Shown here in pieces: positions 1 through 64,000 of a stretch of 64,000 nucleotides of DNA (positions are counted from its first letter, which is position 1; each line of letters opens with the position of its first letter). The translations under genes were made by a program, and so were the position numbers. This stretch comes from Erythrobacter sp. HL-111 (GTDB lineage Bacteria > Pseudomonadota > Alphaproteobacteria > Sphingomonadales > Sphingomonadaceae): NCBI RefSeq assembly GCF_900105095.1, contig NZ_LT629743.1, positions 2,356,001 through 2,420,000 on the forward strand, given 5' to 3'. The notes beneath the pieces are model-generated. The model was not told the DNA's origin. It saw nothing but the letters and a program-made list of their open reading frames with translations, and did not search any database.

Positions 1-154
1 GATCCACCTCGAGGTCGATGGCGGCGTCAATCCGGATACCGCGCGGCAATGCGTCGATGCGGGCGCCGACGTGCTGGTCGCGGGCTCGGCGACGTTCAAG
101 GGCGGGCCGGAACGCTATGCCGCCAACATCGCCGCGCTCAAGGGAGAGGCGTGA
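1..154 (+). CDS. rpe: Ribulose-phosphate 3-epimerase, C-terminal fragment
   Basis: This is the last 50 codons of a gene that begins before the window, read in frame from base 2. Rpe interconverts ribulose 5-phosphate and xylulose 5-phosphate in the pentose phosphate and Calvin pathways. The fragment contains [11 protein letters not shown] followed by [13 protein letters not shown], the characteristic C-terminal part of the epimerase TIM barrel: the conserved Asp of VDGG and the phosphate-binding GS loop. The stop codon overlaps the next start as ATGA, so translation of the heparinase gene is probably coupled to it. The family call is firm despite the truncation, because these motifs are nearly invariant in Rpe. 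Confidence 0.9.
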
Positions 155-2046
155 TGGAGGGCCTGTTCGCAGCCCGCACCGCAGCCGCCCCGGGCGAGGA
201 CGAGGACCGGTCGGCCCGCGAGCCGGCGGGCGCGGCCCTGCCCCTGTCGCAGCGCGCCGAACCGGCTGCCGGGCAAGGGACCGCACCGGATGCCGCCGCT
301 CCGCCCGCGCCGGACACCGCGCGCGCCCTCGCCCTGTCCGATGTGATCGCTCCCAAGGCGCGTGCGGGGGAGACGCTGATCCGCATGGCCTACCGTCTCG
401 GCGTGCCGCGCCAGGCGCTCGCCGCGCCGTTCCGGCGGCCGACGCCGCTGCGCGTCCTCGCCACGGTCGAACAGGCGGCGCCGGGCGACCGCGCGGCCGG
501 CACGGCGCTGCGGGCGGGGCATTTCTTCGTCCAGGGGGTGAAGCAGCCGATCGCCACGCTGGACGTGACCGGTTCGACCCGGCTCGCCCCGGGGCTGGAA
601 CGGGCGGTGCATTCCTTCTCCTGGCTCGCCGATCTCGCCGCATCCGCGCCGCGCGCCGATTGTGCGCCGGTGGCCGAGCGGATCGCGGCGCTCTGGCTCG
701 ATGCCCATCCCGCCCCGGCGCGCGGGCCCGCCTGGGACGTCGAACTCGCCGGGCTGAGGCTGATGGCATGGCTGGTCCATGCCCCGCTGGTGCTTTCCGG
801 GCACGACCCCAAGCTCAAGCCGCGCCTGCTGGCGGCGATCGACGACACCGCCGACTGGCTCGACCGCAAGGCCGCGTCGAGCGGGGCGGGACTCGGCCAG
901 GTCGCGGGCTGGGCCGGGGTCACCGCTGCGGGCCTGCTGCTTCCCGAAGGCCGCCCGCGCCGGCTTTACGGCGAGGCGGGGCTGATCCGCGCGCTCGGCG
1001 ACCTGGTCGGCGAGGACGGCGGCGTGCTGGCCCGCTGCCCGGCCGCGCAGATGGACGCGATCCGCCTGCTCACCGACCTCATCGCCTGTTACGAGGCGAC
1101 CGGGATCGAGCCGCCGCAGGCGCTGTTCGTGATGCGCGAGCTGCTCGTGCCCCCGCTGCTTGCGCTGCGCCACGGCGATGGCGGGCTCGGCAGCTGGCAG
1201 GGCCAGCCCGCGCTGGACGCGCACCGGCTCGCCGCGCTGATAGAGGCGAGCGGGGTGCGCGCCCGCCCGCTGGCCGATACCGAGCACTGGGGGTTCCACC
1301 GGCTGCGCGGCGGCCAGACGCAGGTGCAGTTCGACGCCGCGCCCCCGCCGCGCGCGCGCCACGCGCGCTGCGGCTGCGCCTCCACGCTGGCCTTCGAAAT
1401 GTCGGACGGGCCGACCCGGCTGATCGTCAATTGCGGCGGCGCGGCGCTCGCCGGGGCGCTGGTCCCGGCGCGCATCGGGCAGGGCCTTCGCGCCAGCGCC
1501 GCCCATTCGACCCTGGTGCTGGACAACGCCAATTCGACCGCGGTGGAACTCCACGGCAAGCTCGGCCGCGGGGTCGAGGCGGTCGAGGTCGAGCGCCGCC
1601 TGCTGGGCGAGAACGGCCGCGAGGGCACGCGGATCGAGGCGAGCCATGACGGTTACGCCGCGCGGTTCGGCCTCACCCACCGCCGCGTGCTCTCGCTGCG
1701 CGCCGACGGGACGGAGCTGGCGGGCGAGGACATCCTCGTGCCGGCCGGGCGCAAGGGCAAGCGTGGCCGGATCGCCTTCGCGATCCGGTTCCATCTCGGC
1801 CGGGGGATCGAGGCGCGCCTGTCCGAGGACGGGCGCGGTGCGAGCCTGCTGACCGAAGGCGGGAAGCTCTGGCAATTCCGTCTGCGCGGCGATAGTGCCG
1901 CCGCCGGCGACGTCTCGCTGGTCATCGAGGACAGCCTGTGGGTCGATGGCGAGGGACGCCCGCATCCGACCGAGCAACTCGTGATCGAGGGGCTGACATC
2001 GCGCGGCGGAGGGCAATTCTCCTGGCTGCTGAGAAAGACGGGGTAG
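154..2046 (+). CDS. Heparinase II/III family protein
   Basis: A 630-residue protein whose C-terminal half resembles the heparinase II/III-like beta-sheet domain (start of that half near residue 420, with [16 protein letters not shown] and [12 protein letters not shown]). The N-terminal half looks alpha-helical, like the alginate-lyase-type toroid. I see no signal peptide, so it is probably not a secreted polysaccharide lyase of the usual kind, and its real substrate is unknown. The start chosen overlaps the rpe stop (ATGA); an in-frame ATG exists further upstream but would run through rpe. It lies 11 bases before purH. As I recall, the order rpe, heparinase-like gene, purH is common in sphingomonads, which suggests a housekeeping rather than catabolic role. 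Confidence 0.8.
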
Positions 2047-2057
2047 CATTCGTGAAC

Positions 2058-3674
2058 ATGGCGACAATCCGGCGGGCGCTGCTTTCGGTGTCCGACAAGA
2101 CCGGCTTGGCCGAACTGGGCCAGGCCTTGGCGGCGCGCGGCATCGAGCTGGTGAGCACCGGCGGCACCGCGCGCACCCTGCGCGAAGCGGGGCTCGAGGT
2201 GCGCGACGTGGCCGACCTTACCGGCTTTCCCGAGATGATGGACGGGCGGGTCAAGACGCTGCACCCCAAGGTCCATGGCGGCCTGCTCGCCCTGCGCGAC
2301 AACGACGCACACCGCGCCGCGATGGAGGAACACGCGATCGGCGCGATCGACCTCGTGGTGGTCAACCTCTACCCGTTCGAGGCGACCGTGGCGAAAGGTG
2401 CGGAGCGCGCGGAGATCATCGAGAACATCGACATCGGCGGCCCTGCGATGGTCCGTTCGGCCGCGAAGAACCACGGGCACGTCACCATCCTCACCGATCC
2501 CGCCGATTACGCCGCGCTGATCGAGGAGCTGGAGGCGAACGGGGGCGGAACCAGCGAAGCCTTCCGCATCCGCATGGCGGGCAAGGCCTATGCCCGCACC
2601 GCCGCCTATGACGCGGCGATCGCCAACTGGTTCGCCTTCGGGGACGCCTTTACCCACCCGCTCGGGACGGAGGCCCTGCAGGCGACCCCCTTCGTCGAGA
2701 CCATGCCGCTGGCGTTCAAGCGCGCCGACACGCTGCGCTATGGCGAGAACCCGCACCAGCAGGCGGCGATCTACGTGCCCCAGGTCGCGGGGGCGCCCGG
2801 CGTGCCGCAGGCGACGCAATTGCAGGGCAAGGCGCTTTCCTACAACAACCTCAACGATGCCGACGCCGCGCTCGAACTCGCGGCGGAATTCGCCGGGCAG
2901 GATCCCGCCGTGGTGATCGTCAAGCACGCCAATCCCTGCGGCGTCGCGCAAGGCACGTCGCTGCGCGAGGCGTGGGAAGCCGCGCTGCAATGCGACAGCG
3001 TTTCGGCCTTCGGCGGGATCGTCGCGGTCAACACCGAACTCGACGGCGAAACGGCCGAGGCGATCGCCGAGATCTTCACCGAGGTCGTGATCGCTCCCAC
3101 GGTCAGCGAGGCGGCGCGCGAGGTCTTCGCCAGGAAGAAGAACCTGCGCCTGCTCGAATGCGGCGCGCTGCCCGATCCGCGCCGCGGCGGCTTCGCGATG
3201 AAGACGATCGCGGGCGGGATGCTGGTCCAGTCGCGCGACAATGGTTCGGTGAGCGCCGCCGACCTCAGCGTCGTCACCCGGCGCGCGCCCACCGCGCAGG
3301 AACTGGCGGACTGCCTGTTCGCCTGGACCGTCGCGCGCCACGTGAAATCGAACGCCATCGTCTATGCCAAGGACGGCGCGACCGCGGGAATCGGCGCGGG
3401 CCAGATGAACCGCCGCGATTCGGCCCGCATCGCCGCGATCAAGGCGCGCGAGGCCGCCGAGACCTACGGCTGGGACGCGCCCCGCACGAAAGGCAGCGCG
3501 GTCGCATCCGATGCCTTCTTCCCCTTCGCCGACGGGCTGCTCGCCGCGGCGGAGGCGGGGGCGACCGCGGTGATCCAGCCCGGCGGCTCGATCCGCGACG
3601 AGGAGGTGATCGCCGCCGCCGACGAAGCCGGGCTGGCGATGGTCTTCACCGGGATGCGCCACTTTCGCCACTGA
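2058..3674 (+). CDS. purH: Bifunctional AICAR formyltransferase / IMP cyclohydrolase
   Basis: PurH catalyses the last two steps of de novo purine synthesis: formylation of AICAR with 10-formyl-THF, then ring closure to IMP. The 538-residue product matches the family length (about 530). The N-terminal MGS-like cyclohydrolase domain shows [13 protein letters not shown] and a [12 protein letters not shown] motif. The AICAR transformylase domain has [10 protein letters not shown] near residue 226 and the catalytic KHANPCG near residue 288. The ATG at 2058 places [10 protein letters not shown] close to the N-terminus as in E. coli; a GTG two codons upstream is an alternative. It follows the heparinase gene closely and probably shares its transcript. 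Confidence 0.97.
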
Positions 3675-3860
3675 ACCCGCAGCCGTCGCCGCCCCGGCTG
3701 CGCGCCTCTGCCGCATCCGCCGCGCCGGTGGGGGCGTAACTTCGGGCGACGTCGCAACGAATCGTCGCAGGAATGCACCGTCCAACGACGCGTTCACCGG
3801 ATTGCAAGCCCTCCTTCGGCATGAAGGCCCGCGGAACCGACCGAGACGAAAGATTCCCCC

Positions 3861-4055
3861 ATGCGCCTCTTCGCCCCCGACCTCTATCGCAATTTCGCCA
3901 TCGGCTTCGCGATCGCCGCGATCGGGGTGGGCGTCGCCCATGCCGGGCAGGTCGGCGACGAATTCGCCCCGCCCGCGCACGCCGCCGCGCCGCACGAAGC
4001 GCCTCAGCCCGCGCCCGAATTCGTGATCGCTCCCTTGCCCGGAGAGCCCGATTGA
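3861..4055 (+). CDS. Small hypothetical protein with N-terminal membrane or signal segment
   Basis: A 64-residue product I do not recognise. Residues 10-28 form a hydrophobic, alanine/glycine-rich segment after a charged MRLFAPDLYR start, with a possible signal peptidase site after AHA. The rest is a proline/alanine-rich tail (PPAHAAAPHEAPQPAPE). Its stop overlaps the TTG start of msrA (ATTGA), so the two are probably translated together. That coupling and the coding-type base use are the main support for its being real. If secreted, the mature part would be only about 35 residues and disordered. Confidence 0.5.
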   Translation: MRLFAPDLYRNFAIGFAIAAIGVGVAHAGQVGDEFAPPAHAAAPHEAPQPAPEFVIAPLPGEPD

Positions 4056-4756
4056 AGCGCCTCCTCGCGCCGCTTCTCGCCCCCGTCCTGCTGGGCGCGC
4101 TCGGCATGAGCGGCTGCGCCGGCCCGGCGTTCGCCGCGGAGGAGCCCGTCGACGCCCCCGCTGCCAAGCGCATCGCCAAGGAAGGCGCCGGGCTCAGGAC
4201 CGCGATCTTCGCGGGCGGCTGCTTCTGGGGGGTCGAGGGCGTCTTCAGCCACGTGAAGGGCGTGAAATCCGCCGTTTCCGGCTATCACGGCGGAACGGCG
4301 AAGAACGCGAAATACTCGGTCGTCACCACGGGCATGACGAACCACGCCGAATCGGTGAAGATCACCTACGACCCCTACGAGGTGCGCTATGATGAATTGC
4401 TCCGCATCTTCTTCTCGGTCGTGGCCGATCCGACCCAGCTGAACCGCCAGGGCCCCGATGTCGGATCGCATTACCGCACGGCGATCGTCCCCACGAACGA
4501 GGAGCAGGCGGCGGTCGCCAGGGCCTATCTCGCGCAGCTCGAACGGGCGGCGATCTGGGACCGGCCGATCGTCACCAGGATCGAGCCGCAGCGGACCTTC
4601 TATCCGGCCGAGGACTATCACCAGGATTTCATGGCGAAGAACCCGCGCCACGGTTACATCCTGCGCTGGGACCGGCCCAAGGTCGAGGCGCTGAAGGCCA
4701 TGTTCCCGCGCGACTGGCGGGCCGATTTCCTGCGCGACGGCCCGCCCGGAGCCTGA
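4052..4756 (+). CDS. msrA: Exported peptide-methionine (S)-S-oxide reductase MsrA
   Basis: MsrA reduces the S-epimer of methionine sulfoxide in proteins. The catalytic motif GGCFWG sits near residue 52 and HYRTAIV is conserved later. The reading frame opens with TTG overlapping the upstream stop, giving 234 residues. This start supplies a hydrophobic export segment (KRLLAPLLAPVLLGALGMSG) followed by a Cys that could be lipidated or an AFA cleavage site. The export signal would place the enzyme in the periplasm or on a membrane, unlike typical cytosolic MsrA. The window also encodes an exported MsrB at 25.9-26.4 kb, so the pair may repair envelope proteins. The 3' end lies inside a perfect 19-bp tandem duplication. 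Confidence 0.92.
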   Translation: MKRLLAPLLAPVLLGALGMSGCAGPAFAAEEPVDAPAAKRIAKEGAGLRTAIFAGGCFWGVEGVFSHVKGVKSAVSGYHGGTAKNAKYSVVTTGMTNHAESVKITYDPYEVRYDELLRIFFSVVADPTQLNRQGPDVGSHYRTAIVPTNEEQAAVARAYLAQLERAAIWDRPIVTRIEPQRTFYPAEDYHQDFMAKNPRHGYILRWDRPKVEALKAMFPRDWRADFLRDGPPGA

Positions 4757-4778
4757 CAACCCGCCCGGAGCCTGACAA
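4741..4778 (+). repeat. Perfect 19-bp tandem duplication across the msrA stop
   Basis: The unit CCCGCCCGGAGCCTGACAA occurs twice back to back (4741-4759 and 4760-4778). The first copy carries the last msrA codons and its TGA; the second lies just downstream and is non-coding. Identity of the copies suggests a recent slippage or duplication event with no effect on the protein. Confidence 0.9.
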
Positions 4779-4848
4779 GGATCCCCTGTCCCCCGGCCGG
4801 TAACAAGCCGCTTGGCGAAGCGCCGCGCGGCGTCCTATATGCCGGTGC

Positions 4849-5331
4849 ATGGCCCAACACGCTCACACCCACGCCCCCGGGCACGCCCATGTCGAACACA
4901 CCGGCGAAAGCCTGATCGCCGCGGCGCGTGCGGCGCTCGTCGGGGAGGGCGAACAGTGGACGAACATGCGCGAGGCGGTCTTCGCCGAACTCGCCCGGCA
5001 CGAACGGCCCGTCTCCGCCTACGACATCGCCGACAACCTCTCGGCCGCGCGGGGCAAGCGGGTGGCGCCCAACAGCGTCTACCGCATCCTCGACCTGTTC
5101 GTGGCGAACAACCTCGCGATGCGGGTCGAAAGCTCGAACGCCTATCTCGCCAACAGCCACCCCGGCTGCGCGCATGACTGCATCTTCCTCGTCTGCGACG
5201 AATGCGGCGAGGCGCAGCACATCGACGACGAGAACGTGAGCCGTTCGGTCCGCCAGCTCGCCGCGGATCGGCGCTTCCGGCCAGAGCGCCCGGTGCTCGA
5301 GATTCGCGGGGTCTGCGCCGGCTGCGCCTGA
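4849..5331 (+). CDS. Fur-family transcriptional regulator, Zur-like
   Basis: A 160-residue winged-helix metalloregulator. After a His-rich N-terminus ([15 protein letters not shown]) comes the DNA-binding domain with [13 protein letters not shown] and [16 protein letters not shown], then the dimerisation domain with a CDEC pair and a C-terminal CAGC pair forming the structural zinc site. The histidine-rich head and the HPGCAHDC segment fit a zinc sensor (Zur) better than an iron Fur, but this is inferred. It stands alone between msrA and dxs; no zinc-uptake genes are seen nearby. Confidence 0.88.
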
Positions 5332-5413
5332 CGCGCGTCCCCCTTCCCATGTCCAGTTGCAACGCCAAAGCGTTCATCGACAGGGCCGTTTCGAGCGTGT
5401 AAAGCCCGGACTT

Positions 5414-7348
5414 ATGAGCAATCAACCTGCAACGCCCCTGCTCGACCAGGTGCCTACGCCGACCGAGCTTCGCAAGCTCAAGCCCGAACAGCTGCGCCAG
5501 CTTGCCGACGAATTGCGCGCCGAGATGATCGATGCCGTCAGCACTTCGGGCGGGCATCTCGGCTCGGGTCTCGGCGTGGTCGAGCTGACCGTGGCGATCC
5601 ACTATGTCTTCAACACGCCCGAGGACCGTCTGGTCTGGGACGTCGGCCACCAGTGCTACCCGCACAAGATCATCACCGGCCGCCGCGACCGCATCCGCAC
5701 GCTGCGCCAGGGCGGCGGGCTGTCGGGCTTCACCAAGCGCAGCGAAAGCGAATACGACCCCTTCGGCGCGGCGCATTCCTCGACCTCGATCTCGGCCGCG
5801 CTGGGCTTTGCCATCGCCAACAAGCTTTCGGGCAAGCCGGGCCGCGGCATCGCGGTGATCGGCGACGGCGCGATGAGCGCGGGGATGGCCTACGAGGCGA
5901 TGAACAACGCCGCGCAGGCGGGCAATCGCCTCGTGGTCATCCTCAACGACAACGACATGTCGATCGCGCCGCCCGTCGGGGGCCTGTCGGCCTATCTCGC
6001 CCGCATGGTCTCCTCGAGCGAATATCTCGGCCTCAGGAGCCTTGCGAGCCGCGCGGTCAAGAAGATGAGCCGGCGGATGCACGACGCCATCGGCAAGGCG
6101 GAGGAATACACCCGCGGCATGGTGACCGGCGGGACCCTGTTCGAGGAACTGGGCTTCTACTATGTCGGCCCGATCGACGGGCACAATCTCGACCATCTCG
6201 TGCCGGTGCTGGAGAATGTCCGCGACACCTCCGAAGGCCCGGTGCTGATCCATGTCGTGACCACCAAGGGCAAGGGCTACGCCCCGGCCGAGGAAAGCGC
6301 CGACAAGTATCACGGCGTGCCGAAATTCAACGTCGTCACCGGCGAAAAGCAGAAAGGCTCGGCCGGCCCGCCCGCCTACCAGAACGTCTTCGGCGACACG
6401 CTCGCCGACCTTGCCGACCGCGACAGGCGGATCTGCGCGATCACCGCGGCCATGCCCTCGGGCACGGGCGTGGACCGTTTCGCCAAGCGGCACCCGGACC
6501 GCGCCTTCGACGTCGGCATCGCCGAACAGCACGGCGTGACTTTCGCTGCGGGCCTTGCCGCGCAGGGGATGCGGCCCTTCGCCGCGATCTATTCGACCTT
6601 CCTCCAGCGCGCCTATGACCAGGTCGTGCACGACGTCGCGATCCAGAACCTGCCGGTGCGTTTCGCGATCGACCGCGCCGGGCTGGTGGGCGCGGACGGA
6701 TCGACCCACGCGGGCAGTTTCGACATCACCTATCTCGCGACGCTGCCCAATTTCGTGGTCATGGCCGCGGCCGACGAGGCGGAGCTGGTCCACATGACCT
6801 ACACCGCCGCCGAGCATGACGATGGCCCCATCGCCTTCCGCTATCCGCGCGGCAACGGTGTCGGCGTGCCGCTTCCCGAAACCCCGCAGAAGCTGGAAAT
6901 CGGCAAGGGCCGGATCGTGCGCGGAGATGCGAACAAGCCCGCCAAGGTCGCGATCCTGTCGCTCGGCGCGCGGCTCGAAGAGGCGAAGAAGGCCGCCGAC
7001 ACATTGGAGGCGAAGGGCCTGTCGACCACCATCGCCGACATGCGCTTCGCCAAGCCGCTGGACGAGGACCTGATCGCCAGGCTGATGCGGAGCCACGAAG
7101 TCGTCGTGACCATCGAGGAAGGCGCGATCGGCGGGCTCGGCGCGCATGTCCTGACCTTCGCCAGCGACGAGGGGCTGACCGATACCGGCCTCAAGATCCG
7201 CACGATGCGCCTGCCCGACACCTTCATCGACCAGGATTCGCCCGACCGGCAGTACGCCATCGCCCGCCTCAACGCCCCGCACATCGTCGAGACGGTGCTC
7301 AAGGCGCTCAAGCACAACAGCGCGGGCGTGGAGGAAGCGCGGGCCTAG
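5414..7348 (+). CDS. dxs: 1-deoxy-D-xylulose-5-phosphate synthase
   Basis: Dxs condenses pyruvate and glyceraldehyde 3-phosphate, the committing step of the MEP isoprenoid pathway, using thiamine diphosphate. The 644-residue product (E. coli 620) has GGHLGSGLG near residue 45, [10 protein letters not shown] near 76, the TPP-binding [17 protein letters not shown] starting about 150 with its downstream NDNDMS, and the transketolase pyrimidine domain from about residue 330 with [13 protein letters not shown]. The ATG at 5414 gives the expected N-terminus ([16 protein letters not shown]). Carotenoid- or bacteriochlorophyll-bearing erythrobacters depend on this pathway, but no other pigment gene is present here. 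Confidence 0.97.
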
Positions 7349-7823
7349 CGGCGGCTCGCGCTCTCTGCGGCCCGCGTTCCTCCCGCCGGAGGGCGACGAC
7401 CGGCAGCGGTGGCGGCCGACCGGGCCATGGCGAAGGGCGGCCCAAGGTCGCCGCCCCCTCTCCCGGAACATCCCCCGGGTGTCATCCGTCTCCCCTTGAA
7501 AGGAGGAGACACGAATGACCCTTTCCGCGATCGCGCTCAATTGCAGCCTCAAGCCCAGCAGCGCCGACGAGGCGTCCTCGACCGACCGGATGATCGGCCT
7601 GATCGCCGAACACCTCGCGCGCGAGGACGTGACGCTGTCCGAAACCATCCGCGTGGCCGACCATGACGTGAAGCCGGGCGTCACCTCGGACGAGGGCGCG
7701 GGCGATGCCTGGCCCGCGATGCGCGAAAAGGTGCTCGCCGCCGACATCCTCATCCTCGCGGGGCCCGTCTGGCTCGGCCAGCCGTCGAGCATCGCCAAGC
7801 GCGTGCTCGAACGGATGGACGCC

Positions 7824-7832
7824 TTCCTCGTC
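7824..7832 (+). repeat. Left target-site duplication of the IS21 element
   Basis: TTCCTCGTC immediately precedes the element's TGT terminus and matches the right copy TTCCTCGGC at 8 of 9 bases. The single difference (T/G at position 8) must have arisen after insertion, or the true duplication is shorter. It encodes Phe-Leu-Val in the interrupted gene. Confidence 0.8.
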
Positions 7833-7893
7833 TGTGGAACGGCGTGCAAAAGGGACCCCGTTAGCGGGGTGATCGGCGTCTAAAAGGGACCCC
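7833..7893 (+). repeat. Left-end terminal repeats of the IS21 element (L1, L2)
   Basis: Two related units lie in the left end: L1 (7833-7859), the terminal inverted repeat, and L2 (7871-7893), both containing a CGGCGT core and ending AAAAGGGACCCC. Repeated copies at each end are typical of IS21, where they serve as transposase binding sites. Between the units, CCCCGTTAGCGGGG forms a small hairpin. Confidence 0.8.
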
Positions 7894-7944
7894 TCATTCT
7901 GATGGTGTAGCAGGCTGCCTGGTTTTCCAGGTGGTGAGATCGGG

Positions 7945-9459
7945 ATGTTGGTTGTGGAGACGGTTGTTCGGATTCGGCGGGAGCACGCGGGCGGGAAGGC
8001 GATCAAGGCGATTGCGCGGGATCTGCGGTTGTCGCGCAAGGTGGTGCGCAAGGCGATCCGAGCGCCGGAAGGCGCATTTGATTATCGCCGCACGGTTCAG
8101 CCGCTGCCCCGGCTTGGACCGTTTCAGGAGCGGCTCGACGTGCTGCTGACGGAGAACGAGGCCCGGCCCCGGCGCGATCGGCTGCGCATGACCCGGATCC
8201 ATGATCTGCTTTGCCGTGAGGGGTTCGAAGGTTCTTACGACGCGGTCCGACGTTACGCCCGGCGCTGGACGGAAGCGCGGCGCAAGGATGCGGGTGATGG
8301 GGCGCCTGCCTTCATCCCGCTCATGTTCAAGCCTGGCGAGGCCTACCAGTTCGACTGGAGCCACGAGGATGTGGAGATCGCGGGCAAGCCGATGCGGGTG
8401 AAGGTGGCGCAGATGCGGCTGTGCGCGTCGCGCGCGGTCTACGTCAGGGCCTATCCGCGCGAGACGCAGGAGATGGTGTTCGACGCCCATGCGCGGGGCT
8501 TTGCCTTCTTCGGCGGCGTGCCCCTGCGCGGCATCTACGATAACATGAAGACCGCGGTTACCACCGTGTTCGTCGGCAAGGAGCGGGTGTTCAACCGCCG
8601 CTTTCTGGTCATGGCCGATCATTACATGGTCGAGCCCACGGCCTGCTCCCCGGCGGCGGGGTGGGAGAAGGGTCAGGTTGAACACCAGGTTCAGACCATC
8701 CGAGGCCGCTTCTTCCAGCCTCGCCTGCGCTTTGCCAGCATCGAGGAGCTCAACGGGTGGCTGGAAGCTGAGTGCCTGAGATGGGCCGCAACGCACGCGC
8801 ATCCCGAGCAGAAGGAGCTGACCGTTGCCGAGGCGCTGGAGCTCGAACGGCCAGCCCTGCAGCCGATGCTGGCACCGTTCGATGGCTTCCATGAGACCGC
8901 GCATGCCGTGACCGGCACCTGCCTGATCAGCTTCGACCGCAACCGCTACTCGGTCATGGCCAAGGCGGCGCGGCGGGCCGTCCAGGTCCGCGCCTATGCC
9001 GACCGCATCGTCGTGCGCCTCGGCGACGAGGTAATCGCAGAGCATGCCCGGCACTTCGGCCGCGACCGGACGATCTATGATCCCTGGCATTACCTGCCCG
9101 TTCTGGCCAACAAGCCCGGCGCTCTGCGGAACGGCGCACCCTTCCAGGGGTGGGACCTGCCACCGGCACTGACGCGGTTGCGGCGCAAGCTGGGCAGCGG
9201 TGATGAAGCCGACCGCCGCTTCGTGCGCGTGCTGGCAGCCATAATGACCGATGGCCTCGAAGCGGTCGAGGCCGCGGTCCGGGAGGCGCTCGATGCCGGC
9301 GCCGTCAGCGACGAGGTCATCCTCAACATCCTGGCCCGATACCGGGACCCGCCATCCGAGCGCCCCCTGGACGTGGTCGTCGATCTCAAGCTCAACCATC
9401 CGCCGATCGCGGACTGCGCGCGCTACGATACGGTGCGAGGCCTTGATGCAGCGGCATGA
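7945..9459 (+). CDS. istA: IS21-family transposase IstA
   Basis: A 504-residue DDE transposase. The N-terminal helix-turn-helix reads [20 protein letters not shown]. The integrase-like catalytic core begins with QFDWSHEDV (first Asp), continues with [10 protein letters not shown] (second Asp) and [11 protein letters not shown] (Glu), and a beta-barrel region follows. Length and order fit IstA. The 3' end overlaps istB by 14 bases, the usual arrangement that keeps the two products in balance. Transposition would need both proteins. Confidence 0.96.
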
Positions 9460-10174
9460 GATGATCGAGGCGATGCGCGCACTCGGCCTCAAGGGCATGG
9501 CCGGCGCGTTCGACGAGGCGGTCACCACCGGGCTGCAGCGCAAGCGCACGACCCACGAGATCCTGACCGACCTGCTGCGCGCCGAAGCCGCGCATCGTCA
9601 TGCCGCCTCGATCCGTTACCGCATGACCGCAGCCAAGCTGCCTGTAATCAAGGACCTCGACGCCTTCGCGTTCGAGGGCACCCCGATCAACGAAGAGCTG
9701 GTGCGCTCCCTGCACGCAGGTTCGTTCCTGCCCGGTCGCCGCAACATCGTGCTCATCGGCGGCACCGGGACGGGCAAGACCCATCTGGCCACCGCGATCA
9801 CCGCCAGCGTCGTGCGTGCTGGCGCTCGCGGGCGCTACTTCAATACGGTCGATCTCGTCACCCGGCTCGAGGAAGAAGCTCGCATCGGCAAGGCTGGCGC
9901 CATCGCCGCCCAGCTCGGCAGGCTCGATCTCGTGGTGCTCGATGAACTGGGCTATCTGCCGTTCGCCCGATCAGGCGGGCAGCTCTTGTTCCATCTGATC
10001 AGCAAACTCTACGAGCAGACCTCGGTGATCATCACCACCAACCTCGCCTTCGGCGAGTGGCCCACCGTCTTCGGCGATCCCAAGATGACCACCGCGCTGC
10101 TCGACCGCATCACCCACCATTGCGATATCGTCGAGACCGGCAACGACAGCTGGCGCTTCAAAAACCGCAGCTGA
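9446..10174 (+). CDS. istB: IS21-family AAA+ ATPase helper IstB
   Basis: A 242-residue DnaC-like AAA+ ATPase that forms a clamp on target DNA and stimulates the IstA transposase. The Walker A motif is GGTGTGKTH (near residue 110), the Walker B is [12 protein letters not shown], and a sensor I segment reads [13 protein letters not shown]. The ATG at 9446 lies inside the end of istA. The N-terminal helical region ([16 protein letters not shown]) is the part that contacts the transposase in known members. Confidence 0.96.
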
Positions 10175-10289
10175 CCCGATCAGAAAACCGACTTCGCGCT
10201 GCTGACGCCTCCGGTCGGGCTACGCCCTCCCTACGCCGCCAGCAGCGCGAAAACCGCGCCCAGCGTCAACCGATCCTCGCAACCGCAGA

Positions 10290-10340
10290 GGGGTCCCTTT
10301 TGCGCGCCGATAGGGGGTCCCGATTGAACGCCGATTGACA
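10290..10340 (+). repeat. Right-end terminal repeats of the IS21 element (R2, R1)
   Basis: R1 (10314-10340) is the right terminal inverted repeat and R2 (10290-10312) an internal copy. Both read GGGGTCCC followed by an (A/G)CGCCGAT-type core, the reverse complement of the left-end units. The stretch between istB and R2 is non-coding. Confidence 0.8.
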
Positions 10341-10349
10341 TTCCTCGGC
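10341..10349 (+). repeat. Right target-site duplication of the IS21 element
   Basis: TTCCTCGGC directly follows the ACA terminus and pairs with TTCCTCGTC on the left. Removing the element plus this copy rejoins the flavoprotein frame without gain or loss of a codon. Confidence 0.8.
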
Positions 10350-10702
10350 GAAGCGGACGACGAGGGTCGCTATCCGCCCTACGGCAAGGTCGCGGTGGTC
10401 GGCGTGGTCGGAAACGAGGACGGCGCGCACCATGTCGCCGCCGAATGCTTCCAGGCGCTCGCCGACGTCGGCTGGACCATCCCGCCGATGGGCTCGTGCT
10501 ATTGGGTGGGCGAGGCGATGCAGCCGGTCGATTTCAAGGATTTGGCCGAAGTCCCCGATCCGATCGTGACCGCCGCGCGCAGCCTCGCCGCCAACGCCGC
10601 GCATCTGGCAAAGCTGCTGAAGCGCGAGGCCTATCCCGCGCCGTGATATCCGGGTGACGGGGCGGCGCAGCGCTGGCATGGATGGGGCGAAAGGAAAGCC
10701 TG

Positions 10703-11500
10703 ATGTCCCTCCTCACCATCGCCCGCGACGGCGCTATCATCACGCTCACCATCAACCGCGCAGAGAGCATGAGCCCGCTCGGCGCGCCGGGTGACGGCGA
10801 GGAATTCGCGCACGCCTGCGACACGATCAACACCGACATAGGCGTGCGCTGCGTCATCCTCACCGGGGCGGGCAGGGCCTTCAGCGCGGGCGGCGACATC
10901 AAGGCGATGCGCGACAGGTCCGGCACCTTCGGCGGCACCCCGCCCGCGATTTCCGACGGCTATCGCGACAACATCCACCGGATGCTGCGCGCGCTCTACT
11001 CGCTGCGCGTGCCGGTGATCGCGGCGGTCAACGGGCCGGCGATCGGCCTGGGCTGCGACGTCGCCTGCCTCGCCGATATCCGCATCGCGTCCGAAAAGGC
11101 GAAGTTCGGCGTCACCTTCCTGAAACTCGGCATCATCCCGGGCGATGGCGGCACGTGGATCCTTCCGCGCGTCATCGGGATGAGCCGGGCGGCGGAATTG
11201 TTCTTCACCGGCGACGTGATCGACGCCGCGACGGCGCATGAATGGGGCCTCGTCAGCCGGGTGGTCGCGCCCGACGCGCTGATGGAAGAGGCCCGCGCGC
11301 TTGCGGAGCGGGTCGCGAAAATGCCGCCCCATGCGCTGCGCCAGTCGAAGATGCTGCTGCGGCAGGGGCGCGAGGTGAGCTACGACACCGCGCTCGAACT
11401 GGCGGCGAACACGCAGGCCATGATGCACGCGACGGCCGACCATGCCGAAGGCGTCGCCGCCCTGATCGAGAAGCGCGAGCCGGATTTCCGGGGCGAATGA
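10703..11500 (+). CDS. Crotonase-superfamily protein (enoyl-CoA hydratase/isomerase-like)
   Basis: A 265-residue crotonase-fold enzyme acting on acyl-CoA. The oxyanion-hole loops are GAGRAFSAGGDIKAM and AAVNGPAIGLGCDVA. In mitochondrial crotonase two glutamates catalyse hydration; here the second is kept (RAAELFFTGD) but the first is replaced, since KFGVTFLKLGIIPG has Phe where FGQPEILLG has Glu. It may therefore be an isomerase, hydrolase or other crotonase-family enzyme rather than a simple hydratase. The ATG at 10703 follows AAAGGA at a good distance; an earlier in-frame ATG at 10682 is less likely. No beta-oxidation partner is adjacent. Confidence 0.88.
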   Translation: MSLLTIARDGAIITLTINRAESMSPLGAPGDGEEFAHACDTINTDIGVRCVILTGAGRAFSAGGDIKAMRDRSGTFGGTPPAISDGYRDNIHRMLRALYSLRVPVIAAVNGPAIGLGCDVACLADIRIASEKAKFGVTFLKLGIIPGDGGTWILPRVIGMSRAAELFFTGDVIDAATAHEWGLVSRVVAPDALMEEARALAERVAKMPPHALRQSKMLLRQGREVSYDTALELAANTQAMMHATADHAEGVAALIEKREPDFRGE

Positions 11501-11510
11501 AGCCCCGGCC

Positions 11511-12188
11511 CTAGAGCACCCAGCGCCAGATCCCCGCCGCGATGCCGCCCGCGCGGATGTGCAGCCAGGAGAGGCCGAGGAACAGCACCAGCCCCAGCCC
11601 CCACGCCGCCGCGCCCGCTGAAAACAGCTTGCCAAGGCGCGGGGCATAACTCGTCTTCGCCTCCCACTCGCGCCACGCCTCGCCCATCAGGCGCTCCTTC
11701 TTCGCGTCCTGCAGTTTCGCGCCGACCAGCGCGAGCAGGCCCATCGCGAAGGCGGTGACGACACTGCGCCAGTTGGCGAAGAGGATGATGTGCGAAAGCG
11801 CCCACAGCCCGATGCCCCACATCATGGGGTGGCGGGTGACGCGGAACACGCCCTTCGGCTCGGCCCGCGCCTGCGCCTCGGCCTGCGGGGTCGGGAGGGC
11901 GGGATTGCCGAACAGCGATCCCGCCAGCAGCACCGTCGCGGGCAGGGTCAGCGCGGTGGCGATGATCCAGCCGGTCTCGCCCGAGCCGGGCAGGTCGCCC
12001 GCGGGCGCGGCCCTGTAGGCGAAATAGACCCCGGCGAGCGTCGCCGCGCTGACGATGGTGTAGGCGATCTGGAACCCGTTCGCGCCGAACGCGCCGACCA
12101 TCGGCGCGCGCAGCGGATGCGACATCAGGAAATGCGTGCCGACGAACGCGGTGTTCGCGGCGATCAGCAGAAAGAGACTCTCGTCCAT
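11511..12188 (-). CDS. NnrU family membrane protein
   Basis: A 225-residue integral membrane protein with about six hydrophobic helices (for example SLFLLIAANTAFVGTHFL and VVTAFAMGLLALVGAKL). The conserved VTRHPMMWGIGLWALSHI block is the NnrU / isoprenylcysteine-methyltransferase-like signature, followed by a GEAWREWEAKTSYAP segment. NnrU was linked to nitrite and nitric-oxide metabolism in Rhodobacter, but most family members have no proven role and no denitrification genes are nearby. It ends 10 bases from the crotonase gene, tail to tail. Confidence 0.85.
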   Translation of the reverse strand: MDESLFLLIAANTAFVGTHFLMSHPLRAPMVGAFGANGFQIAYTIVSAATLAGVYFAYRAAPAGDLPGSGETGWIIATALTLPATVLLAGSLFGNPALPTPQAEAQARAEPKGVFRVTRHPMMWGIGLWALSHIILFANWRSVVTAFAMGLLALVGAKLQDAKKERLMGEAWREWEAKTSYAPRLGKLFSAGAAAWGLGLVLFLGLSWLHIRAGGIAAGIWRWVL

Positions 12189-12290
12189 GTCCCACCCCCC
12201 AGGCCTAGGTGGCGGGACTATAGCTTGCCCGGCGAGCCGCGCCAGCCGGCGCGAGCGGGGCGGGGCCGCACGGCGACTCCGCCCGCAGCG

Positions 12291-13898
12291 TCATTCCGCC
12301 GGACGCGGACCGGGACGGGTGGCCGGATGGATGCCGCCTTCCTGCGCTTCGAGGCCCGCGGCCCTCTGGCCCTCCAGGTCGTCGTCCACCGTGTCGTCGA
12401 CGAGCGTTTCGAGATGCATCAGCTTCTTGATCAGCGGGCTGACGACCAGCACGCCGACACCGACCGCCACCGCGACCCAGCCGACATTGCTGTAGACGTC
12501 GAGCACGACCTGCTTGCCGGCTTCCTCGCCGACGCCTTCGGCGCCGGTCGCCGCTGCGATCAGGCCAGCGGCGAAATTGCCCGTCGCCGAAGCGAAGAAC
12601 CAAGTCCCCATGATGAGCGAGGCCATGTGCGCTGGCGCGAGCCGGTTCATCGCCGACAGGCCGACCGGCGACAGGCACAGCTCGCCCGTCGTGTGGAGCA
12701 GATAGATCAGGAAGATGAACATGACCGGCGTGGCCGCATCGACCCCCACCGACTGCGCGCCGAAGACCAGCACGAGGAAGCCAAGCCCCACCTGGATCAC
12801 GCCGAGGCCGAACTTGAAGGGCGTCGACGGCTCCATGTTGCGCCGACCGAGCGCGGTCCAGGTCGCGGCGAAGACCGGCGCGAGCAGGAAGATGAAACCG
12901 GCATTGACCGATTGAAAGACCGACGCGGGCACTACCATGCCGAACAGGGTGCGATCGACATGGCGATCGGTGAACAGATTGAGCGAGGACCCCGCCTGCT
13001 CGAACAGGGCCCAGAAGATGATCGAGGTCAGGATCAGGAACAGCGCCGCGAAAATCCGGTCCCGCTCCTCGCTGGAAAGCTTAACGACGGCGGTGAAGAG
13101 GACGTAAAGCACCAGCGCCCCCCCGAATCCGCCGAGGACATAGCCCACGAGGCTCTGGAACTGGATCGCCAGCCAGCAGATGCCGACGAGGCCGATGCCG
13201 GCGGCATACATGCCCCATTCGGTGCCCTTGCGAAGCGGCTTGGGCGGCTCGCCGCGGCCAAGCAGGAGCGGCGTGCCCCATGCGAAAACGACGAGGCCGA
13301 GCAGCATTCCGATCCCGGCAAGCCCGAACCCGTAGGCCCAGCCATAGGTCTCGCCGATGTAGCCGCACAGGATCGAGCCGAAGAAGGCACCGATATTGAT
13401 GCCCATGTAGAAGATCGTATAGGCCGGGTCCCGGCGGATGTCGGTGCGCGGGTAAAGCTGGCCGACGATCACCGAGATGTTCGCCTTGAGGAAGCCCGAA
13501 CCCACGATGATGAGCGCGAGCGCGAGCCAGAAGACGTAGATGATCGGGTTGCCGTCATTGCCCGCGGCGGGCTCGCCCTCGAAGGCCATGAAGAAGTGCC
13601 CGAGAGTCAGCAGGATCGCGCCGAACAGCACCGCCTTCCTCTGCCCGAGATACCGGTCTGCGAGATAGCCGCCGACCACCGGGGTGATGTAGACCAGCGC
13701 GGTGTAGGCGCCGTAGATGACGCCCGCCTCGCTGTCCGAGAACAGCCAGTGCTTCGTCAGGTAGAAGATCAGCAGGGCGCGCATCCCGTAATAGGAAAAC
13801 CGCTCCCACATCTCGGCGAAGAACAGCACGAACAGACCCTTGGGATGGCCAAGGATGGTGCCTGCGCTGTCCCCGTCCGGCAGTGCTTGGGTAGCCAT
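12291..13898 (-). CDS. POT-family proton-dependent oligopeptide transporter
   Basis: A 535-residue major-facilitator protein of the POT/PTR family that imports di- and tripeptides with protons. The N-terminal helix carries the family motif EMWERFSYYGMRALLIFYL (ExxER type), then GGYLADRYLGQRKAVLFGA, and FYMGINIGAFFGSILCGYIG in the fifth helix. About 14 transmembrane segments are visible. The ATG at 13898 is preceded by AAAAGG; upstream in-frame codons are not family-like. It stands alone, divergent from the GntR gene about 295 bases away; that intergenic stretch shows no clear site. Confidence 0.93.
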   Translation of the reverse strand: MATQALPDGDSAGTILGHPKGLFVLFFAEMWERFSYYGMRALLIFYLTKHWLFSDSEAGVIYGAYTALVYITPVVGGYLADRYLGQRKAVLFGAILLTLGHFFMAFEGEPAAGNDGNPIIYVFWLALALIIVGSGFLKANISVIVGQLYPRTDIRRDPAYTIFYMGINIGAFFGSILCGYIGETYGWAYGFGLAGIGMLLGLVVFAWGTPLLLGRGEPPKPLRKGTEWGMYAAGIGLVGICWLAIQFQSLVGYVLGGFGGALVLYVLFTAVVKLSSEERDRIFAALFLILTSIIFWALFEQAGSSLNLFTDRHVDRTLFGMVVPASVFQSVNAGFIFLLAPVFAATWTALGRRNMEPSTPFKFGLGVIQVGLGFLVLVFGAQSVGVDAATPVMFIFLIYLLHTTGELCLSPVGLSAMNRLAPAHMASLIMGTWFFASATGNFAAGLIAAATGAEGVGEEAGKQVVLDVYSNVGWVAVAVGVGVLVVSPLIKKLMHLETLVDDTVDDDLEGQRAAGLEAQEGGIHPATRPGPRPAE

Positions 13899-14193
13899 GA
13901 ATGAACCTTTTCGAATTGATCCCCGTGCGACGCGCCTCTCCGGGACCCGGCCGCGAAAGGCCGGCACACTAGCGGCAAAGCGCGCCTTGTGAAGCCTTCA
14001 TTACAGGACCTTGGGACGCAAGGCTCGCAGGGCCTGCCTGAACCTCGCCTGAGGCGCCCGGCCGGCGCGGTCCGCCCCGCCCCGTCCCGCCCCCGCCCCT
14101 GCGCCTTGACGCGCATGGCTGTATTATGGCACTGCACCACCTTGCATTTCCGGGGCGCCCGCATCCGCCGGTGCCCGAAGCAAGCGGGGACAC

Positions 14194-14532
14194 ATGACCC
14201 AGGCCCGCCCGGTCTATCTCAAGCTGCGCGACCAGATCGCGGCCGCCATCATCGAGGGCGAATATCGCGAAGGCGAGATGCTGCCCTCGGTGCGCGCGCT
14301 CGCGGCGCAGCAGGGGGCCAATCCGCTGACCGTCGCGAAGGCCTACCAGCAATTCCAGGCCGACGGCCTCGTCGAGGTCCAGCGCGGCGTCGGCATGTAC
14401 GTGGTGAAAGGCGCCGCCGAACGCCTGCGCCGCAGCGAGCGTGAGCGATTCCTCACCGAGGAATGGCCCGACATCCGCGAACGGCTCGACCGGCTCGGGC
14501 TCGACATCGCCGCGCTCGCCGAGCGCGAGTGA
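14194..14532 (+). CDS. Short GntR-family transcriptional regulator (YtrA type)
   Basis: A 112-residue repressor-type protein: the winged helix-turn-helix (YLKLRDQIAAAIIEGEYREG, then MLPSVRALAAQQGANPLTVAKAYQ) fills residues 7-75. It ends in a short helical tail (RLRRSERERFLTEEWPDIRERL) instead of a ligand domain, as in the YtrA subfamily. Those regulators often sit next to ABC transporters, which is not the case here; its target is unknown. It lies opposite the peptide transporter, which is a possible but unproven target. Confidence 0.88.
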   Translation: MTQARPVYLKLRDQIAAAIIEGEYREGEMLPSVRALAAQQGANPLTVAKAYQQFQADGLVEVQRGVGMYVVKGAAERLRRSERERFLTEEWPDIRERLDRLGLDIAALAERE

Positions 14533-14741
14533 GCGTTCACACCGCGCACCGCGCGCATATTTCCTTTGAAATCGGAGCGTTTTCGAGGCTGCGCCAGCTT
14601 GCGGGACGCGCAATCCTCTGGCAGTCTTCCGGCTCGTCGGGGCTTGCCGGGTCGGGGCCTTGGAGGGGAAAAGCGGGGGGGGACCCGCCATCGGCGGACC
14701 GCGCGGCTGCTTGCCGCTCGCGGGGCCGTCGGGAGGCCGTG

Positions 14742-15023
14742 ATGATCAGATCCGAATTGCTGCAGGCGCTTCACAAGGACAATCCCGAGCTGCGCGCGGA
14801 GGAGATCGAACAGGTCGTCGACATCTTCTTCGACGAAATCGCCCAGCGCCTCGCCGAAGGCGGGCGGGTCGAACTGCGCGGCTTCGGAGCCTTCTCCACC
14901 CGCGAACGCAAGGCCCGCACCGGGCGCAACCCGCGCACCGGCGAAACGGTCGAGGTGCCGGCCAAGCGCGTGCCCTATTTCAAGGCGGGCAAGGAAATCC
15001 GCAAGCGGTTGAACGACGAATAG
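14742..15023 (+). CDS. ihfB: Integration host factor subunit beta
   Basis: A 93-residue DNA-bending protein of the HU/IHF family. The motif GRNPRTGETVEVPAKRVPYF with the minor-groove-inserting proline loop and the FKAGKEIRKRLN end are typical of IhfB, and RSELLQALHKDNPELRAEEI matches its start. It would pair with IhfA to fold DNA in recombination, replication and promoter architecture. The ATG at 14742 is chosen over the adjacent GTG because it gives the standard MIRSEL N-terminus. It is followed after about 120 bases by tRNA-Leu. Confidence 0.95.
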   Translation: MIRSELLQALHKDNPELRAEEIEQVVDIFFDEIAQRLAEGGRVELRGFGAFSTRERKARTGRNPRTGETVEVPAKRVPYFKAGKEIRKRLNDE

Positions 15024-15141
15024 GTGGCCCGCCCGCGTCCCCGGCGCGCGGTCGTCCGTTTCCGCTCCCGGCCAAGGCCGAGGCCGAGGCCGAGCGCGCG
15101 TGTTGCCCGAACGCGCGCCCCTGTCTATCGCTCGACACCGC

Positions 15142-15226
15142 GCGGGTGTGGCGGAATGGTAGACGCCGGGGACTTAAAATCCCCTGTCCCTAGGACGTGC
15201 GGGTTCGAGTCCCGCCACCCGCACCA
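15142..15226 (+). tRNA. tRNA-Leu (anticodon UAA)
   Basis: The 85-nt sequence folds as a class II tRNA. The acceptor arm GCGGGTG pairs with CACCCGC, discriminator A and encoded CCA follow. The anticodon stem GGGGA/TCCCC holds the loop CTTAAAA with TAA. The variable arm GTCC-CTA-GGAC is long, as in leucine tRNAs, and the T arm is GCGGGTTCGAGTCCCGC. Confidence 0.97.
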
Positions 15227-15549
15227 TGTCCGGCCGAAGACGCCCGCCGGGGCCTCGGTTCTCGATCGACCCGGATATCCCGGCCTGCGCGACCCGTTTC
15301 GATGAAGGCTCGCACGATCCCTGGACGCGCTTTCGAATCGCCTTCCACGAGCAGCCGCAAAGCGTCTCGCACGCCCGATCACCGGATAACCATGCCGGAT
15401 TGCACGGCAGGCCCGTGATTTCCGGCGGCAAGTTCGCCCGGCCGGCAGGGGCTGGTGGACGCGATCGACGCTTGAGGCAAGGCGGAACCCCGGCCGGACA
15501 AGCGACCCGAACCGGCGGAACGGCGGACTGATCGCCCCGTTGGTCCGAC
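15227..15549 (+). other. Intergenic stretch after tRNA-Leu, no supported gene
   Basis: About 320 bases between the tRNA and the amidohydrolase-like gene. An open frame begins at the ATG made by the tRNA CCA tail (15226), but its second half has poor codon bias and no family resemblance. No terminator-type hairpin with a T tract, no integrase remnant and no obvious repeat of the tRNA 3' end were seen. Confidence 0.5.
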
Positions 15550-16431
15550 ATGGAAGAGAAAACCGCAGGATACGAACGGGGCGCTGCCCCATCGAAGGAA
15601 GGCGCCTGCGCTTCGCGCGAATCCGCCCCGTGGGACATCGTGGTGCAGCCTGGTCCGGTGATGGTCACCGCGATCCATGCGGGACACACGATCCGCCCCT
15701 CCCTGCAACCGTGGCTCGAACTCGGCGACGAGGAGCGTCTGCGCGAGGAGGACCCGCTCACCGATTATTTCCTTCCCGCGGGCGACACGCTCGTCCGGGC
15801 GAACCGGTCGCGCTTCGAATTCGATCTGAACCGCCCTCCCGCAACCGCGGTCACGACCGATCCCGCGGATACCTGGGGGCTAAAGGTCTGGAATCCGGCC
15901 CTTCCCGAGGCGGAGAGGCGGCACTCGCTCGATCTGCACCGGCGTTTCTACGAATGGGTCGCGGAAAGGGTCGAGGCGATGATCGCCCGGCACGAACGCA
16001 TCCTCGTGCTCGATATCCACAGCTACAACCATCGCCGCGACGGGCAGGACGCGGACCCTGCCGATCCGGCCGCCAATCCCGACATCGACCTCGGCGCGAC
16101 GACGCTCGACAGTGAGATCTCCGGCGGCCTGCACGACGAGATCGCCGAAGGCCTGCGCTCGCGCAGACTGGCAGGGCGCACGCCCGATGTGCGGACCAAC
16201 GTGCGGTGGAAGGACGGCGGCCATTTCCCCGAATGGCTCCATGCCCGCTATGGCGCGGCGGCCTGCGTCATGACCCTCGAATACAAGAAGGTGTTCATGG
16301 ACGAGTGGGGGCGCACGGCCGACATCATCGCCCTGCAGGACCTGCGCGAGGGATTCCTCGCCGCGATCGACCGTGCCCGGGTCTGGCTCGCGGCGAATTG
16401 CGCGCGGGGTCGGCCGAAGGCGAGCGCATGA
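15550..16431 (+). CDS. N-formylglutamate amidohydrolase-like protein
   Basis: A 293-residue member of the HutG/N-formylglutamate amidohydrolase family, zinc-dependent enzymes that split N-acyl groups from glutamate-like substrates. Metal-site motifs are VTAIHAGH near residue 40 and LVLDIHSYNHRRDG near residue 155; VRWKDGGHFPEW and VMTLEYKKVFMDEWG follow. There is no histidine-degradation gene nearby. Instead its stop overlaps the start of the DUF1704 gene (ATGA), which in turn overlaps an ATP-grasp ligase, so it probably acts with them. This suggests a deacylation or amide-hydrolysis step in a peptide-like pathway rather than histidine breakdown (inference). Confidence 0.85.
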   Translation: MEEKTAGYERGAAPSKEGACASRESAPWDIVVQPGPVMVTAIHAGHTIRPSLQPWLELGDEERLREEDPLTDYFLPAGDTLVRANRSRFEFDLNRPPATAVTTDPADTWGLKVWNPALPEAERRHSLDLHRRFYEWVAERVEAMIARHERILVLDIHSYNHRRDGQDADPADPAANPDIDLGATTLDSEISGGLHDEIAEGLRSRRLAGRTPDVRTNVRWKDGGHFPEWLHARYGAAACVMTLEYKKVFMDEWGRTADIIALQDLREGFLAAIDRARVWLAANCARGRPKASA

Positions 16432-17648
16432 GCGGGGCTGCAGGCAGGCGGCTCGCACAACCGGAAGCAGGGCCGAGCGCGCTTTGCGCGGCCGCGATCG
16501 AAGTCGACCGCGCGCTCGCCGAGATGGACCGCAAGGTGGACTGGCTCGCGCGCCTCACCCCGGTCAACATGGACGAGATATGGGAGGGTTTCAGGTCCTC
16601 GGGCTTTCGGTCCATGCCCGACAGCCGGTTCGGCGACGGGCTCTCCCGCGACGCCCCGGTTCTGCGCGACGAATTGTTCGACCTGCCGGTGCGCGCGATC
16701 GCCAATCCCCTGATCGAGGCCCTGCTGCTGGAAAAGCAGCGCGAACTCGATCGCCAGATCGAACTGGTGCGGATGCGCGGACAGGAAGGTTTCATCCTCG
16801 CCAGCATCGACCTGTTCGGCCATGTGAGCGAACGCCTGCTCGATACCGCGCTCGATTTGCTCGACACCATATCCGCCCCGCCCCCGGACGAACTCGACGC
16901 GGGCGCCGAGGAGGTTCGCGCCGCGGCATTCGAGGCCGTCGTGCGGTACCGCGAACGCAGCCCCGGTTTCTCCTGCGAGGTGATCGTCGACACGACGCCG
17001 GGCACCTCGCTCTATGTCTCGCAGGGCAATCTGCACATCGCGCACGATTACCGCACCTCAAGGCATAGGGTCGAACCCCTGATCGCGCACGAGGTCGGCA
17101 CCCATGCCGTCACCCGTTTCAATGGCGAACGCCAGCCGCTGCACACGCTGGCGGACGGGCTCGCCGACTACGACGACCTGCAGGAGGGGCTCGCGGTCCT
17201 GGGCGAATATCTCGCCGGGTACCTCCCGGCAGAGCGCCTGCGCATCCTCGCGGCCCGCGTGGTCGCGGCGCACATGGCGGTCGAGGGGAAAGCCGGCCCC
17301 GAGATATTCGCCCGCCTCGTCGAGGAGCATGGCATCGGGCAGAAGGACGCGTTCGACACGGCCGTGCGAGCCAAGCGTGGCGGCGGCCTCACCAAGGATG
17401 CGCTCTACCTGAAAGGGCTTGCGGAACTGCTCGCATATCTCGACCACGGCGGCGATTTCAGGATCCTGTTCCTCGGCAAGTTCGCCCTGAAACAGCTCCC
17501 GACGCTCGAAAAACTGATCGAGGACGGCATCGTGCACCCACCCGAACTGCTCCCGTCCTTCTGCGAGGACGAGGGTGCGATCCGGCGGCTTGCCGACGCG
17601 CGGTCCGCCCCGCTCGCTTCGCTTTACCATGAAAGGCCCGCAGGATGA
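16428..17648 (+). CDS. DUF1704 / QEGLA-motif metallopeptidase-like protein
   Basis: A 406-residue protein of the family named for its QEGLA motif. It has HEVGTH at residues 221-226 and LQEGLA at 251-256, the arrangement of two zinc-binding histidines with a glutamate base and a downstream glutamate ligand. In animals the same DUF1704 fold forms MATCAP, a carboxypeptidase that removes C-terminal tyrosine from tubulin; bacterial members carry the old label 'flavohemoglobin expression-modulating'. No signal peptide is seen. It overlaps both neighbours by four bases (ATGA), so the three are translated together. A role as a C-terminal amino-acid-releasing carboxypeptidase is inferred from the fold. 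Confidence 0.88.
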   Translation: MSGAAGRRLAQPEAGPSALCAAAIEVDRALAEMDRKVDWLARLTPVNMDEIWEGFRSSGFRSMPDSRFGDGLSRDAPVLRDELFDLPVRAIANPLIEALLLEKQRELDRQIELVRMRGQEGFILASIDLFGHVSERLLDTALDLLDTISAPPPDELDAGAEEVRAAAFEAVVRYRERSPGFSCEVIVDTTPGTSLYVSQGNLHIAHDYRTSRHRVEPLIAHEVGTHAVTRFNGERQPLHTLADGLADYDDLQEGLAVLGEYLAGYLPAERLRILAARVVAAHMAVEGKAGPEIFARLVEEHGIGQKDAFDTAVRAKRGGGLTKDALYLKGLAELLAYLDHGGDFRILFLGKFALKQLPTLEKLIEDGIVHPPELLPSFCEDEGAIRRLADARSAPLASLYHERPAG

Positions 17649-18706
17649 CGCAGGACAAGATCAAGCTCGCTTTCGTCGTCAACGACGTCGCGACCGAGCA
17701 GGACAATTACACGACGATCCGCCTCGCCCGCCGGGCGGTCGGGCGCGGGCACGAGGTCGCGCTGATCGGGCTCGGCGATTTCATCTATGACTGGGAAGAC
17801 GGCATCTGCGCGATGGCGACGCTCAGCAAGGTCGGCGAATTCGCGGACGACACGGCCTATCTTGAACATCTCCAGGACCCCGAACGCGAGCGCGCGCGCA
17901 TCGTGCTGGGCGAGCGGGACATTCTCATGCTCCGCAGCGACCCGGCCGAGGAGCTGGTCTCGCGCAGCTGGGCGCCCGCCTCCTGCCTGCTGTTCGCGCA
18001 GCTAGCCTCGCTCGGGCGAACCATCGTCCTGAACGATCCGCGCCATCTCACCGATGCGGTCAACAAGACCTATTTCCAGGGATTTCCCGAAAGCGTCCGG
18101 CCCGAGACGACCATTACCCGCGAAGAGGCCGAGGTCGCGCGCTTCCTCGAAGCGCATGGCGGCAAGTGCGTGGTCAAGCCCCTGCAGGGATCGGGCGGAC
18201 AGGGCGTCTTCATCATCGACGAGGGCAATCGCCAGAACCTGTCCCAGATCATCGAGGCGGTCACGCGCGACGGCTATGCGATCGTGCAGGAATACCTGCC
18301 GGCCGCCGCCGACGGCGACCTGCGGATGATCACGCTGAACGGCCACCCGCTGCGGGTCGACGACACCTATGCCTGCATCCGCCGCTTCAGCCAGAGCGAG
18401 GACCATCGTTCCAACATCTCGGCCGGCGGCGGGGTCGAACTCGCCGAGCCCGACGAAGCCGCGCTTCAGATCGCCGAGATCGTCGGACCTAAGCTCATCG
18501 ATGACGGAATGTATCTCACCGGCCTCGACATCGCCGGCGACAGGATGATGGAACTGAACGTCGATACGCCCGGCGGGCTGAGTTTCATGGAGGATCTCGC
18601 GGGCGTCGATTTCAGCGGCGCGGTACTCGACGACCTCCAGCGCAAGGTGAAGCTGCGGCGGCAGTACGGCGGAACGCTCAGCAACCGCCAGCTCGCGGTG
18701 ATCTGA
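17645..18706 (+). CDS. Glutathione-synthetase-like ATP-grasp ligase
   Basis: A 353-residue ATP-grasp enzyme resembling GshB. After a Rossmann-like N-terminal domain (KIKLAFVVNDVATEQDNYTT), the nucleotide-binding part shows GKCVVKPLQGSGGQGVFII near residue 175, IVQEYLPAAADGDLRMI, and the metal-binding MMELNVDTPGGLSFME near residue 300. GshB proper is about 315 residues and normally stands near gshA, which is absent here. Coupling to a DUF1704 peptidase and an N-formylglutamate-amidohydrolase relative suggests it ligates an amino acid or short peptide other than, or besides, glycine to gamma-glutamylcysteine. Authentic glutathione synthetase remains possible. Confidence 0.85.
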   Translation: MTQDKIKLAFVVNDVATEQDNYTTIRLARRAVGRGHEVALIGLGDFIYDWEDGICAMATLSKVGEFADDTAYLEHLQDPERERARIVLGERDILMLRSDPAEELVSRSWAPASCLLFAQLASLGRTIVLNDPRHLTDAVNKTYFQGFPESVRPETTITREEAEVARFLEAHGGKCVVKPLQGSGGQGVFIIDEGNRQNLSQIIEAVTRDGYAIVQEYLPAAADGDLRMITLNGHPLRVDDTYACIRRFSQSEDHRSNISAGGGVELAEPDEAALQIAEIVGPKLIDDGMYLTGLDIAGDRMMELNVDTPGGLSFMEDLAGVDFSGAVLDDLQRKVKLRRQYGGTLSNRQLAVI

Positions 18707-18800
18707 ACCTTCCCCCGCGCGTGCCGGGCTCCGGGGTTCGATGGGGTTCGTGGGGATCGAGCGCGGCGCATCCGCTTCGGACAGCGCGCCGACGCGAATG

Positions 18801-19196
18801 TCAGGAGGGGGGCTGTTCGGATATGTCGACCTCGGTCCGGCGCAGTTCGACCGAGTGCTCCTCGGTGGTTTCCTCGCGGGTGCGGCGGAGGTGGATTTCC
18901 TCCTTCAGCACCAGCTGGCGGGTGACGACGAGCCGTTCCTCCACCACCGGGATGACGGTGAGATCGCCGTCCTCGCGGATGTCCGGGCGTTCCTCGATCA
19001 CTTCTCCGACCGGCACGCGCTCCACCGTCACCTTCTCGCGCATCACGGGCTGCGAGATCTCGTGCGTTTCCGAAACCGGGCGGGTCGTCACGCTGACCGT
19101 CCGGCCTTCCACCACCTTCCTGCCGATTTCGACCCGTTCCTCGACGACGGGGACGACATGTTCCTCGGCGGTTTCTTGCTCGGTCCTGTCGCTCAT
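18801..19196 (-). CDS. DUF2382 (YsnF/AvaK-type) stress protein
   Basis: A 131-residue, highly charged protein built from DUF2382 repeats. VPVVEERVEIGRKVVEGRTV near the start and VIPVVEERLVVTRQLVLKEEI later are two copies of the same unit, ending with HLRRTREETTEEHSVELRR. These proteins are induced by stress in several bacteria, but their biochemical role is unknown. It is the last gene of a three-gene group read leftward (OmpA-like, PRC+DUF2382, DUF2382), with about 70-base spacing. It converges on the ATP-grasp gene. Confidence 0.88.
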   Translation of the reverse strand: MSDRTEQETAEEHVVPVVEERVEIGRKVVEGRTVSVTTRPVSETHEISQPVMREKVTVERVPVGEVIEERPDIREDGDLTVIPVVEERLVVTRQLVLKEEIHLRRTREETTEEHSVELRRTEVDISEQPPS

Positions 19197-19268
19197 GATC
19201 GCTCCTCGCTTCGAGACGAAAAGGGGCCGGCCGCATTGCGCGACCGGCCGCCTTCCGGGGGGATGCGC

Positions 19269-19934
19269 TCAGCGGCGCCTGTTCTTGCGGTCCTCGTCGA
19301 CATCGACGTCGACCTCGGTCCGGCGGGCCGTCTCCTCGACGTGCTCGACCCTGTCGTCGGCCGTCTTCCTGACGACCACTTCGTCCTTGACGACGGCCTT
19401 CTTGCCGACGACCGCCTCTTCGTCGTGTTCGGTCATCGACACGTTCCTGTCCTGGAGCAGCTTGTCCGCATCGGCGGACGTCACTTCCCGGTCCACCGGC
19501 CGGCGGTCGACCGACACGGTTTCGTCGCGCAGATGGACGTCCTCGCTCACGCGGTCCTCGACCACCCGGGATTTCACGCTGATGTTCCTGCCGTGTTCGG
19601 AAACGCGCTTGCCGATGGCGACCTTTTCCTCGACCACCGGGACCACTTCCTCGGTCACGGCCGCGCCGCCCTGGCGCGCATGGGCCGCGGCTTCCTCGCC
19701 ATAGACCACCGCATTGTCGTGGATGACCAGTGGTTCGACGGCGCAGACCTTGCCATTGTCGAGCCTGACGGCTTCGACGTGGGTCCGGTCGTCGTCGACC
19801 AGCAGGTGCTCGATCACGCCGTAGCGCTGGCCCGTCGGGCTGACGAGGGGCAGGCCGCGGATGTCCTGGTCGCTGTGTTCGAGTTCGTAGTCCGACAGTT
19901 GGTCGAGCTGTTCGTAACGTGTGTCGTGTCGCAT
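19269..19934 (-). CDS. PRC-barrel plus DUF2382 domain protein
   Basis: A 221-residue protein. Residues 20-80 resemble a PRC-barrel (DIRGLPLVSPTGQRYGVIEHL), followed by a DUF2382 region (VPVVEEKVAIGKRVSEHGRN), a linker, and a second charged unit (KKAVVKDEVVVRKTADDRVE). The C-terminus is very acidic then basic (VDVDVDEDRKNRRR). The ATG at 19934 follows GGAGAG; an earlier ATG at 19967 lacks a site. PRC-barrels bind RNA processing factors or photosynthetic reaction centres; PRC+DUF2382 proteins occur in stress clusters. The repeat units resemble those of the neighbouring 131-residue protein, suggesting gene duplication. Confidence 0.87.
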   Translation of the reverse strand: MRHDTRYEQLDQLSDYELEHSDQDIRGLPLVSPTGQRYGVIEHLLVDDDRTHVEAVRLDNGKVCAVEPLVIHDNAVVYGEEAAAHARQGGAAVTEEVVPVVEEKVAIGKRVSEHGRNISVKSRVVEDRVSEDVHLRDETVSVDRRPVDREVTSADADKLLQDRNVSMTEHDEEAVVGKKAVVKDEVVVRKTADDRVEHVEETARRTEVDVDVDEDRKNRRR

Positions 19935-20008
19935 GATGTCTCTCCGTTGGGGTATTCGGTTGGGCACGCCTGCAAAGAAGGCGGGCCGGGTAAGTGCGGC
20001 GATCGGCC

Positions 20009-20626
20009 TTATTCCGTATCGCCGAGTTCGAGACGGACGCGGCGGTTCAACACCTCACGTTCGTCGTTCCCCGTTTCCACGAGGGTCGGGGTTTCGCCTT
20101 CGGCTTCGATTTCGATGTCGTCGCCATCAAGGCCCTGGCTCACGAGGTAGTCCCTCGTCTGTTCGGCGCGCGCATCGGACAGTTCCCGGTTGTAGGGCCG
20201 GGGACCGGCGCGGTCGGCGAAGCCGGCAAGGGTGATCCCGTCTTCGCGCACTTCGGGCCGGGCCTCGACCATGGCGTCGAGCACTTCGCGCGCGCCATCG
20301 GTCAGGTCGGCGGAATCGTAGGCGAAGAAGATCCGCGGGGTCGCCTCGGGGTTTTCCTCCATCCGTTCGAGCGAGCGGCGGTTGGCCGCGGCAACGCTCT
20401 CCGCGGTCATCAGGCCGCCTTCCGCTGCGCCCTCCGCATCCTCGTCGGTCGCGGCCTGTTCGGTCTGGGCGGTGCCGGCCATGTCATCGTCGGCAGTCGC
20501 CAGCCCGTCGTCGTCACCGGTATTGGCGAAGATCAGCCAGAGCAGCAGGGCAACCGCCAGAAGACCGAGCAGGATCCACAGCCAGCCCAGCCCGCCTCCC
20601 TTTTTTTCTACCGGAATTTCGGCCAT
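20009..20626 (-). CDS. Membrane-anchored OmpA-family protein
   Basis: A 205-residue protein with a short cytosolic head (AEIPVEKKGGG), one transmembrane helix (LGWLWILLGLLAVALLLWLIF), an acidic low-complexity linker (residues 33-70) and a C-terminal OmpA/MotB-like peptidoglycan-binding domain. The domain shows IFFAYDSADLTDGAREVLD and LAGFADRAGPRPYNRELSDAR, though ADRAG replaces the usual TDxxG. A strong GGAGGAAAATT site precedes the ATG at 20626. It leads a leftward group with the two DUF2382 genes and would tether the inner membrane to peptidoglycan. Confidence 0.88.
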   Translation of the reverse strand: MAEIPVEKKGGGLGWLWILLGLLAVALLLWLIFANTGDDDGLATADDDMAGTAQTEQAATDEDAEGAAEGGLMTAESVAAANRRSLERMEENPEATPRIFFAYDSADLTDGAREVLDAMVEARPEVREDGITLAGFADRAGPRPYNRELSDARAEQTRDYLVSQGLDGDDIEIEAEGETPTLVETGNDEREVLNRRVRLELGDTE

Positions 20627-21088
20627 AATTTTCCTCCAATCGTGGTCAAAGCATCGGCTTGTTCGCAATGGCCGAACGCGGTTCACGTCGCGTCCCGGCC
20701 GCCGTATCGGGGCTCTGCCTGGTCCGCTCGATGGCGGATCCGGATCAAGTGGTCCCACACCTGGCCAACAGAGGGGCAGGCGCGCTCGTTCCGTTGCGTG
20801 CGACGCAAGGTTGGGCGACCGGGGTGAATGGAAGACGGCGCGAGCGCGGCGGCCTCGGGACGAGCGCCGTGCGAGCGCGTCTTGCGCGGCGGCAGGTTGG
20901 GAACGGACCGCGGCCGCTTGGGGCGCGGAGCCGGCCGTCCGCCTCGCGCTAGGGCGCCCGGGCCAGCCCCTGCCGCAGCGTTATCACGCTCTTAACCGCC
21001 CCGGCGCTAGGCACGGGCTGCAGTCTTGCGGGGATCAATCGAACCGGTCGCATCGCCGCGCGGGCGTCGCACCGGCAGGGCATGATGT
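20627..21088 (+). other. Divergent intergenic region, no supported gene
   Basis: About 460 bases between the OmpA-like gene and the tandem-PilZ gene. It should hold promoters for both directions. The open frames present are arginine-rich with no family likeness, so I treat them as non-coding. I see no clear operator or repeat. Confidence 0.5.
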
Positions 21089-21826
21089 ATGGAACAGGCA
21101 GCGAGCGATCCGTGGCCCCGGGGCGAGGCCGCCTCCGGCTCCGCGGCGGAAGCCTCGGCCGAGCCGCCGGGCACGTCGGCGCAATCCGGCCCCGCAGCCG
21201 CCTCTGCGCCCGACCCTGCGCCCGCGGATCCGGGCGCGGACATGCGCGCCGCGCCGCGTTTCACCCTCCTCATCCGCGCGGCAAAGCTCGTCTGCGCCAA
21301 GGGCGAATTCGTCTGCGTCATCCGCGACGTTTCCGAAACCGGGGTGAGCGTGCGCCTGTTCCACCGCCTGCCATCGGGCGGCCCATACGAACTGCACATG
21401 CCCGGCGGCGTCGCCTACGAGATGCGCGCCGTCTGGCAGCGCGACAACGAGGCGGGCTTCGAATTCACCCGCCCGGTCGAAGTCTCCCGCCTCATCAGCG
21501 AGGCCGGGCAGTATCCCAAGCGCGGCATCCGGCTCGACCTCTTCTTCCCGATCACCATCCGCACGCTCGCCCAGCAATGCGAGGGCGTGGTCGAGAACAT
21601 CTCGCAGCAGGGCGCACGGTTCGAATGCGACGGGCTCTTCGCGATCGACCAGACGCTGAGGATCGAAGGCACCGACCTCGGCGGCGCGTTCCGCAAGGAG
21701 GTCCGCGTCAAGGTCCGCTGGCGGCGCGCCCGGCACTACGGGGTCGTGTTCGACGACACCTTCACGCTGGGCGATTTCGCCCGGCTCGCCGCGCAATTGC
21801 AGGAACCCGCCCTGCTGCGCGAATGA
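21089..21826 (+). CDS. Tandem PilZ-domain protein (putative c-di-GMP effector)
   Basis: A 245-residue protein with two PilZ-like domains after a disordered Ala/Pro-rich head (residues 1-50). The first has RAAPR (53-57) and DVSETG (80-85); the second has KRGIR (144-148) and NISQQG (170-175). These correspond to the RxxxR and D/NxSxxG motifs that bind cyclic di-GMP. No output domain is attached, so it would act by protein contact. A related tandem-PilZ protein is encoded at 62.7-63.3 kb. YcgR-type flagellar brakes have a similar layout, but no motility gene is in the window. Confidence 0.85.
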   Translation: MEQAASDPWPRGEAASGSAAEASAEPPGTSAQSGPAAASAPDPAPADPGADMRAAPRFTLLIRAAKLVCAKGEFVCVIRDVSETGVSVRLFHRLPSGGPYELHMPGGVAYEMRAVWQRDNEAGFEFTRPVEVSRLISEAGQYPKRGIRLDLFFPITIRTLAQQCEGVVENISQQGARFECDGLFAIDQTLRIEGTDLGGAFRKEVRVKVRWRRARHYGVVFDDTFTLGDFARLAAQLQEPALLRE

Positions 21827-22005
21827 CGGGGCGCGAACCCGCGACCGCGCCAGGGATTGCCGCGGTGTTGCGGGCGGATTTTCCCCCGCAAAGGCCCCGT
21901 GTTTACCGACCGCTAACCAATTTCCTTCACTCCCGGCTGCGACCGGCCCGGACCCTTGCGCGCGTTTTCGCGCCTGATCCGGGCGAAGCAGGAACGGGGG
22001 CTGGA

Positions 22006-23634
22006 ATGAATGATCGGGTGGGCTTGGGACCGGACGCCGGGGGTTCGATCCGCGAGGTCGACGTCGCGATCATCGGGGCCGGGCCGGCAGGTCTCACCGC
22101 CGGCTACCTCCTGACGAAACAGGGCAAGTCGGTCGCGATCATCGAACAGGACGAAACCTATGTCGGCGGCATCAGCCGCACGGTCGAACACGCGGGCTAC
22201 CGCTTCGACATCGGCGGGCACCGCTTCTTCTCGAAATCGCAGGCCGTGGTCGACCTGTGGAACGAGATCCTGCCCGACGATTTCATCCAGCGCCCGCGCA
22301 TGAGCCGCATCTATTACGAGGGCAAGTTCTACTCCTACCCGCTGCGCGCGTTCGAGGCGCTCGGCAATCTCGGCCTGCTGCGTTCGGCCGCCTGCATGGC
22401 GAGCTACCTCAGGTACAAGCTGTTCCCGATCCGCGAGGTGAGGAGCTTCGAGGACTGGACCACCAACCAGTTCGGACAAAAGCTCTATTCGATCTTCTTC
22501 AAGACCTACACCGAGAAGGTGTGGGGAATGCCCTGCGACGAAATGAGCGCGGACTGGGCGGCGCAGCGGATCAAGGGCCTGTCCTTGTGGGGCGCGGTGG
22601 TCGACGGGCTGAAGCGCAGCCTCGGCCTCAACAAGCGGCCCAATGACGGCAGCGGCAAGCAGGCCAAGACCCTGCTCGAAACCTTCCGCTATCCCCGGCT
22701 CGGCCCCGGCATGATGTGGGAGGCCGCGCGCGACAGGATCATCGCCAGCGGGCGCGGCGAGGTGCTGATGGGCCATTCGCTCGACCGGCTCGCGAGCGAC
22801 GGTGCGGGCTGGACGATGACCGCGCGTTCGGCCCACGGCAGCGCGCGGATCCGGGCGAGGGACGTGATCAGCTCGGCGCCGATGCGCGAGCTGGCGAAAC
22901 GGCTCCACCCGCTCCCGGAAACCACGCTCCAGGCGAGCAAGCTTCGCTACCGCGACTTCCTGACGGTGGCGCTGATGATCGAGAGCGAGGACCTGTTCCC
23001 CGACAACTGGATCTACATCCACGATTCCAAGGTTCAGGTCGGACGGGTCCAGAACTTCCGTTCGTGGTCGCCCGAAATGGTGCCGGACGAGAACGTCGCC
23101 TGCGTCGGGCTCGAATATTTCTGTTTCGAGGGCGACGGGCTGTGGACCTCTTCCGACGAGGACCTCGTCGCGCTTGCGAAGAAGGAAATGGCGATCCTCG
23201 GCCTCGTCGATCCGGCGCGGGTGCTGGGCGGCGCGGTGGTGCGGCAGGAAAAGGCCTATCCCGTCTATGACGGGGACTACGCCGCCAATGTCGATGCCAT
23301 GCGGCGCGAACTCGAGGCGAAGCACCCGACGCTCCATCTCGTCGGGCGCAACGGGATGCACCGCTACAACAACCAGGACCACGCGATGATGACCGCGATG
23401 CTGACGGTGGAAAACATCCTCGCCGGGCGGCGCATCTACGACACGTGGTGCGTCAACGAGGACGCCGAATATCACGAGGCGGGCAGCGAGGGCGCGGACA
23501 CCGGCCTGCCCGCGCGCGATGGCGCGGCACAACCGCTCAGCGACGATCAGATCGCCGCTCTCACTTCGCTTCGCGGCGTGCCCGAACGGGTGCGGCCGGC
23601 AGGCGCGGGCGAAGGCGTCCGCAAGCGCGCGTGA
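22006..23634 (+). CDS. UDP-galactopyranose-mutase-like FAD-dependent oxidoreductase
   Basis: A 542-residue flavoprotein. The FAD-binding motif DVAIIGAGPAGLTAGYLLTK lies near residue 20, followed by SRTVEHAGYRFDIGGHRFFS, the GG-loop region of amine-oxidase/mutase relatives. Further landmarks are SIFFKTYTEKVWGMPCDEMS and, near the end, GRNGMHRYNNQDHAMMTA, the usual C-terminal FAD contact. Such proteins accompany polysaccharide or lipid glycosylation genes. The stop overlaps the GtrA start (TGATG), and a GT-C-like protein follows, forming one operon. The ATG at 22006 gives a normal N-terminus. Substrate unknown; a sugar-ring mutase or polyprenyl-sugar oxidoreductase is plausible. Confidence 0.82.
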   Translation: MNDRVGLGPDAGGSIREVDVAIIGAGPAGLTAGYLLTKQGKSVAIIEQDETYVGGISRTVEHAGYRFDIGGHRFFSKSQAVVDLWNEILPDDFIQRPRMSRIYYEGKFYSYPLRAFEALGNLGLLRSAACMASYLRYKLFPIREVRSFEDWTTNQFGQKLYSIFFKTYTEKVWGMPCDEMSADWAAQRIKGLSLWGAVVDGLKRSLGLNKRPNDGSGKQAKTLLETFRYPRLGPGMMWEAARDRIIASGRGEVLMGHSLDRLASDGAGWTMTARSAHGSARIRARDVISSAPMRELAKRLHPLPETTLQASKLRYRDFLTVALMIESEDLFPDNWIYIHDSKVQVGRVQNFRSWSPEMVPDENVACVGLEYFCFEGDGLWTSSDEDLVALAKKEMAILGLVDPARVLGGAVVRQEKAYPVYDGDYAANVDAMRRELEAKHPTLHLVGRNGMHRYNNQDHAMMTAMLTVENILAGRRIYDTWCVNEDAEYHEAGSEGADTGLPARDGAAQPLSDDQIAALTSLRGVPERVRPAGAGEGVRKRA

Positions 23635-24071
23635 TGGCGGGCCCGGCGCGCCTCCTCGCCCGGCTGCGGGACCAGCGCTTCGCGCGCTATGTCGCCGCCA
23701 GCTTCGGCGCACTGGCGGTCGATGTCGGCGCCTTCCTCGCCCTGCTCGCGCTCGGCGCGGCGGCGGCGCCGGCCTCGGCGGCGGGCTATTCGCTCGGCAT
23801 CCTCGCGCACTGGCTGATGTCGAGCCGCGCCGTGTTCGGCGACGGGGTCGCCGCAGGCGGACTCGCGCGGGCACGGCAGAAGGCGCTGTTCGTGATTTCC
23901 GCCCTGATCGGGCTCGGCCTCACCACCGCGATCGTGTGGGCGGGCGACAGGGCCGCGATCGACCCCCGCATCGCCAAGGCCGCGGCGATCGTGGTGAGCT
24001 TCCTTGCGACATGGCTCCTGCGCAGCCGGATCGTGTTCCGCGCGCCCGCGCCGCTGCGCGAAGCGGGGTGA
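23634..24071 (+). CDS. GtrA-family membrane protein
   Basis: A 145-residue protein with four hydrophobic helices (for example ALAVDVGAFLALLALGAAA and ALFVISALIGLGLTTAIVW) and the family's basic, aromatic N-terminus (RDQRFARYVAASFGAL). GtrA-like proteins are thought to flip undecaprenyl-phosphate-linked sugars across the inner membrane. Its start overlaps the stop of the flavoprotein gene, and the GT-C-like gene begins four bases after it ends. This context supports a lipid-linked sugar pathway. Confidence 0.88.
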   Translation: MAGPARLLARLRDQRFARYVAASFGALAVDVGAFLALLALGAAAAPASAAGYSLGILAHWLMSSRAVFGDGVAAGGLARARQKALFVISALIGLGLTTAIVWAGDRAAIDPRIAKAAAIVVSFLATWLLRSRIVFRAPAPLREAG

Positions 24072-24075
24072 GGCG

Positions 24076-25893
24076 ATGCTGGTCGAGCGCCGCCGGGGGG
24101 TCCTTCCCGCCGACCTGCTGAGGCCGGTCACGCTCGCATTCGTGCTGGTCGCCGCGGTCGTTCTCGCGATCAACTGGTCCGCGATCGGCGCGCGGCAATT
24201 TCCCGACCCCGACGACGCGATGCGGCTGGTGCAGGTGCGCGACGTGCTGGCGGGGCAGGGCTGGTTCGACCTCGTCCAGTACCGCGTCGATGCGCCGGGC
24301 GGAGGGGTCGCGATGCACTGGTCGCGGCTGGTCGACCTTCCGCTCCTCGCGGTCATCCTGCTTCTTTCGCCCCTGATCGGCGCGGGCGCGGCGGAGGCGG
24401 CGGCGCTCGTGATCGTGCCGCTCGTCACCCTCTTCGCCGCCATGCTGCTCGCCGCGCGGATCGCGCACCAGCTGCTCGGCGAGGAGGAGACGATGCTCGC
24501 CGCGCTGCTCGTCGCTCTGTCGGTGCCGCTGCTGTTCCAGCTTTCCCCGCTCCGGATCGACCATCACGGCTGGCAGGTGGTCTGTGCGCTGTGGGCGATG
24601 AACGCGCTGATGGGGCGATCGGACCGCGGGGGGGCGTTCGGTGTGGGCGCGGCCCTTGCGACATGGCTCGCCATCTCGGTCGAGGGGCTGCCCTTCGCCG
24701 CCGCCATCCTTGCCGTGCTGGCACTGCGCTGGCTCGGGAACCGTTCGCAGCGCGGCTGGCTGATCCGCGCGATGCAGTCGCTCGCGGTGACGAGCGCGGC
24801 GCTGTTCGTGCTGACCCGCGGGCTCGGCGACCTCGCGCTGCATTGCGACGCGATCGGCCCGCTCCACCTTGCCGTGTTCGGCTGGGGCGCGCTGGTCCTC
24901 ACCCTCCTCGGCAGGACCGAGCCCGCCCCGCTCGCGCTGGTGCTGGCCGGTTTCGCGCTTGCCGGAGGCGGGGCGCTCGCGCTCGTCCTCGGCGCCGCGC
25001 CGCATTGCGTGAGCGGTGGTGGCTTTGCCGCGATCGATCCGCTGGTGCGCGCGCAATGGCTCGACCGGGTGAACGAGGGCCGCCCGGTCTGGCACCAGGA
25101 CCTGCAGCACGCGCTGCCCTTCGTGGTCGCGCCGCTCGTCGCCCTGCTCGCGGCGCTGCGCCTGCGGGCCGCGTCGAGCGATTGGCTGCGGCGTTTCTGG
25201 AGCGATTACGCCCTGCTGCTCGGCGCGGCGCTGATGGTCGCGCTGCTGGTGGCGCGTGCCGGGGCGGTCGCCTGCGCGCTCGCTGCGCCGCCGCTCGCTT
25301 GGCAGATCATTCGCTGGTGGCGCGCCGCGCGCGGGATGCGAAGCCCCGTGCGGCGGATGGGGATGACCCTCGGCATCGCCCTGGTGCTGGTCCCGACGCT
25401 GCCGCTGACCGTGATCGGCCCGGCGCTCTCGGCGGCCGCGACCGCCACGGCGCCCGCCGCAAGCCCGCGCGCAGGCGGGGCGGCCATCGTGCCCTCGCTC
25501 CGCGGTTCGCGCTGCGACATCGCGGGGGCGGGCGCGATGCTCGGCGTGCTTCCCCCGGGCGAGATCTTCGCGCCGATCGACATTGCCCCCGCCCTGCTCG
25601 TCGAAAGCCCGCACACCGTCATCGCCACCCCCCACCATCGCGGCGACCGGGGCCTGCGCTTCGTGATCGAGACCGCGACGGGCGATGCCGCCGCCGCGCG
25701 CGAAGCGCTCAGGGCACGCGGCACGGCCTATGTCGCGCTGTGCCGCGACCTTGGCGAACCCTATCGCTATGCGGCGCTCGCGCCGGGAGGGTTCATGGCC
25801 GCCCTGCTCGGCGGGGAGGCACCGGACTGGCTCGAACCGGTCGCGGCGGGGGCGGACGGCAGCTTCCGGCTGTGGCGGGTCCGCGCGGACTAG
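24076..25893 (+). CDS. Polytopic membrane protein, probable GT-C glycosyltransferase
   Basis: A 605-residue protein with about ten or more transmembrane helices. The first periplasmic loop after helix 1 has FPDPDDAMRLVQVRDVLAGQ, an acidic DxDD-type motif like the catalytic loop of GT-C enzymes (PMT, ArnT, STT3). It is followed by APGGGVAMHWSRLVDLPLL. A soluble C-terminal part (from about residue 450) has CDIAGAGAMLGVLPPGEIF. I do not recognise a characterised homologue; the GT-C assignment is an inference. Its position behind a mutase-like flavoprotein and a GtrA flippase supports use of a polyprenyl-phosphate sugar donor. Confidence 0.72.
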   Translation: MLVERRRGVLPADLLRPVTLAFVLVAAVVLAINWSAIGARQFPDPDDAMRLVQVRDVLAGQGWFDLVQYRVDAPGGGVAMHWSRLVDLPLLAVILLLSPLIGAGAAEAAALVIVPLVTLFAAMLLAARIAHQLLGEEETMLAALLVALSVPLLFQLSPLRIDHHGWQVVCALWAMNALMGRSDRGGAFGVGAALATWLAISVEGLPFAAAILAVLALRWLGNRSQRGWLIRAMQSLAVTSAALFVLTRGLGDLALHCDAIGPLHLAVFGWGALVLTLLGRTEPAPLALVLAGFALAGGGALALVLGAAPHCVSGGGFAAIDPLVRAQWLDRVNEGRPVWHQDLQHALPFVVAPLVALLAALRLRAASSDWLRRFWSDYALLLGAALMVALLVARAGAVACALAAPPLAWQIIRWWRAARGMRSPVRRMGMTLGIALVLVPTLPLTVIGPALSAAATATAPAASPRAGGAAIVPSLRGSRCDIAGAGAMLGVLPPGEIFAPIDIAPALLVESPHTVIATPHHRGDRGLRFVIETATGDAAAAREALRARGTAYVALCRDLGEPYRYAALAPGGFMAALLGGEAPDWLEPVAAGADGSFRLWRVRAD

Positions 25894-25905
25894 CCGTGCG
25901 GGTCG

Positions 25906-26406
25906 TCAGGCCGGCCGGAAATCGAGCGCGAGGCCGTTGATGCAGTGCCGCTTGCCGGTTGGCGCCGGTCCGTCCCCGAAGATATGCCCCAGGTGCCCGC
26001 CGCAATCGCCGCAGTGGACCTCGGTCCGGGGCAGGCCGATCTTGTAATCGGTGCTGGTCCCGACCGCGCCCCTGTCGATCGCCTGCCAGAAGCTCGGCCA
26101 GCCGGTCCCGCTGTCGTATTTGTGCTTCGAGGAATAGACCGCGTTCCCGCAGCCCGCACACACGAAGGTCCCGGCGCGCTTCTCCTCGTTCAGCGGCGAG
26201 GTGTAGGGCCGTTCGGTCCCCGCTTCGCGCAGGACGTGGTATTCGCTTTTCGTGAGCCGCTTGCGCCATTCGGCCTCGCTTTTCGAGACCGGGAAGTTGT
26301 CGCGCGCATTCGCCGGGCCGGAGCCGCAGGCGCCGAGCAGCGGCAGCGCGGCGACCCCGGCGGAAGCGGCGAGGACGAAGGAGCGGCGGGTAGGGGCGCG
26401 GTTCAT
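25906..26406 (-). CDS. msrB: Exported peptide-methionine (R)-S-oxide reductase MsrB
   Basis: A 166-residue protein that reduces the R-epimer of methionine sulfoxide. Zinc-binding pairs are CAGC and CGDC, the signature blocks are SGTGWPSF and GGHLGHIF, and the catalytic Cys lies in RHCINGLALDF. The N-terminus carries a twin-arginine motif (TRRSFVLAASAG) followed by LLGAC, a lipobox. It should therefore be Tat-exported and lipidated, unlike cytosolic MsrB. It is transcribed toward the GT-C gene. Together with the exported MsrA at 4.1-4.8 kb it would give repair of both epimers outside the cytoplasm. Confidence 0.93.
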   Translation of the reverse strand: MNRAPTRRSFVLAASAGVAALPLLGACGSGPANARDNFPVSKSEAEWRKRLTKSEYHVLREAGTERPYTSPLNEEKRAGTFVCAGCGNAVYSSKHKYDSGTGWPSFWQAIDRGAVGTSTDYKIGLPRTEVHCGDCGGHLGHIFGDGPAPTGKRHCINGLALDFRPA

Positions 26407-26494
26407 GGCAGGATGTCTCGAAATCGGCGGGCAGTTCGCCTGCAGTTACGCCACACTCCGCCTGAAGGTTTCATGACCGCGCCCCGCCGGTCCT

Positions 26495-27829
26495 TCAGAA
26501 TTCGGTGATCTCGACCTCGAGCTTGCGGAAGCCGTGGACGAAATTGGCGCGCACCCGCTCGACATCGCCCGCGACATGGACCCGCATCCGCCGTGCGTGC
26601 ATTTCCTCGAGCAGGACGCGCAGTTGCAGCTCGGCCAGCCGCGCGCCGACGCAGCGGTGGATGCCATAGCCGAAGGCGATGTGCCGCCGCGCGTTCTCGC
26701 GGGTGATGTCGAGCTTGTGCGGGTTCTCGAATACGCTTTCGTCCCGGTTCGCGCCGAGATACCACAGCACCACCTTGTCGCCCTTCCTCACCGTCTGACC
26801 GAAGACTTCGGTGTCTTCCGTGCAGGTGCGGCGCATGTGCGCGAGCGGGGTGATGAAGCGCAGGCATTCCTGCACCGCGTTGGGGATGAGGTCCGGGTTC
26901 TCCTCGAACAGCTTGCGCTGGTCGGGGAACTGGTCGAACGCGTGGACGATCCCGCTCATGGTGTTGCGGGTCGTGTCGTTCCCGCCGACGATCAGCAGCA
27001 CGAGGTTGCCCATGAATTCCTCGGGCCGCATCTGGTTCATCGATTCCGAACGGATCATCATCGAGATCAGGTCATCGCCCGAAGGATCCTGCGTGCGTTC
27101 GACCCAGAGCGTCTGGAAATAGGCCGCCATCTCCTGCAGGATGCCCCAGCGGAATTCGTCGAGATCGCGCACGGTCGCAAGCTCGGTATCGCCCGACCAG
27201 TCGGACCAGAAGGTCAGAAGGCGGCGGTCCTCCCAGGGAAAGCCGAAAAGGATCGCCAGCATCCCCGTGGTCAGCTCGATCGAGACGGTATCGACCCAGT
27301 CGAACACCTCGCCGCGCGGCAGGGTGTCGAGCAGTTCGCCCGTGCGGCGGCGGATTTCGGGCTCCATTTCCGCCATGGCGGTGGGGGTGAACTTGGGCGC
27401 GACGGTGCGGCGCTGGCCGGTGTGCTGCGGGCGGTCCATCGCGATGAACATCGGCAGTTCGCGCCGTTCCATCCCGGCCGCTTCGAGCTCGGCGTCGTCG
27501 GGGCGTTCGAGGATGGTGATGCCGCCGTATTCCCAGCTCGACGAAAAGGTTTCGGGCAGGGCCTCGATGTGCTGGATCGCCTTGTGATCGACCACCGCCC
27601 AATAGGGGCCGAACGGGCTTTCGGGGATGTAGTGCAGCGGCCCTGCGTCCTGCATTTCCTTGAAGATCGGCTGCCAGCGATCCTCGAAATAGATGTCGGA
27701 ACGCGACACGTCCCACTTGTGCGGGTGGGACAGGCGTTCGTCCGGGTGCCGGGCGTAATGTTCCCTCAGCGCTTCGTATGCGCTGGGCGAACGGCGAACT
27801 TGCGGGCGTTGGGGTGCGATCGTGGCCAT
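26495..27829 (-). CDS. Cytochrome P450, CYP153-like alkane hydroxylase
   Basis: A 444-residue soluble P450. Oxygen-activation helix motif GGNDTTRNT lies near residue 281, ExxR is present (VQECLRF), and the haem-binding loop is FGYGIHRCVGARLAE near residue 391. The segment LPRGEVFDWVDTVSIELTTG followed by MLAILFGFPWEDRRLLTFWSDW closely resembles CYP153 enzymes, which hydroxylate alkane or fatty-chain termini. The ATG at 27829 has AGGAGAGAG before it. An inverted repeat lies about 80 bases upstream. Electrons may come from the ferredoxin-reductase-type gene at 31.3-32.6 kb; the ferredoxin is not in the window. Confidence 0.88.
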   Translation of the reverse strand: MATIAPQRPQVRRSPSAYEALREHYARHPDERLSHPHKWDVSRSDIYFEDRWQPIFKEMQDAGPLHYIPESPFGPYWAVVDHKAIQHIEALPETFSSSWEYGGITILERPDDAELEAAGMERRELPMFIAMDRPQHTGQRRTVAPKFTPTAMAEMEPEIRRRTGELLDTLPRGEVFDWVDTVSIELTTGMLAILFGFPWEDRRLLTFWSDWSGDTELATVRDLDEFRWGILQEMAAYFQTLWVERTQDPSGDDLISMMIRSESMNQMRPEEFMGNLVLLIVGGNDTTRNTMSGIVHAFDQFPDQRKLFEENPDLIPNAVQECLRFITPLAHMRRTCTEDTEVFGQTVRKGDKVVLWYLGANRDESVFENPHKLDITRENARRHIAFGYGIHRCVGARLAELQLRVLLEEMHARRMRVHVAGDVERVRANFVHGFRKLEVEITEF

Positions 27830-27909
27830 GGCTCTCTCCTCGTGGGAAGCGGCCGTGCGTTCTCGCATCTGGAAGGTCCGCTCCCTTCCGCGAGCCATCC
27901 TGCCCTAAC

Positions 27910-27923
27910 TGACAGCGGTGTCA
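27910..27923 (-). promoter_or_regulatory. Palindromic operator candidate upstream of the CYP153-like gene
   Basis: On the minus strand the sequence is TGACACCGCTGTCA, arms TGACA/TGTCA around a 4-base core. It overlaps TTGACA, a consensus -35 box, and lies 81 bases before the P450 start. TetR-type repressors of acyl or alkane genes bind sites of this kind, so repression by blocking the promoter is likely. No TetR gene is in the window. Confidence 0.55.
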
Positions 27924-27945
27924 ATAGTGAGTTTCGTTTGGCTAC

Positions 27946-29225
27946 CTATTCGGCCGGTTCGGCCAGCCGGGCGGGCGCGTTGCGCGGACGCCACGGGCGG
28001 CGTTTCTCGCGGCCCGCGCCGCCCGATTTCATCACCCGCTTGCGGAACAGCATCGAGCCCGCCTTGACCAGCGCGAGCACGCACAGCGCCTGCCAGGCGA
28101 GCGCGGCGGCATGGATCCACAGCGTTTCGTCCATCGCCGCGCGCGCCAGCATGGCGAAGGGCGAGGACAGCGGAAACACCAGCGCGGCAAGCTCGAGCGA
28201 GGAGCCGGGCTGCGTGATCGTGTAGGCGGCGAGGAAGAACACCATCAGCTGCATCATCGTGACCGGCATCGACAGGGTCTGCACCTCGCGCACCGTGTTC
28301 GCCATCGCCCCGATCGTCAGGAACAGCGCGCCCAGAAGCAGGTAGGCCATCGAGAAATAGGCGACGCCGAGGGCAACGAACAGCGCCCAGCCGACCGCGG
28401 GGGCGGGCAGGCCCGAAGGGTCGCTGCCCGTCGCCGCGCCGACCGCGTCGCCGCCGAGGCTCCACAGGCCCCAGCCGACCATGGCCCAGACGCCGATCCC
28501 GACGAAGCTGACGCCGAGCATGGCGAAGAGCTTGCCCATGAAGACCGCGTCCATCGGGATCGCAGCGGCCAGGATCTCGATGATCTTGTTCGCCTTTTCC
28601 TCGACGAGGTTCGACAGCACCATGCCGGCGAGCAGCATGGTCAGGAGAAACAGCAGCATCTGCGCGGCCTGGGCGGTGCGGATGCGGTTGGAGCGTTCGG
28701 ACGCGCCGCTGGTGGCGACGAATTCGCGCGCGACTTCGGGAAAGGCGCTGGGCGCGGCGCTGGTTGCGCTCGCGGCGACGAGGCCGACCGGCCCCTGCCA
28801 GCGCGCCACCTGCGGCTCGGTCCCGACGAGGCGCGGGGCCTCGGGCGAACCGGCGAGGATCGCGGCGTAATTGCCCCGCCGCTGCTCGAGGAAGGCGTGC
28901 GGTTCGAACCCCGGCTCGCCCGACTCGGGCACGGGGACGAGATGGGGAATCGCCCGGCCGAGTTGCGGGCGCAGCCGGTCGCGCGCGGCGATCATGGCGG
29001 CGTTGTCGGCTTCGCCCATGGCAAGGCCGATCTCGACGCTCACCGCCTCGCGCTGCACCTCGCTCCCGATGCTCCCGGCGAGCCCGCCGACGATCAGCGG
29101 GAAAAGCGGGCCGAGCAGGAAGAAGAGGAAGGCGCGGCTGAACAGGACCGCGACGAAATCGCGCCGGGCGATGACCCAGGCGGCTTCGAGGCTGGAGAGG
29201 CGCGGCCTTGCGCCGGTTGCGAGGC

Positions 29226-29229
<4 letters not shown>
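27946..29229 (-). CDS. ABC-2 type transporter permease (NatB-like)
   Basis: A 427-residue membrane protein with an N-terminal helix (FLFFLLGPLFPLIVGGLAG), a periplasmic domain of about 150 residues, and a C-terminal set of five to six helices beginning near LLFLLTMLLAGMVLSNLVEEKANKIIEI. That SNLVEEK-NKIIE block is typical of NatB-type sodium or drug exporters. Its ATG overlaps the stop of the ATPase gene by four bases, so the two make one transporter. The exported substrate cannot be deduced. Confidence 0.88.
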
Positions 29230-30224
<995 letters not shown>

Positions 30225-30270
30225 AAAGGGGAGAGTTAACGCGCGAGACTGAACGGGAGTAACCCCAAAC

Positions 30271-31344
30271 ATGGTTAAGCCGCCGGTAAGCACGATCGCG
30301 CCGGAAACGCTCGAATCGCGCATCGCGGCCAAGGCGCGCGAGCTCGGCTTCGTCGCCTGCGGCTTCGCCGGTGCCGAGGAGGACCCCGTCCGCGCCGCGC
30401 GGCTCGAGCAATGGCTGGGCGAGGGGCTTCACGGGACCATGGAATGGATGGAGACCCGCCTCCACCACCGGCGTTCGCCCAGGGCGCTGTGGCCGCAGGC
30501 GCGCAGCGTCATCGCGCTGGGCATGAGCTACGCGCCCGGGCACGATCCCTTCGCGCTGGAGGATGTCGGCGACCGCGCGCGCGTCTCGGTCTACGCGCAG
30601 GGCAAGGATTACCACGACATCGTCAAGAAGCGGCTGAAAGCGCTCGCCCGCTGGCTGGTGGCCGAGGAGGAGGGGTGCGAGGTCAAGGTCTTCGTCGATA
30701 CCGCACCCGTCATGGAAAAACCGCTGGGCGAGGCGGCGGGGATCGGCTGGCAGGGCAAGCACACCAACCTCGTCAGCCGCGAGCACGGCAGCTGGCTGTT
30801 CCTCGGGGCGATCTACACCACGCTCGACCTTGCCCCCGCCGAGCCGCACCGCGATTCCTGCGGCTCCTGCCGCGCCTGCCTCGACGTGTGCCCGACCGGC
30901 GCTTTCCCGGCGCCCTATCGATTGGATGCGCGGCGCTGCATTTCCTACCTCACGATCGAGCACAAGGGTCCGGTGCCCGAGGACCTGCGCGAAGGGATGG
31001 GCAATCGCATCTACGGCTGCGACGATTGCCTTGCGGTGTGCCCGTGGAACAAGTTCGCTTCGCAAGCCGCGGCCATGCGCGAATTCCTCCCCCGCCCCGA
31101 ACTGGTCGCCCCGCGCCTCGCCGAACTGCTCGCGCTCGACGATGCGGGGTTCCGGGCGCTGTTTTCCGGTTCCCCGATCAAGCGGATCGGGCGCGACCGG
31201 TTCGTGCGGAACTGCCTCTACGCCGCCGGGAACAGCGGCGATGCGGCGCTTGCCGACCCCTGCGAAGCCTTGACGGAGGATCCCGACCCGGTCGTGGCCG
31301 AGGCGGCGCGCTGGGCGCTGCGAAAGCTCAGAGCAGGTCCTTGA
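30271..31344 (+). CDS. queG: Epoxyqueuosine reductase
   Basis: QueG reduces epoxyqueuosine in tRNA to queuosine, using cobalamin and two [4Fe-4S] clusters. The 357-residue product has the substrate-binding [20 protein letters not shown] and [18 protein letters not shown] segments. The cluster motifs are [16 protein letters not shown] and [12 protein letters not shown], and a HEAT-like C-terminus is present. Other queuosine genes are not in the window. Its 3' end overlaps the end of the opposite-strand flavin reductase by 17 bases. Confidence 0.95.
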
Positions 31345-32593
31345 GCGGGATCTCGGGGTCCGCCAGCAGCGCGCGGTCGACCTTTTCGACCCCCTGTTCG
31401 AGCAGCTTGCGCCCCTGCACGTAGTCCTTCATCGTGTTGACGCAGTCGAAGGCGATCGGGCGGCCCTCCTTGAGATAGACGACCGTGAACCTGCGAGTCG
31501 CGGGATCGCCCCGCAGCACGGTTTCGTCATAGCCGAGGCTGAGGCCCGCGGTCTGGAGCTTGAGGTCGTACTGGTTCGACCAGAACCAGGGCAGGGCGTC
31601 GTAGGGCTCCTTTTCGCCCATGATCGCGCGGGCGACGGTGTTCGCCATGTCGTGCGCGTTCTGGACCGATTCGAGGCGAATCACCGCGCTGCCCGCGTAA
31701 GGATTGGCGTGCGCCGCGCAATCCCCGATGGCGTAGATGTCGTCGAGCGTGGTGCGGCAGCAGAAATCGACGTCCACCCCGTTCGATCCCGCCGCTCCGG
31801 CCGCGATCAGCGGGGCGACCGCGGGGACGATGCCGATGCCGACCACCACCATGTCGCACGACACTTCCTCGCCGCCGGAAAGGCGCACGCCGGTGACGCG
31901 GCCCGCCTCCTCTCCGAGGATTTCCTCCACCCCGGTGCCGAGCCGCACGTCGACGCCCTGGCGGCGGTGTTCCTCTTCGTAGAAGCGCGACAATTCCTCG
32001 CCCGCCACGCGCGCGAGCAGGCGCTTCTGCAGTTCGACCAGCATCACCTCGCAGCCGAGCTTGCGCAGCACGGCCGCCGCCTCGAGCCCGATATAGCCGC
32101 CGCCGATCACGACCGCCTTTTTCGGCTCACCCGTGGTTTCGGCGGCGAGGGCCGCCATCATCGCGTCGGCATCGCGCCGGTCGCGCACGTAGAACACGCC
32201 CTTCAGTCCCGCGCCCGGGCAGGACAGGCGGCGCGGGTCGCCCCCGCCCGACCAGATCAGCTTGCGATAGCCGACCTTGCCGCCGTCGGAGAGCGTCACC
32301 TCGTGCCGAATCGGGTCGATCGCGGTCACGCCCCGGCCGAGCGCGAGGTCGATCCGCTTGTCCGCCCAGAACTTCTCGGGCCGGATCATGATCCGTTCGA
32401 AGCCCTTTTCCCCTGCGAGATATTCCTTCGACAGGGGCGGTCGCTCATAGGGCGGCGAGGTGTCGCGCCCGATCATGAGGATCGAACCCTCGTGTCCCTG
32501 TTGCCGCAGGGCGATCGCGACCTGCGCGCCGCCATGCCCCGTGCCGACGATCACCACGTCGGCGCTCGCGGGCGGCTCGTCCCTTTCGTTCAT
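31328..32593 (-). CDS. Ferredoxin reductase-type NAD(P)/FAD-dependent oxidoreductase
   Basis: A 421-residue flavoprotein of the putidaredoxin/rubredoxin reductase type. The FAD motif is [20 protein letters not shown] and the NAD motif is [20 protein letters not shown] near residue 150. [19 protein letters not shown] is the second FAD contact, and the C-terminal domain ([15 protein letters not shown]) matches the family's dimer domain. Such enzymes pass electrons from NADH to a 2Fe-2S ferredoxin that feeds a P450, making the CYP153-like and second P450 plausible clients. The ATG at 32593 is chosen over one at 32650. It follows NAD-glutamate dehydrogenase by 53 bases on the same strand. Confidence 0.9.
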
Positions 32594-32646
32594 GGGCCGG
32601 TGCGTCACCGAAACCGCGCCCGAGGTCAAGCCTTGCGGCGGAAACC

Positions 32647-35600
32647 TCACGGGTCCAGCAGGTTGCGCGCCTGGCTGGCGATCTGGGCGAGGATCGCGGG
32701 GGACACCGGCGGGTGCGCCTGCGCCCGCTCGACGACCGAGCGGAAGCGGCGAATCGCGGCGGTGTTGTCATCGGCCCAGCTTTCCACCGCCGCGACGATC
32801 CCGTCCGCGCCGTTCTTGCGCCGCACCAGCCGGCGCAGGAAATCGAGCCGCATCTGCTGGAAATCGCGCGCCAGCCCGGCGACGAGCAGGCGTTCCCACA
32901 CGTCGGACGGCTCCATCAGCGCCGCCATGCCCTGCGCCCAGTCGAGCCCCAGCCGCATCCCGAGCCCGGTGAAGGCCTCGGTCAGGTCGAGCACCGCGAC
33001 CCCCGTCTTGCGCGCCAGCCGGGCGAGGCCGACCGCGCCGTCCATCGCGAAGAGGTGCACCACCGCCAGGGCGAGGTCCTCGTCCGCGCCCGCGCCTTCG
33101 AGTTCGGCCCGCATCCGTTCGGCGCGCTGGCGCGCCTCGCCGACCAGCACCGTGCCCGTCGCCTCGGTCAGCGCGCGCACCCCGGGTTCGAGTTCGCGCG
33201 CCAGCTCGCTCGCCGACTGGCGCGCCGCGCCCGCGCGCAGCAGGTCCGCCATCTGCGCGCGCAGGGCATGGGCGGTGCGGTCGAACAGCATCAGGCGGGT
33301 CGCCTCGCTCACCTCGGCGGTGTCGAGCCGTTCCCACAGCGCGGTGCAACCGAACAGCCTGTCGACCGCGACGAAGGCCTTGGCGATCGCGCCGAGGCTC
33401 GCGCCCTCCTCCTCGGCCAGTTCGAACGCGACCAGCAGGCCGAGCCGGTTGACCATCCGGTTGGCGATCTCGGTCGCGATCAGCTCGCGGCGCAGGCGGT
33501 GGGTGCGGATCTCCTCGGCGAAACGCTCCTGCATCGGGCGCGGGAACATCGCGATCAGGGTGTCCTCGAGCGCCGGATCGTCGGGCAGGTCGCTCGCCTC
33601 GATCGCGTCCTGCAGCGCGAGCTTGGTCGAGGACAGCAGCACGGCGAGTTCGGGGCGGGTGAGGCCCTGCCCGTCGCTCGCCCGGCGAATGAGGGTCTCG
33701 CCATCGGCCAGCCCCTGCGTGCGGCGGTCGAAATCGCCGAGCTCCTCGAGCCGTTCGATCAGGCGGACATAGGACGCGGTCTGGTCCGGCCCCGCCGCTT
33801 CGGCCACCGAGATGGCGAGCGCCTGGAGCCGGTTGTCCTCCAGCACGATGCCCGCGACCTCGTCGGTCATCTCGCCCAGGAGCGCGTTGCGTTCCTCGCG
33901 GGTGAGGCGGCCCGCCTTCATCGCCGCGGCGAGCGCGATCTTGATGTTGACCTCGTTGTCCGAACAGTCGACCCCGGCGGAATTGTCGATGAAATCGGTG
34001 TTGATCCGCCCCCCGCCGAGCGCGAATTCGATCCTTCCCGCCTGCGTCGCACCGAGATTGGCGCCCTCGCCGATGACCTTTGCCCGCACGTCGCTCGCAT
34101 CGACCCTCAGCGCGTCGTTCGCCGGATCGCCGACGGTGATGTGGTTCTCGTTCGCCGCCTTGATGTAGGTGCCGATGCCGCCGAACCAGATGAGGTCGAC
34201 CTCGGCCTTGAGGATCGCGGAGATGAGCGCGTCGGGCTCGATCTCGGCCTCCTCCAGCCCGAGCATTGCGCGAACCTCGTCGGTCAGGGCTATCCGCTTG
34301 AGATCGCGCGAGAATACCCCGCCGCCCCCGGATATCAGCGTCCTGTCGTAATCGTCCCAGCTCGACCGGGGCAGGTCGAACAGGCGCTGGCGCTCGGCCC
34401 AGCTTGCCGCCGGGTCGGGGTCCGGATCGAGGAAGATGTGCCGGTGATCGAACGCGGCGACCAGCTTTATCGCCTTCGACAGCAGCATTCCGTTGCCGAA
34501 CACGTCGCCCGACATGTCGCCGCAGCCCGCGACCCGCACGGGATCGCTCTGCACGTCGATCCCCATTTCGAGGAAGTGCCGCTGCACGCTGACCCAGCCG
34601 CCGCGCGCGGTGATGCCCATCGCCTTGTGGTCGTAGCCGTTGGACCCGCCGGAGGCAAAGGCATCGTCGAGCCAGAAGTCGCGCGCCTGCGCGATGCCGT
34701 TGGCGACGTCGGAAAAGCGCGCCGTGCCCTTGTCGGCGGCGACGACGAAATAGGGGTCCTCCCCGTCGGTGATGACGACCTGCGAGGGATGGACCACGTC
34801 CCCGTCCTCGATGTTGTCGGTAACGGACAGCAGCGTGCGGATGAAGATCTCGTAAGCCGCCTGCCCCTCGGCCGCCCAGCCTTCGCGATCGTTCACCGGG
34901 GAAGGCAGGCACTTGGGATAGAAGCCGCCCTTGGCCCCGGTGGGAACGATCACGGCGTTCTTGACCTTCTGCGCCTTCATCAGGCCGAGGATCTCGGTGC
35001 GGAAATCGTCGCGCCGGTCGGACCACCTCAGGCCCCCGCGCGCGACCGGGCCGGCGCGCAGGTGGATCCCTTCGACCCGCGCGCTGTAAACGAACACCTC
35101 GCGCCACGGCAGCGGCCTTGGCAGGTTCGGGACGAGCGCCGAATCGATCTTGAAGGCGAGCGCCGCTTCCGCTGCGGGCGCAAAGGCATTGGTGCGAAGG
35201 CACGCGTCGATCACCGCGCGGTAGAGCCTGAGCAACCGGTCGTCGTTGATCGCCGAAACCTTGGCAAGCCCCGCGGCGAACACGCGATCGGCCTCCTCGC
35301 AGGCTTCCTTGCGGTCCCCGGCGAAGGCGGGATCGTGCCGGGCGAGGAACAGGTCGATCATGGCGCGCGTCACGTCCGGCGCGGCCTCGAGCGCGTCGAC
35401 CACTGTGTAGATCGTGAAGCCCATGCCGGTCTGGCGCAGATAGCGGTAGATCGCGCGCAGCCAGTTCGCCTCGCGCGCCGACAGCGCCGTGCCCATGACG
35501 AGGCGGTTGAAGGCATCGTTCTCCGCCCTGCCATTCAACACCTCGGCGATCGCCGCCTCGATCGCGTCGCACCGGGCGAGCAGGTCAGCCGCGTCCGCGC

Positions 35601-37398
35601 CCGCGGGCAGGTCGAGCGTGAAATCATGGATCGTGCCGAGCGCCCCGCCCGCGAGCATGGTCGGGATCTCGGTCACCACGCGGAAGCCGAAATTCTCCAG
35701 CGCCGGGACTGCGTCCGACAGGGCGAGCTGGCCGCGGGTATAGTAGATCTTGAGCCGTAGCGATCCCGGCAGGTCGGTTTCCAGCCGGTAGAGCCGCACG
35801 TCGCGCAGCGGCTGGTCGATCGCCGTGTCGTCCTCCGCCGTGAGCGCGCGCAGCCGGGCGATGTCGCGCGCGGCCTCGGCCGGGCCGTAGTCGCTGCGAT
35901 AGCCCGGCGGGAAGGCCGGGGCATAGCGCGCCGCGATCGCGGGCGCGCGGCCCGGCTCCTCGCTTTCGGCAAGGTGGGTTTCGACCGCGTCGCCCCAGCC
36001 GCGCAGCAGGTCCTCGAGATTGGCCTCGATCGCGGCGGCATCGGGCGGATTGCGGCTCGCCCTCGTGTCGAGCAGGAACTGCATGAGCGCGAGCTGGCTT
36101 CCCTCGACCTTGAGGCTCCAGTCGAGCAGCGCCGTGCCCGGCTCCTGCGTCAGCAGCGCCTGGATTCGCGTCCGCACATCGGTCGAGATCGTGTCGCGCG
36201 GCAGCCAGACGAAGGCGAAGACGTGCCGGGCGAGCGGCGAGGGGACCAGCACCAGCCGCGGGCGCGGGCGGTCCATCAGGCTCATCATCGCGGTCGTCAG
36301 GCGGAAGACATCCTCGTGCCGGAAGGCGACCATGAGATCGTGCGGCAGGGTGGTGAAGGCGTGGACCAGCGACTTGCCGGCATGGCCCGCGGGATCGAAT
36401 CCCAGTTCCTCCGTCACCCGCGCGAGCGAGGCGCGCAGGACCGGCACGTCCTGCGGCGGCGAGGCGAGCGCGGCGCTGGTCCACACGCCCGCATGGATAG
36501 AGATCGCGGCGACCTTGCCGTCCTCCCGCCGGGGCACGATGAACAGGTCGAGCGGGGCGGGGCGATGAACGTTCGACAGGCGGTTCGCCTTGATCACCAG
36601 CAGCGGGCGCGGTTCGCCGGCCGCATCGCCTTCGTCGAACCACGCGAAGGCGCGTTCGTAGGACATTTCGGCGAGGATTTCGCGCGCGCTCGCCCGGCAG
36701 ATGCCGAGCACTTCGTCCTCGCTCCCGTCGCGGTGCCGCGTGAGATGGCCGAGCTGGGTCAGCATCCCCCGGTTGAGCCAGTGGAGCAGGTCGGTCGCCT
36801 CGTGGTGGGACGGCCCGCTGCCGCTCTCCCCGCGCGCGATCCGTTCGGCATCGGCGCGGATCGCCGCCTGCATCGCGCGCCAGTCGCCGACCGCCGCGCG
36901 CACGTCGCCTAGTGTCCGGCGCAGTTCGGCGAGGAGGTCGCGGCGGTGGCGCGCATCGACCCGCGGCGTTTCGATGTAGACGAAGCTTTCCTTGTGTCCC
37001 GCGCCCGCGCCGTCCAGCCCGGTCAGGGTGCCGTCCGAAGCGCGCTCCACCGCGATCACGGGGTGGACCAGCCGGTCGATGCTCACGCCCTGCGCGGTCA
37101 GGGTCGCCGCGATCGAATCGACGAGGAAGGGCATGTCGTCGTTGACGATCGCGATCCGCAGGCGGCGGCGCCCGTTGGTGGCGGATTCGATGCAGATCGC
37201 GGCGCGTTCGGGCTCGCGCTCGGCCGCGGTGCCGAGCAGGAAGGCCGCCGCTTCGTCGAGCTCCCCGCCCTCGAGCGGGGTGTCGCCCGGCAGGACCGAC
37301 GCGCCGAGCCGTCCGGCGAGCACCCGCGCGAGGTCGGACGGGGCGGAATTCGCGCGGGTTCCTGCGGGGGACGTGGACACTGTCAACTGCTCCTGCAC
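32647..37398 (-). CDS. Large NAD-specific glutamate dehydrogenase (GDH-180 class)
   Basis: A 1583-residue enzyme converting glutamate to 2-oxoglutarate and ammonia with NAD. The large class (about 1600 residues, Streptomyces and Pseudomonas GdhB type) has long regulatory N- and C-terminal regions around a catalytic core. In the core, [14 protein letters not shown] near residue 815 holds catalytic lysine residues, [20 protein letters not shown] precedes it, and [16 protein letters not shown] and [12 protein letters not shown] follow in the NAD domain. The N-terminal part shows ACT-like segments ([17 protein letters not shown]). It is the largest gene here and has a palindrome just upstream of its start. 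Confidence 0.95.
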
Positions 37399-37425
37399 CC
37401 TGGTCCGGCCCGCCGCGGCGGCCCG

Positions 37426-37440
37426 TGTTGCGGCGCAACA
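37426..37440 (-). promoter_or_regulatory. Perfect inverted repeat upstream of the glutamate dehydrogenase gene
   Basis: TGTTGCGGCGCAACA has 7-base perfect arms around one central base and ends 28 bases before the GDH start codon. Read toward GDH, it is preceded by an AT-rich CATAATAAT that could be a -10 box. This position suits a repressor or an anti-initiation operator. The binding protein is unknown. Confidence 0.45.
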
Positions 37441-37541
37441 TTATTATGCCGGACGATTTTTTTCGTGCCGAGGCGATACAGGCTTTGCCGGGCGGCGCGC
37501 AAGCACGATTGCGGGCGACCCGTGCCGCTTTTCGGGCCGGT

Positions 37542-38537
37542 TCAGGCGGCGTCGGCCGGTTCGAGCGCGTCCATCGTCAGTTCGAGCGACCGGATGCGGG
37601 CTTCGGGATCATAGGTCGCGCCGCACAGCATGATCTCGTCCGCCCCGGTGCGCCGAATGAAGGCATCGACCCCGGCGCGCACCTCGCCCGGGGTGCCCGT
37701 GGCGGCGGCCTGTCCGAGGTGGTCGAGCATCGCGCGCGCCGGGGCGGGGAGCGTATCGGCATAGTCCTCGACCGGCGGCGGGAGCCTGCCGGGATTGCCG
37801 GTGCGAAGCCGCACGAAGCTCTGCTGCTGGCTGGAGGCGAGGAGGCGCGCCTCGGCGGTGGTGGGCGCGCAGAAGACGTTCATCGCGACCATGACGTGCG
37901 GCCGCTCGAGCGCGTCGGAGGGCCGGAAATCGCGGCGATAGAGGTCGAGCGCGGCGTCGAGGTGGTCGGGCGCGAAATGGGCGGCGAAGGCATAGGGCAG
38001 GCCGAGCCGCGCGGCGAGGCTCGCCCCGAACAGCGAGGAGCCGAGCATCCACAGCTCGACCTGCGCGCCGAGGCCGGGGGTGGCGACGATCGGCAGGTCG
38101 ACCTCGCCCGTCAGCAGGGCGCGCAGTTCGAGCACGTCCTGTGGGAAATGCTCGGCCGCCTGGTGGAGGTTCCTGCGCAAGGCCCGCTGCAGTTCCGGAC
38201 CCGCCCCGGGCGCGCGGCCGAGGCCGAGATCGACCCGTCCCGGGAAGAGCGCGTCGAGCGTGCCGAACTGTTCGGCGATCTGGAACGGGGTGTGATTGGG
38301 CAGCATGATCCCGCCCGAACCGATCCGGATCGTGCGGGTCGCGTTGCCGACATGGGCGAGCACGACCGAGGTCGCCCCGCCCGCGATCCCTTCCATCGCG
38401 TGGTGTTCGGCCACCCAGAACCGCCTGCATCCCGCGGCCTCGGCGGCGCGGGCGAGGGCGGTGGTCGCCGCGAAGGCTTCGCCCAGCGTCCCGCCTTCGC
38501 GGACGGGGACGAGGTCGAGGACGGAAAACCGGGTCAT
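37542..38537 (-). CDS. LLM-class (luciferase-like) flavin-dependent oxidoreductase
   Basis: A 331-residue protein of the bacterial luciferase-like monooxygenase fold, using FMNH2 or F420-type flavin. Typical segments are FWVAEHHAMEGIAGG near residue 45, GSGGIMLPNHTPFQIAEQFG and DLGLGRAPG. The ATG at 38537 is chosen because the upstream in-frame residues are not family-like. It is third in a leftward group after the alpha/beta hydrolase and TPR genes, with 10-base gaps. The substrate is unknown. Confidence 0.88.
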   Translation of the reverse strand: MTRFSVLDLVPVREGGTLGEAFAATTALARAAEAAGCRRFWVAEHHAMEGIAGGATSVVLAHVGNATRTIRIGSGGIMLPNHTPFQIAEQFGTLDALFPGRVDLGLGRAPGAGPELQRALRRNLHQAAEHFPQDVLELRALLTGEVDLPIVATPGLGAQVELWMLGSSLFGASLAARLGLPYAFAAHFAPDHLDAALDLYRRDFRPSDALERPHVMVAMNVFCAPTTAEARLLASSQQQSFVRLRTGNPGRLPPPVEDYADTLPAPARAMLDHLGQAAATGTPGEVRAGVDAFIRRTGADEIMLCGATYDPEARIRSLELTMDALEPADAA

Positions 38538-38547
38538 GCCGGATGGC

Positions 38548-39411
38548 TCATTCGGGCGGCTCCTCTCGCGCGGCATTCTCGCCCGCCGGGGCGAGTTGTG
38601 CAAGATAGCCCCTGGCGGTCTCGGCGGCGAGGCTGTCGGGCTGCGTCTCGACCACCGACTGCCAGCTCGCGCGGGCCGCCTCCTCGCGGCCCGAAAGCAC
38701 CGCGATCACCCCCGCCTCGAGCCCGACCTCGCCGTCGGTCGGGGCAAGCTCGACCGCGCGCTCGATCGCCTGCTGCGCTTCGCCGAGCCGATCCATCCGC
38801 CGCAGCAGCGTCGCCTCGAGCAGCCACGCCTCGCCGCTTTCCGGGGCGAGGCCGGTCGCGCTGCGCAGCGCGGCGAGCGCTTCTTCGGGTCGGTCGAGCG
38901 CCACCAGCGCGCGCCCGCGGTCGAGCGCGGCGAGCGCCTCGAGGCTGGCCGAGGCGGCGGCGCGCGCATCGGATTCGGCGGCGGCGAGCAGGGTGAGAGC
39001 GTTCACAGCGTCGCCCGCCGCGAGCGCCGCATTGCCCGCCATCGCTCCGAAACGCGCGCGGGTGCGGGCTTCGTCGGCCGGAGTCTCGTCACGCGCGGCG
39101 AGAAAGGCGGCGCGCGCATCGTCCCACAGGCCGAGCTCGGTCGCGGCGACGCCGAGGCAGTGGTTGGCGATCACCCGCTTTTCGCCGGAGGTCTCGCTGC
39201 GCCGGATCTGCGCCTGCGCGTGCGCCCGGGCGGGATCGCTCGCAACCTGTTCGAGGCAGTTCCGGAGCCATTCGCTGACCGGATCGAGCGGGGCCTCGAT
39301 GGTTTCGCCGGGACGCGGCGGGCGGGTGACCAATTCGTCCGGCTCGCCCGCGATCCCGCCCGCCTGGGGATTGGGACCGACCTGGAGGAGAAGCGCGAGG
39401 AGGAGGGACAT
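38548..39411 (-). CDS. Tetratricopeptide-repeat protein
   Basis: A 287-residue, Glu/Ala-rich protein. From about residue 80 it consists of TPR-like helical pairs (GLWDDARAAFLAARDETPAD, then RPEEALAALRSATGLAPES and RLGEAQQAIERAVELAPTD). It opens with a short hydrophobic stretch (SLLLALLLQVG) that may be a signal or anchor. TPR domains mediate protein contacts, so no enzyme function is proposed. It sits between the hydrolase and the luciferase-like gene with 10-base spacing on either side, consistent with one transcript. Confidence 0.82.
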   Translation of the reverse strand: MSLLLALLLQVGPNPQAGGIAGEPDELVTRPPRPGETIEAPLDPVSEWLRNCLEQVASDPARAHAQAQIRRSETSGEKRVIANHCLGVAATELGLWDDARAAFLAARDETPADEARTRARFGAMAGNAALAAGDAVNALTLLAAAESDARAAASASLEALAALDRGRALVALDRPEEALAALRSATGLAPESGEAWLLEATLLRRMDRLGEAQQAIERAVELAPTDGEVGLEAGVIAVLSGREEAARASWQSVVETQPDSLAAETARGYLAQLAPAGENAAREEPPE

Positions 39412-39421
39412 GAAGCGTCTT

Positions 39422-40153
39422 TCAGGTGAGCGCGGCGACGATGCGCTCGAGCAGCGCGATGTCGCAGGCGCGGCTGAGGCGGTGGTCGCCGTCCTTTACC
39501 AGGGTCACCTGTACGTCGTCCGAACGCAGGTTCTTCGCGAGCTCGATGCTGATTTCCCACGGGACGTCGGCATCGCACTGTCCGTGGAGGAGGCGCACCG
39601 GGCAGTCGATCGCGATCTCCTGCCCGAGCCGCAAGTGGCCTTCCGCATCGGCGAAGAAGCCGGGATGGGTCGGCGTGGGCTCCGGCCCGTAGGGATTGTC
39701 CTCCAGCACGGTTTCGCCCGCGGCGAGCGCCGCGCGCTGCTGCGCGGAATAGCCCCACAAGGTGAAATCGGGCGCGGCGGCGATCCCGACGAGCCCGGCG
39801 AGCCGGTCGCCGAGCGCCTCGCCCACCAGGAGCATCAGCCAGCCGCCCATGCTCGACCCGGCAAGCAGGATGGGAGCGTTCCCATAATGCTCGACCAGGG
39901 CCAGCACCTCTTCCCGCCAGCGCGACAGCGTGCCCTCGGCGAAGCGGCCGGAACTCGCCCCGCAGCCCGAATAGTCGAGCAGCAGCGCCGCGCGGCCCTC
40001 GGCCCGGGCCTGTTCGAACAGGGCACTCGCCTTGCCGCCCGCCATGTCGGACATGTAGCCCGGCAGGAAGACGAGGCACGGCCCCGCGCCCTCGGCCAGG
40101 CGGAAGGCGATCCGGCGGCCGTCCGCCATTTCATGAAATCGAGTGTCGCTCAT
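39422..40153 (-). CDS. Alpha/beta hydrolase
   Basis: A 243-residue esterase-fold protein. The nucleophile elbow is GSSMGG (near residue 100), the oxyanion region is VFLPGYMSDMAGGKA, the acid lies in LLHGQCDADVPWE, and the histidine is in KDGDHRLS. ABHD10/thioesterase-like members share the GYMSD pattern, but the substrate cannot be assigned. It heads the leftward three-gene group and is divergent from phoD. Confidence 0.87.
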   Translation of the reverse strand: MSDTRFHEMADGRRIAFRLAEGAGPCLVFLPGYMSDMAGGKASALFEQARAEGRAALLLDYSGCGASSGRFAEGTLSRWREEVLALVEHYGNAPILLAGSSMGGWLMLLVGEALGDRLAGLVGIAAAPDFTLWGYSAQQRAALAAGETVLEDNPYGPEPTPTHPGFFADAEGHLRLGQEIAIDCPVRLLHGQCDADVPWEISIELAKNLRSDDVQVTLVKDGDHRLSRACDIALLERIVAALT

Positions 40154-40257
40154 GCCTGCGCGCTATGCCCGCGCGCCCGTGCGCCGCGCAAGCCCCCTGC
40201 CCGCCGCGCCCGGCGTTGTCACATCTCCGACACCAAGCGCGATTAAGGGCTCCCGCC

Positions 40258-41940
40258 ATGAGCACCCTCGATTCGGCCGCTGCCGCCCCCGCCCCCGCCT
40301 CCACGCCCACCGCCACCACCGGCGTCTCGCGCCGCGGCCTCTTCGCGCTCGCCGGCGCGGCCTCCGCGCTCGCCGCGACTCCCGCCGGCGCGCGCAGCTG
40401 GGGTTCGGGTTTCACCCATTCGGTCGCGAGCGGGGAACCGCAGGCGGACAGCGTGCTGCTGTGGACCCGCTTCGTCGGCGAGGCGGAAACCGCGCTCGAA
40501 TGGGAAGTGAGCGAGAGCGCCGATTTCGCGCGCGTCGTCGCGTCGGGCACCGCCGCCGCCTCGTCCGAGCGCGACTGGTGCGCCAAGGCGACCGCGAGCG
40601 GCCTCGCGCCCGACCGCTGGTACTACTACCGCTTCGTCGCGCCCGGCGGGACGACCAGCGACATCGGCCGCACCCGCACCCTGCCCGAAGGGCCTACGCA
40701 GGCGTTCCGGCTCGCGGTGTTCTCCTGCTCCAATTTCGGGTTCGGCTGGTTCAACGCCTATGCCCACGCCGCCGAGGCCAATGACTGCGACCTCGCGGTG
40801 CATCTTGGCGATTACATCTACGAATATGGCGGCGACACCTATCCCGCCCAGGGCCAGCGCCATCCCGACCGCACGCTTGCGCCGGGCAACGAGATCGTCA
40901 CCCTCGCCGATTACCGCACCCGCTACGCGACCTACCGCGCCGACCCGGACCTGCGCCGCCTCCACCAGTCGCTGCCGATGATCGCGGTGTGGGACGACCA
41001 CGAAAGCGCGAACGACAGCTGGACCGGCGGGGCGGAGAACCACCAGCCCGAAACAGAGGGCGACTGGGCCACGCGCAAGGCCATCGCCAAGCGGGTCTAC
41101 CGCGAATGGATGCCGGTTTCCGACGAACCCTATGCCGCCTACGACATCGGCGACCTCGCCACGATCTTCCGGCTCGACACGCGGCTCGAAGGGCGCGACG
41201 AACAGCTCGATTTCGGCGCCGTGCTCGAAGGCGTGACCGACCCGGAAAAGGCGGTGGCCGCGTTGACCGCGTTCCGCGACGGGGAATGGTCGGACCCCGA
41301 GCGCCAGCTGCTTGGCGAGCGTCAGGAGCGCTGGCTTGCCGAAGGCCTCGCCGCCTCCACCGCGCGCGGGGCAAAGTGGCAGGTGCTCGCGCAGCAGGTG
41401 CTGATCGGCAACCTCAAGAGCCCGGCCGCGCTCGTCGCCCAGATCGAGGGGAGCCTGCCCGACTTCGTGCGCCAGCGCCTGACCGCCGCCGCGCTGGCGA
41501 GCGAGGCCGGCCTGCCGCTCAACATGGACGCGTGGGACGGCTATCCCGCCGCGCGCGAAAGGGTGTTCGAGGCGGCGCTTGCGGCGGACGCGAACCTCGT
41601 CGTGCTCGCGGGGGACACGCACAATGCCTGGGCCTTCGACCTCGACCATGACGGGGCGAAGGTCGGCGTCGAATTCGGCACCGCCTCGGTCTCTTCGCCC
41701 GGGTTCGAGAACTACCTCTCCTTCGTGAAGCCGGGCGATCTCGCCGGCGCGCTGGTTGCCGAGAACGCGCAGCTCAAATGGGCCGACACCTCGCAGCGCG
41801 GCTACATGACGGTCGAGCTGACGCCGGCGCGGGCGACCACCGAATTCCGCTTCGTCGAGGGGATCAGGACCCGCCAGACCCGGCTCGCGGGGACTAGGCG
41901 GATCGCGACCGTGGCGGGCACGAACACGCTCGAGGCGTGA
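40258..41940 (+). CDS. phoD: Tat-exported PhoD-like alkaline phosphatase
   Basis: A 560-residue metallophosphatase of the PhoD family. Residues 1-45 carry a twin-arginine signal (SRRGLFALAGAASALAATPA). The metal- and substrate-site blocks are LAVHLGDYIYEYGG, AVWDDHESANDSWTGG and VLAGDTHNAWAFDL. PhoD hydrolyses phosphate mono- and diesters outside the cytoplasm; phosphate limitation usually controls it, but no PHO box was identified with confidence. Its last codons overlap, on the other strand, the end of a helix-turn-helix remnant. Confidence 0.92.
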   Translation: MSTLDSAAAAPAPASTPTATTGVSRRGLFALAGAASALAATPAGARSWGSGFTHSVASGEPQADSVLLWTRFVGEAETALEWEVSESADFARVVASGTAAASSERDWCAKATASGLAPDRWYYYRFVAPGGTTSDIGRTRTLPEGPTQAFRLAVFSCSNFGFGWFNAYAHAAEANDCDLAVHLGDYIYEYGGDTYPAQGQRHPDRTLAPGNEIVTLADYRTRYATYRADPDLRRLHQSLPMIAVWDDHESANDSWTGGAENHQPETEGDWATRKAIAKRVYREWMPVSDEPYAAYDIGDLATIFRLDTRLEGRDEQLDFGAVLEGVTDPEKAVAALTAFRDGEWSDPERQLLGERQERWLAEGLAASTARGAKWQVLAQQVLIGNLKSPAALVAQIEGSLPDFVRQRLTAAALASEAGLPLNMDAWDGYPAARERVFEAALAADANLVVLAGDTHNAWAFDLDHDGAKVGVEFGTASVSSPGFENYLSFVKPGDLAGALVAENAQLKWADTSQRGYMTVELTPARATTEFRFVEGIRTRQTRLAGTRRIATVAGTNTLEA

Positions 41941-42100
41941 GCGGCCAATCGCGGGTGAAGATGTCCTCGATCCGCATCGCGAACAGCCCGGCGATGCGGA
42001 AGGCGAGGGGGAGCGAGGGGTCGTAGCGGCCCCCTCTCGATGGCGTTGACGCACTGGCGGCCGGCGCCCGCGCTTGCCGCCTCTGGATGAACCAGCTCAA
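41894..42100 (-). pseudogene. Degenerate XRE-family helix-turn-helix regulator
   Basis: The C-terminal half reads GRYDPSLPLAFRIAGLFAMR then IEDIFTRDW, a near-perfect match to the end of small XRE regulators (RYDPSLPLAFxIARLF..IEEIF). The preceding helix is in another frame, where [11 protein letters not shown] resembles SRQTVNALETG. The shift occurs at a run of five C (42031-42035, five G on the coding strand); one base fewer joins the frames. The N-terminal third is not recognisable. It overlaps the phoD end on the opposite strand, so it is a decayed gene or contains a sequencing error. Confidence 0.6.
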
Positions 42101-42346
42101 CCAGCGCGTGACATTCGCCTGTCGGGAGCCTATCTCGCCCGCATGGTGCCTGTGCCGACCACGACGACCACTACCACCTCCGGTTTCCGGGGGGCGGCCG
42201 GTCGCGCGCTAGCGACAGGTTCCGCCGCCCGGCCGACGGGCGGTGCGGTGTCCTCCCGAATTCGGCCCTTTCCCCCGCAACACCGCTCTTCCGGTGCGTT
42301 GCCCTTTGTGGCAGGGCGCACCCCAAACGAGACGGACTGCGACGAC

Positions 42347-44353
42347 ATGACCGAACTGCTCAAGATCAGCCTGCCCGATGGATCGGTGCGCGAGATGGAA
42401 CCGGGCTCCACGCCGGCCGATGTCGCCGCCGCGATCGGGCCGGGGCTCGCCAGGGCCGCGCTCGCGGCGAAGGTCAACGGCGAGGTGCGCGACCTCGCCC
42501 GGCCTTTCGACAGCGACGCCGAACTCGCGCTCATCACCGCGAAGGACGAGGCCGAAGCGCTCGAACTCGTCCGGCACGATTATGCCCATGTCCTCGCCGA
42601 GGCGGTGCAGGCGCTTTGGCCCGGCACGCAGATCACCTTCGGCCCGGCGACCGAGGACGGGTTCTATTACGACGTCAAGGCGCCCGACAGCCGCGAGCCC
42701 TTCTCGATGGACGATCTGCCCGCGATCGAGGAAAAGATGCGCGAGATCATCCGCGCCGACAAGCCGCTGGTGCGCGAGGTGTGGAGCCGCGAGGCGCTGA
42801 TCGCCCGGTGGGAGGCCGAGGGCGAGGTGTTCAAGGCCGAATGGGCGAAGGAACTGCCCGAGAACGAGGAACTCACGGTCTACTGGTCCGGCACCCCGAA
42901 CGGGACGGATTCCTGGCTCGACATGTGCCGCGGCCCGCACCTGCCCTCCACCGGCAGGCTCGATCCCGACGCCTTCAAGCTGATGCGCGTCGCCGGCGCA
43001 TACTGGCGCGGCGACCAGCGGAACGCCCAGCTCACCCGCATCTACGGCACCGGGTGGCTCAACAAGAAGCAGCTGAACGCCCACCTCACCCGGCTGGAAG
43101 AGGCCGCCAAACGCGACCACCGCAAGCTCGGGCGCGAGATGGACCTGTTCCACCTGCAGGAAGAGGCGCACGGCAGCGTCTTCTGGCATCCCAAGGGCTA
43201 TCGCATCTGGCGCGAGCTGGAGGCCTATATGCGCCGCCGGATGGACGCGGGCGGATATCGCGAGATCAAGACCCCGCAGGTGATGGATGCGCGCCAGTGG
43301 GAGCAGTCGGGCCACTGGGGCAAGTACCGCGAGAACATGTTCGTCATCCCCGACGAGGTCCCGAACACCGAGGATGAAGGCCCGGTCATCAGCGGCGAGG
43401 CCGAATGGATGGCGCTGAAGCCGATGAACTGCCCGGCGCATGTCCTCGTCTTCAAGCAGGGCATCACCAGCTACCGCGACCTGCCGATCCGGCTGGGCGA
43501 GATGGGCTGCTGCCACCGCAACGAACCCCACGGCGCGCTCCATGGCCTGATGCGCGTGCGCCAGTTCACGCAGGACGACGCGCATATCTTCTGCACCGAG
43601 GGCCAGGTGGTGGCCGAAGTGCAGGATTTCATCGCGCTGGCCGATAGCGTCTATCGCGATTTCGGCTTCACCTATGACATCAAACTGGCGCTGCGCCCGG
43701 ACCAGCGGTTCGGCTCGGATGCGGACTGGGACAAGGCCGAACAGGAATTGCGCGATGCGCTGACCGCGAACGGGCTGGAATGGGAAGAACTGCCCGGCGA
43801 AGGCGCGTTCTATGCGCCCAAGCTCGAATGGCACCTGACCGACGCGATCGGGCGCACCTGGCAGGTCGGCACGATCCAGTCCGACCGGGTGCTGCCCGAA
43901 CGGCTCGACGCGCATTACATCGGCGAGGATGGTGACAAGCACCGTCCGGTGATGCTGCACCGCGCGATCTTCGGGTCGTATGAACGCTTTATCGGCATCC
44001 TGATCGAACATTTCGCCGGGCGCATGCCGGTGTGGCTCGCCCCGGTGCAGGCGGTGGTGGCGACCATTGTGTCGGATGCAGATGGATACGCCGATGACGT
44101 CGCTGCCAAGCTTAAAGCGGCGGGCATCCGGGTCGAAACCGACGTGCGCAACGAAAAGATCAACTACAAGGTGCGCGAACATTCTCTGGCGAAAGTCCCG
44201 CACCTGCTGGTGGTGGGCAAGCGCGAGGCCGAGGAAGGCACGGTCGCGGTCCGCACGCTCGGCGCAGAACACCAGAAGGTAATGAGCCTCGCCGATGCCA
44301 TCGCGATGTTGCGCAGCGAGGCGACACCGCCCGATCTTAACACGGAGAGCTGA
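42347..44353 (+). CDS. thrS: Threonyl-tRNA synthetase
   Basis: A 668-residue class II synthetase that charges tRNA-Thr. The N-terminal TGS domain ([19 protein letters not shown]) is followed by the editing domain with [17 protein letters not shown] (HxxxH type). The catalytic core has MNCPAH near residue 360, [20 protein letters not shown] and DAHIFC, then the anticodon-binding domain ([19 protein letters not shown]). It starts at the ATG at 42347, giving the usual N-terminus. A DUF305 lipoprotein gene begins 3 bases after its stop. Confidence 0.97.
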
Positions 44354-44356
44354 GTC

Positions 44357-44773
44357 ATGAAGCTGACCACCACCCTGATCGCGACGGCTGCCGCGCTGCT
44401 GCTTTCCGCCTGCGGGGCGAAGACCGACCCGGCGAAAGACGCCGCCACCGGCGAAGTCGATCACGCGATGATCGACCATTCAGGCCACGACATGGGCGGC
44501 AGTGCGGATTCCAAGCTGAGCGAGGCGCAGGCGGCCTTCAAGGCAGCGAACGACAAGATGCACGCCGGGATGGCCGACATTCCCGAGGACGCCGATATCG
44601 CCTTCATGCAGGGAATGCTGGCCCACCATCAGGGTGCGGTCGAGATGTCGGAAGTCGCGCTGAAATACGCCAGGGACGAACAGGCACGCGATCTCGCGGC
44701 GCGGGTGATTGCCGCGCAGAAGGAAGAAATCGCCGAGATGGAAGCCTGGCTGAAAGAACGCGGCGCGCGATAA
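44357..44773 (+). CDS. DUF305 lipoprotein (CopM-like)
   Basis: A 138-residue protein. The signal ends in LLLSACG, a lipobox, so it is membrane-anchored outside the cytoplasm. The signature FMQGMLAHHQGAVEMSEVAL is the DUF305 motif with its conserved His pair and methionines, and DHAMIDHSGHDMGG adds more potential ligands. DUF305 proteins such as CopM bind copper or silver in the periplasm. The gene starts 3 bases after thrS and ends 15 bases before a TauE/SafE transporter, so it probably shares the thrS transcript; this is an unusual link. Confidence 0.85.
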   Translation: MKLTTTLIATAAALLLSACGAKTDPAKDAATGEVDHAMIDHSGHDMGGSADSKLSEAQAAFKAANDKMHAGMADIPEDADIAFMQGMLAHHQGAVEMSEVALKYARDEQARDLAARVIAAQKEEIAEMEAWLKERGAR

Positions 44774-44788
44774 GCGCAAAGCGACAGC

Positions 44789-45533
44789 ATGGAACTGATC
44801 GGCGGGTTCACCGCACTTCAAATCGCGGTCGCGCTGGCAGCGGCGCTGGGGGCGAGCTTTGTGCGCGGGCTGACCGGGTTCGGTATGGCGATCCTTCTGG
44901 TGCCGATCCTCGCGCTGGCGCTGCCGCCGGTCGAGGCGGTGGTGCTTGGCAATTGCCTGTCGCTGCTGATCGGCCTGACCGAAGCGCGGATGCTGGTGCG
45001 CGAGGCGGAGCGCAGCGCTTGGGTGATCGGCGCCGCTGTAGTGCTGACCACGCCGCTGGGCCTATGGGCGCTGTTCTCCACCACCGCCGATGTCGCGCGG
45101 CTCGTCATTGCGCTGATCGCCTGCAGCGCCTTCGCCGCGATCCTGCTGCCGCGGCGACCGGGTGCGATGCCGGGGCGCTGGATGACAGGGCTGGTCGGCG
45201 CGGCGAGCGGGCTGATGACCGGCTATGCCGGGATGCCCGGCCCGCCGGTGGTGCCCTATTACGCCGGGCGCGACCTGCCGCGCGCGACGATCAAGGCCTC
45301 GATGCTGCTGGTCTTCACCATCGCCGCGGCGACCGGTCTTGCGGCGGCGGCGGCGATGGGCCTGCTGCGGGGGCGAGTGGATGCTGTTCGCGGCGGCGCT
45401 GCTGCCGGTCATCCTGCTCGGCAACCGGCTGGGCATGGCGGTGTCGGGCCGGATCGGCGATGCGGTCTGGCGGACGGTGGTCGGGCTGCTGCTGGGCGGC
45501 GCCGCGGCGGGAGCGGTGATCCGGCTGTTCTGA
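44789..45533 (+). pseudogene. TauE/SafE-family permease, single frameshift
   Basis: The first frame encodes about 195 residues with helices ALAAALGASFVRGLTGFGMA, RLVIALIACSAFAAILLP and a family-typical GLMTGYAGMPGPPVVPYY. At a run of five G (45369-45373) the frame shifts. The rest continues in another frame as GEWMLFAAALLPVILLGNRL to GLLLGGAAAGAVIRLF and a stop at 45533. Removing one G gives a 248-residue protein of normal size. TauE/SafE proteins export sulfite or related anions. It is either a recent pseudogene or a homopolymer sequencing error. Confidence 0.82.
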
Positions 45534-45585
45534 GGCGATTTCCGACGCGGTGGCCCCGCTGCGGGACCAGGCAATCGCCCCGGGG

Positions 45586-45720
45586 TCAGAACGGGAGCGA
45601 CCTGTCGGCGAGGATCAGCGCGAGGGCGGTCGCCGTCACGACGATGGTCCGCAGGATCGCCTCGTGCCGGAGCGCGATCATGTCGCGACTCGTGCGGGCA
45701 AGGGCGAGGGTGCTGTCCAT
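45586..45720 (-). CDS. Small hypothetical membrane protein
   Basis: A 44-residue product starting MDSTLALARTSRDMIALRHE, with a hydrophobic stretch (LRTIVVTATALALILADR) that could be one transmembrane helix. It ends near the TauE/SafE gene and starts 35 bases from the agmatine deiminase stop, on the same strand as that gene. It fits normal codon use but has no recognised family. I consider it possible rather than established. Confidence 0.35.
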   Translation of the reverse strand: MDSTLALARTSRDMIALRHEAILRTIVVTATALALILADRSLPF

Positions 45721-45755
45721 CCCCGAGATTGTCGCCCGCAAACCCTAACGAAAGG

Positions 45756-46736
45756 TTAAGCCGCGGCGGGCATCTGCTGGCTGGCGCAATGGAAACCGCC
45801 CCCGCCGGCGAGCACGGCATCGGCCGGAAGGCCGATCGTCTCGCGGTCCGGGAAGAGCGCGGCGATGGCGGAGACCCCGTCCTCGTCATGCGGCGAACCG
45901 AAGCTCGGCACCACGACGAGGTGCGAGGTGATCGCAAAATTGACGTAGCTCGCCGGCTCCACCATCCGTTCGCGCAGGGTCAGGCCGGGCGAGGGGATGC
46001 GGACCACTTCGATCCCCGCCTCGCGCGCGCGGCGGGCAGCGTCCTCGTAGATCGCGGCGTTGGGATCGTCGCGCCCGGTCGCCTCCGGCACGACGAGGCG
46101 GTTCGCGCCGACGAAGCGCGCGAGGTTGTCGACATGGCCGTCGGTATGGTCGTTCACCAGCCCCTCGCCCAGCCAGACGACGCGCGCGAAACCGAGCCGC
46201 GCGGCGAGTTCCGCCTCGATCGCTTCGCGGTCCATTGCGGGGTTGCGATTGGGGTTGAGCAGGCATTGCTCGGTCGTGACGCAAAGGCCGGTGCCGTCGG
46301 TGTCGATCGCCCCGCCTTCGAGGATCATCGGCGAGCGGACCACTGCGAGCCCCGCGGCGCGCGCGATCTCCTCGCCGATGGCCTCGTCGCCGGGCATCTC
46401 GTATTTCCCGCCCCAGCCGTTGAAGGCGAAGCGGACCGCGCGCCGTTCGCCGTTATCGTGCACCACAAGCGGCCCGGTGTCGCGCAGCCAGATGTCGCCA
46501 TAGGTCCGCCGCTCGAGCGTGACCCGGGCGCTCGCCAGCGCGCGGGCGCGGGCCTCGTTGGCTTCGTCGCGGACCACCAGGCGCACCTCCTGTCCGCTGT
46601 CGGCCACCGCATTGGCGAAGGCGGCGACCTGCTCCTGCGCCGGTTCGAGAAAGCCCGGCCATTCCTCGGCGAGGTGGGGAAAGCCGATCCACAGCCAGTC
46701 CTGCCGCGCCCATTCGGGCGGCATCGCTACCGCCAT
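45756..46736 (-). CDS. aguA: Agmatine deiminase / peptidyl-arginine-deiminase-family protein
   Basis: A 326-residue enzyme that converts agmatine to N-carbamoylputrescine and ammonia in polyamine synthesis. Family blocks are YGDIWLRDTGPLVV near residue 85, FNGWGGKY, MILEGGAIDTDG and LVNDHTDGHVDNLARF (histidine/aspartate), and the catalytic Cys lies in GGGGFHCASQQMP near the C-terminus. The ATG at 46736 follows GGAGGG. The usual partner, N-carbamoylputrescine amidase (aguB), is not adjacent. An M28 peptidase gene lies just upstream on the same strand. Confidence 0.92.
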   Translation of the reverse strand: MAVAMPPEWARQDWLWIGFPHLAEEWPGFLEPAQEQVAAFANAVADSGQEVRLVVRDEANEARARALASARVTLERRTYGDIWLRDTGPLVVHDNGERRAVRFAFNGWGGKYEMPGDEAIGEEIARAAGLAVVRSPMILEGGAIDTDGTGLCVTTEQCLLNPNRNPAMDREAIEAELAARLGFARVVWLGEGLVNDHTDGHVDNLARFVGANRLVVPEATGRDDPNAAIYEDAARRAREAGIEVVRIPSPGLTLRERMVEPASYVNFAITSHLVVVPSFGSPHDEDGVSAIAALFPDRETIGLPADAVLAGGGGFHCASQQMPAAA

Positions 46737-46757
46737 GCCCCGGCCCTCCTCCAAAAT

Positions 46758-48467
46758 TCAGCAGCCCGCGTCCGAGGCGGCGCAGCTCTGGTCGCGCACG
46801 GCGCGGAACTCGTCGCCTTCGTTCCAGTTCGGCCAGCTCGTGCTGGTCGCGAGCGCGCGGGCGATGCGGTAGAACAGCTGGAGATCGGCCATCACGCCCG
46901 ACCAGTCCCAGTCCGGGTCGTATTCGTCCTTCGGCCCGTGATAGCGGTTGGCGCGGTAATCGTCGGCGATGGCCTGCCCGGCCGCGCGCCCGCCCTCGAC
47001 CAGGTCCTGCCCGCCATCGACATAGAGCATCGGCACCCCGCGCTTGGCGAAGGCGAAATGGTCGGAACGGTAGTAATAGCCCGCCTCGGGGTTCGGATTG
47101 GGGGTCGCGACGCGCCCGTCGAGGGCGAGCGCCGCATCGAGGAACGAATCGAGCTCGGACTTGCCGGGTCCGACCACGGTCACGTCGCGCGCGGGGCCTG
47201 CCATGTCGAAGGCGTCCATGTTGATGCCGCCCACGGTCTGCGCCAGCGGGAAGACCGGGTTGGCGGCGTAGTAATCCGCCCCGAGCAGGCCCGATTCCTC
47301 AGCCGTGACGGCGAGAAAGACGAGGCTGCGGCGCGGCGGTCCGGCCTTTGCGTGGGCCTCGGCCAGCGCGACGAGCGCCGCCGTGCCGGTCGCGTTGTCG
47401 ATCGCGCCGTTGCAGATGTCGTCCCCGTCGGGCGCGGGCTTGCAGCGGCCGAGATGGTCCCAGTGCGCGGTGTGGATGACATATTCGTCGGGCGCCTCGG
47501 CCCCCGGCAGGATGCCGATCACGTTGCGGCTGACGAAATTGCGGAAGTCGTTCCCGAAGCGGGTCGAGGCCTTGAGGCCCAGCGGCACCGCCTCGAAATC
47601 CTCGGACCTGGCGGCCCTGCTCAGCGCGTCGAGGTCCTGACCCGCGCTCGCCAGGATCTCGCGCGCGACCTCCTCCCGGATCCAGCCGTTGACCCTGGTC
47701 GGCGGCGGCGCGTCCGGGCCTCGCCGGGCATGGGCCTGCGGGCCGGACCACGAGCTTTCGACGACGTTCCAGCCATAGCTTGCCGGTTCGCTCTGGTGGA
47801 CGATCAGCGCGCCCGCGGCACCCTGCCTTGCGGCCTCTTCGTACTTGTAGGTCCAGCGCCCGTAATAGGTCATCGCCTTGCCGCCGAAGGGGCCGGTCAG
47901 CCCCGGCGTTTCCCAGTCGGGATCGTTGACGAGGATGATGACGGTCTTGCCCTCGACATCGACGCCTTCGTAGTCGTTCCAGCCGCGTTCGGGCGCGTTG
48001 ATGCCGTAGCCGACGAAGACGAGCTCGCTGTCCTCGAGCCGGGTCACTTCGTCCTCGCGATAGGTCACGCCGACCCATTCGCTGCCATGGTCGAAGCCGA
48101 GCCCCGGCCCGCCCCCGGTGATCGTGAGCGGGGCGTGGTTCCTGCCCGTGATCTCGACCAGCGGCACTTCCTGCACCCAGCTGCCGTCATTGCCCGGCTC
48201 CAGCCCGGCCGCCGCGAAGCGTTCGGTGAGATAGGCGACGGTCTTCTCCTCGCCCTCGGTGCCGGGCATCCGCCCGCCGAAACTGTCCTGCGAGAGCGTG
48301 CGGGTCACGGTCTTCATCGTCTCTTCGGAAATCTCGCCCCCCGCGACTTCGGGAATGTCGAGCGCGCCCTCGGCGCTCTCCATGCCCGGAAAGGCGGCGT
48401 CGCACGCGCCGAGCAGCAGCGCCCCGGCGAAAACGGCGCCGGCGCGCCAGGCGAAAAATCGTGTCAT
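46758..48467 (-). CDS. M28-family zinc peptidase lipoprotein
   Basis: A 569-residue lipoprotein (signal with LLLGAC). It has a PA-like insert (residues about 120-240, including DSELVFVGYGINAPERGWND) and an M28 aminopeptidase core: YVIHTAHWDHLG, AIDNATGTAALVALAEA, AVTAEESGLLGADYY, then VGGINMDAFD and, near the end, YYRSDHFAFAKRG. These supply the two-zinc site (His, Asp, Glu, Asp, His). It probably trims peptides outside the inner membrane. It ends 21 bases before the agmatine deiminase start, so the two may be cotranscribed. Confidence 0.92.
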   Translation of the reverse strand: MTRFFAWRAGAVFAGALLLGACDAAFPGMESAEGALDIPEVAGGEISEETMKTVTRTLSQDSFGGRMPGTEGEEKTVAYLTERFAAAGLEPGNDGSWVQEVPLVEITGRNHAPLTITGGGPGLGFDHGSEWVGVTYREDEVTRLEDSELVFVGYGINAPERGWNDYEGVDVEGKTVIILVNDPDWETPGLTGPFGGKAMTYYGRWTYKYEEAARQGAAGALIVHQSEPASYGWNVVESSWSGPQAHARRGPDAPPPTRVNGWIREEVAREILASAGQDLDALSRAARSEDFEAVPLGLKASTRFGNDFRNFVSRNVIGILPGAEAPDEYVIHTAHWDHLGRCKPAPDGDDICNGAIDNATGTAALVALAEAHAKAGPPRRSLVFLAVTAEESGLLGADYYAANPVFPLAQTVGGINMDAFDMAGPARDVTVVGPGKSELDSFLDAALALDGRVATPNPNPEAGYYYRSDHFAFAKRGVPMLYVDGGQDLVEGGRAAGQAIADDYRANRYHGPKDEYDPDWDWSGVMADLQLFYRIARALATSTSWPNWNEGDEFRAVRDQSCAASDAGC

Positions 48468-48579
48468 GTCCCTCGAAATCCTCTGCTCCCCGACAAGGCG
48501 GGCTTTCTTGCAGAGCCTCGCGGGAACGGCAAGCCGAGGATGCTTGCGACAGCCGCGCGGCGCGGCCAAGGGGTAGGGC

Positions 48580-51324
48580 ATGGCAGATCGACCCGACTGG
48601 ACCGGAGCGCTGGAGCGGGCGCGGGCCCATGCGCCCTTTCTCGAGCGCGCGCTCGATCGCCAGGGAGAACTCGCCGAACTGCTGGCGGCGGGAGCGGGCG
48701 AGGCGGCGCTCGAATGGGCGAAGGCGCGCGGACGGGAAGGCGCGATCGAATCGGCGCTGCGGCGCGAGCGGCTCGGCCTTGCCGCGGCGCTGGCGATCGG
48801 GGACCTTGCCGGGGCCTTCCCGCTGGCGCGCGTGGTGCGCGAGCTGACGGGCTTCGCCGACCGCGCGCTCGACCGCGCGATCCGCGCCGCCGTGCGCGAG
48901 CGCACCGGCAAGGAAACCGCCGCGGGCTTCGTCGCCCTCGCGCTCGGCAAGCAGGGCGCGGGGGAGCTCAACTACTCCTCGGACATCGACCCGATCCTGC
49001 TGTTCGATCCCGCGCGCCTCCCCCGGCGCGAGCGCGACGATCCGGGCGAGGCGGCGCAGCGCTATGCCCGGAGGATCGTGCGGCTGCTCTCCGAGACGAC
49101 GGCGGAAGGCTATGTCGTGCGGGTCGACCTGCGCCTGCGCCCCGCGAGCGAGATCAGCCCGCCGGCCGTGCCGATCGCCTCCGCGCTGGCGCATTACCAG
49201 GGGCAGGCGCTGGCGTGGGAACGCGCCGCCTTCGTCCGGGCGCGGCCCGCGGCGGGCGACATCGCGCTGGGCGAGGAATTCCTCGCCGCCACCCGGCCCT
49301 TCGTCTGGCGGCGGCACCTCGATTTCGGCGCGATCGCGGAGATCCGCCGCCTCACCAAGCGCATCCGCGAGGACCACGATGGCCCGCCCCGCCCGGGTCC
49401 CGGCTTCGACGTGAAACGCGGGCGCGGCGGCATCCGCGAGATCGAGTTCTACGCCCAGACGCTCCAGCTCATCCATGGCGGGCGCGATCCCTCGCTGCGG
49501 GTCCGCGGCACGCGCGAGGCGCTCGATGCGCTGGCCGCGGCGGGGCACGTCGGGGCCGGGGATGCGCGCACGCTGGGGGACGGATACGACCGGCTGCGCG
49601 TGATCGAGCATCGCCTGCAGATGGTCCACGACCGCCAGACCCATTCGCTGCCCGAAAGCGCCGCGGCGCTCGATGCGGTTGCGCAGCTCGACGGCCTGGC
49701 GGACGGGGCGGCGCTGGTCGCGGAGCTCGGCGAACTGACCGCGCGAACGGGCGCGATCTACGATGCGCTGATCCGCGAGGACGCGCCCGCCGCGCCGGCC
49801 GTGCCCGCACGCGCACCGGCCCCGTCCCCTGTCCCTTCCGCATCCGCTGCCCCCGAACGCTCGGCCCGCGCCGCGGCCCTGGCGGAACGGATGGCGGGCT
49901 GGCGCGACGGGCGTTACCAGAGCCTGCGTTCGCCGCAGGCGCTCGCCGCCTTCGACGCGATCGCGCCCGTGCTGGCCGAGGCCTTCCTCGACGCCGACGA
50001 TCCCGAACGCGCGCTGGTGCGCTGGGAAAGCGTGCTCGACCGGGCGAGTTCGGCGATCAACCTGTTCCACCTGCTGAAGGCGCGCCCCGGCCTGCTCGAC
50101 CGGCTGATCTCCGCGCTCACCCTTGCCCCGACCCTCGCCGACGAGCTCGCGCGGCGGCCCGAACTGCTCGACATCCTGCTCGACCGCGAGGCGCGCGCCC
50201 TGCCGCATGCGGTCGAGGCGATCATGGGCCGGATCATGGCCGCCGCCGCGCGCGAGGACTACGAGGCGCTGCTCGACGCGATCCGGGTGGTGACCGGCGA
50301 GGTCCGTTTCGCGCTCGGTGTGGAGCTGGTCGAGGGCCGCGCCGACCCGCTCGCCGTCGCCGCCTCGCTCTCGCGCACCGCCGAGGCCGCGCTGCGTCTC
50401 GCCCACGAGGGGGCGGCGGCGGAATTCGCCAGGGCGCACGGGCGCATGGCAGGCGGCGAACTGCTCGTGCTCGGGCTCGGGCGGCTGGGCGGCGGGGCGC
50501 TGACCCATGCCTCGGACCTCGACATCGTCTATCTCTTCACCGGCGATTTCGCGGCGCGATCGGACGGGCCGCGGCCGCTGGGGGCGACGCATTACTTCAA
50601 CCGCCTTGCAAGCCGGGTGAGCGCGGCGCTGTCCGTGCCCACGGCCGAGGGCGCGCTCTACGAGATCGACACGCGGCTCCGCCCGCAGGGGGCGCAGGGG
50701 CCGCTCGCCGTGAGCTGCGATGCCTTCGCCAAGTACCAGCGCGAGGCGGCCTGGACGTGGGAGCACATGGCGCTCGCCCGGGCGCGGGTGCTGGCAGGGT
50801 CGGACGCGGCCCGCAAACAGGTCGAGGCGCTGATCGAGGATGTCCTGTTCCGCCCGCGCGATCCGGGCGATCTCAGGGAATCGGTGCTCGAGATGCGCGA
50901 CGCCATGGCGCGGCACAAGCAGCCGGGCGGGACGCTCGACGTGAAGCTGCTGCGCGGCGGGCTGGTCGATTTCGAATTTCTCGTCCACTACCTGCAATTG
51001 CGCGGCGGCCGGGCGCTGGCCGAAGCGCACCCGCTCGCCTTTTCGGCCGATCTCGGGCGGGCGATCCCGGCGCTTGTCGGGGCGGGGCTGCTGCCGCAGG
51101 GGTTTCGCGAGGACTACGATCTCATGACCCGCCTGCTCGTCGCCGGGCGCCTGCTCGCGCCGGGCGGCAGCGAGCCGCCCCCGCTCGCCGCGCGCGCGCT
51201 GGCGCAGGCGTGCCGGCAGGAGGATTACGCCGGCCTCTTGCGCGCGCTGGGCGAGGCACGGCAAAGGGTGGCGGCGACCTGGCGCGCGATTCTCGGCCAG
51301 GACATCCTGTCCACACCGTCTTGA
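48580..51324 (+). CDS. glnE: Bifunctional glutamine synthetase adenylyltransferase/deadenylase
   Basis: GlnE adenylylates and deadenylylates glutamine synthetase under the control of PII. The 914-residue protein (E. coli 946) has two nucleotidyltransferase halves. The first has LGKQGAGELNYSSDIDPILL near residue 130; the second has GLGRLGGGALTHASDLDIVY near residue 645, both with the paired aspartates. A Pro/Ala linker near residue 410 separates the halves. The C-terminal LRGGLVDFEFLVHYLQL block is typical. It starts divergent from the M28 gene and leads into bcp. Confidence 0.96.
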   Translation: MADRPDWTGALERARAHAPFLERALDRQGELAELLAAGAGEAALEWAKARGREGAIESALRRERLGLAAALAIGDLAGAFPLARVVRELTGFADRALDRAIRAAVRERTGKETAAGFVALALGKQGAGELNYSSDIDPILLFDPARLPRRERDDPGEAAQRYARRIVRLLSETTAEGYVVRVDLRLRPASEISPPAVPIASALAHYQGQALAWERAAFVRARPAAGDIALGEEFLAATRPFVWRRHLDFGAIAEIRRLTKRIREDHDGPPRPGPGFDVKRGRGGIREIEFYAQTLQLIHGGRDPSLRVRGTREALDALAAAGHVGAGDARTLGDGYDRLRVIEHRLQMVHDRQTHSLPESAAALDAVAQLDGLADGAALVAELGELTARTGAIYDALIREDAPAAPAVPARAPAPSPVPSASAAPERSARAAALAERMAGWRDGRYQSLRSPQALAAFDAIAPVLAEAFLDADDPERALVRWESVLDRASSAINLFHLLKARPGLLDRLISALTLAPTLADELARRPELLDILLDREARALPHAVEAIMGRIMAAAAREDYEALLDAIRVVTGEVRFALGVELVEGRADPLAVAASLSRTAEAALRLAHEGAAAEFARAHGRMAGGELLVLGLGRLGGGALTHASDLDIVYLFTGDFAARSDGPRPLGATHYFNRLASRVSAALSVPTAEGALYEIDTRLRPQGAQGPLAVSCDAFAKYQREAAWTWEHMALARARVLAGSDAARKQVEALIEDVLFRPRDPGDLRESVLEMRDAMARHKQPGGTLDVKLLRGGLVDFEFLVHYLQLRGGRALAEAHPLAFSADLGRAIPALVGAGLLPQGFREDYDLMTRLLVAGRLLAPGGSEPPPLAARALAQACRQEDYAGLLRALGEARQRVAATWRAILGQDILSTPS

Positions 51325-51345
51325 TCGAAATGGGGAGCCTTGTTC

Positions 51346-51819
51346 ATGACCGATTTTCCCGGCGTCGGTGACGCCATGCCCGACATCGCGATGGAAACGC
51401 CCGACGGCGGCAGCGTGAAGCCGTCGGATTTCGCGGGCCGCAAGCTGGTCGTGTTCTTCTATCCCAAGGACGACACGCCCGGTTGCACCACCGAGAACAA
51501 GGATTTCTCCGCGCTCAAGGACGAATTCGACGCGGCCGGCACCGCGCTGCTCGGGGTGAGCAAGGACCCGGCGAAGAGGCACCAGAAATTCATCGCCAAG
51601 CACGATCTCAAGGTCCCGCTCGCGAGCGATGCCGAGGAAGGCGGGCTGTCCGATGCGCTCGGCATCTGGACCGAAAAGCAGATGTACGGGAAGACCTACA
51701 TGGGCATGGTGCGTTCGACCTATCTGGTCGATGCGGACGGCAGGATCGCGCAGGTCTGGCCCAAGGTGAAGGTCAAGGGCCACGCCGAGGAGGTGCTCGC
51801 CGCGGCGAAGGCGCTTTGA
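51346..51819 (+). CDS. bcp: Thioredoxin-dependent peroxiredoxin, BCP type
   Basis: A 157-residue thiol peroxidase that reduces peroxides. The peroxidatic Cys47 lies in DDTPGCTTENKDF. In E. coli Bcp the resolving Cys lies five residues further; here that position is Lys52, so it would act as a 1-Cys or partner-resolved enzyme. KLVVFFYPKD and VRSTYLVDADGRI fit the thioredoxin fold. The ATG at 51346 follows GGGGAG; a TTG two codons upstream is an alternative. Its stop overlaps the start of the DUF455 gene. Confidence 0.93.
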   Translation: MTDFPGVGDAMPDIAMETPDGGSVKPSDFAGRKLVVFFYPKDDTPGCTTENKDFSALKDEFDAAGTALLGVSKDPAKRHQKFIAKHDLKVPLASDAEEGGLSDALGIWTEKQMYGKTYMGMVRSTYLVDADGRIAQVWPKVKVKGHAEEVLAAAKAL

Positions 51820-52628
51820 CGGACGGGGACGCCGCCCGGGGCAGCGTTGCGGGCGCGATCCGCGCCGCCCTCCTGACGGGCGAGCCGCGTGCCAAGTGTT
51901 TCGCCGCGCGCCGCGTGGCGAGGGCCTGGCGCCGGGGCGAACTCGCCTTCGCCTTCGACGTCGCGATGCCCGATCGGCCCGCGTGGCCGGGCGCGCCCGA
52001 ACTCCTCCCGCCGAACCGGATGCCCAAGCGGGGCAAGTTCGGATCGGAGCGGGCGCGGATCGCCATGTGGCATTCGCTCGCCCATATCGAATTCGTCGCG
52101 ATCGACCTCGCGCTCGACATGGCGGGGCGATTCGGGGGCGAGATGGGCGAGGAATTCGTGGGCGACTTTCTCGCCGTGGCCGCCGACGAGGCGATGCATT
52201 TCGCGCTCCTGGCGAGAAAGCTCGAATCCCTCGGCAGCTTCTACGGCGCCCTGCCCGCCCATGCCGGGCTGTGGGAAGCGGCGCATGAAACGCGCCACGA
52301 TGTCGCGGCAAGGCTCGCCGTGGTGCCCATGGTGCTCGAGGCGCGCGGGCTCGACGTGACACCCGCGACGCGCGATCGGGTCGAGGCCGCGGGAGATCGC
52401 CAGGGCGCGAAAATCCTCGCCCGGATCCTTGACGACGAGATCCGCCACGTGCGGTTCGGCACCAAGCATTTTCGGCAGGTCGCCGAGAATCTTGGAAAAC
52501 CGCCGGAATCCCTGTGGAAACGGCTGGTCGCGCAGCATTTCCGGGGAAGCCTGAAGCCGCCGTTCAACGACTCGGCGCGTCTTGCTGCCGGTTTGTCCCG
52601 GGATTTCTACACAAATGTTGCGCCCTAG
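51816..52628 (+). CDS. DUF455 ferritin-like protein
   Basis: A 270-residue ferritin-like protein. Helical segments carry IAMWHSLAHIEFVAIDLALD, DEAMHFALLARKLE and LDDEIRHVRFGTKHF, giving Glu/His residues that could bind a di-iron centre. No reaction is established for this family. The start is taken as TTG at 51816, overlapping the bcp stop; this gives good coupling, but a later start is possible. It probably forms a unit with glnE and bcp. Confidence 0.85.
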   Translation: MTDGDAARGSVAGAIRAALLTGEPRAKCFAARRVARAWRRGELAFAFDVAMPDRPAWPGAPELLPPNRMPKRGKFGSERARIAMWHSLAHIEFVAIDLALDMAGRFGGEMGEEFVGDFLAVAADEAMHFALLARKLESLGSFYGALPAHAGLWEAAHETRHDVAARLAVVPMVLEARGLDVTPATRDRVEAAGDRQGAKILARILDDEIRHVRFGTKHFRQVAENLGKPPESLWKRLVAQHFRGSLKPPFNDSARLAAGLSRDFYTNVAP

Positions 52629-52760
52629 GAATTGTTGCCGATAACCCCTGACCGTCTCCCGCAGGCGGCTCCGGCTCCCCGCGCATGGGCAACCAGGCGT
52701 GCGAATGACGCGCCGGGAACGCGACAAGGCGAAAAGGCCGCAACGAAGGACCGGGTCACA

Positions 52761-53537
52761 ATGAGCGCGACCGTGCTTGCCAGGATAACCAGGATTTTCG
52801 CGGCGCTGACCGCCGCGACCGGACTTGCCGCCGCGAGTCCCGCGCTCGCCGATTCGGCAGTCGGAATCTCCGCCGCCAATGCCGCCGCCGCCAACGCCGC
52901 GAGCGCCAATGCCGCGGCGGGCAATGCGAACTCCGCTTCGACCGCCGCCGCCGACGTGGTGAAGCCGGTCCGCGACGCGAAGGGCGAAAGCCTGACCGAC
53001 GGCGATCCGCGCTTCCGCCAGCTGTTCGCGAGCTGGCGCTCGCTCGACATCAGGGGTCCGGGCGCCCCGGCCGAACGGCCGGTCATTTCCGTGCCGTCGC
53101 GGATGCCGCTGTCGGGCTTTCGCATGACGAGCGATTACGGGATGCGCACGCACCCGGTGCTCGGTCGCCGCGCGCATCACAAGGGCGTCGATCTGGCCGC
53201 GCCCACCGGCACGCCGGTCTATGCCACTGCCGACGGGATCATCGGCCGGGCCGATTTCTCGCCGTCCTACGGGCTCGTCATCTATGTCGATCACGGCGCC
53301 GATCTCGAAACGCGCTATGCCCATCTCTCGAAGCTCGCCGTCGACCGGGGCGAGCGCGTGCGCAAGGGCGACCTGATCGGCTATGTCGGTTCGACCGGGC
53401 GTTCCACGGGTCCGCACCTCCATTACGAGGTCCGCGTCGAGGGGGTTGCAGTCAATCCGATTCCCTATATGGTGGAAACCGAAGTCCAGGTTGCCGCAGC
53501 CGACCGGCCCGAACTGACCGGACAGGGCGGGGACTGA
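52761..53537 (+). CDS. Secreted M23 peptidoglycan endopeptidase
   Basis: A 258-residue LytM-type metallopeptidase. An N-terminal signal (LTAATGLAAASPALA) is followed by an unusual Ala/Asn-rich low-complexity stretch (residues 38-65). The M23 domain then shows HHKGVDLAAPTGTPVYA (HxxxD) near residue 135 and GPHLHYEVRV (HxH). It cleaves peptidoglycan cross-bridges or activates amidases in cell division. The ATG at 52761 follows AAGGACC. A strong terminator lies about 90 bases after the stop. Confidence 0.93.
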   Translation: MSATVLARITRIFAALTAATGLAAASPALADSAVGISAANAAAANAASANAAAGNANSASTAAADVVKPVRDAKGESLTDGDPRFRQLFASWRSLDIRGPGAPAERPVISVPSRMPLSGFRMTSDYGMRTHPVLGRRAHHKGVDLAAPTGTPVYATADGIIGRADFSPSYGLVIYVDHGADLETRYAHLSKLAVDRGERVRKGDLIGYVGSTGRSTGPHLHYEVRVEGVAVNPIPYMVETEVQVAAADRPELTGQGGD

Positions 53538-53625
53538 TCGCAGTCGCCGGGCGCGGCGATCGAACCCGGCATGACAGTTTGCCCGTGAAGAGCGGGCCGG
53601 ACATTGGAGAGGGTGTCCGAACATG

Positions 53626-53653
53626 GGCGGCGGGTTTTCCCGCCGCCTTTTTT
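53626..53653 (+). terminator. Intrinsic transcription terminator after the M23 gene
   Basis: A perfect 9-bp stem GGCGGCGGG / CCCGCCGCC closes a TTTT loop (53635-53638) and is followed by six T (53648-53653). This is a textbook rho-independent terminator for the peptidase transcript. A second inverted GC-rich copy nearby (CGGCGGGTTTTCCCGCG) may add a weaker hairpin. Confidence 0.9.
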
Positions 53654-53829
53654 ATGGGGTCGGCGGGTTTTCCCGCGGGCTCTCCTGTCCAAGGCCCGAA
53701 TTGATCGCGCGGCGCACCGCCCGCATTCGATTTCTCTTGCCCGCAGGCCCCGCACGGTTAGTTTCCGTCTCCGAGAGAGAGCGCGCTCCGTTCCCGGGCG
53801 GACGAGGGCGCCCCTTTGGGAGACACATC

Positions 53830-55404
53830 ATGAGCCTGCATCCGACCGCGCACGCCGCGACCCGTCCCGATCACCCCGCCGTCATCATGGCCGGGAGCGG
53901 CAAGCAGATCACCTTTCGCGAAATGGAGGACGAGGCCAACCGCTTCGCCCGATTGCTGCGCGCGCGCGGGCTCGGCCCGAACGAGGCCGGCGGGGATGCC
54001 TTCGCCGTTCTGCTCGAGAACCGGATCGAATATTTCACCCTCATCTGGGGCTCGCAGCGGTCGGGGACCATGCTGGTGCCGATCTCGACCCGCCTGACCG
54101 CGCCCGAGATCGCCTATATCCTGCGCGACAGCGAGGCGAAGCTGCTCATCACCTCGACCGCGTTTTCCGACGTTCTCGAAGGGGTGCGGCGCGAATGCCC
54201 CGACCTGCCCGTGCTCGTGATGGACGGCGAGGGCGAGGAGGACTTCGCCGCCGCGCTTTCGGCCCGGAGCGCCGAGCCGATCGAGGACCAGACGGCGGGC
54301 AGCGTGATGCTCTATTCCTCGGGCACGACCGGGCGGCCGAAGGGCATCCGCCCCGCCCCGCCCGCCGATCCCGACCCGCAGGCGGCGGTCCCGCTCATGG
54401 GCCTCGCGGTGATGGGCGCCGGAATGCCGACCGACGGGTCGATGGTCTATCTCTCGCCCGCCCCGCTCTACCACGCCGCGCCGATCGGCTGGTGCTCGAC
54501 CGCGCATCGGCTCGGCGGGACGGTGGTGATGATGGAGAAGTTCGAGCCCGAGGCCGCGCTCGCCGCGATCGAGAAATACAAGGTCACCGACAGCCAGTGG
54601 GTCCCGACCCATTTCGTGCGTTTCCTCAAGCTCGATCCCGAGGTGCGGGCCCGTTACGACCTGTCGAGCCACCGGCGCGCGCTGCACGCGGCCGCCCCCT
54701 GCCCGGTCCCGATCAAGCGCGAGATGATCGAATGGTGGGGACCGATCGTGAACGAATATTACGCGGGGAGCGAAGGCATCGGGATGACCATGGTGCGCTC
54801 GCCCGACTGGCTCGATCACCCGGGCAGCGTGGGCAAGGCGATCTACGGCAAGCTGCACATCTGCGGGCCCGACGGGGAGGAACTGCCCGCCGGCGAGGAC
54901 GGGCTCGTCTATTTCGAGAACGACCTGCTCCCGACCTATCACAATGATCCCGACAAGACGCGCGAGGCGATGCATCCGAAAGGCTGGATGACATTGGGCG
55001 ACATCGGGCACGTCGACGAGGACGGCTTCCTCTATCTCACCGACCGCAAGAGCCACATGATCATTTCGGGCGGGGTCAACATCTACCCGCAGGAGATCGA
55101 GAATCTGCTGGTGACGCACGACAAGGTGATGGACGCCGCCGTGATCGGCGCGCCCGATCCCGATCTCGGCGAAAAGGTCGTCGCGGTGGTCCAGCCCGTC
55201 GACATGGCCGAGGTCGAGAAGGACGGGGGTGCGGCGCTGGAGCAGGAGCTGCGCGATTTCCTCGGCCCCCAGCTCGCCCGGATCAAGCTGCCCAAGCTGT
55301 TCGATTTCCGCCCCGATCTCCCGCGCGAGCAGAACGGCAAGCTCTACAAGCGCGAATTGCGCGACGAATACGCGGCGAAAGCCAAAGAGGGAGTGCACGC
55401 GTGA
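53830..55404 (+). CDS. AMP-binding acyl-CoA synthetase
   Basis: A 524-residue ANL-superfamily enzyme that activates a carboxylic acid through an acyl-AMP to acyl-CoA. The P-loop is MLYSSGTTGRPKGI near residue 160; NEYYAGSEGIGMT, GWMTLGDIGHVDEDGFLYLT and the KSHMIISGGVNIYPQEIE hinge follow, and the C-terminal lysine lies in PREQNGKLYKRELRDEY. The ATG at 53830 is used. Its stop overlaps the start of a P450 gene (ATGA), so both probably act in one oxidation pathway for a lipid or terpenoid. Confidence 0.92.
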   Translation: MSLHPTAHAATRPDHPAVIMAGSGKQITFREMEDEANRFARLLRARGLGPNEAGGDAFAVLLENRIEYFTLIWGSQRSGTMLVPISTRLTAPEIAYILRDSEAKLLITSTAFSDVLEGVRRECPDLPVLVMDGEGEEDFAAALSARSAEPIEDQTAGSVMLYSSGTTGRPKGIRPAPPADPDPQAAVPLMGLAVMGAGMPTDGSMVYLSPAPLYHAAPIGWCSTAHRLGGTVVMMEKFEPEAALAAIEKYKVTDSQWVPTHFVRFLKLDPEVRARYDLSSHRRALHAAAPCPVPIKREMIEWWGPIVNEYYAGSEGIGMTMVRSPDWLDHPGSVGKAIYGKLHICGPDGEELPAGEDGLVYFENDLLPTYHNDPDKTREAMHPKGWMTLGDIGHVDEDGFLYLTDRKSHMIISGGVNIYPQEIENLLVTHDKVMDAAVIGAPDPDLGEKVVAVVQPVDMAEVEKDGGAALEQELRDFLGPQLARIKLPKLFDFRPDLPREQNGKLYKRELRDEYAAKAKEGVHA

Positions 55405-56726
55405 TGGCGAGCATGAGCGAAACCGCCAAGAGCGCCGCGGCGCCCGCCGTGCTGGCGCCCGATATCGCGCGCGAGGTGATCGATCCCAGGGCCTATGCCG
55501 AGTGGGACGGCCTCCTCGATACTTTCGACGCCTTGCGCGCTGAAACCCCCGTGGCGAAGGTCATGCCGGGCACGGAAGGCCTGTTCGAGCCGTTCTGGCT
55601 GGTGACGAGCTATGACGAGGTCATGCGGATTTCGAAGGACAACAAGGGCTTCCTCAACAATCCGCGCCCGGTGGTGTTCAGCTACAACCAGGCGATCGAA
55701 TTCAGCCGCGCGGCGACGGGTTCCGACATGCTGGTCGATTCGCTGGTGGTCTTCGACGCGCCGGTGCATCCGAAATACCGCCGCCTGACGCAGGACTGGT
55801 TCATGCCGAGGAACCTCCAGAAGATGGAGGAGGAGATCCGCGCGCTTGCCCACCGCACGGTGGACGCGATGATCGCCAAGGGGCCTGAACTCGACTTCGT
55901 GAAGGAAGTCTCCGGCCCTTACCCCCTGCGCGTCGTCATGCAGATCCTCGGCGTGCCAGAGGCGGACGAGCCGCGGATGCAGATGCTTACCCAGCAGCTG
56001 TTCGGCGGGCAGGACGCGGACCTTTCGGGGACCGGCATGGAGAACATGACGCCCGAACAGGTGGTCGAACTGGTCGCAGGTGCGGTTCGCACCTTCGAGG
56101 ACTATTTCGCCGCGCTCGCCGAGGAACGCCGGGCGAACCCGACCGAGGACGTCGCCAGCGTCATCGCCAACGCCACGGTCGACGGCGAACCGCTGCCGCC
56201 GCGCGACATGGCGGGCTATTACATCATCGTCGCGACCGCCGGACACGACACGACCAGCGCCTCGACCGCGGGCGCGATGCAGGCGCTGGCGAACGATCCC
56301 GAGCAATGGGAGCGCGTCAAGGCCGATCGCGCGCTGCTGCCCGGCATCGTCGAGGAGGCGATCCGCTGGACCACGCCGGTGCAGCACTTCATGCGGACCG
56401 CGGCCGAGGATTGCGTGGTCGGCGGCCAGCAGGTGAAGAAGGGCGACTGGCTGATGCTGAATTACGTCGCCGCGAACCACGACCCGGCCCAGTTCGACAA
56501 TCCGCGCAGGTTCGACGCCGCCCGCTCGCCCAACCGCCACCTCGCCTTCGGCGCGGGGGCGCACCAGTGCCTCGGCCTGCATCTTGCCCGGCTGGAGATG
56601 CGGCTGCTGTTCGAAGCGCTGCTCGACAAGGTGGGCGCGGTCGAACCGGCGGGCGAGGCGAAGCGGGCGAACAGCACCTTCGTCGGCGGGCTGAAGACGC
56701 TGCCCCTGCGTATCCGGGCGGGGTAA
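55404..56726 (+). CDS. Cytochrome P450
   Basis: A 440-residue soluble bacterial P450. The I-helix motif is ATAGHDTTSAS near residue 280, ExxR lies in IVEEAIRWTTP, and the haem loop is FGAGAHQCLGLHLARLE near residue 385. It differs clearly from the CYP153-like protein at 26.5-27.8 kb, so the two are not recent duplicates. Coupling to the acyl-CoA synthetase suggests a substrate that is hydroxylated and then activated, such as a terpenoid or steroid side chain (inference). Redox partners are not adjacent. Confidence 0.9.
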   Translation: MASMSETAKSAAAPAVLAPDIAREVIDPRAYAEWDGLLDTFDALRAETPVAKVMPGTEGLFEPFWLVTSYDEVMRISKDNKGFLNNPRPVVFSYNQAIEFSRAATGSDMLVDSLVVFDAPVHPKYRRLTQDWFMPRNLQKMEEEIRALAHRTVDAMIAKGPELDFVKEVSGPYPLRVVMQILGVPEADEPRMQMLTQQLFGGQDADLSGTGMENMTPEQVVELVAGAVRTFEDYFAALAEERRANPTEDVASVIANATVDGEPLPPRDMAGYYIIVATAGHDTTSASTAGAMQALANDPEQWERVKADRALLPGIVEEAIRWTTPVQHFMRTAAEDCVVGGQQVKKGDWLMLNYVAANHDPAQFDNPRRFDAARSPNRHLAFGAGAHQCLGLHLARLEMRLLFEALLDKVGAVEPAGEAKRANSTFVGGLKTLPLRIRAG

Positions 56727-56735
56727 AGCGCCCCG

Positions 56736-59636
56736 ATGCGTCTGGGCTGGGATGAAATCGCGCGCCGCGCCAAGGCTTTCAGCGAAGACTGGGCCGAAGC
56801 ACATTACGAAAAGGGCGAGACGCAAAGCTTCTACAACGATTTTTTCGACATCTTCGGGATCAAGCGCCGCCAGGTCGCCGATTACGAGCGGCGGGTGAAA
56901 CTGCTCGATAACAAGCAGGGCTTCATAGACCTGTTCTGGCCGCGAACCCTGCTGGTGGAACAGAAGAGCGCCACGCTGGACCTGAAGAAGGCGGAAACGC
57001 AGGCGCTCGATTACCTGATCGGCATCCACCCGACCGAACAGCCCCGCTTCATCCTGACCTGCGATTTCCAGAACTGGGTGCTGCGCGACCGGGACGCCGC
57101 CGGCGAACCGCTCAGGTTCAAGCTGGCCGACCTGCACAAGCACGTGCAGGCGTTCGATTTCATGCTTGGCCGCCGGGTCAGTTTCGAACGGCAGGAAGCG
57201 GTCACGATCAAGGCCGCCGAACTGATGGGCCGCCTCCATGACGGGTTGGAGGAGAACGGCTATCGCGGACACGATCTCGAACGCTTCCTTGTCCGGCTGC
57301 TATTCTGCATGTTCGCGGACGATACCGGCATATTCCAGCCCAAGGACATCTTCCTCCAGCTGATCGACAACGACACGCTTCCCGACGGCAGCAATACCGG
57401 GCGCATCGTCAACGAATTGTTCGAAGTGCTCGACACGCCGGAGGACGAACGGCAGGCGAACCTGCCCGACGAGCTGAAGCAATTTCCCTATATCAACGGC
57501 GACCTGTTCCGCGAAAACCTGCGCACGCCGGTATTCGATGCAAAGATGCGCGAAGACCTGCTCGACGCCTGCCGCCATGATTGGTCGGCGGTCAGCCCGG
57601 CCATATTCGGCAGCCTGTTTCAAAGCGTGATGGATGCCGGCGAACGCCGTGCGCGGGGTGCCCATTACACCTCGGAAGAAAACATCCTCAAGGTGATCGG
57701 CCCGCTGTTTCTCGACGACCTGCGCGAGGAGCTGGAAAAGCTGAAATCGCGCAAGACCGCAAAGGACCGGGCGCTGCTCGAATTCCAGGCGAAGCTGTCG
57801 CGGATGCGCTTTCTCGATCCGGCGTGCGGCTGCGGCAATTTCCTCGTCATAGCCTATCGCGAACTGCGGCGGCTGGAACTCGATTGTCTCAAGGCGCTCT
57901 ACGGCGATCAGCGCATCGACGCCGAATTGATGACGCGGGTGACGGTCGATCAGTTCTACGGCATCGAATACGAGGAATTCCCGGCGATGATCGCCGAGGT
58001 GGCGATGTGGATGGCGGACCATATCGCCAATAACGAGATCAACGAGGCGTTCCGGCTGAACTATGCGCGCATCCCGCTGACCGGCGGGGCGACGATCCGG
58101 CATGGCGATGCGCTGGAGGTGGACTGGAACGAGGTTCTGCCGGCGCAGGAATGCAGCTTCGTGATGGGGAACCCGCCGTTTGTGGGGTCGAAGTATCAGA
58201 GCGCCGAGCAGCGCGCGCAGGTGCGCCGCATTGCCGATCTGGGCGGTTCGGGCGGCACGCTGGATTATGTCGCGGCGTGGTTCCTGAAGGCGGGCGCGTA
58301 TCTCAATGGCACCTCTTCTCCCCTCCCCGTGGGGGAGGGGCTGGCCTCCAATACTCCCCTCCCCAACCCCTCCCCTTCAGGGGAGGGGCTTTCGCGCGGC
58401 AACCGCCGCATCCGCATCGCCTTCGTTTCGACCAATTCGATCACGCAGGGCGAGCAGGTGGCGCAGCTTTGGCCGCTCCTGTTCGACCGCTACGGGCTGG
58501 AGATCGCCTTCGCCCACCGCACCTTCAACTGGTTTTCGGAGGCGCGGGGCAAGGCGCATGTCCATGTCGTCATCATCGGCCTGACGCACCGCGATTTCGA
58601 GCGACCCGAAAAACGGCTGTTCAGCTATCCCGATATCAAGGGCGACCCGGTCGAAAGCCGCCACGGCGCGCTGACGGCCTATCTGTTCGATGCGACGCGT
58701 ATCGGCCCTCATACAATTGTTCAACCAGCCTTAAATCCATTGGATCAGGTATCAAAGATCGTGAATGGCAGCGTCGCAGCAGACGGAGGTAATCTGGTTT
58801 TTGGGAACGCTGAGAGGGCAGAGTACCTTTCGAAAGAACCCGATCTCAAAGATTGGATAAAGCCCTTCGTTGGAGGCGAAGACCTACTGAATGCGACACA
58901 AAGGCATTGCTTCTGGCTTGTCGATTGCCCTCCCTCCGTTATGCGCGGGAGCCAGGTTTTGCGCGATGCCATCAAGTCGGTAAAAGAAATGCGGCTGGCG
59001 AGCAAAAAGGCGGCGACACGGCAAAAAGCCGAATCTGCCTATCTCTTTGCCGAGCGGCGGCAACCCAAGTCTGGGCAGTATCTGGCGCTACCTAGGACTT
59101 CTTCTGAAAGGCGGGAATTTCTTCCCATCGAAGTTTTGCCGTCTGATATCATCGCCGCCAATGATTTGCAGATCATCCCAAATGCTAGTCTATTTGAATT
59201 CGCCGTTCTTACGACCACGATGCACATGGCGTGGATCAAGATTACCGCCGGGCGCCTAGAAAGCCGGTACCGATACTCCGCAAAATATACCTACAACACC
59301 TTCCCATGGCCCGAAGCGACCGAAGCGCAGCGCGGTGCAATCGAAAACCTCGCGCAAGGCGTGCTCGATGCCCGCGCCGCGCATCCCACTTCCAGCCTTG
59401 CCGATCTCTACGATCCCGACACCATGCCCGCCAATCTGCGCAAGGCGCACCGGGCGCTCGATAGCGCCGTCGACCGGCTCTACCGCAGGCGCCCCTTCGA
59501 AAGCGACCGTGACCGGGTTGAACACCTGTTCGGCCTCTACGAAGAACTGGTCAACCCGATGGCGGGCGCGGAAAAGGCCAATCGCCGCACACAGCGCCGT
59601 TCGGAACGACGCGGCGCGCGCAGGGCCGAGGCCTAG
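56736..59636 (+). CDS. MmeI-like (type IIL) restriction-methylation enzyme
   Basis: A 966-residue fused endonuclease and adenine methyltransferase. The N-terminal nuclease has D65, then after nine residues E75-Q-K77, the D-X9-EXK pattern of MmeI. A helical spacer follows to about residue 340. The methyltransferase domain has FLDPACGCGNFLVIAYREL near 359 (SAM binding) and NPPF at 479-482. The target-recognition domain is about 620-850, and C-terminal helices end the protein. A 31-residue insertion (526-556) comes from a palindromic repeat. The target-recognition part is visibly less GC-rich than its flanks. No specificity subunit or separate nuclease is needed in this class. It begins 9 bases after the P450. 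Confidence 0.88.
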   Translation: MRLGWDEIARRAKAFSEDWAEAHYEKGETQSFYNDFFDIFGIKRRQVADYERRVKLLDNKQGFIDLFWPRTLLVEQKSATLDLKKAETQALDYLIGIHPTEQPRFILTCDFQNWVLRDRDAAGEPLRFKLADLHKHVQAFDFMLGRRVSFERQEAVTIKAAELMGRLHDGLEENGYRGHDLERFLVRLLFCMFADDTGIFQPKDIFLQLIDNDTLPDGSNTGRIVNELFEVLDTPEDERQANLPDELKQFPYINGDLFRENLRTPVFDAKMREDLLDACRHDWSAVSPAIFGSLFQSVMDAGERRARGAHYTSEENILKVIGPLFLDDLREELEKLKSRKTAKDRALLEFQAKLSRMRFLDPACGCGNFLVIAYRELRRLELDCLKALYGDQRIDAELMTRVTVDQFYGIEYEEFPAMIAEVAMWMADHIANNEINEAFRLNYARIPLTGGATIRHGDALEVDWNEVLPAQECSFVMGNPPFVGSKYQSAEQRAQVRRIADLGGSGGTLDYVAAWFLKAGAYLNGTSSPLPVGEGLASNTPLPNPSPSGEGLSRGNRRIRIAFVSTNSITQGEQVAQLWPLLFDRYGLEIAFAHRTFNWFSEARGKAHVHVVIIGLTHRDFERPEKRLFSYPDIKGDPVESRHGALTAYLFDATRIGPHTIVQPALNPLDQVSKIVNGSVAADGGNLVFGNAERAEYLSKEPDLKDWIKPFVGGEDLLNATQRHCFWLVDCPPSVMRGSQVLRDAIKSVKEMRLASKKAATRQKAESAYLFAERRQPKSGQYLALPRTSSERREFLPIEVLPSDIIAANDLQIIPNASLFEFAVLTTTMHMAWIKITAGRLESRYRYSAKYTYNTFPWPEATEAQRGAIENLAQGVLDARAAHPTSSLADLYDPDTMPANLRKAHRALDSAVDRLYRRRPFESDRDRVEHLFGLYEELVNPMAGAEKANRRTQRRSERRGARRAEA
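58320..58388 (+). repeat. Palindromic repeat pair inserted in frame in the MmeI-like gene
   Basis: Two hairpins with the same arms: CCCCTCCCC/GGGGAGGGG at 58320-58328/58332-58340 (loop GTG) and at 58367-58375/58380-58388 (loop TTCA). A third CCCCTCCCC arm lies between. In frame it adds SPLPVGEGL and TPLPNPSPSGEGL, typical of proteobacterial intergenic palindromic elements. It keeps the reading frame open. Confidence 0.85.
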
Positions 59637-59684
59637 AGCGGCGGGCCGCGGCGCGCGCCCTTTGACCCTCGGCCGGGCAGGCCC

Positions 59685-60566
59685 CTATCCCAGCAGGCGG
59701 CGCGCGATTTCGCGCACTTCGGCGCCCATGTCCTCGCGCGCCATCGCCAGCGCGAGCGTCGCCTCGACGAAGCCGAGCTTGCTCCCGCAATCATAGCGAT
59801 TGCCCGCGAAGGTGACCGCGTGGAACGGCTGGGTGCCGATCATCTTCGCCATCGCGTCGGTCAGCTGGATTTCCCCGCCCGCGCCCTTTTCCTGCGTTTC
59901 GAGGGTCCGCATCACCTCTGGCTGGAGGATATAGCGGCCCGAGACGATCTTGTTCGACGGGGCCTTGTCCACCGGCGGCTTCTCGACCAGCCCCTTCACC
60001 TCGGTCAGCGCGCCGTCGCTCGCGCCCGGATCGATCACGCCGTAGCTCGACACGCTTTCCCGCGGCACTTCAAGCACGCTGATGAGGTTGCCGCCGACCT
60101 TTTCGTAGGCCTCGACCATCTGCTTCATGCAGCCGGTCCCGCCCTTTTCGGCGATCATCAGTTCGTCCGGCAGGAAGATCGCGAAGGGTTCCTCGCCCAC
60201 GATCGCGCGGGCGCACCAGATCGCGTGGCCGAGCCCCATCGGGACCTGCTGGCGCACGGTGATGATGTCGCCCGGCACGGCGCGGGTCGGTTCGAGCACG
60301 CCGAGGTCCTTGCCGCGTTCCTTCATCGTGGTTTCGAGTTCGAAGGCGATGTCGAAATGCTCGATGATGGCGGTCTTGCCGCGCCCGGTGACGAAGATCA
60401 TCTGTTCGATCCCCGCCTCGCGCGCCTCGTCCACCGCGTACTGGATCAGCGGCCGGTCGACGATCGGCAGCAGTTCCTTGGGCACGGCCTTGGTCGCGGG
60501 CAGGAAGCGGGTGCCGAGCCCGGCGACCGGGAAGACGGCTTTCTTGATCGGCTTGTGGGAGGTCAT
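59685..60566 (-). CDS. galU: UTP-glucose-1-phosphate uridylyltransferase
   Basis: GalU makes UDP-glucose for polysaccharide and lipid glycosylation. The 293-residue protein opens with [20 protein letters not shown], the nucleotidyltransferase signature, and has [31 protein letters not shown] and [15 protein letters not shown]. The ATG at 60566 follows GAGAGA. It is divergent from murA, with 151 bases between, and converges with the MmeI-like gene. UDP-glucose may also feed the GT-C cluster at 22-26 kb. Confidence 0.95.
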
Positions 60567-60717
60567 CGGTCTCTCGCTGGTTGAGGCAGACTGCACGTGC
60601 GATGGGCGACGCGAAGCGTGTTGGCCTTCACGTGGATCAAGGTCAACGGCGCAATCGCGCGGCGCGCGGCCCGCCCTCGCGGTTGCGCTGGAGGCGGGAT
60701 CGGCTAAATGCTCCGCC

Positions 60718-61998
<1,281 letters not shown>

Positions 61999-62065
61999 GC
62001 GGGAACGAACGACCGGGCTGGCGCGCTGATCCAGAAAGACAGGGAACGCACCAGGAGGACTTACC

Positions 62066-62290
62066 ATGCTCGTCAGGCTCGCCGCTCTCGCCGGTCTCGG
62101 ATATGCCGGATACACGCTCTTCGCGAAGGACCGCGCGAAGAGGCACCGCGCCGCCTATGCCGAGGGCGAACCCGACGGCCCGTTCCGCAATGCCGGGGCC
62201 GACGCGACACGGTCGAAGGCCGCCATGTCGAAGCAGGACGAGGCGCTCGACGAAACCTACCCGGCGAGCGACGCGACCGCGAAATACTAG
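62066..62290 (+). CDS. Small hypothetical protein with N-terminal hydrophobic segment
   Basis: A 74-residue protein beginning MLVRLAALAGLGYAGYTLFA, a membrane anchor or signal, followed by a basic turn (KDRAKRHRAAYAE) and a polar tail ending in DEALDETYPASDATAKY. The DExLDETYPASDxxA tail recurs in small proteobacterial proteins of unknown role. AGGAGG lies just upstream of the ATG. Its stop TAG and the stop of the opposite-strand RHH gene share the same CTAG. Confidence 0.7.
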   Translation: MLVRLAALAGLGYAGYTLFAKDRAKRHRAAYAEGEPDGPFRNAGADATRSKAAMSKQDEALDETYPASDATAKY

Positions 62291-62541
62291 TCCGGTCGGC
62301 TGACCAGCCACACCCGGATCGCGCTGGCAAGGCCGGGCGGGGTGGCGGCACGGATGCGTTCGGCGTCGATCCGGGCGACGAGCGTGCTGATCGCGAGCCC
62401 CTCCGCCTCGGCCGCCGCGCGGAGCATGTCCCAGAACACGGGTTCGAGGCTGATCGAGGTCTTGTGCCCGTGGATCGCGATCGAGCGCTTGACCGGCGGA
62501 TGATAGGGAATCGGGCTCACCGCCGGGTTGATAGAGTTCAT
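62287..62541 (-). CDS. Ribbon-helix-helix domain protein
   Basis: An 84-residue protein. KRSIAIHGHKTSISLEPVFWDM (residues 18-39), followed by LRAAAEAEGLAISTLVARID, is the RHH_4-type ribbon-helix-helix pattern seen in many small alphaproteobacterial proteins. It could bind DNA as a dimer. The target is unknown, and it is not next to a toxin gene, so an antitoxin role is unsupported. It ends on the same CTAG as the converging small gene. Confidence 0.78.
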   Translation of the reverse strand: MNSINPAVSPIPYHPPVKRSIAIHGHKTSISLEPVFWDMLRAAAEAEGLAISTLVARIDAERIRAATPPGLASAIRVWLVSRPD

Positions 62542-62690
62542 CCGGGGTCGATCAAGCCGGAGCGTGCAAGCCCAAGCGTGCGGCCCGGGAAACGCGCGGG
62601 GGGCGATCCTCCGCCGATTTCGCTTTCCCAAGGCGCGGCGAGCGCCTTTTCGGACCCCCTTTCCAACACCGCGGGCCGGGACCGCGGGCC

Positions 62691-63338
62691 TCAGGCGGCG
62701 CGGATCGTCCGGTCGCTCTCGCCCGGCGCGGCGAAGGGTTGCAGCGCCAGCGCCAGCGCGGCGAGGTCGGGCATGGCCATGGGCTCGACGAAGCGCAGGC
62801 CAACGGACGCCTCCTCGGCCCAGCGCACTTCGGCAAGCCGCGGCTCTCCCCCGGCAATGGCGAGGCTGACGAGGCGGCCCGCATCGAACCGCGCGCAGGA
62901 CCGCTGCGCCCCCTCGATCTCGATGCGCGCGCCTTCGGCGGAAAGATCGGCCAGCCGCGCCGAAACCATCACCCGCCCGTCGACGACGCGCGCCCCGGCG
63001 TCGATCGAAAGGCGCAGCGGGCGGTGGCCGAATTCGGCATCCCCGGCGATGAAGTCCTCCTCCGCCACCGGCACGGCGAAACGGTAGCCCGCGCGGCCCG
63101 CACCGCTCCACACGCGTTCGATCGGGAAGGTGTGGCCATTCGACAATTGCAGGATCACGCGCTCGGCGGGGGGCACTTCGTGCCAGAAGGCGAGCTCCGC
63201 GCCGGTCAGCGACACGTCGCGCAGGATGCAGGGATATTCGCCGGTCTCGCAGACGAGCTTGGCGATCCTGAGCACGAGCCGGCCGCGCGGTGCGGCGCGG
63301 CGGTCCCCGCGGGCTTCCTGGCTCCGGTTCACTTTCAT
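62691..63338 (-). CDS. Tandem PilZ-domain protein
   Basis: A 215-residue protein related to the tandem-PilZ protein at 21.1-21.8 kb. The first domain has RRAAPR (13-18) and DVSLTG (41-46); the second has HRPLR (105-109) and DLSAEG (131-136). The shared segment IAKLVCETGEYPCILRDVS matches RAAKLVCAKGEFVCVIRDVS in the other protein. It is likely a cyclic di-GMP-binding adaptor without an output domain. It starts about 225 bases from phaB on the same strand. Confidence 0.85.
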   Translation of the reverse strand: MKVNRSQEARGDRRAAPRGRLVLRIAKLVCETGEYPCILRDVSLTGAELAFWHEVPPAERVILQLSNGHTFPIERVWSGAGRAGYRFAVPVAEEDFIAGDAEFGHRPLRLSIDAGARVVDGRVMVSARLADLSAEGARIEIEGAQRSCARFDAGRLVSLAIAGGEPRLAEVRWAEEASVGLRFVEPMAMPDLAALALALQPFAAPGESDRTIRAA

Positions 63339-63435
63339 CGCGCGCGCTGCCCCCTTGGCTGCCTGCCTGCCTTGCTGCGACGAAAGGTAAGCGCGCGTAG
63401 TTAACGAATCGCGAAGAAGGCCCGGCGAAACGGGC

Positions 63436-63567
63436 TTATCCGTGCCTTCCCCCGGTTAACGCGGCTTCCGCCTCGATCTCATCGATCTCGACCGGCATTT
63501 CGGGCGCACGGCGTTCGCGCACGCCGGGCAGGGTGCGGGCGACCGGCACAGCGGCGGCGGCCGTCAA
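63436..63567 (-). CDS. Possible small protein overlapping the phaB stop
   Basis: A 43-residue frame opens with TTG overlapping the phaB TGA and ends in an acidic tail (EMPVEIDEIEAEAALTGGRHG). The overlap and acidic composition make coupling conceivable. No family is recognised, and the TTG start is weak evidence. Confidence 0.25.
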   Translation of the reverse strand: MTAAAAVPVARTLPGVRERRAPEMPVEIDEIEAEAALTGGRHG

Positions 63568-64000
63568 TACATGTGCTGGCCGCCATTGATGCTCATGGTC
63601 GACCCGGTGACGAAACCCGCCTCCTCGCTGACGAGGAAGCTCACCCCGCGCGCGATCTCGCTCGCCTGGCCGAGCCGTCCGACCGGGATCCTGGCGACGA
63701 TCTTTTCCAGCACCGCGTCGGGCACGGCGGCGACCATGTCGGTGTCGATATAGCCCGGCGCGATCGCGTTGCAGGTGACGCCGGACTTCGCGCCTTCCTG
63801 CGCCAGCGCCTTGGTGAAGCCGTGGATGCCCGATTTGGCGGCGGCGTAGTTGACCTGGCCGTATTGCCCGGCCTGCCCGTTGATCGAACCGATGTTGACG
63901 ATCCGGCCCCAGCCGCGGGTCCGCATCCCGGGAAAGCAGGCCTTGGCCATGTTGAAGCACCCGCCGAGGTTGATCCGCATCACCTCGTTCCAGTCGTCGA
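63564..64000 (-). CDS. phaB: Acetoacetyl-CoA reductase, C-terminal part (N-terminus beyond window)
   Basis: An SDR-family NADPH-dependent reductase that makes (R)-3-hydroxybutyryl-CoA for polyhydroxyalkanoate. The visible part holds DDWNEVMRINLGGCFNMAKA, then GRIVNIGSINGQAGQYGQVN and the catalytic YAAAK (Tyr and Lys), plus NAIAPGYIDTDM and the C-terminal VTGSTMSINGGQHMY. The last residues (NGGQHMY) are characteristic of PhaB as opposed to FabG. The gene runs off the right edge. The polymer synthase is not in view. Confidence 0.92.
   Translation of the reverse strand, partial: DDWNEVMRINLGGCFNMAKACFPGMRTRGWGRIVNIGSINGQAGQYGQVNYAAAKSGIHGFTKALAQEGAKSGVTCNAIAPGYIDTDMVAAVPDAVLEKIVARIPVGRLGQASEIARGVSFLVSEEAGFVTGSTMSINGGQHMY

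Follow-up and report, generated by a model that had tools for sequence, protein, structure and literature searches.

ATP-grasp amide ligases opposed by an amide hydrolase are familiar from glutathionylspermidine synthetase/amidase, cyanophycin synthetase/CphZ and NAGGN synthetase, which serve as analogies but belong to other families and make other products than the gene trio considered here. Canonical glutathione synthase (GshB) joins gamma-Glu-Cys to glycine, its acceptor being a small peptide, and FGase enzymes proper cleave N-formyl groups. RimK/RimB (RimABK) resembles the trio in pairing an ATP-grasp ligase with a protease that removes the ligase's addition and in its carboxyl-end chemistry (PMC12239564, PMC11957791), but its ligase is of the RimK type and its protease is a retropepsin. 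RloABC of Pseudomonas aeruginosa, likewise an ATP-grasp and peptidase module, is tied to low-osmolarity growth (PMC12239564); unlike the trio, it consists of an ATP-grasp protein of family PF14397, a retropepsin and a membrane inactive transglutaminase, with no FGase or MATCAP. The human MATCAP proteins are proven carboxypeptidases, of which TMCP1 takes off Tyr, Ala, Glu or Gly, and the activity described in the source is the trimming of tubulin tails, with tubulin as the described target (PMC10499314).

The window (the whole 64,000-nucleotide stretch of Erythrobacter sp. HL-111 DNA that was analysed) carries at 15550-18706, all on the + strand, an FGase-like gene (A), a MATCAP/DUF1704 gene (B) and a GshB-like gene (C). 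No description of this trio was found among open-licence papers. Its features are as follows.

15550..16431, + strand: gene A, FGase-fold zinc amidohydrolase type, 293 aa
16428..16431, + strand: ATGA, 4-base overlap of A stop and B start
16428..17648, + strand: gene B, MATCAP/DUF1704 zinc carboxypeptidase-type, short form, 406 aa, ATG start, HEVGTH ... QEGLA
17645..17648, + strand: ATGA, 4-base overlap of B stop and C start
17645..18706, + strand: gene C, GshB-like ATP-grasp ligase, 353 aa, in a clade apart from canonical GshB

The mechanical list of open reading frames also gives a longer form of B from a GTG at 16206; the ATG form was used.

Layout and conservation of the trio

Both ATGA overlaps had been read correctly in the earlier note, which was made from the letters of this DNA alone. 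Four-base start/stop overlaps (ATGA, GTGA or TTGA) were found at 51 of 65 testable A-B junctions and 49 of 69 testable B-C junctions among 80 related loci and, because the same overlap type recurs at most of them, those in the window are not due to chance. The absence of gshA and hut genes nearby, also remarked upon in that note, holds for the ten flanking genes annotated between 10682 and 23631. An anti-phage defence system was rejected, with no PADLOC-DB family matching A, B or C at E 0.001.

The trio is a real module: of the 80 best relatives of C, 64 lie in a collinear A-B-C arrangement on one strand. The gene-neighbourhood survey proposed earlier extends the trio far beyond close relatives, and the suggestion that it is not conserved was rejected. 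The labels of the C relatives in the tree cover 11 phyla; many of the loci are MAG contigs, and three (L067, L071 and L078) group with lineages other than their labels and are probably misbinned. Two loci were scored as having another order, one with B on the opposite strand (L076) and one in which the order is changed only by an over-long ORF start (L039). The family to which the window belongs was sampled with 199 genomes; complete copies of B and C occurred in the same 16 of these, where they are adjacent and A lies within 1.5 kb of them in every case, and a 17th genome held pieces of all three genes. Of 60 long trio loci, the window counted among them, 57 had an FGase homologue, which none of 40 control stretches did, and one whole chromosome (L107) carried B and C with no A nearby. 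Pairwise distance matrices for A, B and C, taken over 62 loci with full-length copies of all three plus the window, correlated with r of 0.89-0.92, to which common species history contributes.

In the first distant set, C proteins were 44-48% identical to that of the window, B proteins 33-40% and A proteins 35-36%. The best conservation thus belongs to the ATP-consuming ligase, which argues against a catabolic operon in which A and B would break down N-acyl amino acids or peptides as nutrients and C would be a minor salvage or detoxifying ligase. Such an operon would suit the presence of two hydrolases per ligase and of a POT-type peptide transporter at 12291-13907 of the window; the transporter, however, lies on the strand opposite to the trio and belongs to none of the families that recur at six or more loci of the trio, and we regard this explanation as very improbable.

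Gene C and glutathione synthase

The earlier assignment of the third protein to the ATP-grasp ligases was borne out: C matched Pfam PF02955 with an E-value of 1.5e-42 (145.4 bits; cut-off 23), and the nine residues that it has in common with GshB are kept in all 93 C-family rows, placing it in the GSH-S_ATP ATP-grasp superfamily. On the GshB equivalog models C stayed below the cut-off, with 166.1 bits on TIGR01380 (cut-off 299.05) and 183.1 bits on NF003573 (cut-off 272). In a tree of 93 C rows and 38 GshB rows, the comparison that the earlier note had called for, the two formed one clean split with support of 99, and they separated again (support 100/99) in a second tree of 58 rows, for which one C row in three and one GshB row in two were taken. 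By these scores and by its separate clade in both trees, C was rejected as a canonical GshB. The window's C also fell short of the curated cut-off of NF009110 (PRK12458 'glutathione synthetase'; 367 bits against 408), which was passed by 5 of the 16 C carriers in the family and by 6 of 7 in a 200-genome phylum sample.

Proteins of the C family are often named glutathione synthase in databases, and C shares its fold and ATP site with GshB, so that C could be a divergent glutathione synthase with A and B as peptidases that salvage glutathione or gamma-glutamyl peptides. Canonical GshB above the cut-off is indeed missing from all 6 Magnetococcia-type carriers and from 22 of 36 other carriers, and it is possible that C makes glutathione in the Magnetococcia-type lineage. 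Against this, some substrate-side conserved positions of C are changed, in addition to its separate clade, and neither A nor B occurs in the 1.5-kb flanks of canonical gshB at 38 loci. The genome that contains the window encodes a canonical GshB at another place (378 bits, where C has 166), as do 14 of the 36 and 7 of 13 other carriers. None of 21 actinobacterial carriers has a canonical GshB, and 10 of the 21 (8 of the 10 being MAGs) gave no match to GCS2, a count that leaves out PF04262-type GshA. This explanation is quite improbable and C, although often so labelled, is probably not a glutathione synthase.

C is also remote from the ligases that act on protein tails, with 34.0 bits on the RimK equivalog NF007764 (cut-off 331) and no TTL among the eight Pfam families listed for it up to E = 1. 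The earlier note had likened C to the tubulin ligase TTL within an add-and-remove cycle at a peptide or protein C-terminus; because C lies on the GshB side and no TTL family is among the eight, that analogy is only superfamily-deep, and what stands of the cycle is the link between a ligase and a carboxypeptidase-type protein. Since the trio is widely conserved and C lies outside canonical GshB, the sequence-based grounds named for abandoning the cycle, namely a trio confined to close relatives and a ligase clustering with proven GshB, both failed. A separate RimK/RimB-like pair, recognized by similarity (L037), lies elsewhere in the window's genome.

Genes A and B, separate and fused

The families first read for A and B proved sound. 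A matched PF05013 (E 2.8e-18), over the cut-off, and has the FGase fold; HutG, the N-formylglutamate deformylase, was rejected as its identity, with 19.4 bits on the equivalog model against a cut-off of 278.75, and A differs from HutG/FGase in being linked to B and C with no hut genes among its annotated flanking genes. CphZ (8ein) was among the weak fold matches of A in a structure-library search, in whose listings a missing family does not count as excluded. A is probably a carboxypeptidase-like hydrolase, putatively acting on an acidic N-acyl compound or peptide, and its reaction could be N-formyl-type cleavage instead of peptide trimming.

B matched PF08014 (E 1.3e-70), over the cut-off, and the motifs pointed out earlier, HEVGTH at residues 221-226 and LQEGLA at 251-256, are present; together with the fold, HExxxH and the downstream Glu place it in MATCAP/DUF1704. 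It scored 264 bits on the TIGR02421 QEGLA equivalog, below the cut-off of 338.65, and ten B sequences fall outside the QEGLA search pattern, all ten of which keep the Glu. MATCAP1/TMCP1 and TMCP2 have the same fold, HExxxH and Glu as third ligand, but they are only ~20% identical to B, and their cycle with TTL differs from the trio in that C is not TTL and an FGase partner is added.

Thirty of 70 B genes encode an extra N-terminal domain that is FGase-like and lacks the FGase histidines (profile probability 91.5 and 97.2 against FGase; 0.2 for the control against C). Vibrio and related bacteria have A and B joined into a single protein, with C adjoining. Six of seven further loci have FGase and MATCAP in a single ORF, and one fused protein gave 619 homologues, among the best 120 of which 118 combine the two in this way. 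Motif residues are lost from the FGase part of some fused proteins (L271, P0265), so the A part need not be catalytic in some fusions. Outside the fusions, A stays beside C at 8 of the 80 loci where B is missing, and PF08014 was found in none of the eight genomes (all MAGs); A is therefore a core member, and B is not always needed. The role given to A in the earlier note, that of clearing an acylated or amide side product, is unlikely, because A persists with C in the absence of B and is elsewhere fused to B or shares an FGase-like domain with it. B also occurs apart from C, in 12 of the 18 genomes with PF08014 in the 200-genome sample.

Neighbouring genes and the working of the module

Clustering of neighbouring ORFs of at least 80 aa at 90 loci gave, besides A, B, C and their antisense shadows, no family recurring across phyla except an APC/SLC12-type transporter (6 loci). 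Genes resembling threonine synthase (7 loci) and phosphoglycerate mutase (8 loci), named by reading the sequences, were confined to Actinomycetota. This lack of a recurrent biosynthetic family across phyla counts against the view that the genes form a cluster for the biosynthesis of a small peptide metabolite, be it an osmolyte, a cofactor or a natural product, with A and B maturing that product and not degrading it. Two or three copies of C follow B, with all nine catalytic residues intact, at L102, L106 and L115, as would be expected if each added a different residue, but such tandems are found at just 3 of 80 loci. Linked peptide ligases often work sequentially in peptide metabolites (PMC4431377), and the carriers that retain only A and C would also suit such a cluster, which we consider fairly unlikely overall.

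Nor was a conserved small target gene found among the trio's neighbours at this ORF length, including the small protein with an invariant C-terminus that had been suggested, and no evidence was found for a protein C-terminus over a small peptide as target. This weighs against the idea that C extends a protein C-terminus by one or more amino acids and B removes them, as a bacterial counterpart of tubulin tyrosination or of RimK/RimB on S6. The MATCAP fold of B, that of a trimmer of tubulin tails (PMC10499314), and the use of such a cycle in bacteria by RimK/RimB (PMC12239564, PMC11957791) speak for it, and at L031, L032 and L033 the trio or its B-C part is directly followed downstream by homologues of the Rlo operon, kin of RimB/RimK. 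C is nearest to GshB, with its small-peptide acceptor, and not to TTL or RimK, however, and the target described for MATCAP in that source is tubulin; we judge a protein-tail cycle unlikely. Within the window, the 21 kb surrounding the trio gave no match to the Rlo proteins of L032.

Genes with osmotic or ion-channel functions were compared between 60 long trio loci and 40 control stretches. MscS was found at 9 against 2 (p 0.10), CorA at 3 against 1 (p 0.47), and APC/SLC12 (4; p 0.12), LysR (4; p 0.12) and RloB (2; p 0.36) at no control stretch. Because none of these enrichments is significant, such neighbours were rejected as functional proof and serve as leads only. Another lead is found in Photobacterium damselae at low salt, where a 'GshB' gene rose 38-fold and a QEGLA gene 27-fold under consecutive tags (PMC10308900), an induction that may point to the function of the trio.

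We give an even chance to the trio being a single functional module that acts on the carboxyl end of a peptide-like molecule, with C as ligase and A and B as partnered zinc carboxypeptidase-type hydrolases. C, as a GshB-type ATP-grasp enzyme, would use ATP to activate a carboxylate, to which an amino acid would then be joined. A, whose FGase fold is kin to the M14 carboxypeptidases, and B, with the M32-like carboxypeptidase fold of MATCAP, would be zinc hydrolases partnered with each other, probably in one complex, and would take residues off the carboxyl end, so removing, trimming or proof-reading the product of C. Gene order, conservation, fusion, folds, retained catalytic residues and the separation from GshB were observed directly; the activity of each enzyme, the A-B contact and this direction of the chemistry are inferences, and the substrate would be a small peptide or peptide cofactor and not a protein end.

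More speculatively, the module may serve low-osmolarity adaptation by reversible carboxyl-end packing of small peptides: when salt falls, the ligase would tie glutamate-like free amino acids into short peptides or tags, leaving fewer osmotically active molecules or a capped signal, and the FGase-MATCAP hydrolase would return them later. We hold this to be distinctly unlikely as it stands; were it true, the kin of the tubulin-tail enzymes would have begun as bacterial small-peptide trimmers.

Thanks to the fused and pseudo-enzyme forms, a specific complex of FGase with MATCAP is open to direct testing. If the reading of the trio as a carboxyl-end module is right, the name 'glutathione synthase' would be wrong for many proteins of the C family, including those in bacteria without canonical GshB, and an unnamed peptide-editing module would be spread over many phyla. 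MATCAP/DUF1704 would likewise gain a bacterial partner set and with it a route to its original substrate.

Operon structure and conservation

In the window, genes for an FGase-like zinc amidohydrolase (A), a MATCAP/DUF1704 (QEGLA) protein (B) and a GshB-like ATP-grasp ligase (C) are connected by ATGA overlaps, A to B and B to C.

15142-15226: tRNA-Leu gene, upstream of the trio
15550-16431, + strand: A, 293 aa, Pfam FGase (PF05013)
16428-17648, + strand: B, 406 aa, Pfam MATCAP (PF08014)
17645-18706, + strand: C, 353 aa, Pfam GSH-S_ATP (PF02955)

A sequence check placed HEVGTH and LQEGLA at residues 221-226 and 251-256 of B, as the earlier note had it. All three proteins scored below curated NCBI cut-offs: A for HutG (19.4 vs 278.75 bits), B for QEGLA (264 vs 338.65 bits) and C for both GshB (166 vs 299 bits) and PRK12458 (367 vs 408 bits). 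No sigma-70-like promoter was found in a crude scan of 15000-19000. Ten annotated flanking genes encode an enoyl-CoA hydratase, NnrU, a POT transporter, a GntR regulator, HU, two DUF2382 proteins, OmpA, PilZ and an FAD oxidoreductase. The two DUF2382 genes (18801-19967, - strand), which we take to be of the YsnF/stress-protein type, lie directly downstream of C and are convergent with it.

A C-profile scan of one genome per species returned at least 560 relatives, of which the best 80 loci were used. A, B and C are collinear on one strand in 64 of these and otherwise arranged in 2; the incomplete sets comprise A and C only (8), B and C (4) and C only (2). One locus scored as B and C (L083) yields an FGase match in a second search, in L107 no A lies near B and C, and L073, L088, L092 and L097 are truncated near a contig end. 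The loci carry labels from 11 phyla (Pseudomonadota, Actinomycetota, Acidobacteriota, Planctomycetota, Bacteroidota, Balneolota, Chloroflexota, Myxococcota, Kiritimatiellota, Calditrichota and Ignavibacteriota), many being MAGs and a few having doubtful binning. The set that the earlier note had singled out is thus kept beyond close relatives. Of 60 long trio loci (the window's among them), 57 have an FGase homologue, vs 0 of 40 control stretches (20 kb each) from carrier genomes, and neither A nor B occurred in the 1.5 kb flanks of canonical gshB at any of 38 loci.

Of the 199 genomes surveyed in the window's family, 17 carry PF08014, and the C type occurs in 16 of these and in no other; B adjoins C in all 16, with A at most 1.5 kb away in each. 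The seventeenth genome (G265) has only fragments of A, B and C, so the trio seems to be lost as a whole unit. This decaying copy lies at G265:C2:78069-78815 (L212-L214). Three further members of the window's genus lack both B and C. Across 200 Pseudomonadota genomes, 18 have PF08014, 7 the C type and 6 both; in the seventh C-type genome, without PF08014, C begins at base 48 of its contig. The 12 other PF08014 genomes have a 'classic' B with no A or C in its 1.5 kb flanks.

Several further observations concern mobile records and neighbours. C has relatives of <60% identity in 124 plasmid records, chiefly Sinorhizobium/Ensifer (42.7-44.0% identity in the 15 listed, H1-H15), some annotated as glutathione synthase, and a record named Pseudomonas phage Y1 has a partial MATCAP match (OQ572403.1:63503-64048; 36% over 42% of B). 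Of 9 Magnetococcia-type loci, 4 have a LysR-type regulator close to the trio, as do 4 of 7 further loci (L027, L029, L030, L032, L266, L268, L269 and L272), the same query giving 0 of 40 control stretches. In one actinobacterial lineage, threonine synthase-like genes (L063, L069, L074, L075, L082, L093 and L116) and, in an overlapping set of 8 loci, phosphoglycerate mutase-like genes recur near the trio, which probably reflects shared gene order. Two Calditrichota loci (L064 and L090) have three genes upstream of A in common, one with an OmpA domain.

Relationship of C to canonical GshB

The window genome, a single contig of 3.19 Mb, has three GSH-S_ATP matches. Its canonical GshB, at ~684.5 kb, scores 378 bits on TIGR01380 vs 166 bits for the window C, which is thus distinct from its genome's own GshB. 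The third match (~968.8 kb, 59 bits) is RimK-like and adjoins a retropepsin-like gene; this RimK/RimB-like pair (L037:6763-8212) is named by similarity only. TIGR01380 was above cut-off in 22 of 71 C carriers searched, namely 0 of 21 Actinomycetota, 14 of 36 others, 7 of 13 further carriers and the window genome. A GCS2 match was absent from 10 of the 21 Actinomycetota carriers, 8 of these 10 being MAGs and PF04262-type GshA lying outside the search.

In a tree of 132 proteins, one branch (support 99) parts 93 C rows from 38 canonical GshB rows; C does not cluster with canonical GshB. Nine residues common to C and GshB are kept in 93 of 93 C rows, and at six positions, each conserved to at least 0.9 within either group, C and GshB carry different residues (N13, Y22, R26, I296, M302 and G310 in window C numbering).

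Covalent linkage of FGase and MATCAP domains

Seven further C loci were examined for fusion. In six, C is followed by a single ORF of ~660 aa with FGase and MATCAP domains; the seventh (L270) has a long ORF with MATCAP only. The six include a fusion from Vibrio sp. 10N (identical to P0241), and 118 of the best 120 of its 619 homologues have both domains, the listed genera including Vibrio, Shewanella, Ferrimonas, Thalassotalea and Pseudoalteromonas. C proteins of the fusion type form a third clade alongside C and GshB, and one fusion-type locus (L272) belongs to the window's own order. The FGase half lacks some motif residues in P0265 (Vibrio mimicus) and at L271:8998-9871, so in some fusions it may be on the way to becoming a pseudo-enzyme. 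At L271:6745-7653, a divergent RimK-type ligase gene (PF08443) adjoins the C and fusion genes.

The 70 B genes in the 80 loci comprise 40 short forms, including those of the window's relatives, and 30 long forms with an extra N-terminal domain. Long B occurs in 10 of the 11 phyla, all but the Pseudomonadota of the 80-locus set, and also in Magnetococcia-type Pseudomonadota. Pfam gave no match in this region of three long B proteins checked. Profile comparison related it to free A (probability 91.5, E 8.7e-7) and to the FGase part of the fusions (probability 97.2, E 4.5e-11), vs a probability of 0.2 for the control, C. The first FGase motif histidine is replaced in long B by Arg, Gln, Lys, Gly or Ile and the second by Trp in 18 of 18, and the domain is likely inactive judging from these residues. 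FGase and MATCAP are thus covalently joined in two ways, as a fusion ORF and as the long-B domain, the latter alongside a separate A gene. From these two linkages and the pseudo-domain beside A, we infer that A and B would form a complex. At L028:9158-12110, a trio-type MATCAP adjoins an AstE/AspA-type deacylase (PF24827) in place of FGase, with no C adjacent; one hydrolase has possibly been swapped for another.

A possible low-salt link and a proposed carboxyl-end chemistry

In an RNA-seq comparison of Photobacterium damselae RM-71 at 1% vs 3% NaCl, A0J47_RS17020 ('glutathione synthase GshB', interpreted by its authors as glutathione synthetase) is up 38.4-fold, A0J47_RS17025 ('QEGLA motif protein') 27.5-fold and RimK 52.2-fold (PMC10308900). 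By consecutive tags and names, the first two match the vibrio C-fusion pair; a V. vulnificus gene listing likewise has VV2_1203 (COG3930) immediately followed by VV2_1204 (glutathione synthetase) (PMC3091676). The P. damselae C would fall in the fusion-type clade, so a salt response could be carried over to the window trio only by analogy. The ATP-grasp/peptidase operon Rlo is required by P. aeruginosa for low-osmolarity growth (PMC12239564). Three Magnetococcia-type loci (L031, L032 and L033) have homologues of RloA, RloB and RloC immediately after C, the last gene of either the full trio or its B-C part; in L102, RloB/RloC homologues lie ~8 kb away. Osmotic or ion-channel neighbours showed no significant excess in trio loci over control stretches.

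GshB-type ATP-grasp ligases activate a carboxylate by phosphorylation and couple it to an amine, the molecule growing at its carboxyl end, and M14-, M32- and MATCAP-type enzymes trim from that end; FGase splits an acyl group off an acidic amino acid, the same bond viewed from the opposite side. C would thus add at the carboxyl end of a molecule, and A and B, as partnered hydrolases, would trim it. A and C occur without B in 8 of the 80 loci, PF08014 then being absent from the genome, so the minimal pair appears to be A and C. In L102, L106 and L115, C is present in tandem copies, which suggests that more than one residue could be added.

An ATP-grasp ligase with an opposing hydrolase is an already known kind of system; what appears to be new is the combination of these families, its distribution and the FGase-MATCAP fusion, no description of the trio having been found in the open-licence literature searched. 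The close coupling of one ligase with a partnered pair of hydrolases in an operon suggests, by analogy with the known chemistry of these families, that the trio would extend and trim a molecule at its carboxyl end.
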